Source: Candidatus Saccharimonadota bacterium (lineage in GTDB: Bacteria; Patescibacteriota; Saccharimonadia; Saccharimonadales; AWTP1-31). From it: 42,623 bases of DNA. The notes beneath the pieces are model-generated. The model made no database searches. It worked only from the letters and a program-made list of their open reading frames with translations, and had not been told where the DNA came from. Shown in pieces: positions 1 through 42,623 of the stretch. Position 1 is the first letter of the stretch; every line of letters begins with the position of its first letter. The DNA is taken from positions 1 to 42,623 of the forward strand of contig JAPLYT010000011.1 of the NCBI GenBank assembly GCA_026395435.1, written 5' to 3'. A program made the position numbers and the translations under genes.

Positions 1-2
1 GA

Positions 3-2801
3 AGTATCTTTTTCAATGATCCGCTCTTCAACCAAGATATTAGCGGCTGGAACACTAGTAATGTAACTTCTATGGGTCAAATGTTTCAAGGAGCATCTAG
101 CTTCAACCAAGACATTAGTGGCTGGAACACGAGTAAGCTAACGTCGGTGTATTATATGTTCGCCGATGCCCTAGCCTTCAACCAAGATATCAGCGGCTGG
201 GACGTATCTAAGATAGAAACTTTTACCGGCATGTTCGTTAATGATCCGCTCTTCAACCAAGACATTAGTGGCTGGAACACCAGCAGCGCAAAGAGCCTTA
301 GCTGGATGTTTAGCAATACAACTCTATTCAACCAAGATATCAGCGGCTGGAACACCAGCAACGTTACCGATATGAGTTATATGTTCTATGTTTCAGCAGC
401 TTTCAACCAAGATATCAGCGGCTGGAACACCAGCAACGTTACCGATATGAGTTATATGTTTACCTATAATGCTGTTTTTAATCAGAATATCAGCGGCTGG
501 AACACCAGCAAAGTTACCGATATGAGCTATATGTTTAAGCAGGCCTATGGGTTTAATCAGAATTTAGGTCTTTGGGACGTTTCTAGTGTCACTAGCATGA
601 CTGATATGTTCAAGAGTGTAACGCTACCTACTGCTACATACGACGCTATACTTACGGGTTGGTCGGCAGAAACGCTAAAAAATAGCGTAACATTTAATGC
701 TGGTAATAGCCGTTACTGCGCCGTAGAAGCTCTAAACGCAATTACGACCAATTATTCTTGGACAATACAAGACGGTGGTCCTTCTCTTTGCGATACATCA
801 AACGATGTAACTCTTACGACGACTGATGGAATCGATGTTATTAAGGAAGGAAGTACAGGCTACCAAACCACCCAGACTATTACCAATAATGGACCGCTCA
901 GTATCGATACTATTAATTTTAGTTTAGACCAAAATGACTGTATAAGCATCACTTCTACGTCTACCAGTGGTGATGCTACAACTTTAGGTTCCATCACTAG
1001 CCATGCCTGGACAGGCTTACTCGAAACTGGCCAGACACTTACTATTACTTACAACGCAAACATCACCTGTAGTGGCGGAAGTACTATTACGTTTAATAAC
1101 CCAATAACTAGCATGGCCTATACAGGCTTTACACTAACTGATACGAATTCTTCTAATAACAGCGATAGCGTAGACCAGACATTAATTTTGGGCGTAGATC
1201 TACGTATTACAACCACCGACAATTTAGATGATATTTTGGAAAATTCCACAGGCTACCAAACCACCCAGACTATTACCAACAATGGACCAAGCGCAATTGA
1301 CACTCTACATTTTAGTATTACTTCAAGTTCTTGTTTGAATATAACCGGTGTTAGTACATCGGGCACAGCAACCAATACAGGGGCTTATGCATTAAATAGC
1401 TGGGTTGGTGATCTAGAAAGTGGGCAGTCGCTTGTCTTAACTTTTGATGCTGATCTTACCTGCCCTAAAAATTCAACGATCAATTTTGCCAATACTATAG
1501 ATTCAATACTATACAATGGGGTGACTTTAGATGATACCAATTCATCTAACAATAACTACCAAGATAGTACCAGCATTATTGGTCCAGTGACTGATCTATC
1601 GGTTTCTAAAGTTGTTGATAATCCAGCAGATTTGGCCCAGGGTGCAACATTACAGTATACTTTGACATTAAAAAACAATGGGCCCCAAGCATTTAATCTA
1701 AGTGATTTTAATGGTTCTGGCGTCAACCCTTTTGAAACCAGTATTTTTGTAGACATCTTACCGGCCGACCTTACCCTAGTCGCCGATTCAAGCACTAACC
1801 CACTAATTAGTTGTAGCTTTTTAGCCCCTACGAGCGCTGCGGCAGCGTATTTTGCTAATCATTTAGACGGCGGTATTGTAGCCTGCTCTTACACCGGCGC
1901 GGGCGTATTAAATAGCGACGACACAATATCTACAACTATTTCTGTAACCGTTGCTAACGACTCAGGACTCAATTTTGTAAATGATGTATTTACAGGATGG
2001 CCGGTAAACGACCCAGATCGAGCAATACTCACTGATAAATTTGAAGGAGGTGGGTCTACTTGTGAGCCTTCGCAAGATGTTATCGATTGCTATAAGTCTC
2101 AACATATTAATAATTTTGCCGAGAGTCAACCAATAACTGATCTCGCTTTTAGTATGAAGCTGGTCAACACTCAAAATATCAATTCTGGCGATACCGTTAG
2201 TTATGATGTGTCAATAAAAAATAAAGGCCCAATGCCAATTGATTTATCTTTGTTCAATAGTTCGAGCAATAGCCTAATTACTTTAATCTATCCTGGTAAT
2301 GATCTGACCTTCGACAGCATCGCAGACTCCAATATAAGTTGCTATGATCTTGGTGCCGGTTCAGCCGCATATTTAGGTCTAGTTGGTAGTTCGCATCCCA
2401 ATCATCAACTTTTGATTTGTTCGCACAATGACACTCCCGAGGTCCTTAATGTCGGTGTTAGCAAAACCCTACGACTTAACTTTGTCGCAAAACCAGCGGT
2501 GGGAAATCAGTTTAATACCTACTTAATTAGCAATAGTCTTTTAACAGATCCTGATTTTGCTACTATAAATAACTATTTTTTAAATGCAACCGAAGACGCA
2601 CTCGACACAATTACTAATGAAAATTATGCCAAATCAGGATATGTAAAATCAGAATCAATAATCAATACTATTGTTAACACTATCAAATCAGGTGGCGGAC
2701 TGGCTGTTACAGGAGATAGCACCAAGTTATTGATGCCTATTGCGTTGATTATATTTGGTTCTAGCCTAGCTTTAATAGCCAGAGCTATAAACAAAGACTA
2801 A
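3..2801 (+). CDS. BspA-like/DUF285-repeat surface protein with DUF11-like domains and C-terminal sortase-like signal; 5' end truncated by window
   Basis: Frame is open from base 3 (SIFFNDPLFNQDISGWNTSNVTS...) upstream of the ORF-track start at 72. Eight ~25-aa FNQDISGWNTSxVTDMSYMF units, two ~120-aa tandem domains (TTQTITNNGP...), DUF11-like 'YTLTLKNNGP', then LAVTG + hydrophobic helix + basic tail. Confidence 0.88.
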   Translation, partial: SIFFNDPLFNQDISGWNTSNVTSMGQMFQGASSFNQDISGWNTSKLTSVYYMFADALAFNQDISGWDVSKIETFTGMFVNDPLFNQDISGWNTSSAKSLSWMFSNTTLFNQDISGWNTSNVTDMSYMFYVSAAFNQDISGWNTSNVTDMSYMFTYNAVFNQNISGWNTSKVTDMSYMFKQAYGFNQNLGLWDVSSVTSMTDMFKSVTLPTATYDAILTGWSAETLKNSVTFNAGNSRYCAVEALNAITTNYSWTIQDGGPSLCDTSNDVTLTTTDGIDVIKEGSTGYQTTQTITNNGPLSIDTINFSLDQNDCISITSTSTSGDATTLGSITSHAWTGLLETGQTLTITYNANITCSGGSTITFNNPITSMAYTGFTLTDTNSSNNSDSVDQTLILGVDLRITTTDNLDDILENSTGYQTTQTITNNGPSAIDTLHFSITSSSCLNITGVSTSGTATNTGAYALNSWVGDLESGQSLVLTFDADLTCPKNSTINFANTIDSILYNGVTLDDTNSSNNNYQDSTSIIGPVTDLSVSKVVDNPADLAQGATLQYTLTLKNNGPQAFNLSDFNGSGVNPFETSIFVDILPADLTLVADSSTNPLISCSFLAPTSAAAAYFANHLDGGIVACSYTGAGVLNSDDTISTTISVTVANDSGLNFVNDVFTGWPVNDPDRAILTDKFEGGGSTCEPSQDVIDCYKSQHINNFAESQPITDLAFSMKLVNTQNINSGDTVSYDVSIKNKGPMPIDLSLFNSSSNSLITLIYPGNDLTFDSIADSNISCYDLGAGSAAYLGLVGSSHPNHQLLICSHNDTPEVLNVGVSKTLRLNFVAKPAVGNQFNTYLISNSLLTDPDFATINNYFLNATEDALDTITNENYAKSGYVKSESIINTIVNTIKSGGGLAVTGDSTKLLMPIALIIFGSSLALIARAINKD
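28..630 (+). repeat. Tandem ~75-bp coding repeats (25-aa DUF285 units)
   Basis: Repeated 'ttcaaccaagatat(c/t)agcggctggaacac(c/t)ag' about every 75 bp. Confidence 0.85.
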
Positions 2802-3093
2802 TATCTTTAGGAAATTTCAATTGCTTTGTCGGCGTTTAGCCGAGTTATGATCGTCAATACAAATATATGATCGTCACTATCTTTGATTTTAAGTTTTTCT
2901 ATAGTAGACATAACATCAACGAGTTGCATTTCAAATATATCCTCATCTAAAAGATCTAGACCGTCTTTCACTACATTTAGTAACCATTTTGCTCGCGTGC
3001 AGTAATCGGATTACTTTTTTAAAACATCTAAGCTTGCTTACATGTATGATTCGTATTCATAATGATATTTTTTGAAGGATCCCAAGTAGCGAA

Positions 3094-4641
3094 TTAAAGA
3101 GCTGGCGGGTTGACTACGTAAAGCCTATCTTTCGTTATGAGGCCATCAAGTAAATCCCGGTTGGGGTAATTGAATCGATTAAAATTGTCGTCTCCCGTCG
3201 TACAGCAATACGCTGTCGGATCTTTCTCTATACCAAGAGTCTTCCAGGTAGCAGCTTGCGGCCCTTCTAGTCCGTCGGTTTCGATACCAATGCCATTACC
3301 ACCAGTTTCGGCCGATACCGCTCCGTAATCCCTGAGTGCGACAGCAAAGACACGGGCAGTTTTACTTTTTGGCTTATCTAGATCCCAGCTACTGTCGTTT
3401 TTTGATCGTGCCGTAGTTTGTCGAGATAATAGCCAAGCGTCAATATCGCCGTTAGTGATATTGAGTGCGAAACGCATGCCACTCGGTATTGTCTTTGACC
3501 TTTCGGCATCTGTGACTGGCGGGTTACCAACGCCGCCGTATCCGAGGGAACTTGGATTCTTATTCTCGAGGCGCGTTGCAGGCGGCAAATAAAATCCTTT
3601 CGATACCCCTGCTCCCGCTTCGGTATAGTTTGTTTCAGGAGTAGTCATATCAGGTCCAAACATTACTCCTGCAATAGTAAGTGACAAGGCGTGCTCTATC
3701 TTACCGGCTTTGACCTCATCGGCGCGAGTGATGAGGGCTAATTTGTTGATTCCCATTCCTCGTAAGGACCTTGTTTTTCCTTCTTTGGCACTCCATAGAT
3801 CATAGCCTGGTGTATCATTGGGTCCTCCGTAAAGGTTCATGCCTCCAATACACAAATGACTGGCATTGCCTGAATCGAAGGAAATACCATAGCTGTTAAA
3901 AGCATTGTTAAGATTAAGGCTGCAGTTAATTCTGTTCTCTGCGACACGCCAAATTTCTATAACTTCCCCCGTGTCGTAATTGACAATCGCAATTGTGTCA
4001 TCGCCAGGAGCTCTGACGGGCGAGAAAATATCAGGCGGCGTATAGAGCCAGTCTTTGGGTATCCAGTCGTAATTCCAGGGGATTGAGCGGCCATTCATAA
4101 GCCTGCCTGTAGGGTCTGAAAAGCCATTTTGAATAAGGTCGCCGGTTTGATAGACTCGAGCCGTCAAACCGGGTGTGGCAGTTTTGATGTCATATACAGG
4201 CACCGACCACAGCTTGAAATCGACCGTGAAGCCGCCACCAGTTTTTTGTTGTGTTCCATCGATCCTAAATTGTGGTCCACCACCATAGTTCCAGAGCCTT
4301 TGGCCAAAACTTTCTCCAGCAAGATTAGTAGAGCCATTGAGGACAGTTGAACTACCCAATTGGGCTACGGTTTTGTTCCAGCTTGCTTCAGGTGAAAAAA
4401 ATCGTCTAGCTGTTGACCCAGCTCCAAATCGTACCGCACCTGTACCGGAAATATCTGCCACATTTGAAACCACAGAAGCATTACCAGCAACCGTGCCAGT
4501 TTCGGGATCTATTGTGATCGTGGGCGTTGCCGCTTTGCTAATCAACAAGGTGACAATACCGATGATGCCAAACGCAACAAGTATAATGCTGTAACGTTTT
4601 ATAGTAATTTTGGATTTGTTTTTAAGCTTCATTGGTTTCAT
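3094..4641 (-). CDS. Secreted or membrane-anchored protein of unknown function
   Basis: 515 aa; N-terminal basic + hydrophobic helix (KRYSIILVAFGIIGIVTLLISKAA), then ITIDPETGTVAGNASVVSN...GTGAVRFG motif and a large extracytoplasmic region. Confidence 0.75.
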   Translation of the reverse strand: MKPMKLKNKSKITIKRYSIILVAFGIIGIVTLLISKAATPTITIDPETGTVAGNASVVSNVADISGTGAVRFGAGSTARRFFSPEASWNKTVAQLGSSTVLNGSTNLAGESFGQRLWNYGGGPQFRIDGTQQKTGGGFTVDFKLWSVPVYDIKTATPGLTARVYQTGDLIQNGFSDPTGRLMNGRSIPWNYDWIPKDWLYTPPDIFSPVRAPGDDTIAIVNYDTGEVIEIWRVAENRINCSLNLNNAFNSYGISFDSGNASHLCIGGMNLYGGPNDTPGYDLWSAKEGKTRSLRGMGINKLALITRADEVKAGKIEHALSLTIAGVMFGPDMTTPETNYTEAGAGVSKGFYLPPATRLENKNPSSLGYGGVGNPPVTDAERSKTIPSGMRFALNITNGDIDAWLLSRQTTARSKNDSSWDLDKPKSKTARVFAVALRDYGAVSAETGGNGIGIETDGLEGPQAATWKTLGIEKDPTAYCCTTGDDNFNRFNYPNRDLLDGLITKDRLYVVNPPAL

Positions 4642-4839
4642 TTAGATTGATCTGGATTATAAGAATCCAGCATGTATGAGCGATATACCCTCATTACTAT
4701 GATAAACTACTTTGTTTACTTTTCTGCATTCAATTCGGTGTTTTTACTAAATGTATCGAAAATATAATATCCATCATAGGCTCTTAGAAAGGCAAAGTGT
4801 TTATGCTAAAATAGAATCAAATAATATAAGGAGAAAACC

Positions 4840-5619
4840 TTGAAACCAAAGACTAAAATAGGCGCCTCATTGCAGAAATTTAATCGACGGATGGGACTTC
4901 TACACCTTATCCAAGGTTTAATATTGCTAATGATCTTTAACCGTGCCCTGACACTGCCCGTTTTGACACGGTTTTTGGGTAATACGCCTGATGGAGTAAG
5001 GCCAGTAGCAGAGACGTTGTTTTCGTTTCCAGTAGCCATCGTGGGTCCAATATTTTTGTTGATTTCAGCTTTTTTTCACTTATTGATATCATCGCCAATG
5101 TATATTCAAACGTACGAGAATAATATCAAAAAAGGCATGAATCCGATGCGATGGCTTGAATATTCGATAAGCTCATCACTTATGCTAACGGTGCTTTTGA
5201 TGCTGGGCGGACTACTCGAATTACCGAGTGTCATATTTATCTTTACGCTTAATTTCATTATGAATATGATGGGCCTCGAGATGGAACGCTATAATCAATT
5301 CACCACGAAGACTTCTTGGTTTCCGTTCAACATTGGCGTGCTCGCGGGTATCGTACCGTGGATTGTGGGAGGAACATACTTCTGGGTATCGACAAATCAT
5401 ATTGCAGATTCAATTCCTGGCTATGCTAAAGCTGGTTTCCTATTAACATTTGTATTCTTTAATACATTCGCGGTAAATATGTATCTACAGTACAAAAAGA
5501 TTGGCCCTTGGAAAGATTATGTCTATGGAGAAAAAGCATATATTTGGTTAAGTTTGATCGCCAAAACATCATTAGCCTGGATTCTCGTTCTTGGCACTAT
5601 CAACCAAGTTGCTAAATAA
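4840..5619 (+). CDS. Heliorhodopsin
   Basis: 259 aa, about seven hydrophobic helices, TTG start behind AAGGAG. Recalled heliorhodopsin 48C12 motifs align: SLQ(K/N)FNR..G..HL(I/L)Q, RW(L/V)EYS(I/L)SSS, (V/C)(L/I)AGIVPWI, YLQYK..G.W..Y..GE(K/R)AYI.LSL(I/V)AK(T/S)(S/A)LAW. Schiff-base Lys is K242. Confidence 0.93.
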   Translation: MKPKTKIGASLQKFNRRMGLLHLIQGLILLMIFNRALTLPVLTRFLGNTPDGVRPVAETLFSFPVAIVGPIFLLISAFFHLLISSPMYIQTYENNIKKGMNPMRWLEYSISSSLMLTVLLMLGGLLELPSVIFIFTLNFIMNMMGLEMERYNQFTTKTSWFPFNIGVLAGIVPWIVGGTYFWVSTNHIADSIPGYAKAGFLLTFVFFNTFAVNMYLQYKKIGPWKDYVYGEKAYIWLSLIAKTSLAWILVLGTINQVAK

Positions 5620-5730
5620 GACTACATTCTTCCTAGAACTAAAGGCTAATAACAAGATAAAACTATAGTTTTCATGCTTGCAAAAATATGGTTATCTACC
5701 ATACTATATATACATAATAGATGATATCGC

Positions 5731-7137
5731 ATGCATGAATATAATGAATTTGACGTAGCAGGCCAAGCTCTTGCCAAAGCTGAGTGGGAATTTAGCTCTA
5801 TATTGCATGCTGCCGAAATAGATACCGTTAATGATTATCGCTGGGCTCACGATGCGCTGAGAGAGAAATTATTGAATCTACGTGATAATTCGTTGCTCAT
5901 GGGTCAGATCGTTGAAGTAGATGTCGCAGAGCACGGACGTGTTATCGATTATTCGACAAACAAAACTGAACAATTAGGTGAAAGTCGAATCATTGGTACA
6001 TTTGAAGGATTTTATGTCGACAAGACGGTAACTCGCGACCAAGCGACTATCAGTGCTGCCCTGCCGTATATAGATGAAGATGATCTATCAAAAATGGATA
6101 GAATGCCACTATTTGCTCAGGACATGGTTGATATTCAGCTTGGGATACGCTTAAAAACTATTATTCCAATACCGGGCACCGATGAATCGCGAACGTTTGT
6201 TGAAATACCGATGAGTGATATCGAGGATATTTGCTTTCCTGAACAAGATCATCCGTTGATTGAGGAAGAAACACTCATGTTCGAATATGCTTCGATCATC
6301 ATGCAAGCCAATGATGTCTATGATCTAGGTACCAGCCTTGATTCTGCTTTTGAGGCTATTGCGGCCAAGCGCTATAAAGAATCATCTTTGATAGGTCGGA
6401 AAATGCTGCTCCTTGTCGAAGAAGGCTCTAAGACCTTCGAAGCAAATCTAGACGGCACGAAAATGCCCATAGATGTGCCCGTTCTTAAAAGGCTTGCAGG
6501 TAAGCTTATCGGCTTTGCTGCACACGTAAAAGATCCTCAAATTGGAGCCGAACCTCTCGCGCTGATCAGTGATTTAGATACGGGTGAGTTATTGAATATC
6601 CATCTTTCGTCTATCGCTGAGGGCGCCTTGATTGATGAACTAGATACTGAGCGTGACTTACGACTTTTCAACTATACTTCTAATTCATTCAATGATCATG
6701 TCCGACATATCATCGATAAGGATCCTTGGGATCATCAAGCAATCTACGAGTACTTACAATCGGTCTGCTGGAAAATGAATAATGGGGCCGATCCAATCCT
6801 TGATCGTGAAATAGTGATCCAAACCTACCGAGATTCACCATATGAAATCAGCACTATAGACTATAGTGACCCGAGCCTGATACTTGGTGAATTTGATTTT
6901 GAAGAACTGATGGATGTCGCCCTGGGTGAATCATTTAGCCTAGAAGGCCGGCTGGTAGGTTATCGGTTTGCTATCTTGGAATACCAAGACGACAAACCCA
7001 TTGATGAATTTGATATTCGATTGATTGCCATCATCAAACATGATTCAACATTACTCCACTTACTCAAGGGAGTAAGTGTTTTGGTTCCTGTTGACGCCAT
7101 CAAAAATGCTCGACTTGGCAATGTTAACTATAACTAG
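5731..7137 (+). CDS. Hypothetical protein, 468 aa
   Basis: Long ORF, acidic soluble-protein composition, no family recognised; ends next to a terminator. Confidence 0.7.
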   Translation: MHEYNEFDVAGQALAKAEWEFSSILHAAEIDTVNDYRWAHDALREKLLNLRDNSLLMGQIVEVDVAEHGRVIDYSTNKTEQLGESRIIGTFEGFYVDKTVTRDQATISAALPYIDEDDLSKMDRMPLFAQDMVDIQLGIRLKTIIPIPGTDESRTFVEIPMSDIEDICFPEQDHPLIEEETLMFEYASIIMQANDVYDLGTSLDSAFEAIAAKRYKESSLIGRKMLLLVEEGSKTFEANLDGTKMPIDVPVLKRLAGKLIGFAAHVKDPQIGAEPLALISDLDTGELLNIHLSSIAEGALIDELDTERDLRLFNYTSNSFNDHVRHIIDKDPWDHQAIYEYLQSVCWKMNNGADPILDREIVIQTYRDSPYEISTIDYSDPSLILGEFDFEELMDVALGESFSLEGRLVGYRFAILEYQDDKPIDEFDIRLIAIIKHDSTLLHLLKGVSVLVPVDAIKNARLGNVNYN

Positions 7138-7150
7138 CATTTGATATAAA

Positions 7151-7171
7151 AAACCGCCCTGTGTGGGCGGT
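7151..7171. terminator. Probable bidirectional terminator between the 468-aa ORF and rpmG
   Basis: accgccc-tgtg-tgggcggt hairpin flanked by A and T runs, between convergent genes. Confidence 0.75.
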
Positions 7172-7174
7172 AGT

Positions 7175-7372
7175 TTATTTTTTGACTTCGTTTCGACCGA
7201 GAGATTTTTTGGTCTCTGAGTACCAGGTATGTTTGCGAAGCACAGGGTTGTACTTCTTGAGTCGAAGTTTTTCAACTGTGTTCATGGTATTTTTAGACGT
7301 GTAATAATGTCGGTGTCCGGTTTCCTCACACACGAGTCCAATGATTTTGCGTTTGTCAGTTTTCTTTGCCAT
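7175..7372 (-). CDS. rpmG: 50S ribosomal protein bL33
   Basis: 65 aa, ...YYTSKNTMNTVEKLRLKKYNPVLRKHTWYSETK; Cys-poor form. Confidence 0.9.
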   Translation of the reverse strand: MAKKTDKRKIIGLVCEETGHRHYYTSKNTMNTVEKLRLKKYNPVLRKHTWYSETKKSLGRNEVKK

Positions 7373-7432
7373 ATAGAATCCTATTCTAACAGATACGGGC
7401 AGGTATTGCTAGTCTTTTTGTACAATTTATTG

Positions 7433-7507
7433 TGGAGCCATCTCCGGGATTTGAACCCGGGACCCCCGCCTTACCATGGCGATGCTCTACCCCTGAGCTA
7501 AGATGGC
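7433..7507 (-). tRNA. tRNA-Thr(GGU)
   Basis: Cloverleaf GCCATCT-TA-GCTC..GAGC-A-TCGCC-ATGGTAA-GGCGG-..-CCGGG-TTCAAAT-CCCGG-AGATGGC-T-CCA; anticodon GGT. Confidence 0.93.
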
Positions 7508-7529
7508 GTAACCGACCTATTCTAACAGA

Positions 7530-7994
7530 TTACGCGTGTTTTGGGGAGTGGGGTTTTGGAATTCTTTTATGGTCATCATCAAAAAGTGATTGCTGGGTGT
7601 TATCGTGTAGTCTAAATTTTTTTCTACTTCGTGGCGTTGGATGATGTCTCGATTCGGTCACACGTATTTCTTCCAGCTTAATAAGCATACCGCCAATTGA
7701 TGGCCATCCGTTAAATCCGATTTTGTGCTGGAGAGCTGTCTCGCTCTCGGAGAATGGCTCCAATAATAAAACATTAACTCCGGGTAATGTCGATCTAAAT
7801 TGAGGTAATGGAAGCAAAGGATTCCCTTCCAAGTATTCATCGATTGTGGATTGCACACTATCTTGCACGCAAGTAGCAATAGTATCATCATCGTACGCAA
7901 CATTAGGAAGCGCTACAGCAAAGTTAGCCATATCAAAAGGCATATAAGCACGCACAATTTCTAGCCCTTCAGGTATTGCATCTGTAGTATTCAT
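7530..7994 (-). CDS. Hypothetical protein, 154 aa
   Basis: ORF with ATG start; no family recognised. Confidence 0.55.
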   Translation of the reverse strand: MNTTDAIPEGLEIVRAYMPFDMANFAVALPNVAYDDDTIATCVQDSVQSTIDEYLEGNPLLPLPQFRSTLPGVNVLLLEPFSESETALQHKIGFNGWPSIGGMLIKLEEIRVTESRHHPTPRSRKKFRLHDNTQQSLFDDDHKRIPKPHSPKHA

Positions 7995-8114
7995 TCCTAT
8001 TTAGCATAACCAGCCTGAACAATATTCGCAAGAAAAGGTAATGATTACATCATCGCTCTTTAGATTAGTAGTGATCAGGTTGCTTGCAATAAATAAAATT
8101 ATTGTTACGATTTT

Positions 8115-8252
8115 GTGCAGGGTGTAGGATGGGCTTCGCTTGCACGGATTTCACTTGTTCGGAGCAAGCTCCTGCACGTTCAATCCTGTACGAACCTACG
8201 AAGCGCTCGCTTTGCTCGCTACTTCGTAGGCAACAAATCCGTACTCTCTGAA
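8115..8252 (-). pseudogene. Degenerate, interrupted tRNA-Tyr-like sequence
   Basis: gtgcagggtgtaggat (8115-8130) and cgaacctacgaag (8191-8203) duplicate adjacent segments of the intact tRNA-Tyr (8292-8307, 8309-8321) in the same order but 60 nt apart; a weaker anticodon-arm match follows. Confidence 0.6.
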
Positions 8253-8257
8253 CAAAT

Positions 8258-8283
8258 CAAAAAGCCACCCCAAGGGTGACTTT
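8258..8283 (-). terminator. Rho-independent terminator downstream of the tRNA-Tyr
   Basis: Minus strand: GTCACCC-TTG-GGGTGGC-TTTTTGATTT. Confidence 0.75.
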
Positions 8284-8289
8284 CAGATT

Positions 8290-8375
8290 TGGTGCAGGGT
8301 GTAGGATTCGAACCTACGAAGGCGTAAGCCAACAGATTTACAGTCTGTCGTGTTTGACCGCTTCACTAACCCTGC
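8290..8375 (-). tRNA. tRNA-Tyr(GUA)
   Basis: Long-variable-arm cloverleaf GCAGGGT...ACAGA-CTGTAAA-TCTGT...GGTTCGAATCC...ACCCTGC-ACCA; anticodon GTA. Confidence 0.93.
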
Positions 8376-8384
8376 GTATAGGAC

Positions 8385-8461
8385 TGGAGCCTCCTGTCGG
8401 ATTCGAACCGACGACCCCCACTTTACAAAAGTGGTGCTCTAACCAGCTGAGCTAAGGAGGC
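8385..8461 (-). tRNA. tRNA-Thr(UGU)
   Basis: Cloverleaf GCCTCCT...CCACT-TTTGTAA-AGTGG...GGTTCGAATCC...AGGAGGC-TCCA; anticodon TGT. Confidence 0.93.
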
Positions 8462-8466
8462 ATAAT

Positions 8467-8874
8467 TTATTCTTTTATATATTTATTGCGTCTCCAGGAC
8501 CTACCGTTTCCTCTATTGAGATTCCTGAAACTTGGGGTAAGTGAATGGCAATTAGGGCAAATAAGTTGAAGATTATTCTCTTTATTATTCTTCGAGTCAC
8601 CGTCTATATGATCAATTTCAACTGGAACTTTTCCTGTGATAGGGTTTATCTTTTCCCATCCACACAAACTGCAGCGATTTCCATACTTATCAATAAGAAA
8701 ACGGTATAGGTGCTTTGATAATCCTTTTGTTTCTATCCCACGTTCGCCATTTTTTATGCCCTGTTTCCATTGTTTAACGTACTCACTATATTGATAATCT
8801 GCTTGGCATTGATTTGAGCAGTAAATTGCCACCCCTCTTTTAACCGTTTTGCCACAATGTTTACAGTCTTTCAC
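8467..8874 (-). CDS. HNH endonuclease with N-terminal zinc-ribbon-like motif
   Basis: 135 aa; CKHCGK..YCSNQC, CSLCG...VEIDHIDGDSKNNKENNLQLICPNCHSL. Confidence 0.88.
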   Translation of the reverse strand: MKDCKHCGKTVKRGVAIYCSNQCQADYQYSEYVKQWKQGIKNGERGIETKGLSKHLYRFLIDKYGNRCSLCGWEKINPITGKVPVEIDHIDGDSKNNKENNLQLICPNCHSLTPSFRNLNRGNGRSWRRNKYIKE

Positions 8875-8954
8875 TTTTTCATGATAGCAAACGACGCAAT
8901 TAATTTGTTAAAGAACATTCAGAAAGTTACCGATAGATTGTATCAAAACAGGGG

Positions 8955-9611
8955 TTAAATAACAACCCTGCGGGGGCGAACTACCTTTTTGGGTCGGCCG
9001 GCGGGTACAATCATTTTCTTGAGTTTTTGTTCGATTTGGTCAGCTTCGAGCTGCATTTCTTTATCGAGATAGGCTTTATGGAGCAATTGGTAGGTTTCTT
9101 TGTTTGGTTCGAGCTCTGCTGCTCTCTCAAGCTCACTGAGCATGAGTTTGTCGTTGCCGAGCTGTTCTTGGACTTTGGCGTAGGCAATGTGACGGGCGGC
9201 CAACTCATCTTCAAGTTTTAGGGCCTGTTCAAAGGCGATAGCGGCTTTGGAGTAATTCTCTGTTTCGTAGTAGATGAGGCCGAGGTTGTGAAGACTTGAA
9301 GGAGTTGATTCGATGCTACTGGCGATCTCGAAACAATCGATGGCATCTTTAAACTCCTTTTGTTTAGCGTACAAAATGCCGAGCCGGTTGTAGGCTGCTG
9401 CATTCCTTTGATCTATTTTGAGGATGGTCAGGAGCGCTTTTTCTGCACGTAAGAATCGATTTTCTCGCATGCCTTGGTGGGCAATATCCCAGAGCTTGCC
9501 AACCTTGTCGCTAATCTTGCGCGGGAAGATGTCAAGGTCATCTGCGCCGATGTTGTTGGCGCCGCGGATGGCTAAAACCCCGAATCCAAGGATTAAGATA
9601 AGTTCAAACAT
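8955..9611 (-). CDS. Tetratricopeptide repeat protein with N-terminal membrane segment
   Basis: 218 aa; tandem TPR-like motifs (AAAYNRLGILYAKQKEFKDAIDCFEIA, SSLHNLGLIYYETENYSKAAIAFEQAL). Confidence 0.82.
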   Translation of the reverse strand: MFELILILGFGVLAIRGANNIGADDLDIFPRKISDKVGKLWDIAHQGMRENRFLRAEKALLTILKIDQRNAAAYNRLGILYAKQKEFKDAIDCFEIASSIESTPSSLHNLGLIYYETENYSKAAIAFEQALKLEDELAARHIAYAKVQEQLGNDKLMLSELERAAELEPNKETYQLLHKAYLDKEMQLEADQIEQKLKKMIVPAGRPKKVVRPRRVVI

Positions 9612-9641
9612 ATTACCTTATTGTACCACAAGTGAACTTCG

Positions 9642-10499
9642 CTAGAGGTTGAGCACCAGGTTTGTCAAGAGGAGCTTACTACTAGGATTGTGAGTCATGT
9701 CGCGTTCTGCCTGGACAATTGTCTTGAGTCGTCCTGTCCATCGAGATACGGCCGGGCTGTCAGCTCGGATCGCTTGTGCGAGGGATGCATGGCTGACCCG
9801 CTCGAGTGCCAAGAGTAATAGTCGAACATTCTTCTGTTTCGACAATGTATCGACGAGCGCCAACCGGTCAAATGTGTTGGCTGCCAGCACCTCTTTGGCA
9901 ATGGCGATCTGGGCCACAAGTTCGTGGTCGGTATCCTCTTTTAGGAGTGCTGTCAGGAGTCCCATATACCCTTCGCTTAAGAAATAGGCTTTTAGTATGG
10001 CTGGGGGAGTGAAGTCTGAAGCATAATATACCTTGCTTTGTTCCAAGCTGACCGGCAGTACTCGAATACTCTGGACTCTTGAGTGAATGGTTGGTAAAAG
10101 CCCGTTCGGAGAAGATGCAGTGAGGATGATAAGTGTATCGGCTGGTGGTTCTTCGAGTAATTTCAGAAACGCATTTTGCGCTTCAGTGCTCATCGTATCT
10201 CCCTGCTCTACGATGAGGACTCTACGGATTGCTTGGTCGCCGGGTGTTTTGAGTTGCATAAACGTTTGCGCAGCCCTGATTTGTTCGATTGAGACGCCTT
10301 TTTCGGCGTCATGCAGCCAATGAATATACGGATAGTCCTGTAGCTTTGATTCATCCACGTTCAGCAGCGACGCGGCTATGTGTGCCGCCAATGCGCCCTT
10401 GCCTGCTCCCATCTGACCGGAAATAAGCAGTGCATGCGAGGGTGCGCCTATAAAGTCGGTGACAGCACGTTCTGTTGCGGAATGGAGGAGTAGTTTCAC
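9642..10499 (-). CDS. holB: DNA polymerase III delta'-like AAA+ subunit
   Basis: GQMGAGKGALA Walker A, VLIVEQGDTMSTEAQNAFLKLLEEPPADTLIILTASS, SRVQSIRV. Confidence 0.82.
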   Translation of the reverse strand: MKLLLHSATERAVTDFIGAPSHALLISGQMGAGKGALAAHIAASLLNVDESKLQDYPYIHWLHDAEKGVSIEQIRAAQTFMQLKTPGDQAIRRVLIVEQGDTMSTEAQNAFLKLLEEPPADTLIILTASSPNGLLPTIHSRVQSIRVLPVSLEQSKVYYASDFTPPAILKAYFLSEGYMGLLTALLKEDTDHELVAQIAIAKEVLAANTFDRLALVDTLSKQKNVRLLLLALERVSHASLAQAIRADSPAVSRWTGRLKTIVQAERDMTHNPSSKLLLTNLVLNL

Positions 10500-11350
10500 T
10501 ACTCTAGGATAGCATTAAACTCTGACGGTAGCGGTGCAGTAAATGTACGATGTTCTTTGTTTGGTAGCGTTAGTTCTAGGCTGAGCGCATGAAGGTATGT
10601 CCTCTTGGCAGGTTCGCCGCCGTACAAAACGTCTCCAACGATTGGATTGCCGATTTGAGCCATGTGCACCCGAAGCTGATGAGTCCGGCCTGTGGTTGGG
10701 TGAAGCTCGACTAAGCTATATTTGTCATTGCTGGCAACTACTTTGTAGTGCGTCTTGGCGACTTTACCGTTTGGCCCCACACGGAAGGTTTGGGGCTTCT
10801 TGGGGTTACGCTCGATAGGCATTTCGATGTTAGCTTCGAGCTGCTCAGGCGTGCCTGACACAACAGCCATATACGTCTTGTGGGCATGACGATCGGCAAA
10901 TTGTTTCTGGAGTGAGGTCAGCGCAGCCTCGTTCTTAGCGCAGATGAGTAGTCCGGATGTAACGCGGTCTAGCCGGTGAACGATTCCTCCGCGATTATCT
11001 TCCATGCCAGTCGTAAACTGTCGAATAAAGGTCGAGACTGTAGCTTCTGGATTGAACGCTCCCTTGCTGTGGGTCAGGACACCGATCGGTTTGTTCACCA
11101 CAAGACAATCATCATCTTGATACAGAATTTCTAGATTGATCTCGGGGATGTCAGCATCGGTTACCGCTTCGTAATTGAGCGTGATAACGTCACCAGGGTG
11201 AACTTTGACGGATGGTTTATAAATGGTGGTATCGCCGATACTCACCTTGCCTTGATCGAGTAGTACTTTTACGAAAGATCGACTGACGACCTGCTCTTTT
11301 GCAATAGCAGCATCAATGCGTCCTGATTCTTCGATAGTAAAACTTGTCAT
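10499..11350 (-). CDS. RluA-family pseudouridine synthase
   Basis: S4-like N-terminus, catalytic GGIVHRLDRVTSGLL, HPTTGRTHQLRVHMAQIGNPIVGDVLYGG. Confidence 0.92.
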   Translation of the reverse strand: MTSFTIEESGRIDAAIAKEQVVSRSFVKVLLDQGKVSIGDTTIYKPSVKVHPGDVITLNYEAVTDADIPEINLEILYQDDDCLVVNKPIGVLTHSKGAFNPEATVSTFIRQFTTGMEDNRGGIVHRLDRVTSGLLICAKNEAALTSLQKQFADRHAHKTYMAVVSGTPEQLEANIEMPIERNPKKPQTFRVGPNGKVAKTHYKVVASNDKYSLVELHPTTGRTHQLRVHMAQIGNPIVGDVLYGGEPAKRTYLHALSLELTLPNKEHRTFTAPLPSEFNAILE

Positions 11351-11412
11351 AGCGGGTTGCCTTTTTGTTCGTTAACAATAATTATATAACAATTTGGCAA
11401 AAATTACCACCA

Positions 11413-12438
11413 CTAATTTCGGAGGCCGACAGCTTTCTGGACGCCTGCCAGTGTGTTATTCGCTGTAACATTCATGGCTTTTTCGCCGGCTTCGAGCTTA
11501 GCCATTACTGCAGCATCGTCTACTGCTGAAAGTCGTTCTTGGAAGTCTGTTAAGAATGTTGATACAGCTTCTGCCGTGGCAGTCTTCAGAGGGCCGTATT
11601 GTGTCTGGCCTTCATATTCTTGTGCGACTTCTGTAGCATCTTTGCCCGTCAAAGCAGCGAGTATATCGATGAGGTTGGTGATGCCAGGTTGATTCTCTGT
11701 GTCATACGAAATCTTCTCAAAGCTATCAGTGGTCGCGCTCATGATTTTTTTGGCAGCGACTTCTGGTGCATCGGTCAGGAATATAACACCCTTACCTGAT
11801 TCATCCGATTTGCTCATTTTCTTTTCTGGTTTCTGAAGATCACGAATGCGTAGACGAGCTTGACTGTGAGCAAAGGCGATTTGTTCTTTCTCGGCTTCTG
11901 GCAACACAAACAAATCGCCAAACTTATTGTTCATGCGAATGGCGATATCTCGTGCTAGCTCGACATGTTGTGTCTGGTCGGCACCGACTGGTACATACTT
12001 GGCGCCATATAACAGAATATCGGCGGCCATAAGAACTGGGTAGTCAAAAAGCCCAACGCTTACAGATGTCTGGCCTCCGCCCTTCTCTTTGAATTGCGTC
12101 ATTCGGCTCAGTTCACCCATATAGGTAAAGCAGTTGAGGATGACGGTCAGTTCGCTGTGTGCAGGTACATGACTCTGTCTATACACAAATGTGTCGGCGT
12201 TGTTTATATCGAGCCCAGCCGCAATAAATACCCGTACATTATTGATCGATTGCTCATACAATTTACTATGGTCGATTGGCGTCGTGAAACTATGCAAGTC
12301 TGGCACGAACAGATTGATTTGATATTCTCCGGCGTACTTTTTCTGCATTTCAATAATCGGCAAAAGCGCACCAAGATAATTGCCGAGTTGTAGATCATTA
12401 TTGGCTCGAAGCCCTGTCAAAATTACTGGTTTATTCAT
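11413..12438 (-). CDS. trpS: Tryptophanyl-tRNA synthetase
   Basis: ILTGLRANNDLQLGNYLGAL, VPVGADQTQHVELARDIA, KKMSKSDESGKGVIFL. Confidence 0.93.
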   Translation of the reverse strand: MNKPVILTGLRANNDLQLGNYLGALLPIIEMQKKYAGEYQINLFVPDLHSFTTPIDHSKLYEQSINNVRVFIAAGLDINNADTFVYRQSHVPAHSELTVILNCFTYMGELSRMTQFKEKGGGQTSVSVGLFDYPVLMAADILLYGAKYVPVGADQTQHVELARDIAIRMNNKFGDLFVLPEAEKEQIAFAHSQARLRIRDLQKPEKKMSKSDESGKGVIFLTDAPEVAAKKIMSATTDSFEKISYDTENQPGITNLIDILAALTGKDATEVAQEYEGQTQYGPLKTATAEAVSTFLTDFQERLSAVDDAAVMAKLEAGEKAMNVTANNTLAGVQKAVGLRN

Positions 12439-12449
12439 CGTAGTTCCTA

Positions 12450-13158
12450 TTATACGTTATTACCTTGATTTGCAACTAGTAGAACAGATGTAATCTCGTC
12501 AAGAGGGTCTATTGTGTCGCTACGGTTGAGGCCTAGCGTTGATAGCTCAGTACAGCCGAGAATTATTTTTTCAGCTCCCTGCCGAATGAGATCGTCGATC
12601 AAGCTATTCGCCTTATCGATTGTTTGAGCGTCGACGGTGTTTGCGATAACACTTCTAATTATCTCTTCTAGCGGCTCCAGATCTTCCTCTTTAGGAGCTG
12701 TCACAGTTAGATGTTGCTTCTCAATAACATCATGAAACAGACGGGATTTAATAGTGGTTGGCGAACCGAGCACCCCGACATTTTGCAGCTTATCGACAGA
12801 CACTTTAGCCATGACGGCATCAATCAACGAAGTGATTTTTATGCCAAGCAACAGTTCTATTTGTGCTTGCATGAGATGTGCGGTATTGCATGCTAGTACT
12901 ACTTGATCGGATTTCTGAATATCAAGCTGACGAAGTGCATCAACGATTTGAATTAAAGCCTGTGTAGTCTTTGCGCGGTCACTTATGAAATCATCAATTG
13001 GTAGTGACACATGCACGATGTGTGGGAAATCTCCCCCGTTAGATGCGCCAAAGATACCCCGACCCCCGAAGGATTCGGGAGTGGAGTTCGAGGCTGCCTT
13101 GCGGGCCCATGCCTCCAACGATGATGATGCGATTGTCTTGTTTAGTATTGTTTTTCAT
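12450..13158 (-). pseudogene. Aspartate/glutamate racemase family gene with an apparent frameshift near 13055-13070
   Basis: ATG at 13158 behind AAGGA encodes MKNNTKQDNRIIIVGGMGPQGSLELHSRIL in one frame; the rest (GIFGASNGGDFPHIVHVSLPIDDFI...VLACNTAH...ILGCTEL) is in another (ORF 12450..13118). Confidence 0.8.
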
Positions 13159-13194
13159 TATATTTCCTTACGTATTTACTTTATATTTTCGCGG

Positions 13195-13404
13195 TTATTT
13201 GACGAAGTACGGCACATCACCACGAGGTTGTCTCTCCGTAGAAGTAACTACCTCTAAGGGTGCCACGAGTGCCACCTGACCTATATTGGGTGCGGTATGG
13301 GCCGCTAAAATTTCTAGTGGCGACCGTGGATCATCGGGGCCGACTTCGATCCGTCGTCGTGCAAGTTCTTTGCCTGCTTCTTGAATTGTCATTTCTTTTT
13401 CCAT
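13195..13404 (-). CDS. Small hypothetical protein, 69 aa
   Basis: ORF with GAGGAG ribosome-binding site; no family recognised. Confidence 0.5.
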   Translation of the reverse strand: MEKEMTIQEAGKELARRRIEVGPDDPRSPLEILAAHTAPNIGQVALVAPLEVVTSTERQPRGDVPYFVK

Positions 13405-13423
13405 GGTTTCTCCTCAATTAAAA

Positions 13424-13443
13424 AACCGCCCTGGTGGACGGTT
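13424..13443 (-). terminator. Terminator-like hairpin
   Basis: Minus strand AACCGTCCACCAGGGCGGTTTTTTAATT, just upstream of the 69-aa ORF. Confidence 0.6.
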
Positions 13444-13526
13444 GTATTTGTTTGCTGAATTAAAGTTACGCTGAATAAACCGTCCGTGAATAGCCGGTAA
13501 ACCAATATGCGTTGTTGATAGTTATT

Positions 13527-13808
13527 TTATTCATAACTGTATGATAATATCACGTTTGCCAAAAAATGCAAATGCTTGTCTGGATTAAAAAGGTACTCTA
13601 TTGCATTTTGCAGGACATAAACACTTAAGGAGAATATGCCAACATGCATCACAAACCTCAGTAAACCATAGTGTATATAGATGATCGCAGAGCCGAAAAC
13701 GAGACACAACGTCGCGTATTTTAGGAATATCCGTTCGGCAAAAAATAGCACAGACAAAACAGATACTGCCAATATCCAGTAATCACCCTGCTGTATTAAA
13801 TCGTGCAT
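13527..13808 (-). CDS. Small multi-helix membrane protein, 93 aa
   Basis: Several hydrophobic segments; no family recognised. Confidence 0.5.
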   Translation of the reverse strand: MHDLIQQGDYWILAVSVLSVLFFAERIFLKYATLCLVFGSAIIYIHYGLLRFVMHVGIFSLSVYVLQNAIEYLFNPDKHLHFLANVILSYSYE

Positions 13809-13940
13809 AATTTAAGTATATCTCACCTGTAAATTTTAGTTCTAATAACAAAAATACGGGTATAACCCCATACTTTGTCTTTGTGCTAGGTGCAAACGTT
13901 CAAATGGTGAGCTGGTTCCGTTAGTATTCTCTTTTAATGA

Positions 13941-13972
13941 AAAAAGTACGAGAGTAATCTCGCACTTTCTAA
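13941..13972 (-). terminator. Terminator of the ribosomal superoperon
   Basis: Minus strand AGAAAGTGCGAGATTACTCTCGTACTTTTTTCATT: imperfect stem followed by U tract. Confidence 0.7.
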
Positions 13973-13988
13973 AGGATTTTTAAGTTTT

Positions 13989-14077
13989 GCGTAGTTCGAG
14001 GCAGAAGTGAGTACCGCAAATGAGCTGTATACATGATACTGGGAATGCGGAACGGAACTTCTAACGACGAAATACGG
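13989..14077. repeat. Long imperfect inverted repeat 3' of rpsI
   Basis: GCGTA.TTCG....AGAAGT against ACTTCT.....CGAA.TACG, with inner CCGCA/TGCGG. Confidence 0.65.
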
Positions 14078-14093
14078 ATAACTAAAAAGCCGA

Positions 14094-14519
14094 CTAACGC
14101 TTTGTGAATTGGCGTTGCTTCCGCGCGCCTTTTAGTCCAAACTTCTTACGTTCTTTCTCTCGTGGATCGCGTCCAAGGAGATCAGCTCGTTTGAGAGTCT
14201 GCTTGAAGTCTTCGTTCATGACGACAAATGCTTTTGAGATAGCCAGTCGTATTGCGACGGCTTGACCACTCATACCACCACCAGATACCACGACAGTAAC
14301 ATCAAATTTGTTGTTCTGTTCGAGTACGTTAAATGGCTTAGCTAGTTCGCTGAGCAATGACTTGCTGCCAGCGAAGTAATCTTCGGCTGATTTACCGTTG
14401 ATGGTGATTGCGCCTTTTCCAGTCATCAATCGTGCTCGAGCGGTAACGCTCTTGCGACGACCGAGTGCGTAGAAGTAGCCTTTTGTTGCTGGTTTCTTTA
14501 CGGTTGTTGCTTCAGCCAT
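14094..14519 (-). CDS. rpsI: 30S ribosomal protein uS9
   Basis: YALGRRKSVTARARL...VVVSGGGMSGQAVAIRLAISKA...LGRDPREKERKKFGLKGARKQRQFTKR. Confidence 0.97.
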   Translation of the reverse strand: MAEATTVKKPATKGYFYALGRRKSVTARARLMTGKGAITINGKSAEDYFAGSKSLLSELAKPFNVLEQNNKFDVTVVVSGGGMSGQAVAIRLAISKAFVVMNEDFKQTLKRADLLGRDPREKERKKFGLKGARKQRQFTKR

Positions 14520-14992
14520 TATTTAGTTTCCTTTTCTGCCTTAACTGGTGCAGTTCGAGCTGACTTGAGTGCAAATGCTTCTGGCATTTGTGCTGCATGG
14601 TTGTGCTCTGCTCCAGCGTAGACCTTGAGTCGTGCAAGACGAGCAGGTCGAAGTTTGTTGACTGGCAACATTCCACGAATCGCGCGGGCTATGACGAATG
14701 TAGGGTCCTTAGACATTTTGTCTTTCATGCTTGCTTCTTTTAGTCCACCGGGGAAATGACTGTGATGGTAGTACTTCTTGTCTTCCATCTTGTTACCGGT
14801 AACGACGATGTTCTCAGCATTGATGATGATGACATTGTCACCGACATCAATGTGGCTGGTAAACATAGGCTTACCTTTTCCGATGAGCAGACTAGCTGCT
14901 TCGGTAGCGACACGTCCCATAGGGGCGGTTGCAGCATCGATAACATACCATTTTCGGGTAACGTCAGTTGGCTTTGCGCTAAAGGTCTTCAT
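14519..14992 (-). CDS. rplM: 50S ribosomal protein uL13
   Basis: RKWYVIDAATAPMGRVATEAASLLIGK...AIRGMLP. Confidence 0.96.
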   Translation of the reverse strand: MKTFSAKPTDVTRKWYVIDAATAPMGRVATEAASLLIGKGKPMFTSHIDVGDNVIIINAENIVVTGNKMEDKKYYHHSHFPGGLKEASMKDKMSKDPTFVIARAIRGMLPVNKLRPARLARLKVYAGAEHNHAAQMPEAFALKSARTAPVKAEKETK

Positions 14993-15465
14993 TATTTCTT
15001 CTCCTTTGCTGGGGTTGCTGCTTTTTTGGCTGCTGGCTTAGCGACTGGTTTGACAGGCGTTGTAGCTACAACTTTCTTGGCAGGAGTAGCCACTGGCGCT
15101 GCAGCGAGGCTGTCAACAAAGCTTACTCGAGCGATTTCAGCGTTGTCGCCTCGTCGATTCTCGAGCTTTTCAATGCGAACATGTCCACTGACGCGACCGG
15201 CTAGTTTTGGAGCAATTTCATCGACAAGCTTGTGAGCTGATTCGATGGTTTGCAATCCAGAAATAATCTGACGTCGGTTGTGAAGATCACCTTTTTTAGC
15301 TTTGGTGATTAGTTTTTCGATATAAGGAACAAGTTCCTTTGCCTTAGGCAATGTAGTTTTGATTGATTCGTCGCGTACGAGAGATTCTGCGAGGCCCTTA
15401 ATAAGTGCTAATCGTTGATCAGTTTCTCTTCCGAACTTGCGACCTTGGTAACCGTGACGATGCAT
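14992..15465 (-). CDS. rplQ: 50S ribosomal protein bL17
   Basis: MHRHGYQGRKFGRETDQRLALIKGLAESLV..., Lys/Ala-rich C-terminal tail. Confidence 0.95.
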   Translation of the reverse strand: MHRHGYQGRKFGRETDQRLALIKGLAESLVRDESIKTTLPKAKELVPYIEKLITKAKKGDLHNRRQIISGLQTIESAHKLVDEIAPKLAGRVSGHVRIEKLENRRGDNAEIARVSFVDSLAAAPVATPAKKVVATTPVKPVAKPAAKKAATPAKEKK

Positions 15466-15466
15466 C

Positions 15467-16411
15467 TTACAGCTCCAACTCGCTCATTTTATCTTTAACT
15501 TCGTCGAGTGCTTTACTACCGAAACCTTTAAGGTCGCGTAGTTCAGCATCGCTGAGGCTAAAGAGGTCTTTTAATGTATGAATCTCATTGTTGATGAGTG
15601 CATTTGTGGTGCGGGCAGACAAGTTCAAATCTTCGATTGAAGTTAGAAGTTCTGCTGGATCATCATTTTCTGTGGTGTTTGTACCATCGGCAGATGGTAC
15701 GCTGGCTGGCGCACTCACTTCTACTCGAGTTTGTCCGGCGAGAGCAGTATATTGGTTGACCAAAATAGCTGCTGCTTCTTCGAATGCATCACGAGGAGTG
15801 ATAGTCTCATCGGTGTCGATGGTAATGAGAAGACGATCGAGATCAGTCATTTGACCGACACGAGTGTTTTCTACTTTGTATCGTACGCGGAGTACGGGTG
15901 TGAATACAGCGTCGAGTGCAATCATATCGCTATGTTTGCGAGCAGCGCCTTCTTCGATAGTTCGGTAACCACGACCTGTTTCGACAACGAGATCAAGAAC
16001 AAACTTAGATTTGTCGTCGTCGAGAGTTGCGATTACGTGACCTGGGTTTGCAATTTCAACATCAGCATTAGTTGTGATGTCTTTAGCGGTGATGGCACCT
16101 TTTCCAGTTTTTGTAAGACGAAGTGTTTGAGGCTCGTCAGTGAAAACGCGGAATCGGAGGCCACGAAGGTTGAGCATGATATCGACGACATCTTCTCGTA
16201 CACCCTTGATGGTGGTGAATTCGTGTGTAGCACCTTCAATCTTGAATGCAGTAACTGCTGCTCCGGCAATGCTTGAAAGCAATACGCGTCGTAGTGAGTT
16301 CCCGAGGGTCATACCATATCCGGTGTGAAGTGGTTCGATAACGAAAGTAGCTGAGCTGCTTCCGTGATCATCGATGTTTACGAGTCCTGGTGTGTGGATC
16401 ATTTTTGACAT
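15467..16411 (-). CDS. rpoA: RNA polymerase subunit alpha
   Basis: FVIEPLHTGYGMTLGNSLRRVLLSSIAGAAVTAFKIEGATHEF...; alpha-CTD at the end. Confidence 0.97.
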   Translation of the reverse strand: MSKMIHTPGLVNIDDHGSSSATFVIEPLHTGYGMTLGNSLRRVLLSSIAGAAVTAFKIEGATHEFTTIKGVREDVVDIMLNLRGLRFRVFTDEPQTLRLTKTGKGAITAKDITTNADVEIANPGHVIATLDDDKSKFVLDLVVETGRGYRTIEEGAARKHSDMIALDAVFTPVLRVRYKVENTRVGQMTDLDRLLITIDTDETITPRDAFEEAAAILVNQYTALAGQTRVEVSAPASVPSADGTNTTENDDPAELLTSIEDLNLSARTTNALINNEIHTLKDLFSLSDAELRDLKGFGSKALDEVKDKMSELEL

Positions 16412-16426
16412 TATTTTATCGCCTCC

Positions 16427-17050
16427 CTAGCGTGAGTAGTATTCTACGATTAGTTGCTCATTGATTTCAGGTTCTGCTTCTTCTCGGGTTGGAATGCCAG
16501 TAATGGAAATTTCAAATTTCTTGCGGTTGACTTTGAGCCATGCAGGGATAGTATCTGGAGATGCAGGACTTACGTCATCAATACGTTTGAAGTATTCGTT
16601 TTTCTTGCTGGCGTCACGCAGTACGAGTTCATCACCGGCTTTGAGGCGGATTGAAGGAATGTCCACTCGGCGACCATTCATCATGAAGTGGCCATGAGTA
16701 ACGAGCTGACGAGCAGCGCGGCGACTTACGGCTAGACCACTACGGTAAATAGCGTTGTCGAGTCGTCGCTCTAGAAGTTGTAGCAAGATTTCACCACTCT
16801 GTCCTTGCTTACGAGAAGATTCGGCCATAAGGTTGGCGAATTGCTTTTCGAGCAAGCCGTAGAGTCGTTTGACTTTTTGTTTCTCGCGAAGTTGGAGACT
16901 ATATTGACTAGGCTTGTTGCGCATTCCACGGGAATTTGCAGCTTGTCCAGGCATTGAAGTTCGCTTTGCGAGAGCTTTGTGCGCTTTCGGGTGAAGGGCA
17001 TAGCCTTCACGGCGACTCATTTTTACGATTGATTGTGTATCTCGTGCCAT
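16427..17050 (-). CDS. rpsD: 30S ribosomal protein uS4
   Basis: YSLQLREKQKVKRLYGLLEKQFANLM...LLERRLDNAIYRSGLAVSRRAARQLVTHGHFMMNG. Confidence 0.96.
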   Translation of the reverse strand: MARDTQSIVKMSRREGYALHPKAHKALAKRTSMPGQAANSRGMRNKPSQYSLQLREKQKVKRLYGLLEKQFANLMAESSRKQGQSGEILLQLLERRLDNAIYRSGLAVSRRAARQLVTHGHFMMNGRRVDIPSIRLKAGDELVLRDASKKNEYFKRIDDVSPASPDTIPAWLKVNRKKFEISITGIPTREEAEPEINEQLIVEYYSR

Positions 17051-17053
17051 AAT

Positions 17054-17461
17054 TTAGATCCTTCGAGCTTTCTTAGGTCGAACGCCACCATGAGCGATAC
17101 CTGTTACATCCTTAATGGACTCAACGGAAATACCGAGAGTATTAAGGGTTCGGACTGCAGAATCTCGTCCAAGACCAACGCCTTTAACGTATACATCAGC
17201 TTTTGAAAAGCCGTATTGTTGTTTAGCGTTGTTCCCTGCTTTTTCGCAGGCGATTTGTGCGGCATAGGCAGTTCCTTTTTTGGAACCACGGAAGCCACAG
17301 GCACCGGCGCTCGAAGCAGTAAGTGCTCCACCTTGCGCATCAGTGAACGAGATGATTGTGTTGTTAAAGCTGGCAAACACGTGGACTTGTCCAAATGGTA
17401 CCGATCGCTTTGATTTCTTCTTCTTTGGTGCTGCTTTTGCAGCTGTAGTTGCATCTGCCAT
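17054..17461 (-). CDS. rpsK: 30S ribosomal protein uS11
   Basis: GQVHVFASFNNTIISFTDAQGGALTASSAGACGFRGSKKGTAYAAQ...DVTGIAHGGVRPKKARRI. Confidence 0.97.
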   Translation of the reverse strand: MADATTAAKAAPKKKKSKRSVPFGQVHVFASFNNTIISFTDAQGGALTASSAGACGFRGSKKGTAYAAQIACEKAGNNAKQQYGFSKADVYVKGVGLGRDSAVRTLNTLGISVESIKDVTGIAHGGVRPKKARRI

Positions 17462-17847
17462 TACGTCTTAGCCGCCACTTTCTTTGCGGTTCCACCAACC
17501 GTTATTTTTTTACCACGACGAGTACGAGCGTTTGTCTTGGTTCGTTGACCACGACTTGGCAAGCTCATCTTATGTCGAAGACCACGGTATGCATTAATAT
17601 CTTTCAGACGCTTGATGTTGGTGCTGACGATACGCTGCAACTCACCTTCGACGGTAAGTGTTTCGTTGATAACTTCCTGAATGCGAGAAATCTCGGCATC
17701 AGTAAGGTTTTTGACACGAACAGTTGGATCTACTTTTGCGCTGGTGAGAACATCAACACTTGTTTTAGGTCCAATGCCGTATACATAGGTGAGAGAGATC
17801 TGAATCTGCTTCTCAGCTGGAATGGTTACACCAGAAATACGAGCCAT
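17461..17847 (-). CDS. rpsM: 30S ribosomal protein uS13
   Basis: MARISGVTIPAEKQIQISLTYVYGIG...YRGLRHKMSLPSRGQRTKTNARTRRG. Confidence 0.97.
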   Translation of the reverse strand: MARISGVTIPAEKQIQISLTYVYGIGPKTSVDVLTSAKVDPTVRVKNLTDAEISRIQEVINETLTVEGELQRIVSTNIKRLKDINAYRGLRHKMSLPSRGQRTKTNARTRRGKKITVGGTAKKVAAKT

Positions 17848-17849
17848 AG

Positions 17850-17966
17850 TTAACCCTGCCTCTGCTTATGTTTTGGCTTTAATTTGTTGATGACATAGAT
17901 TCTGCCCTTGCGTCGGACAATCTTGTCATCTGGACTGATTTTTTTGACACTAGCACGTACTTTCAT
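17850..17966 (-). CDS. rpmJ: 50S ribosomal protein bL36 (absent from the ORF track)
   Basis: Translated by hand: [38 protein letters not shown]. Confidence 0.94.
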
Positions 17967-18059
17967 ACGGATCATGCTCCTTTCAGGAGATGCATAACAC
18001 ACTGCTTAAATATTTGATAAAAACGAACGATTCCTGAATTCCACAGGACTCATAGAAGT

Positions 18060-18171
18060 TTTACAGGACGGTACAGCATGGGATGACTCGTGAAGCCCGT
18101 AAGCGAATCGTATTGGTGATACGATGAGCGCGGACTGGAGCGGGTTCGCCCGTGATGTGCCGTTATGTAAA
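18060..18171. repeat. Long imperfect inverted repeat between infA and rpmJ
   Basis: TTTACAggACGGtACAgCAtGGG (18060-18082) against CCCgTGatGTgCCGTtaTGTAAA (18149-18171), enclosing ATCGTAT-tggtg-ATACGAT and GGG-TTCG-CCC. Confidence 0.8.
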
Positions 18172-18177
18172 GGTTCT

Positions 18178-18399
18178 CTACGATTTGCGATAGGTGATTC
18201 TGCCCTTAGTAAGATCATAAGGGGTCAACTCAACCGTCACGCTGTCACCAGGTACAATTCGGATATAATGTTTCCGCATCTTCCCAGCAACATGAGCTAT
18301 AATTTTATGTCCGTTTTCAAGTTCGACACGAAACTGAGTCCCTGGTAGAGTCTCTACAATAGTTCCCGTTAGTTCGATGACTTCCTTGTTTGCTGACAT
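18178..18399 (-). CDS. infA: Translation initiation factor IF-1
   Basis: [64 protein letters not shown]. Confidence 0.96.
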
Positions 18400-18451
18400 A
18401 AATATAACTAAGGCTGAATTATAACAGATATAGACCTGCTATGTAAAGCTC

Positions 18452-19957
18452 TTATTTGGACTTTCTACTCTGTTTAGTACGGTTTGGCAAGAATCGAAGT
18501 CTACGACCGCCCGTTGCAGCGTCTGCAGGTGTATCAACATCATAGAAGAAGTCTGGTTGTTGGTATTGATCGTACGTAACCATCAATGCTCGTGACTCGA
18601 TCTGACGAAGTGTCTCAAGCGCTACCGATACAAGGATCAAGATGCTGGTACCACCGAGCGTTATGTTGGTCTTAAGGAAAATCTGCCCAATGATCGGTAG
18701 CAGTGCAAGCGCACCAAGCGCGAATGCTCCAAACAGAGTTAATCGGTTTACGACCTGAGATAAATATTTTTCTGTTTGTTTGCCAGCGCGTACTTCGTCG
18801 ATGAAGCCACCCTGTTTCTGCAAGTTTTCAGCAATCTCAGTGGCATTGAAGGCGATACTGGTATAGAAGAAGGTGAAGAGGACGACAAGAGAGAAGTAGA
18901 CTACTGGGTACAGGAATGGTTCCCAACCTGGCCGCTGGAACGTCTGAGCAGACGGCGTTTGGAACAGTTTAACGAGTGTTGATCCCCATCCTTGCAATCG
19001 TCCACTGCTTGAGCCGATCATGAGCTGTCCGGCAAAACTCGGAACACTTAAGAATGCAACGGCAAATATGATCGGTACGACACCAGCGGTGATAAGCTTC
19101 ACAGGAAGAATTGTTGTTACGCCACCGTAAGCGCGGTTGCCTTGAATACGCTTAGCGTAGTTGACGGTTAGCTTCCTCGAGGCTTCGTTGAGCTTAACGA
19201 TGAGCACACTCACAATAGTTACGACAACAAGAATAATCAGTGTATAAAGCAATCCGGTTTTGTTGATCGGTAGCTGTTTTCCAAAGACAATCCACTTCTG
19301 TGATTTATCAACAACGCTGTTGAATAAGCTAACTGCTGTCTTTGGCAAGCTACTGACGATTCCGACGGTAATAATCAGTGAAATTCCGTTACCGATGTTC
19401 TGCTCGGTTATAAGCTCACCAAGCCACATCAAGATCATGGAACCACCAGTAAGGGCGGCAACCATCAGCACCCATTGCATGAGGGAGGTATTGGCGGTGA
19501 TATCACCTAACCCACCAATACTCGAAGCAGACTGACGGACGAGGTAAATTGCACCAATAGATTGCATGATAGCCAAAGGTAGCGCCAACATACGAGTGTA
19601 TTGGTTTATCTTAGTACGGCCATATTCGCCTTCTTTGTTGAGGGCTTCAAGTTGTGGAATGGCTTTAGTGAGAAGTTGAATAATGATCGAGGCGTTAATA
19701 TAGGCACCCATACCAACAAGCATGATTGAGAAATTAGCTAAGGCACCGCCGGATAGTACGTTTATGAAACTAAATAACTGAGGTGTATCTTTGGAACTAA
19801 AGACGTTCTCAAGAACTTGCTTGAGGGTCTTAGGGTCGCTAAGCGGGACTGGAATGTGAGCAAAAATACGGAATACTAAAATCATCCCAAGGACAGCAAG
19901 AATGCGTTTTCGCATATCGGCGCTTCGGAGTGAACTCCAGATTACTTTCCAGCTCAT
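18452..19957 (-). CDS. secY: Preprotein translocase subunit SecY
   Basis: GMGAYINASIIIQLL, multi-spanning; GGFIDEVRAGKQTEKYLSQVVNRLTLFGA. Confidence 0.96.
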   Translation of the reverse strand: MSWKVIWSSLRSADMRKRILAVLGMILVFRIFAHIPVPLSDPKTLKQVLENVFSSKDTPQLFSFINVLSGGALANFSIMLVGMGAYINASIIIQLLTKAIPQLEALNKEGEYGRTKINQYTRMLALPLAIMQSIGAIYLVRQSASSIGGLGDITANTSLMQWVLMVAALTGGSMILMWLGELITEQNIGNGISLIITVGIVSSLPKTAVSLFNSVVDKSQKWIVFGKQLPINKTGLLYTLIILVVVTIVSVLIVKLNEASRKLTVNYAKRIQGNRAYGGVTTILPVKLITAGVVPIIFAVAFLSVPSFAGQLMIGSSSGRLQGWGSTLVKLFQTPSAQTFQRPGWEPFLYPVVYFSLVVLFTFFYTSIAFNATEIAENLQKQGGFIDEVRAGKQTEKYLSQVVNRLTLFGAFALGALALLPIIGQIFLKTNITLGGTSILILVSVALETLRQIESRALMVTYDQYQQPDFFYDVDTPADAATGGRRLRFLPNRTKQSRKSK

Positions 19958-20038
19958 GTGTTGTTTGTACCCTTCTCGTGACTAATGGTTCTAGTATACC
20001 AGTAGATGGTATAGATGAAACCGAATTAACGATGTGAT

Positions 20039-20515
20039 TTATGCGTTTTTAGGATTTTTGGTAGAAGTAACAGGACGTTTGGTCTGTTCTACTCGTGTAA
20101 ACGTGCCACCAGCTTTGACGATTTGTGCAATAGCAGTTTTGCTGGCAACTTGTAGTGAAACCGCATGCTTCTTGGTTGTATCACCTTTTACGATCAGCTT
20201 AACGCGAACGAATGGGTTGGTGATGAGGCCTGCAGCAGTAAGTGTCTCAGCATTAATTGTTGCGCCTACGGTATCAAGTGCACCAGTGTAGACAACTTGT
20301 GGTGGAGTTCGGTGTGAGGTGAAACCACGAAGTTTTGGAAATCGTTGCGCTAGTGGTGTTTGACCACCTTCGAAACCTGGGCGTTGACTAAAGCCAGCGC
20401 GTGCTTTTTGACCTTTAGTACCACGACCGGCAGTTTTACCTTGACCTGCAGCGATACCACGTCCAACTCGTTTTGGTGATTTTTTAGAGCTAATATCTAG
20501 TTGGCTATAGTTCAT
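20039..20515 (-). CDS. rplO: 50S ribosomal protein uL15
   Basis: [51 protein letters not shown]. Confidence 0.96.
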
Positions 20516-21102
20516 TTCGTTTCCTTACTCTTTTTGTCGGCAACGGTAGCGTCAGCGACTTTCTTGGTTGCAGCTTTTTTAGGTGCAGTCTTGGCGTCAT
20601 TCTTGGTGGTGACCCAATCTTTTGCTGGGACAAGACTCTGCAAGGCTGCGAGTGTGGCATAGGCAGTGTTCGTCTTGTTTGAGCTTCCGAGTGATTTACT
20701 GAGGGCATTTCGAACACCTGATACTTCGAGGATAGTTCGAACAACACCACCAGCGATAAGACCGGTACCGGGGCTTGCTGGTTTGATGAGAATGTTTGCT
20801 CCAGCGACTTTTGCGGTTGTTTCGTGAGGAAGTGTCTCTTTATAGAGGTGGATAGAAACCATGTTTTTCTTGGCTACTTCCATAGCTTTTGCGACAGCAG
20901 TAGTCACATCGGCACCCTTTGCAGAGCCAATACCGATTTTGTTCTTGCGATCACCAACGACGGCGAGGGCACGGAAACGGAAACGACGACCACCCTTTAC
21001 GACACGTGCAACACGGTCGATAGCAAGGATTCGCTCATCGAATTGTTTTTCTTCTGGGGTTTGATCTCGGTCGTTACGGCCTGAGTTACGATTGTTCTGC
21101 AT
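20512..21102 (-). CDS. rpsE: 30S ribosomal protein uS5
   Basis: [53 protein letters not shown]. Confidence 0.96.
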
Positions 21103-21104
21103 GA

Positions 21105-21458
21105 TTAAAACTCCAGTCCATTCTTACGTGCTGCTTCTGCAAGTGCGCGAACTCGTCCGTGATAGATTCGTCCTCCGCGGTCAAACACGACTTTGGTGAT
21201 CTTAGCTGCCTTTGCCTTTTTAGCAATTTCGGTGCCAATGGCTTCTGCTCGTTCGGTCATGGTACCCGTGACTTTTGCGCCATTAGTGCTGACATGAACG
21301 AGTGTTTTGCCTTTTGAATCATCGATTATTTGAGCGACGATATGTCGGTTGCTGATAAATACTGAGAGACGAGGTCGCTCAGTCGTACCAATAACTGTAG
21401 ATCGGACACGGTTTTTACGCTGTGCGAGATTTTGAATTTTCTTAGTTAATCGGTTCAT
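21105..21458 (-). CDS. rplR: 50S ribosomal protein uL18
   Basis: [44 protein letters not shown]...[28 protein letters not shown]. Confidence 0.96.
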
Positions 21459-21461
21459 AGT

Positions 21462-22001
21462 TTATTTATCCTTACCTGACTTACCGCTCTTACGGATAAT
21501 GCGTTCGCCAACATATTTGATACCTTTGCCCTTATACGGCTCTGGCTTTTTAAGTGCTCGAATTTCTGCAGCAACTTGTCCAACTTGCTGACGTGAAATA
21601 CCGCTGATTGTAACAATGTTCTGTTCAATCGTTGCCGTAACACCTGTAGGAAGCTTGTAGATGACATCGTGAGAGAAGCCAAGGCTGAATTTGAGATCAG
21701 TGCCTTGAGCGACGACACGGAAACCTACTCCGTTGATTTCAAGTTTTTTGCTGAAGCCCTTGGTGACACCTTCAACCATATTGTTGACGAGGGCACGCAT
21801 GAGACCGTGCTTTGCACGAATCTTTGGTTCGTCATTTGCACGCGTTACGATGATCTGTTCACCCTCTTGAGCGACGGTGATTTCTGGAATCGTAAATTGT
21901 GATAACGTACCTTTAGAGCCGGATACAGTAATTGCGTGCGTCTCAATTGTTACTGAAACTCCCGTGGGAACTGTGATTGGTGATTTGCCTACGCGACTCA
22001 T
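21462..22001 (-). CDS. rplF: 50S ribosomal protein uL6
   Basis: MSRVGKSPITVPTGV...KKPEPYKGKGIKYVGERIIRKSGKSGK. Confidence 0.96.
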   Translation of the reverse strand: MSRVGKSPITVPTGVSVTIETHAITVSGSKGTLSQFTIPEITVAQEGEQIIVTRANDEPKIRAKHGLMRALVNNMVEGVTKGFSKKLEINGVGFRVVAQGTDLKFSLGFSHDVIYKLPTGVTATIEQNIVTISGISRQQVGQVAAEIRALKKPEPYKGKGIKYVGERIIRKSGKSGKDK

Positions 22002-22003
22002 AT

Positions 22004-22405
22004 TTAATAAACCTTACATATTAATTCGCCACCGATGCCGGCTGCCTTGGCTTGTTTGCCCGTCATCATACCTTTTGAGGTAGAAACGATAACAATACCA
22101 CGACCGCTTTTGATCTGCGGGATGTCTTTTGATGCGACGTAGTATCGTCGACCAGGCGTACTGAGACGCTTGATTTCGGTGATACGTGCGTTGGTACTTT
22201 CGCCGTTGATGGTAACGTGAAGTGTTTTGCCAATGCTGGCGTCACTGACGGTAACTTTATCGACGAAATTATTCTTTTGCAATAAACTTGCAACTGATTC
22301 TTTAACTTTACTGTGGGGCATTAGCACTTCTGTTTTTCGAACGGCAATAGCGTTACGAATTCGAGAAAGCATATCTGCGATTGGGTCTGTAGATGTAGTA
22401 GACAT
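22004..22405 (-). CDS. rpsH: 30S ribosomal protein uS8
   Basis: DPIADMLSRIRNAIAVRKTEVLMPHSKVKESV...GRGIVIVSTSKGMMTGKQAKAAGIGGELICKVY. Confidence 0.96.
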   Translation of the reverse strand: MSTTSTDPIADMLSRIRNAIAVRKTEVLMPHSKVKESVASLLQKNNFVDKVTVSDASIGKTLHVTINGESTNARITEIKRLSTPGRRYYVASKDIPQIKSGRGIVIVSTSKGMMTGKQAKAAGIGGELICKVY

Positions 22406-22413
22406 AGTGTTCC

Positions 22414-22683
22414 TTACCAGCTTGCTTTCGTTACGCCTGGGATTTCACCCTTTGAGGCATGTTCACGGAATGATAGACGAGATAGTCCGAATGTACGCAT
22501 GTATGAGCGTGGTCGTCCTGTCTCGATGCATCGGTTCTTGAATCGAGTCGGAGATGAATTCCGAGGGAGAAGATGTAGGCCGTCGAGGTCTCCAATTTTC
22601 TTGAGTTCTGCGCGCTTGTCGGCGTACTTCAGAATCATTTTCTTACGCTTTAGATCGCGTGCGATGTTAGATTTTCGTGCCAT
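22414..22683 (-). CDS. rpsN: 30S ribosomal protein uS14 (long, Cys-free zinc site)
   Basis: [51 protein letters not shown]. Confidence 0.96.
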
Positions 22684-23316
22684 TTATTTAGTCTCCTTTT
22701 TCTCGAATGGCATACCGAACTTGGTCAGTAATGCCCTTGATGCTTCTACGCTGCTGGCTTTGATGACAAATACAACTTGCAGGCCGTGAACGGTAGTAGT
22801 TTCTTCGAACGTAAGTTCTGGGAAAACTGATTGGTCAACAAATCCGATGCTGTAGTTGCCTGACTTATCGAAAGCACCTGCCTTAACACCGTGGAAGTCA
22901 CGTAGCCTTGGAAGTACGATGTTGATAAGACGATCAGCGAATTCGTACATTCGGTTACCGCGGAGGGTAACTTTGATACCGATTTTGTTGCCTTCACGGA
23001 GTTTGAAACCAGCGATGGATAGTTTAGCAATCGTATCGACTGGTTCTTGGCCGGTGATTTTTCGGATGGTGTTGCTGGCTGTTTCAAGAATCTTCTTGTC
23101 GTCTTTAGCGCGACCAAGACCGACGTTCACAACGATTTTCTCGAGACGTGGAACTTGGTGAGGGTTAACAAGGCCAAGTTCTTTCTGGAGCTCTGCAGCA
23201 TATTGCGTGTTATAGAGATCTTTGAGGCGTGCAACATAGGCAGTCGACTTAGAAGTCGTCGTTTTCTTTGCAGCTGCTTTTGGTGCAGCTTTTGCGGTAG
23301 TTTTTGCTTCAGCCAT
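22684..23316 (-). CDS. rplE: 50S ribosomal protein uL5
   Basis: LVNPHQVPRLEKIVVNVGLGRAKDDKK...GNYSIGFVDQSVFPEL; Ala/Lys-rich N-terminus. Confidence 0.96.
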   Translation of the reverse strand: MAEAKTTAKAAPKAAAKKTTTSKSTAYVARLKDLYNTQYAAELQKELGLVNPHQVPRLEKIVVNVGLGRAKDDKKILETASNTIRKITGQEPVDTIAKLSIAGFKLREGNKIGIKVTLRGNRMYEFADRLINIVLPRLRDFHGVKAGAFDKSGNYSIGFVDQSVFPELTFEETTTVHGLQVVFVIKASSVEASRALLTKFGMPFEKKETK

Positions 23317-23666
23317 TACTTGATCTCCTTTCCACTCGTTTTGAATACGCGAGTCTTTGCGCCTTTGGCGTCAATCTTGTATCCGATGCGACTTGCCTTT
23401 TTAGTAGCAGGGTCAAGGATACCAACCTTTGATACATCAATAGGTTTGGTAAGAGGAATAATTCCACCTTGAGGATATTGCTTGTTTGGCTTCATGTGCT
23501 TCTTAACAATATTGATACCTTCGACCGTAACTTTGTTGAGAGTTGGGTGCGTAGCTAATACTTTGCCAGATTGACCTTTGTATTTGCCGGCACGCACAAC
23601 GACAACATCGTCTTTCTTGAGGCGAATCTTGAAAACTGTCTTAGTTGTAGATTTGATGTCTTTCAT
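23316..23666 (-). CDS. rplX: 50S ribosomal protein uL24
   Basis: KKDDVVVVRAGKYKGQSGKVLATHPTLNKVTVEGINIVKKHMKP. Confidence 0.95.
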   Translation of the reverse strand: MKDIKSTTKTVFKIRLKKDDVVVVRAGKYKGQSGKVLATHPTLNKVTVEGINIVKKHMKPNKQYPQGGIIPLTKPIDVSKVGILDPATKKASRIGYKIDAKGAKTRVFKTSGKEIK

Positions 23667-24034
23667 TATAGAACCTCCGGAGCCAGAGAAATAATCTTGG
23701 CATAACCTAGGTCACGTAGTTCTCTTGGTACTGGACCAAAGATACGAGTAGCCTTAGGTAATTTATCATCGCCAATGATGACGGCAGCGTTATCATCGAA
23801 TCGAATGGTTGATCCGTCTTTGCGACGAATAACATACTTCGTTCGAACAACTACTGCACGCACTACTGACTTCTTCTTAACGTTACCTTGTGGGTTTGCT
23901 TGCTTGACGGTTGCAACGATAACATCGCCAACACGGGCATATCGTCGTCTTGTTCCGCCGAGAACACGGATACAAAGAATTTCTTTTGCACCACTGTTAT
24001 CGCAGACACCAAGTCGTGATTCTTGTTGGATCAT
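23666..24034 (-). CDS. rplN: 50S ribosomal protein uL14
   Basis: [27 protein letters not shown]...[26 protein letters not shown]. Confidence 0.97.
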
Positions 24035-24345
24035 GCTGATTTCTCCTCTTTTGGCTCTGGCGCTGCTTCAGCAGTAATTGCTTCGACAGTTTGATCCTGG
24101 GAAATTGCAGCACGAGTAACGATTGAATCAAGCGTGTGTCGTTTGCGGGCACTGAGCGGACGAGTCTCGCTGATGATAACGGTGTCGCCGTGGCGAGCTT
24201 CGTTCTTCTCATCATGAGCCATGAATCGCTTGCTTGTGATATAAGCCTTACGGTAGATTGGGTGATTTTTGTGTGTGATAACAGAAACAACGATAGTTTT
24301 ATCGGTCTTGTCTGATACTACGACACCAGTGAGGGTTTTAGCCAT
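24031..24345 (-). CDS. rpsQ: 30S ribosomal protein uS17
   Basis: [63 protein letters not shown]. Confidence 0.95.
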
Positions 24346-24545
24346 TATGCATTCTCCTTTACTAGATGTTCACTGAGTATGGTTAGCATACGAGCTAGAT
24401 CCCTTCGTTTTGCGCGGACTAACCGAACATTAGTAATCTCGCCCATGTGGACTCGACGACGGAGCTCAGCGATTTCGTCGCGAAGCTTTGTGCTCTCGGT
24501 TGCAAGTTCTGCGGTGGTTAATTTACGGATATCTGATAGTTTCAT
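24345..24545 (-). CDS. rpmC: 50S ribosomal protein uL29
   Basis: [57 protein letters not shown]; internal ATG at 24545 preferred over ORF-track start. Confidence 0.94.
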
Positions 24546-24549
24546 AGTA

Positions 24550-24957
24550 TTATGCCTCATCCTTAACTAAGAATTTGGTCTTGATTGGAAGTTTGTGGCT
24601 GGCGAGTCGCATTGCTTCTCGAGCGATTTCTTCGCTGACACCCTGCATTTCAAACAGGATGGTTCCTGGCCGCACTTTGGCGACGAAGAACTCTGGGTTA
24701 CCTTTTCCGCTACCCATCTTTACGTCTTGTGGTTTGCGGGTTACCGGAGTGTGAGGGAAGATTCTGATCCAGATCTTTCCACCACGCTTGATGTAACGAG
24801 TCATCGCTTGACGACTTGCTTCGATCTGACGGCTGGTGATTCGATCACTGCCCATACTTTGGAGCGCGAAGTCTCCGAAGGCGATATAGTTACCGCTGGT
24901 CGCAACGCCGGTAATTCGGCCTTTGCGTACCTTTCTGAATTTAGTTCGTTTTGGCAT
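24550..24957 (-). CDS. rplP: 50S ribosomal protein uL16
   Basis: [76 protein letters not shown]. Confidence 0.96.
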
Positions 24958-24964
24958 TAACATG

Positions 24965-25594
24965 TTAGGCTACCTCACCTTTATAGATCCATACTTTAAC
25001 GCCGATGAGTCCCGCAGGAGTCTTGGCGTTAATGTGAGAATAATCAATATCTGCACGGATGGTGTGAAGTGGGACACTTCCTTGAACTTCTTTTTCACGT
25101 CGGCTCATTTCTGCGCCGTTAAGTCGTCCAGCAACTTCTACGCGAATTCCTTTTGCTCCAGCACGCATGGTTGCTGCTGCAGTTGACTTCACTGCTCGTC
25201 GGAACGAAATTCGTCGTTCGATTTGGTGAGCAATGTTTTCTGCAACGAGTTTAGCGTGGAGTTCAGGCTTCTTGACTTCTTCGATGTTGACACGAGTCTG
25301 TGCGCCATAGATTCGCTCAATAGCTGCTTTGAGCTCTTGAGCACCAGTACCACCACGACCGATTACAACACCTGCTTTTGCAGTATAAATAGTAACGGTT
25401 ACAAGGTTTGGTGATCGTTCGATATCAACTTTGTTGATAGCGGCACGAGATCCAAGCTTGTCACTGATCATCTTGCGGACGGATAGATCCTTGGCAAGAT
25501 AGTTCGCGTAATCACGCTTGCTTGCAAACCATTTGCTGCGCCAGTCTTTGTTGACCTGGAGACGCATGCTGATAGGGTTAACTTTTTGTCCCAT
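24965..25594 (-). CDS. rpsC: 30S ribosomal protein uS3
   Basis: [24 protein letters not shown]...[18 protein letters not shown]...[30 protein letters not shown]. Confidence 0.97.
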
Positions 25595-25595
25595 A

Positions 25596-26024
25596 TTATT
25601 TAGCCTCTTTCTTGGTTTTCGTAGTTTCGCTGGCTACGGCTTCAGCTTTTGCTTTCTTAGAAACGCGAGCTTCACCATCGACAATCACACGAATGTGACT
25701 TGTTCGACGTTGGAACGGTAATGCGCGACCTTGAGCAGCAGGACGGAATCGTTTGAGACGAACACCAGGAGTAACACTGATTTCTGTAATCTGGAGAGTG
25801 TCAGGCTTGAGGTTGTGATTGTGGTCAGCGTTAGCGCGAGCAGATTCGATAGCTTTGCGGACAGGAATAGCAGATGCACGAGGAACGTGCGAAAGGATTA
25901 CAAGCGCGTCATCAACAGAGCGTCCGCGAACGAGTGCGGCTACAACGCCGACTTTGCGGGGGCTCATGTTTACGCCCTTTGCGGTAGCAATCACGCCTTT
26001 ATTAGCGGTAGCGAGGACACCCAT
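25596..26024 (-). CDS. rplV: 50S ribosomal protein uL22
   Basis: VNMSPRKVGVVAALVRGRSVDDALVILSHVPRASAIPVRKAIESARANADHN. Confidence 0.95.
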   Translation of the reverse strand: MGVLATANKGVIATAKGVNMSPRKVGVVAALVRGRSVDDALVILSHVPRASAIPVRKAIESARANADHNHNLKPDTLQITEISVTPGVRLKRFRPAAQGRALPFQRRTSHIRVIVDGEARVSKKAKAEAVASETTKTKKEAK

Positions 26025-26299
26025 TATCGTTTGCCTTTCGCGAGCTTACCGCCGTGTGAACGGAATTTACGGGTAGGTGAAAATTCACCTAGTTTGTGTC
26101 CAACCATGTTCTCAGTGATGAATACTGGCACATGAACTTTACCGTTATGAACGGCAATTGTTCGGCCAACAAAATCAGGAGAAATAGTAGAAGCACGAGC
26201 CCATGTTTTGATGATGGTTCGGTTTTCGTCGCCCAAAGCACTTACTTTCTTAGCAAGCTTGGGGTCGATAAATGGTCCTTTTTTTAGTGATCTGCTCAT
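26024..26299 (-). CDS. rpsS: 30S ribosomal protein uS19
   Basis: [19 protein letters not shown]...[53 protein letters not shown]. Confidence 0.97.
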
Positions 26300-26317
26300 T
26301 TTATTCCTTAATCTGCC

Positions 26318-27154
26318 TTACTTACGCTTAGCCGCATGACGACTTCTTACGATAAACTTAGTAGTACTCTTACGCTTACGTGTCTTATAACCCAAAGTCT
26401 TCTGGCCCCAAGGGGTTCGAGGATCTTTAGCGGTACCGTGACGTCCACCATCACCACCACCGTGAGGGTGATCTGCGGCGTTCATGACGACACCACGTAC
26501 ACCTGGGCGAATACCCTTGTGTCGGTTACGTCCAGCTTTACCAATCTTAATGTTTTGGTGCTGTTCATTACCCATACGGCCAATGCTCGCCATACATTCT
26601 TGGAGTACCATACGTACTTCACCAGATGGCAAACGTACTTGCGCGTAGGCTCCTTCTTTTGCCATGAGCTGAGCGCTTACTCCGGCACTTCGTACCATTT
26701 GAGCGCCACCAGCTGGCTGAAGTTCAATTGCGTGAATCAAGCTACCAACAGGGATGTTTTTGAGAGCGAGTCGGTTACCAATTTCGATTGGAGCTTCTTC
26801 GCCGCTAGTGATAACTTGGTCAACTTTCATGCCTTTTGCAGCAAGAACATAGTGGTAGGTACCGTTTTGTTCTTTGATACGTGCAATACGAGCACTACGG
26901 TTCGGATCGTATTCGATGGCCTCGATAGTAGCAGAACTACCAGCTGCAAGCTTGAAGTTCATAATTCGGTAGAATTGTTTTGCTCCACCACCGCGGTGAC
27001 GAGTCGTGATACGCCCTTGGTTGTTTCGGCCACTTACGCGCTTTTTGATAACGAGGAGTGATTTGATAGGACGTTTCGCGGTAATTTCGCTCATGTCCTG
27101 TGTGGTCATTCCACGGAGACCAGGAGTCGTAGGGTTATATGCTTTAATAGCCAT
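26318..27154 (-). CDS. rplB: 50S ribosomal protein uL2
   Basis: KSLLVIKKRVSGRNNQGRITTRHRGGGAKQFYR...GVVMNAADHPHGGGDGGRHGTAKDPRTPWGQKTLGYKTR. Confidence 0.97.
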   Translation of the reverse strand: MAIKAYNPTTPGLRGMTTQDMSEITAKRPIKSLLVIKKRVSGRNNQGRITTRHRGGGAKQFYRIMNFKLAAGSSATIEAIEYDPNRSARIARIKEQNGTYHYVLAAKGMKVDQVITSGEEAPIEIGNRLALKNIPVGSLIHAIELQPAGGAQMVRSAGVSAQLMAKEGAYAQVRLPSGEVRMVLQECMASIGRMGNEQHQNIKIGKAGRNRHKGIRPGVRGVVMNAADHPHGGGDGGRHGTAKDPRTPWGQKTLGYKTRKRKSTTKFIVRSRHAAKRK

Positions 27155-27155
27155 C

Positions 27156-27515
27156 TTACTTCACCTCTTTCTTAGAAGCTGCTTTTTTAGCTGCCTTCTT
27201 TGGTTCTGGTGCTTTGTCTTCTGGTGCGTCGAAGATCGGGATGTGATCGCCAGCTGCAACAGTGACATATGCTTTTTTCATATCAGCACGGTAACCAACG
27301 CCAGCTCGAGCGCGTTTGCGACGAGCAGCAACTGCTTTACCTTTTTGTACGACGATACGTACTTGAAGGACGGTTACGCCAAACTGTGAGCTCACCGCGT
27401 CGGCAACCGTTAGTTTGGTAGCAGTCTTTGGTACGACGAATACGTATACATTGTCGGCCATGCTGAGCGCGTAGGCTTTCTCTGACATACGTGGTTTGAG
27501 AGTAACGCTATTCAT
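27156..27515 (-). CDS. rplW: 50S ribosomal protein uL23
   Basis: TLKPRMSEKAYALSMADNVYVFVVPKTATKLTVADAVSSQFGVTVLQVRIVVQKGKAVAARRKRARAGVGYRADMKKAYVTVAAG. Confidence 0.94.
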   Translation of the reverse strand: MNSVTLKPRMSEKAYALSMADNVYVFVVPKTATKLTVADAVSSQFGVTVLQVRIVVQKGKAVAARRKRARAGVGYRADMKKAYVTVAAGDHIPIFDAPEDKAPEPKKAAKKAASKKEVK

Positions 27516-28177
27516 TATTTTGTCTCCTTGGTAGTTGTAGCAGTAGCTGCATTAAGCCAGTCAGTAATGATTGGAAGTGCTGCTTTGGTGACAATTACGT
27601 GATGTGCGTTGATGAGGTCAAACACGTTGAGGTAGGTTGCTTGCACAACTTTGAGTTCAGCGATGTTTGCTGATGCTCGGGTGAGTTCAGGTGTTTTCTT
27701 GTCTACAACGACAAGTGTCTGTCGTTTTGCACCGAGCTTAGAAAGCAATGATGCGACGTCACTTGTTTTGCCATTAGTCGCATCGAAAGACTCGATGACA
27801 GCTAGTTTGCCTTCCTGAGCACTCAAGCTTAAAGCTTGGCGAACAGCAAGTCGTTTTGCTTTGACGTTGATCTTGTGTGAGTAGTTTTCGAGACCAGTTG
27901 GACCGAAAGTGATACCACCACCACGCCAAATTGGAACTCGAGAGCTACCGAAACGTGCGCGTCCAGTACCCTTTTGCTTCCAAGGCTTTTTACCACCACC
28001 ACGAACGAGTCCGCGGGTTTTGGTTACAGCGAGGTTCTCACGACCGTTTGCAAGATATGCCACGTAGGCGTGCTTGATAAGTTCATGATTAGCTACTTCG
28101 ACTTCGAATACTTCTTTGTCGAGCTTTGCAGCAGTAGTAGCTTTTGCGCCAGATTTTGTATATGTTGCAATGCTCAT
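27515..28177 (-). CDS. rplD: 50S ribosomal protein uL4
   Basis: TKTRGLVRGGGKKPWKQKGTGRARFGSSRVPIWRGGGITFGP. Confidence 0.96.
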   Translation of the reverse strand: MSIATYTKSGAKATTAAKLDKEVFEVEVANHELIKHAYVAYLANGRENLAVTKTRGLVRGGGKKPWKQKGTGRARFGSSRVPIWRGGGITFGPTGLENYSHKINVKAKRLAVRQALSLSAQEGKLAVIESFDATNGKTSDVASLLSKLGAKRQTLVVVDKKTPELTRASANIAELKVVQATYLNVFDLINAHHVIVTKAALPIITDWLNAATATTTKETK

Positions 28178-28800
28178 GACGAAGCTCCTTCTATAAGTAC
28201 AATGCCTTTGCGTGGTCCAGGGACTGCGCCAGAAACACCAATTACGTTGAGCTCAGTGTCGATAAGTGCGATTTTGAGGTTCTTAACACTGACTTGTTCG
28301 TGGCCCATTTGTCCAGCCATTTTCTTTCCTTTGAAAATACGCTGTGGGTACATAGAACCGATTGAACCTGGACGTCGGTAACTTCCACCACCGTGAGTTT
28401 TGCGTCCACGATGGAAGTTGTGGCGCTTGATAGTACCAGCCCAACCTTTACCTTTGCTTGTGCCAGTGACTTTGACGACGTCACCAACTGAAAAGACCTC
28501 GGCGGTAAGTTCGGTTCCTACGCTAAGGTCTTGGGTTTCTTCTTCTGTTAGTTTTTCTGTGCGGAACTCTCGAATGAGTTTACTTGTTGCTCCGCTAGCC
28601 TTGAGATGTCCTGCCATGGTCTTGCCAATTTTCTTTGACACTTCTGCACCAACTTGAATAGCTTGATAGCCATCAGTCTCGACAGTTTTGACCTGGGTAA
28701 CAGTATTTGGGGTAGCGGAAAGCAAGGTTACAGCGATAACTGTACCATCATCAGACACGATGCTTGTCATACCGATTTTGCGGGTTACAAATGCTTTCAT
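28174..28800 (-). CDS. rplC: 50S ribosomal protein uL3
   Basis: FVTRKIGMTSIVSDDG...GTSKGKGWAGTIKRHNFHRGRKTHGGGSYRRPGSIGSMYPQRIFKGKKMAGQMGHEQV. Confidence 0.97.
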   Translation of the reverse strand: MKAFVTRKIGMTSIVSDDGTVIAVTLLSATPNTVTQVKTVETDGYQAIQVGAEVSKKIGKTMAGHLKASGATSKLIREFRTEKLTEEETQDLSVGTELTAEVFSVGDVVKVTGTSKGKGWAGTIKRHNFHRGRKTHGGGSYRRPGSIGSMYPQRIFKGKKMAGQMGHEQVSVKNLKIALIDTELNVIGVSGAVPGPRKGIVLIEGASS

Positions 28801-28859
28801 ATTTCCTCGTTGTTAGCTGTTTTGTTCGTTGCAAGCCCGAAGGCAATACACGAAAATGC

Positions 28860-29138
28860 TTGGTAGCTCGCGGTTTTCACCTCTGTTAATCGATTGATTA
28901 ATGAGCTGAACCTACCAACATACCAAGAACAGGATTTGATATACCAATACAGATTAGCATCTTACACACACCCCTGTCAAGACGTTGTCCATTCTACATT
29001 AACTCTGTGCCAGCAATCATGCACTGGCAAAGCCAGATGCTTGGATTGCTTCTTGGACATTTTGCGCTCACTGTCTTGCGGTTCGCTCTCGGCGTACAAT
29101 AAGTACGCCTCCTTTGCGATCCGCGACACTTCACGCAA
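28860..29138. repeat. Three consecutive imperfect hairpins upstream of rplC
   Basis: 28860-28918 TTGGTAG-CTC..TTAATC-gatt-GATTAA..GAG..CTACCAA; 29012-29050 AGCAATC..CTGGC-aaa-GCCAG..GATTGCT; 29062-29138 TTGCG..GCGGTTCGC..GGCGTAC-aataa-GTACGCC..GCGATCCGC..CGCAA. Confidence 0.8.
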
Positions 29139-29199
29139 ACTGCCTCAAGCACAGAGCTAATGTACTGTATTTTTGCGAGCAGTCGAAAATAGTATGTCT

Positions 29200-29712
29200 C
29201 TACGTTAATTTTTTAGGTTTTGTGAATCCCATTTTCCACTCAGCTTTGGAGAATAGCCAAGCAATCATGCCAGCAATTGGCGTAATAAATAACGCAATAC
29301 TTATATATGAAATTATTTCCTCGACATTACGTGAACGTGGGTTTATAGGCACGAGTTCCCCGCTATTGTCTACATTCGCATATAACTTTAAATTCTGGTT
29401 TACTGTGTATTGAGCATTAGTATTCTTGAGCACCCAAATTACTTCTTTGCCATCTTGCCGCTGTAATCTATATGTATAGTCACAGCGAACACCATGTACG
29501 CCCGAGCTATTACCGGATAAAGCTCTCAATAAATTGTAACCGTCGTTGCAAGAGCTTTGGTTTATGCTGATTACTTTGTAATCTGCAGACGGAGATCCAT
29601 TGCTGGGAGTGTATCTCTGGAGCAAAAACCAGGAAAATATAAGTACCGCCATAACGGCAGCACAGACTATTGATATAGTTGTTGCAGTTTTTGATGGAGG
29701 AATAAACTTCAT
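29200..29712 (-). CDS. Hypothetical membrane protein
   Basis: Start probably MKFIPPSK (29712); N- and C-terminal hydrophobic helices around an extracytoplasmic middle. Confidence 0.6.
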   Translation of the reverse strand: MKFIPPSKTATTISIVCAAVMAVLIFSWFLLQRYTPSNGSPSADYKVISINQSSCNDGYNLLRALSGNSSGVHGVRCDYTYRLQRQDGKEVIWVLKNTNAQYTVNQNLKLYANVDNSGELVPINPRSRNVEEIISYISIALFITPIAGMIAWLFSKAEWKMGFTKPKKLT

Positions 29713-29720
29713 GTGAAAAC

Positions 29721-30011
29721 CTAATTTACGATGGTGATGCCCATGGGGAGCCAATAGCTTATGAACATGGCGAGTAGGAGTAGCGCATATTCTATTTTGC
29801 GATCGATCTTGAAGTGTTCATGAGATGCAAAGAGGACGCCCACGATAGCCCCGACTGGGATTGGGATCTGTGTTCCTCCGTTAGGCTGTATGATGTAGAG
29901 CCATTGTGATCCAAGAATTAAAAAAAGTACAAGTTTGAGCACGAACACGCTGTCCATCTGTTGATAGCCCGGATTTTTAGCTTTTGATTTTTTTGTTTTA
30001 GCCATTAGCAC
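29721..30011 (-). CDS. Small hypothetical membrane protein, ~96 aa
   Basis: VFVLKLVLFLILGSQWLYII...YALLLLAMFISYWLP. Confidence 0.6.
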   Translation of the reverse strand: MLMAKTKKSKAKNPGYQQMDSVFVLKLVLFLILGSQWLYIIQPNGGTQIPIPVGAIVGVLFASHEHFKIDRKIEYALLLLAMFISYWLPMGITIVN

Positions 30012-30026
30012 TATTGTAGCATGCTT

Positions 30027-30500
30027 TTAACGGAGGATATTTTGGGCAAGAGCAATCTCGTGAGCTATGTGAAACATGCTATGCATTGGGTCCGGAAGTG
30101 AATCTGCGCCAAACCATCCGAGCTCATCTGCTTTGTGCGGCTCACCGATTGAAACGGTCTCTGGATCTACGAGAACCGTATAATTGATACCTACCCAATG
30201 AGTTTTCATTCCTTCATGTTCGCGGAGAGCGGTAAAAACTTTATTGAGTTCCAGCTCTATGGGCTCTGTACGATATTCTTCTCGTACTTCTCGGATGACG
30301 GCTTCATCAAGCGTTTCACCGAACTCTACTGCGCCACCACCGATATCCCAACGACCTTGCTCGTCGCGGCAATTCTTGCTTCGTTTCTGCAGGAGGATAT
30401 TGCCTTTCCCATCGTGAACGAGAAAGTTGATCGTCACGCCAATATAATCTATACCTCGTAGTTTATCGATTTCATCTTCGGCTATGGTAATTTCTGGCAT
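30027..30500 (-). CDS. NUDIX hydrolase
   Basis: Nudix box GGGAVEFGETLDEAVIREVREEY; likely start MPEITIAEDE at 30500. Confidence 0.9.
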   Translation of the reverse strand: MPEITIAEDEIDKLRGIDYIGVTINFLVHDGKGNILLQKRSKNCRDEQGRWDIGGGAVEFGETLDEAVIREVREEYRTEPIELELNKVFTALREHEGMKTHWVGINYTVLVDPETVSIGEPHKADELGWFGADSLPDPMHSMFHIAHEIALAQNILR

Positions 30501-30504
30501 AGAA

Positions 30505-30531
30505 AAAACCACCCTGTTGGGCGGCTCCTTT
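30505..30531 (-). terminator. Terminator downstream of rpsJ
   Basis: Minus strand CCGCCC-AACA-GGGTGG-TTTTTT, ending at the NUDIX start codon. Confidence 0.7.
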
Positions 30532-30534
30532 TTG

Positions 30535-30867
30535 TTACATTTTTATTTCGGCGTCACAGCCTGCTGGGAGGCTGATGTTCATCAGGCTATCGATGGTCTT
30601 TGGAGTTGGGTCCATAACATCGATGAGTCGTTTGTGAACGCGCATTTCGAACTGTTCACGACCTTTTTTGAATACGTGAGGACTCTTTACGACAGTGTAT
30701 GTAGTACGACGTGTTGGAAGTGGGATTGGTCCAGCAATCACGGCACCTGTACGAAGTGCTGTATCGACGATTTGCTTTGCAGCTTGGTCGATGACTTTGT
30801 GGTCATATGCTTTTAGACGAATTCGGATTCGCTGTTTATTGTCGGTTGGTTTTTTGGCGTCAGCCAT
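30535..30867 (-). CDS. rpsJ: 30S ribosomal protein uS10
   Basis: [76 protein letters not shown] at 30867 with upstream GGAG. Confidence 0.96.
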
Positions 30868-30958
30868 AGAATAGCTCCATTCTAGTGCGATGTAACATCT
30901 TCGTAGCGTCATGAGAACGGATACGACGACTTTTAGTCATCACGATTAATTTACTACG

Positions 30959-31195
30959 TTATTTTACAACACTTCTCTTTGCTTGTCCATCAGGTGAGAA
31001 CATATCTATATAACCACCCGGACTATAACCTGGAATTCCCTTTGCAGCCCTAGCTTCATGGGTAATTCTGCCGATGCTATTCATGGTTAAAAGTATATCT
31101 TGCGCTTCTGCATCTGTGATTTCATGAGACCAAATTTCGCACGGTATTCGATCTGCTCCACCGTAAGGACTATTTGTTTCTTCTAGTGATTTCAT
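30959..31195 (-). CDS. Small hypothetical protein, ~78 aa
   Basis: Likely start MKSLEETNSPYGG at 31195; no family recognised. Confidence 0.5.
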   Translation of the reverse strand: MKSLEETNSPYGGADRIPCEIWSHEITDAEAQDILLTMNSIGRITHEARAAKGIPGYSPGGYIDMFSPDGQAKRSVVK

Positions 31196-31220
31196 GTACT
31201 CATTATAGCGTATTTGAATA

Positions 31221-31508
31221 TCAGGTTCGAGGCAGTGTGACACCAGCCTCTTTTGCTAAAGATAGTAATTCTTTATAGGACGTGAGTATCTTTTGTTCTA
31301 GGTCATACTTTTCAAAGTGAGCTACTTGTCGAGTCAATTTTTGTAATCCAGAGATCATTTCATATATTTCTTTAATATCATTTTCTAGAGCTTCCAAGTG
31401 TCCTTCGAGGGTGTCGAATCGAGGATCAATGCGAGAACTAATTATCGAATCCATCTCTTCACGTACTAGTACTCGAATTTGTTGTAAGTCCGTAGTTGTC
31501 AAGCTCAT
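31221..31508 (-). CDS. Small coiled-coil protein, ~95 aa
   Basis: MSLTTTDLQQIRVLVREEMDS...LEGHLEALENDIKEIYEMISGLQ heptad-like pattern. Confidence 0.6.
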   Translation of the reverse strand: MSLTTTDLQQIRVLVREEMDSIISSRIDPRFDTLEGHLEALENDIKEIYEMISGLQKLTRQVAHFEKYDLEQKILTSYKELLSLAKEAGVTLPRT

Positions 31509-31788
31509 AGTATACTCACTATACACCAAACACACGTTGATTTGGTTGTAATAATCACTAACCTTCTAGTTGCCCCTCCAATTTCTCGGATATATTTTAG
31601 GAGTGATAGTACGGAGATATAGCCGAGCACGAAAACATTCCAATTACTTCGTACTGAAAAGTAATAAATAATGAAACGGCTTCGCAATTGGATGCAGATT
31701 GTTATTTCTTTCTGAGGATCGCAAGCCAGTTGTGCATATGGTACTACTGGCGCGAACCGGAAGAAAAAATAGAAAGCTGCGCCAATAA

Positions 31789-31814
31789 GAAAACCCCTCG
31801 AGTGAGGGGTTTTC
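31789..31814 (-). terminator. Strong Rho-independent terminator after tuf
   Basis: Perfect GAAAACCCCTC-gagt-GAGGGGTTTTC inverted repeat. Confidence 0.88.
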
Positions 31815-31834
31815 TGCTGCGAAGTCGCGGTATG

Positions 31835-33019
31835 TTACTTATTAATCTTTGTAACTACACCAGCGCCAACAGTTCGTCCACCTTCGCGGATAGCGAAGCG
31901 AAGACCTTGTTCCATAGCAATAGGAGCAAGTAGTTTTACCTTGAAAGTGATGGTATCACCAGGCATAACCATTTCTTTGTCAGCTGGAAGTTCAACTTCA
32001 CCAGTTACGTCCGTAGTACGGAAGTAGAACTGAGGCTTGTAGCCCTTGAAGAATGGAGTGTGACGTCCACCTTCTTCTTTGGTGAGGATATAGACTTCAG
32101 CGTCAAATTCGGTGTGAGGAGTAACAGTTCCGGTCTTCGCAAGAACTTGTCCACGCTCGATGTCATCACGCTCGATACCTCGGAGGAGGATACCAACGTT
32201 GTCACCTGCTTGACCTTGGTCGAGGTTCTTTTTGAACATTTCGACACCAGTAACGGTACTCTTACGAGTATCGCGGATACCAACGATTTCAACTTCTTCA
32301 CCAACCTTGACGATACCTTGTTCGATACGACCAGTAGCAACGGTACCACGACCCTTGATGCTGAATACGTCTTCGATAGGCATGAGGAATGGCTTGTCGA
32401 GTTCGCGTTTTGGTTCTGGGATGAAGCTGTCCATAGCTGCAACGAGTTCCATGATAGCGTCTTCGTCTGCTGCTGAGCCTTCAAGAGCCTTGGTAGCAGA
32501 ACCCTTGATGATAGGAGCATCTTCGTCGTAACCATTCTTTGCGAGTAGTTCACGGATGTCCATTTCAACGAGTTCAACGAGTTCAGGATCTGCAAGATCC
32601 ATTTTGTTCATGAATACGAGAATACTTGGAACGCCAACCTGACGTGCAAGCAAAACGTGTTCGCGAGTTTGAGGGAGTGGTCCATCGTTTGCACCAACAA
32701 CGAGGATAGCACCATCGATTTGAGCAGCACCGGTGATCATGTTCTTGACATAGTCAGCGTGTCCTGGCATATCAACGTGAGCATAGTGACGCTTTTCACT
32801 CTCATACTCTTGGTGGGAGGTAGCAATCGTAATACCACGAGCACGCTCTTCTGGAGCGTTATCGATTTGGTCGTAAGCAACAGATTTGTTTACGGCGCTT
32901 GGTAGTTTTTTAGCTAGAACTGCAGTGATTGCAGCTGTTAGCGTTGTTTTACCATGGTCAACGTGCCCCATAGTACCCACGTTAACGTGAGGTTTTGTTC
33001 GGTCAAAGTTATCAGCCAT
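31835..33019 (-). CDS. tuf: Elongation factor Tu
   Basis: [21 protein letters not shown]...[26 protein letters not shown]...NKMD. Confidence 0.98.
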
Positions 33020-33165
33020 GTAGGTGATTCTCCTTGTTAAGTTTGTTAGAGCTATTATTGGTGTCTTCGCGATCCATATTTTGAAAAGCGTTTATGCATA
33101 ATTCAAAAAGCCCTCTCGCGAGTTACTCGAATATTATAGATGAGCCACCGATGTTTGTAAAGTGA

Positions 33166-35250
33166 TTACTTGGCGTTTTTGGCGATGATAGCTTCTGCTA
33201 CGTGGCCTGGGACATCAGCGTAGTGGTCGAGTTCCATGCTTGAGCTAGCGCGACCTTGGGTCGATGAACGAAGTGTCGTGGTATAACCAAACATTTCACC
33301 GAGCGGTACGAATGAGGTGATCTCTTTGATGCCTGAGCTGAGGTCTTCCATCGATTCGATACGTCCACGCTTGCTGTTTAGATCGCCGATGACGTCACCC
33401 ATGAATTCTTCTGGGGTAACAACAACAACTTTCATGACTGGTTCCATGAGGACAGGGTTGGCTGCACGCACACCAGCTTGGAGAGCCATTGATCCAGCGA
33501 TTTTGAAGGCCATTTCGTTAGAGTCAACATCATGGTAGCTTCCGTCGTAGAGTTCAGCTTTGACGTCAACCACTGGGTATCCAGCGAGGACACCGTTGTT
33601 CATCGCTTCTTTGATACCTTCAGATACCGGCTTGATGTACTCAGATGGGACTGTTCCACCCTTGATTGAGTTGATGAACTCAAAGCCCTTACCAGGTTCG
33701 TTCTGACTGAGTCGGAGCCATACGTGACCGTATTGACCACGTCCACCAGACTGCTTGACGAATTTACCTTCGATTTCAACAGCATCCTTACGGATGGTTT
33801 CTCGGTATGCAACCTGTGGTTGGCCAATGTTAGCTTCGACGGAGAATTCGCGCTTCATACGATCGACAAGAATTTCAAGGTGAAGCTCACCCATTCCACG
33901 AAGAATGGTCTGGCTCGTTTCGTCATCTACTTTGACGATGAAGGTTGGATCTTCTTCTGCAAGACGCTGTAATGCGATACCCATTTTTTCTTGGTCGGCT
34001 TTGGTCTTTGGTTCGACAGCAATGCTCACGGGAGGATCGGGGAATGTGATGCTTTCAAGCACGACTGGCTTAGCTGGGTCACAAAGTGTTTGCCCTGTTG
34101 TGGTGCCTTTGAGGCCCACGATAGCGGCGATATCACCTGCTTCGACTTCGTCAACGTCTTCACGCTTGTCGGCCTGCATACGGACGATACGACCAACACG
34201 TTCTTTTTCGCCTGTTGAGCTGTTTAGGATATAAGAACCAGCTTTGAGAGTTCCGGAATAGACGCGGAAGTACGCCAACTTACCCACGAAAGGATCGGTA
34301 GCGATTTTGAATGCGAGACCAGCCATAGGCTCAGTTGCAGATGGTTTGCGCTCGATTTCATCGCCAGTTTTTGGATCGGTTCCCCATGTTGAGCCACGCT
34401 CAATTGGGCTTGGGAGGAGGTCGACGACGAGGTCGAGGACCTTTTCAACGATAACACCACGGCCATCGCCACCAGTAACAGCAAAGAAGTTACCACCGAG
34501 GATAGCAGAACGGATTGCGCTCATAATTTCATCTTGGCTGAGGCCTTCTTCGCCAACTTCGAAGTACTTCTCGAGGATGGTTTCGTCTTCTGCGACAGCA
34601 TTTTCGATGAGGAGGCTTCGATATTTCTTGACCTTGTCCATCATGTCAGCGGGGATTTCTGACTCGACAAGTGCTTTGTCGGTGAAGTCAGCATAGGTGT
34701 AGGCTTTCATCGTCACCAGGTCGACAACACCATTGATCTCTTTTTCAAAACCAATTGGGAGGTGGATTGGGAACGCACGCTTGTTGAGACGAGCATGAAT
34801 GGTATCGAGAGACTTGTAAAAGTCGCCACCAGTTTGGTTAATCTTGTTGATAAAACAGATACGAGGAACTTTGTATTTGTCAGCTTGGCGCCATACAGTC
34901 TCAGATTGTGATTCAACACCCATTTTACCGTCGAAGACGACAATAGCACCATCGAGCACCCGAAGTGACCGTTCAACTTCTACGGTGAAGTCGATGTGAC
35001 CTGGGGTATCGATAATGTTGATCTGGTGATCTTTCCAGTAGCAAGAAACAGCAGCAGACACAATGGTAATACCACGCTCACGCTCTTGAGCCATCCAGTC
35101 AGTCGTTGTCTCACCGTCATGAACCGCACCGATTTTGTGCTTGAGTCCAGTGCGGAACAAGATTCCTTCTGTAGTTGTGGTTTTACCGGCATCAATATGT
35201 GCGATAATTCCGATGTTTCTAATGTGTGTGAGTGCGTATTTCTTTGCCAT
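33166..35250 (-). CDS. fusA: Elongation factor G
   Basis: RNIGIIAHIDAGKTTTTEGILFRTG...DTPGHIDFTVEVERSLRVLDGAIVV...NKIN; 694 aa. Confidence 0.98.
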   Translation of the reverse strand: MAKKYALTHIRNIGIIAHIDAGKTTTTEGILFRTGLKHKIGAVHDGETTTDWMAQERERGITIVSAAVSCYWKDHQINIIDTPGHIDFTVEVERSLRVLDGAIVVFDGKMGVESQSETVWRQADKYKVPRICFINKINQTGGDFYKSLDTIHARLNKRAFPIHLPIGFEKEINGVVDLVTMKAYTYADFTDKALVESEIPADMMDKVKKYRSLLIENAVAEDETILEKYFEVGEEGLSQDEIMSAIRSAILGGNFFAVTGGDGRGVIVEKVLDLVVDLLPSPIERGSTWGTDPKTGDEIERKPSATEPMAGLAFKIATDPFVGKLAYFRVYSGTLKAGSYILNSSTGEKERVGRIVRMQADKREDVDEVEAGDIAAIVGLKGTTTGQTLCDPAKPVVLESITFPDPPVSIAVEPKTKADQEKMGIALQRLAEEDPTFIVKVDDETSQTILRGMGELHLEILVDRMKREFSVEANIGQPQVAYRETIRKDAVEIEGKFVKQSGGRGQYGHVWLRLSQNEPGKGFEFINSIKGGTVPSEYIKPVSEGIKEAMNNGVLAGYPVVDVKAELYDGSYHDVDSNEMAFKIAGSMALQAGVRAANPVLMEPVMKVVVVTPEEFMGDVIGDLNSKRGRIESMEDLSSGIKEITSFVPLGEMFGYTTTLRSSTQGRASSSMELDHYADVPGHVAEAIIAKNAK

Positions 35251-35355
35251 TATGAGTGATCCCTTATTATGTGATTATTGCTACTTGCTGTTTCTTCTTT
35301 TTGGATTATGGCTTCCGATATTTGGGTATCCTAATACTTCCCCAGTGCTTGATCC

Positions 35356-35835
35356 TTAGAATCTTGCGAAGTGAGCGAAGGCTCGGTTAGCTTCAGCCAT
35401 CTTGTGAGTATCTTCTCGCTTCTTGACTGCTGAACCAGCGCCGTTGTAGGCGTCGGTTAGTTCAGCTGCGATGCGGTCGCCCATGCCAATACCTTTGCGT
35501 GCTCGAGCGGCTGCTACGAACCACATGATGGTAAGGTGATTTTGGCGCTGACCTTTAACTTCAAAAGGAATCTGGTAGTTGGCACCACCGACACGACGAG
35601 AACGAGTCTCAACATGGGGTTGGATGTTCTTGAGGGCTTGATCGAAGACCTCTAGAGGATTCTCTACCTTGAGTTTTTTAGCTGCTTTTTCCATACCGTT
35701 ATAGACAAGAGTTTCAGCAATTTGCTTTTTACCGTCTTGCATGACGCGGTTGATGACTTTTTGAACCATGACGCTGTCATAGATTCGATCTGGTTTGATA
35801 TCGCGAACTAACGCTTTAGTAACTTTTCGTGGCAT
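35356..35835 (-). CDS. rpsG: 30S ribosomal protein uS7
   Basis: [50 protein letters not shown]...ETRSRRVGGANYQIPFEV. Confidence 0.97.
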   Translation of the reverse strand: MPRKVTKALVRDIKPDRIYDSVMVQKVINRVMQDGKKQIAETLVYNGMEKAAKKLKVENPLEVFDQALKNIQPHVETRSRRVGGANYQIPFEVKGQRQNHLTIMWFVAAARARKGIGMGDRIAAELTDAYNGAGSAVKKREDTHKMAEANRAFAHFARF

Positions 35836-36248
35836 TATTTGCTCGCTTTCTTGGTACCGTATTTGCTACGTCCGCGCTTGCGGTCTGATACGCCCTGAAG
35901 GTCGAAGCTTCCACGTACGAGGTGATATCGCACACCTGGAAGATCTTTTACCCGTCCACCACGAACGAGCACAACAGCGTGTTCTTGGAGGTTGTGACCT
36001 TCTCCACCGATGTAAGCCCAGACTTCTTGACCGTTACTGAGACGAACACGAGCAACTTTTCGAAGTGCAGAGTTAGGTTTCTTTGGAGTTTTGGTGGTTA
36101 CTTTGATACAGACACCGCGTTTGAATGGCGCAGGTTTTTCGTAGTTACGTGTTTTGAGGTTGTTGACGACGCGTTGCAAGCTCGGAGACTTGGTTTTGGT
36201 CGTAACCTTAACACGAGGCTTTCGGACTAATTGATTAATTGTTGGCAA
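35835..36248 (-). CDS. rpsL: 30S ribosomal protein uS12
   Basis: [12 protein letters not shown]...[61 protein letters not shown]. Confidence 0.98.
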
Positions 36249-36276
36249 GGTAAATATCCTTTTATTGCTAACTTAT

Positions 36277-36360
36277 GGAAGCTGCCGTCAAGACGTTGTT
36301 GCAGTCGCTTAAAGTTCAGCACGAACTTTATATCATCTGTAACGCGTCGACTCGACTTCC
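36277..36360. repeat. Long imperfect hairpin upstream of rpsL
   Basis: GGAAG..CGTT..AAAGTTC-agcac-GAACTTT..AACG..CTTCC. Confidence 0.72.
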
Positions 36361-36414
36361 GTTAATGTAATTGAATGTTGAAACTCAGCTGTTATTTTAA
36401 CAGATTGAACCTAC

Positions 36415-36660
36415 TCACGCAACCTTAGCTTGTAGCACCTTGATTTCATGGTCATGGCGATTAATGGTGACTGATTGATGTTTTATGACAGATTTGATGG
36501 TAGCCACATCATCCTTGAGGATTTCTACATCTTCTTTGAGTAATTTGACATCTCGAGAAATGGCTGGCACTTCAGAAACTAGTTCACGAATCGCCCTCAA
36601 TTCATCAAAAAGAGCTTCTCCGAGAACTGTTTTACGATTTTCATCTCCAATGTCATGCAT
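36415..36660 (-). CDS. Small coiled-coil protein, 81 aa
   Basis: ISRDVKLLKEDVEILKDDVATIKSVIKHQSVTINRHDHEIKVLQAKV. Confidence 0.55.
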   Translation of the reverse strand: MHDIGDENRKTVLGEALFDELRAIRELVSEVPAISRDVKLLKEDVEILKDDVATIKSVIKHQSVTINRHDHEIKVLQAKVA

Positions 36661-36735
36661 ATTTCAAAGTATAGGCGCTCAAAAATTATCTGTCAAAAGC
36701 ACGATACTTGAGCGCACGCCCGAAGTGTGCGCGGT

Positions 36736-36812
36736 CATTACTGCATGAGAGCATATGCGATCGCAGTGTGCGGGTTTAGTCCCGCACACGTAGGGTCTCT
36801 CAGGCAGTAATG
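36736..36812. repeat. Long imperfect hairpin 1 downstream of rpoC
   Basis: CATTACTGC..GAGAG..GTGTGCGGG-tttagt-CCCGCACAC..CTCTC..GCAGTAATG. Confidence 0.85.
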
Positions 36813-36831
36813 CCACAGCACGCTTTGATTA

Positions 36832-36917
36832 CGCGGTAGTGCCGTTTTAGAGACACTTCGTTGGCTAACTTGGTACGCCAACTGCGTTCGCAGATGCTCT
36901 AAAACTGCATTACCGCG
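36832..36917. repeat. Long imperfect hairpin 2 downstream of rpoC
   Basis: CGCGGTAGTGCCGTTTTAGAG...GTTGGC..GCCAAC...CTCTAAAACTGCATTACCGCG. Confidence 0.88.
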
Positions 36918-36928
36918 CAGGCCACATG

Positions 36929-37006
36929 AACCCTCAACGTGAGACAATCTGCTAACGCAGCAGGTTGGCAAAATCCAACCTGCGTAGTGTGTCGAACGTG
37001 AGGGTT
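36929..37006. repeat. Long imperfect hairpin 3 downstream of rpoC
   Basis: AACCCTCA...GCAGGTTGG-caaaat-CCAACCTGC...TGAGGGTT. Confidence 0.85.
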
Positions 37007-37018
37007 TGGGTGGCTTGC

Positions 37019-40000
37019 TTAGGCGGCGATTTCTTCTTCGACGAGTTCGTCACCTTCTTCGACATAGCCGGTTCCAACTGGAATTCGGCGACCGAGGATG
37101 ACGTTTTCTTTGAGGCCGTAGAGGTGATCAACTTTTCCGCTTGTTGCGGCAGCGATCAAGACACGAGTAGTATCTTGGAAGCTGGCTGCACTCAAGAATG
37201 AGTCAGTTGAAAGCGATGCTTTGGTGATACCAAGAAGGAGCTGGTTGTATTTAGCGGGCTTCTTGCCATCTTTGATGAGCGCTTCGTTGGCTTCGACGAC
37301 AGCAAGTTTGCTGACGACATCACCAGTGACGAATTCGCTATCTGCAGCATCTTCGATTTGAACACGGCTGAACATCTGTCGAACGATGATTTCAAGGTGT
37401 TTGTCGGCAATGTTTTGACCTTGCTGAGCAAAGATACGAAGAATTTCGTTCATGATGTAGCGTTGTGTAGATTCGACACCTTGGAGCTCAATGAGTTCGT
37501 GAAGGTTGATAGAACCGTTGCTGAGCCGTTGCCCGGCAATAACTTGGTCACCGTCTTTGACGACAACTTGCTTGTAGCCTGGGATCTCAAACTTAACGAC
37601 GCTTTGTTTTGCTGGAGTAATGATGATAGCTTTTTTGCTAACTTCTGCTTTTCCGGCAATTGGAGCGATGACAGGATCTGCACCTTCGTCGCCACTTGCG
37701 ACGACATCACCGATAGCAACATCGCTACCGCTGGCGATTTGTGCAGTTCGGCCCTTGAGCGCAAGCTCGACTTTACTGCCTTCGTCGGCGGTGATTTGTA
37801 CAATGTAGTTCTCGCCTTCTTCCCAAGTATTAACGACACCGTTGATGGTAGACAAGAATGCCTGACCCTTTGGAGTGCGTACTTCGAACAACTCTTCTAC
37901 ACGAGGGAGACCAGTGGTAATATCGGCACCGGCAACACCACCGGAGTGGAAGGTTTTGAGGGTAAGCTGGGTTCCTGGCTCACCGATACTCTGTGCAGCA
38001 ATAACACCGATTGGGTGATGATTTGACACAACGAGACCAGTAGCTGGATCAAGACCGTAAGACTTACAACTGACGCCACGAACGTTTGTGCTACTGAGGG
38101 CACTCATGATCTTGATACCATCGAGTGATTCATCTTTGTCGATAGCTTCGGCGATTTCAGGTGTAATGAGTTCGCCACGCTTGACGAGCTTTTCTACCTT
38201 TTCAGCAGCAAAACGGCCTTGTAAACGAGAACCATAACTTACGCCGATTTCAGCAGCATCGCTACGGTGAATTGAGAAACCTGGATCGTCGTTGTCTTCG
38301 TCGACAGTGAAGACGTCTTGACTGACGTCAACGAGACGACGAGTAAGGTAACCAGAGTCGGCAGTCTTAAGAGCAGTATCGATCATACCTTTACGTGCAC
38401 CACGGGTTGCAGTGAAGTATTCGAGTGGGTTGAGACCACCCTTATAGTTTGATCGAATAGGAAGCTCAATCGCACGTCCAGTTGCATCGGTGGTGACACC
38501 AAGCATACCAACGGCGGTCATAACCTGACCGATGTTACCACGAGCACCAGACACCACAGCGATTGACATAGAACTGTCTTCTTTGACGAACTGATCGCTA
38601 AGGGTTGTTTGGACATTAGTAACCACATCTTGCCAGTTATCCACAGTCAAGCGGTATCGTTCATCGTTGGTGATGAAACCTTGATCGAATTGATCGCTGA
38701 TCTCGATAGAACGAGTCTCGCCTGCAGCAAGCATGTCGCTGAGGCCTTCGATTTCACGGAAGTCGTCCATACCCATTGATAGACCAGATCGTGTTGCGTA
38801 ACGGAAACCGACGTCTTTGAGTTCGTCAGCAATGAGAGCTGTGGTGATCTGACCGTACTTTTGGTATGCAAGCGCCATCGCACCAGCTAACTTCTTCTTG
38901 GTCATTGGAGTGTTCTGGAATGGGAAGTCTTCTGGGAAGATTTCGTTGAAGAGTACTCGACCGAGGGTAGTTGTTCGAATTTCGCCACGGAAATTCAAGC
39001 GAATTGGGCTTTGTAGCTCAAGGTGTCCGTTATCGTAGGCCATGTGTGCTTCGTCTAAGCCCATGAATGAACGAAGTTTTTCGTCCATACCAGGTCGCTC
39101 ATAGGTGAGGTAGTAACAACCAAGCACGATATCTTGTTCGATGTGGAGGATTGGTGAACCATCTGCTGGTTTGAGAAGGTTCATGTTTGCAGCCATGATG
39201 TTCTTAGCTTCGTCTTGAGCAGCATCTGAAAGTGGAAGGTGAACAGCCATCTGGTCACCATCGAAGTCAGCGTTGAAACCTTTACAGACGAGTGGGTGAA
39301 GCTGGATAGCTTTACCTTCGATAAGTACTGGTTGGAAAGCTTGAATACTAAGTCGGTGAAGTGATGGTGCACGGTTGAGGAGCACATACTTGCCTTTAAT
39401 GACTTGGTCGAGTGCGTCCCACACAGCGATTTCACCTGCTTCGATCATACGAGAAGCAGAACGGATGTTGTGCGCGTATTCATTAGCGATTAGATAGCCA
39501 ATAACGAATGGTTTGAATAGTTCAAGTGCCATCATCTTTGGAAGACCACATTGGTGAATCTTGAGCTCAGGACCGGCAACAATTACCGAACGACCAGAGT
39601 AGTCTACGCGCTTACCAAGAAGGTTCTGGCGGAAACGACCCTGTTTACCTTTGAGCATATCGCTAAGTGACTTGAGGCGTCGTCGTTGACCAGTTGCAGC
39701 GACTGCACGGCCACTTCGGGCGTTGTTGTTGTCGATCAAAGCATCAACAGCTTCTTGGAGCATACGTTGTTCGTTACGACGAATAACTTCTGGAGCGTTG
39801 AGGTCGATAAGTTTCTTGAGACGGTTGTTACGGTTGATGACACGACGGTACAGATCGTTAAGGTCAGATGTCGCGAAACGGCCACCAGTAAGCTGAACCA
39901 TAGGGCGAAGATCCGGAGGAATGACCGGAAGAACACTGACGCAGAGGCTTCCAGGAGTGATCCCTGCACGGTGCATGCTCTCGAGAAGTCGAAGTCGCTT

Positions 40001-40822
40001 CATGAGCTTCTTCTTTCGCATTCCCTTGGCATCTTCTACTTCTTTGTCTAGTTCTGCGATGAGGTCAGCAAGGTCAACATCATCAAGCAGTTCCTTGAGG
40101 GCAGATCCACCCATACCGACGGTAATGAGGGCACGGAACTCTGATGGAAGTCCACGGAAATCATTTTCGCTAATGAGCGCTAGTTTGGTTAGACCAACGA
40201 GCTGAGCTTTGACGAGGTCATATTCGATTGCAAGTTCTTCAAGTTCTTTGGTCTGCATTTCAGCAAGAGTTTTAACATCTGCATCTTCGGCAGTAGCATC
40301 GTTTTCGTAACGAAGTCGGATTGCTTCTTTGCCGGCATTAAATTCTGCTTCACGGTCAGCCAACATTTGATCGCGTTCTTCAACTTTGACGCTCTTGATG
40401 ACGTAGTTTGCGAAGTATGCAACACGCTCAAGGCTTTTGACGGTGAGGCCAAGGACAAGGCCCATAGCAGATGGAGTTCCACGGAGGAACCAGATGTGTG
40501 CTACCGGGCTGGCAAGGCTAATGTGGGCCATGCGTTCACGTCGTACGATAGACTTGGTGACAACTTCACCGTTCTTATCGACGGCAGCTTCACGGGAGCG
40601 AACGCCTTTGTATTTTGCATCATGTGGGCTGATGTCTTTTACTGGTCCGAAGATTCGTTCACAGAAAAGTCCATCACGTTCTGGTTTTTGAGTTCGGTAG
40701 TTGATAGTTTCTGGCTTGGTTACTTCACCGTGTGACCATTCAAGAATGTCACTTGGGCTGGCAACAGCAAGACGAACTGCATCGAAATCGGCAATATTTG
40801 TTCCAGATGAATAGCGTCTCAT
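37019..40822 (-). CDS. rpoC: RNA polymerase subunit beta'
   Basis: [67 protein letters not shown]; start MRRYSSG at 40822, one base after the rpoB stop. Confidence 0.98.
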
Positions 40823-40823
40823 A

Positions 40824-42623
40824 TTATTTCTCCCCTTCTTCGTCATTATCGGTGTCAGTTGTTTCGTCGTCTGCGGTAACAGTAACGGTAATTGCATCGT
40901 CGTCAGTGAGTGCTACAGTGCTGTCATCTGAGATTTCATCGTCAAGTTCCATGATGCTGTATTCGTCGCCGATTGCGTCAGTAGTGACATCGACATCAGA
41001 AATTTCTGGTGCTGGTACTTCTACGGTTGCTTGGTGCGCACCAAGGTCTTTGATACTTTCAGCTAAGACTTGTTCTGCATCGATAGCATTGTTATCTGAT
41101 CCGATAAGATCAACCTTGAGGCCAAGACCTTGCAACTCTTTCACGAGCACGTTGAAGCTTTCTGGAACTTTTGGACCAACAATTTCGGTACCTTTAATGA
41201 TCGACTCATAGGCCTTTGATCGTCCGTAAACATCATCAGACTTAATAGTAAGCATTTCTTGAAGGGTGTTGCTTGCGCCATAGGCTTCGAGAGCCCACAC
41301 TTCCATCTCTCCAAATCGCTGACCACCGTTTTGCGCTTTACCACCAAGTGGCTGCTGGGTAACCATCGTGTATGGTCCGGTTGATCGAGCGTGAATCTTG
41401 TCGGCGATCATGTGATTGAGTTTAATCATGTACATGCTACCAACGGTTGTTCGTTCTTTGAAAGCTTCACCAGTTCGTCCGTCGAAGAGTTGTTGCTTAC
41501 CATCTTTTGGAAGGCCGGCTTCTTCGAGGAGTGATTGGATCTTCTCTGTTGAGACACCGTCGAATGATGGTGTTGCTACTTTGATGCCGAGGGCTCGAGC
41601 AGCCATGCCAAAGTGAGTTTCAAACAACTGACCGATGTTCATACGAGATGGCACACCGAGAGGGTTCAAAACGATATCGACAGGAGTTCCATCTTCGGTG
41701 AATGGCATGTCTTCGACAGGAAGGATTCGGGCGATAACACCCTTGTTACCGTGACGTCCACCGAGCTTGTCACCAACGCTAATCTTACGCATTTGGGCGA
41801 CGAAGATTTGAATTTGCATAATAACACCGGCTTTAAGTTCGTGGCCGTTTTCGCGGCTGAAGACTTTGACGCCAACAACTTTACCGTGCTTACCGTTGCT
41901 CATTCGCTGTGAGGTATCGCGAACTTCTTTGGCTTTTTCACCGAAGATTGCACGGAGAAGTCGCTCTTCTGAGCTAAGTTCCTGCTCACCCTTAGGGGTA
42001 ATCTTACCAACGAGGATATCGCCAGGATGTACTTCGGCACCGATGCGGACGATTCCGTCTTCATCAAGATGTCGAAGTGCTTCTTCTGATACGTTTGGAA
42101 TATCTTGGGTTACAATTTCAGGGCCAAGCTTCGTTTCGCGAACTTCAGTCATGAAGTCAACGATATGTACGCTGGTGAGGGTGTCATCTTCGACGAGACG
42201 TCGGGATAAGATGATAGCATCTTCGAAGTTGTACCCATTCCATGGCATGAATGCTGCCAGAAGGTCTTTACCAAGAGCTAATTCACCACCAGCAACTGAC
42301 ATACCTTCGATGAGGACATCACCAGCCTTAACTTTATCGCCAGAAGCAACAACAACTTTTTGGTTGATGCTGGTACCTTCGTTTGAACGAATAAAGTGGA
42401 GTGGTTCATAGGTGACTGATCCGGCTTTGTATTTAACGACAACTTCGGCGGCACTTGCTTTGATGACTTCTCCGTCAGCTTCGGCGACGACGATTTGTCC
42501 AGAGTTACGAGCGGCTGCACCTTCCATGCCAGTTCCAACAATCGGAGATTGTGGGCTGATGAGCGGTACTGCTTGACGCTGCTGGTTACTACCCATCAAT
42601 GAGCGGTACACGTAGTTCTTTTC
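40824..42623 (-). CDS. rpoB: RNA polymerase subunit beta, C-terminal part (5' end outside window)
   Basis: [34 protein letters not shown]...[25 protein letters not shown]...[27 protein letters not shown]. Confidence 0.98.

Follow-up and report, generated by a model that had tools for sequence, protein, structure and literature searches.

The locus analysed here, on a contig of 42,623 nucleotides from a Candidatus Saccharimonadota genome (the whole stretch is called the window below), raises the question of whether a very small bacterial genome encodes a true heliorhodopsin (HeR), and of what such a protein would do in its cell. The initial annotation, made from the sequence alone, had assigned the open reading frame at positions 4840..5619 (+ strand) to the heliorhodopsins and had proposed a profile search and a structure prediction as checks. 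Both bear out the assignment, and the ORF is a genuine heliorhodopsin (type-3 rhodopsin) of 259 amino acids. Its sole Pfam match is PF18761 (6.1e-82; 275 bits for a cut-off of 26.7), the type-1 rhodopsin family PF01036 being unmatched, and the HeR equivalog NF038020 of NCBIfam is recovered with an E-value of 9.9e-88 (293.8 bits for a cut-off of 100). The solved heliorhodopsins of the PDB match the protein with E-values from 2.5e-58, and the three sequence motifs on which the annotation relied are all present in the ORF. The gene begins with a TTG codon preceded by the ribosome-binding site AAGGAG (4828..4833, within a base or two, + strand). This start, already suggested by the annotation, is supported by six relatives of the same clade (clade A, see below), whose ATG start codon aligns with the TTG or with the codon next to it (MHP/MKP...). 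A weak promoter-like match, TAGAAA-16-TAAAAT with a TG before the -10 element (4785..4812, + strand), is not evidence of function, and such promoter-like sites are no commoner than in shuffled sequences.

The HMMER alignment with 48C12 (6su3) reveals that H22, H80, E107 and K242 correspond to His23, His80, Glu107 and Lys241 of the reference, as stated in the annotation, and the same four pairings are found in an alignment of about 130 HeRs. N101, R104 and S238 are conserved as well. E107 occupies the position of the TM3 glutamate counterion. The AlphaFold2 model, built with an alignment of 33 relatives (mean pLDDT 92.8, pTM 0.88), displays seven helices and, following helix 1, the beta hairpin typical of HeRs, and the Schiff-base motif SxxxK (S238-x3-K242) lies within the last helix (helix 7, residues 227-258). 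In the Foldseek comparison of this model, the ten best PDB matches are all heliorhodopsin chains (TM 0.85-0.88), with 6is6 at an E-value of 1.7e-19, a TM of 0.88 and an rmsd of 1.5; the type-1 rhodopsins rank after them, with a TM of about 0.6 only. The protein shares with TaHeR (6is6) and 48C12 the fold, the Schiff-base lysine, the glutamate counterion and the pair of histidines. Its identity with 48C12 is 39%, and residue 247, a glutamine in 48C12, is an isoleucine in the window HeR and Ile or Val throughout clade A. His80, Asn101, Arg104, Glu107, Ser237 and Lys241 (48C12 numbering) are retained in all of the 17 clade-A proteins. In one of these (L126), a Gln replaces the conserved His at the H22 position. 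The N-terminus of the window HeR contains the basic residues K2, K4, K6, K13, R16 and R17, a pattern of the positive-inside type.

Ion transport like that of the viral V2HeR3 was considered for the window protein. The fold is the same as that of the V2HeR3 type and two viral proteins (G8DFM6 and M1H3Q0) are among the structural matches. However, a glutamate in TM6, E191 of V2HeR3, is the reported hallmark of ion-transporting HeRs (PMC9448325), and the window HeR has T203 at this position, as counted by the offset from the conserved Q217 and E231 and assuming no indel in TM6. The protein is also nearer to the non-transporting TaHeR and 48C12 in both sequence and fold, and an ion-transporting HeR like V2HeR3 is thus very improbable here.

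The assembly comprises 937,984 bases, is 98.4% complete and belongs to the class Saccharimonadia, in agreement with the Saccharibacteria origin read from the sequence by the annotation; the window is its contig 15. The genome contains two further HeRs, beyond the reach of an annotation confined to the window, one on contig C6 (44% identical to the window HeR) and the other on contig C10 (36%). In a tree of 121 HeRs, the three copies fall into three clades, A (the window copy), B and C. Most of the genomes compared are metagenome assemblies, and some of the HeR trees contain long branches. Copy B is a member of the common HeR clade of Saccharimonadia. Copy C and its Saccharimonadia relatives are sister to 48C12 (support 100/98), nested in actinobacterial HeRs; with 59% identity, copy C, and not the window copy, is the true relative of 48C12 in this genome.

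Clade A is supported at 100/100 and is composed of 10 rows from Saccharimonadia and 7 from Microbacteriaceae. Among the genomes surveyed, Microbacteriaceae are the only carriers of this clade outside Saccharimonadia, a sharing that could not be seen from the window. PF18761 is matched in 102 of 393 Saccharimonadia genomes, clade A being present in nine of them and in one more (G003) recovered by the family search. In Microbacteriaceae the respective figures are 79 and only 5 of 393 genomes, and in four of these five clade A is a second copy. The closest relatives of the window HeR come from Saccharimonadia of the same family (74-75% identity). The Microbacteriaceae proteins are 61-69% identical to it, those of the five surveyed carriers 65-69%, and on the Microbacteriaceae contigs the flanking genes look actinobacterial (for instance an apparent histidine-utilisation cluster in L020). 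This sharing could also mean that the window gene is a contaminant or a misbinned actinobacterial gene. Such an origin is scarcely credible and misbinning was rejected: the best relatives are those from the same family, the HeR-A of a genome from a different family (G189) adjoins the same TPR-holB-rluA-trpS cluster as the window gene, and the 42.6-kb contig carries a cluster of ribosomal-protein, rpoA, rpoB and rpoC genes (named by reading the sequences), which shows that it is not a stray contig.

The comparison of copies A and B indicates how clade A has spread. Between G189 and G044, which belong to different orders, HeR-A is 91% identical versus 56% for HeR-B; between G324 and G044 the values are 83% and 55%. 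Most pairs within family f30 display the reverse ratio. As HeR-A is far closer than HeR-B across orders, HeR-A moves horizontally. A single branch (92/85) divides the Saccharimonadia part of clade A from the Microbacteriaceae part, and a long stem (1.43) leads to the clade, a tree shape that fits transfer in either direction. Horizontal spread is established by these comparisons, and from its distribution the clade-A gene appears to be an accessory copy, mobile among Saccharimonadia, that has crossed between them and Microbacteriaceae. A virus as carrier was rejected, no clade-A match being found in viral contigs. In three clade-A pairs the dN/dS ratios are 0.025, 0.099 and 0.066, low values which imply that the gene is maintained by strong purifying selection.

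The annotation had noticed no retinal-making gene in the window, and this absence extends to the whole genome: profile searches detected neither phytoene synthase (PF00494; seven controls positive) nor Blh (PF15461; control positive in 4 of 150 Actinobacteria). The retinal would therefore have to come from outside. For the type-1 rhodopsins of Saccharibacteria (SacRs), a Blh-independent uptake of retinal has been proposed, and measurements showed that they bind externally supplied retinal quickly, HeR being cited as comparably fast (PMC9296517). The SacRs are retinal-dependent proteins in a genome without retinal synthesis, as the window HeR would be. They differ from it as outward proton pumps of type 1, and PF01036 had no match in the window genome in a search whose control set was silent as well. 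The same paper (PMC9296517) counts Actinobacteria among the hosts of Saccharibacteria. The cell that carries the present genome is probably epibiotic. The window also encodes, at 72-2801, a surface-type protein of 909 amino acids with DUF285 repeats (4e-66) and DUF11 in Pfam, DUF285 being described by Pfam as a Mycoplasma protein.

The genes adjoining the window HeR were examined for a partner. The downstream gene (5731..7137, + strand) encodes 468 amino acids, has no Pfam or NCBIfam match and is an orphan, of which no intact relative was found in 294 other genomes of the class; it is thus no conserved partner. The divergent upstream gene (3094..4641, - strand) encodes 515 amino acids with an N-terminal hydrophobic stretch and matches no family. 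The flanking genes being lineage-specific, a conserved partner at this locus was ruled out.

Elsewhere, HeR-A has the gene of a small K+ channel with two transmembrane segments (PF07885 7.5e-21, TVGYGD filter) no more than about 1 kb away in five Saccharimonadia genomes (G023, G189, G016, G044 and G029), and a sixth (G019) has such a gene beside a HeR-B. The channel genes that adjoin HeR genes are located at L016 5157-5477, L122 3581-3907, L123 5094-5429, L124 4800-5162, L126 5532-5738 and L181 5746-6021. These are 6 of about 70 channel matches in 393 genomes, for about 0.27 adjacencies expected by chance, and channel and HeR occur together in 39 of the 393 genomes (odds ratio 6.3), the neighbour and co-occurrence statistics being uncorrected for kinship. 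A clade-A HeR that regulates this channel under the control of light, and hence the membrane potential, would account for the association, the channel having been lost or replaced in the window genome. However, the five clade-A cases correspond to one inherited or transferred cassette, so that only about two adjacency events are independent (P ~0.03); the channel gene is mostly divergent and outside the HeR operon; and PF07885 has no match in the window genome. We consider this regulation unlikely for the window HeR, and the channel beside the five other clade-A loci is a lead, not a proof.

Other neighbours recall the published hypothesis that the HeRs of monoderms sense photo-oxidative stress (PMC8612252, PMC9166423). 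TspO/MBR adjoins HeR-A in L016 (PF03073 2.2e-27), and a SOUL haem-binding gene (PF04832 1.7e-38) precedes HeR-A by 60 bp, in the same orientation, at L014 137-736 and L015 446-1045, a possible operon. A KatG-like gene is near HeR-A in L140 and a peroxiredoxin-like gene in L141, and HeR-B adjoins msrA. By eye, a TspO-like membrane protein that matches no Pfam family was also observed beside Microbacteriaceae HeR-A (L139 2332-3264 and L140 541-1434). The K+ channel, TspO and SOUL are outside the ten HeR neighbour groups of PMC11109279, and the main text of PMC8612252 does not mention TspO, SOUL, methionine sulfoxide or potassium channel. A clade-A sensor of photo-oxidative stress would be a version of the sensory reading given below in which the partner pathway is named. 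It is rather unlikely in this specific form, as each stress-type neighbour recurs in one to three clade-A loci only and none of them flanks the window copy. MsrA as a general neighbour of HeRs was rejected, being common at the copy B slot only.

This slot, msrA-HeR-trmA-rsmE, is the conserved locus of copy B. All 26 low-scoring HeR homologues of the class that were examined are located in it (L127-L129, L135-L138 and L211-L229), and 16 of them have A, S, V, R, E, L, Q or I instead of lysine at the K241 position, often with an altered counterion as well. The remaining ones keep the lysine, in a part of the data where the alignment is less sure. In the tree, several of the lysine-less proteins are on long branches inside the lysine-bearing slot clade, which forces at least two losses. 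The nine slot homologues tested all match NF038020 and seven of them exceed its cut-off. A narrow phrase search of the literature retrieved no report on lysine-less heliorhodopsins; it did retrieve lysine-less animal opsins. The HeR fold need not be a photoreceptor in this lineage, since copy B has relatives without the lysine. We propose tentatively, with somewhat less than even confidence, that the HeR scaffold of Saccharimonadales has a light-independent job: the slot HeRs would have repeatedly lost the retinal lysine and the counterion and yet stayed in place, as a retinal-free HeR family analogous to the lysine-less animal opsins, and light would be sensed through the separate, retinal-using copies, namely A and the actinobacteria-derived C.

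For the window HeR itself, the explanation that we favour, and hold to be probable, is a working, non-pumping sensory heliorhodopsin that scavenges its retinal from outside and acts via a protein partner. The three HeRs of this genome differ in origin, the window copy being a horizontally mobile one. The protein is predicted to lie in the membrane so that its N-terminus faces the cytoplasm, with all-trans retinal from outside the cell bound to K242 and E107 serving as the counterion. Photoisomerisation of this retinal would alter the protein at its cytoplasmic side and so modulate a partner protein, with no pumping of ions. The sensing role is deduced from the family, for which glutamine synthetase, photolyase and an ABC transporter are precedents of partners. 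Counted against this sensory reading are the change of Gln247 to Ile or Val in clade A, which may affect the protein, the lack of a conserved neighbour at the window locus and the loss of the lysine among relatives of copy B.

The annotation had left open whether HeRs of this lineage were already published. They were: according to the available text of PMC9166423 (2022), Saccharimonadia accounted for 80 HeRs in a screen of 1326 CPR genomes, and SLIAK was one of the frequent motifs. The window HeR has the same class, family and SLIAK motif in helix 7, and thus adds one sequence to a known set. The new detail is the presence of three HeRs from three clades in one genome; the available text of that screen does not resolve the HeRs of a genome into three clades, and it distinguishes neither a clade common to Saccharimonadia and Microbacteriaceae nor homologues that lack the lysine. 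In Microbacteriaceae, evolutionarily distant second HeR copies have been described in Aquiluna of the Luna-1 group (PMC12422013), and the part of this report at hand draws no link between them and Saccharibacteria. Clade A is likewise a second copy in four of its five Microbacteriaceae genomes, a parallel that does not imply equivalence to the published Aquiluna copies.

As the lysine-less slot proteins show, current profile models apply the name "heliorhodopsin" too widely, and a slot that contains both lysine-bearing and lysine-less HeRs is a natural comparison for the role of the HeR fold without light. Some Actinobacteria host Saccharibacteria. A sub-megabase genome keeps here three HeRs, one common to Microbacteriaceae and one within the actinobacterial radiation, and with such a three-clade set the exchange of photoreceptor genes between a probable epibiont and the phylum of its potential hosts becomes testable.
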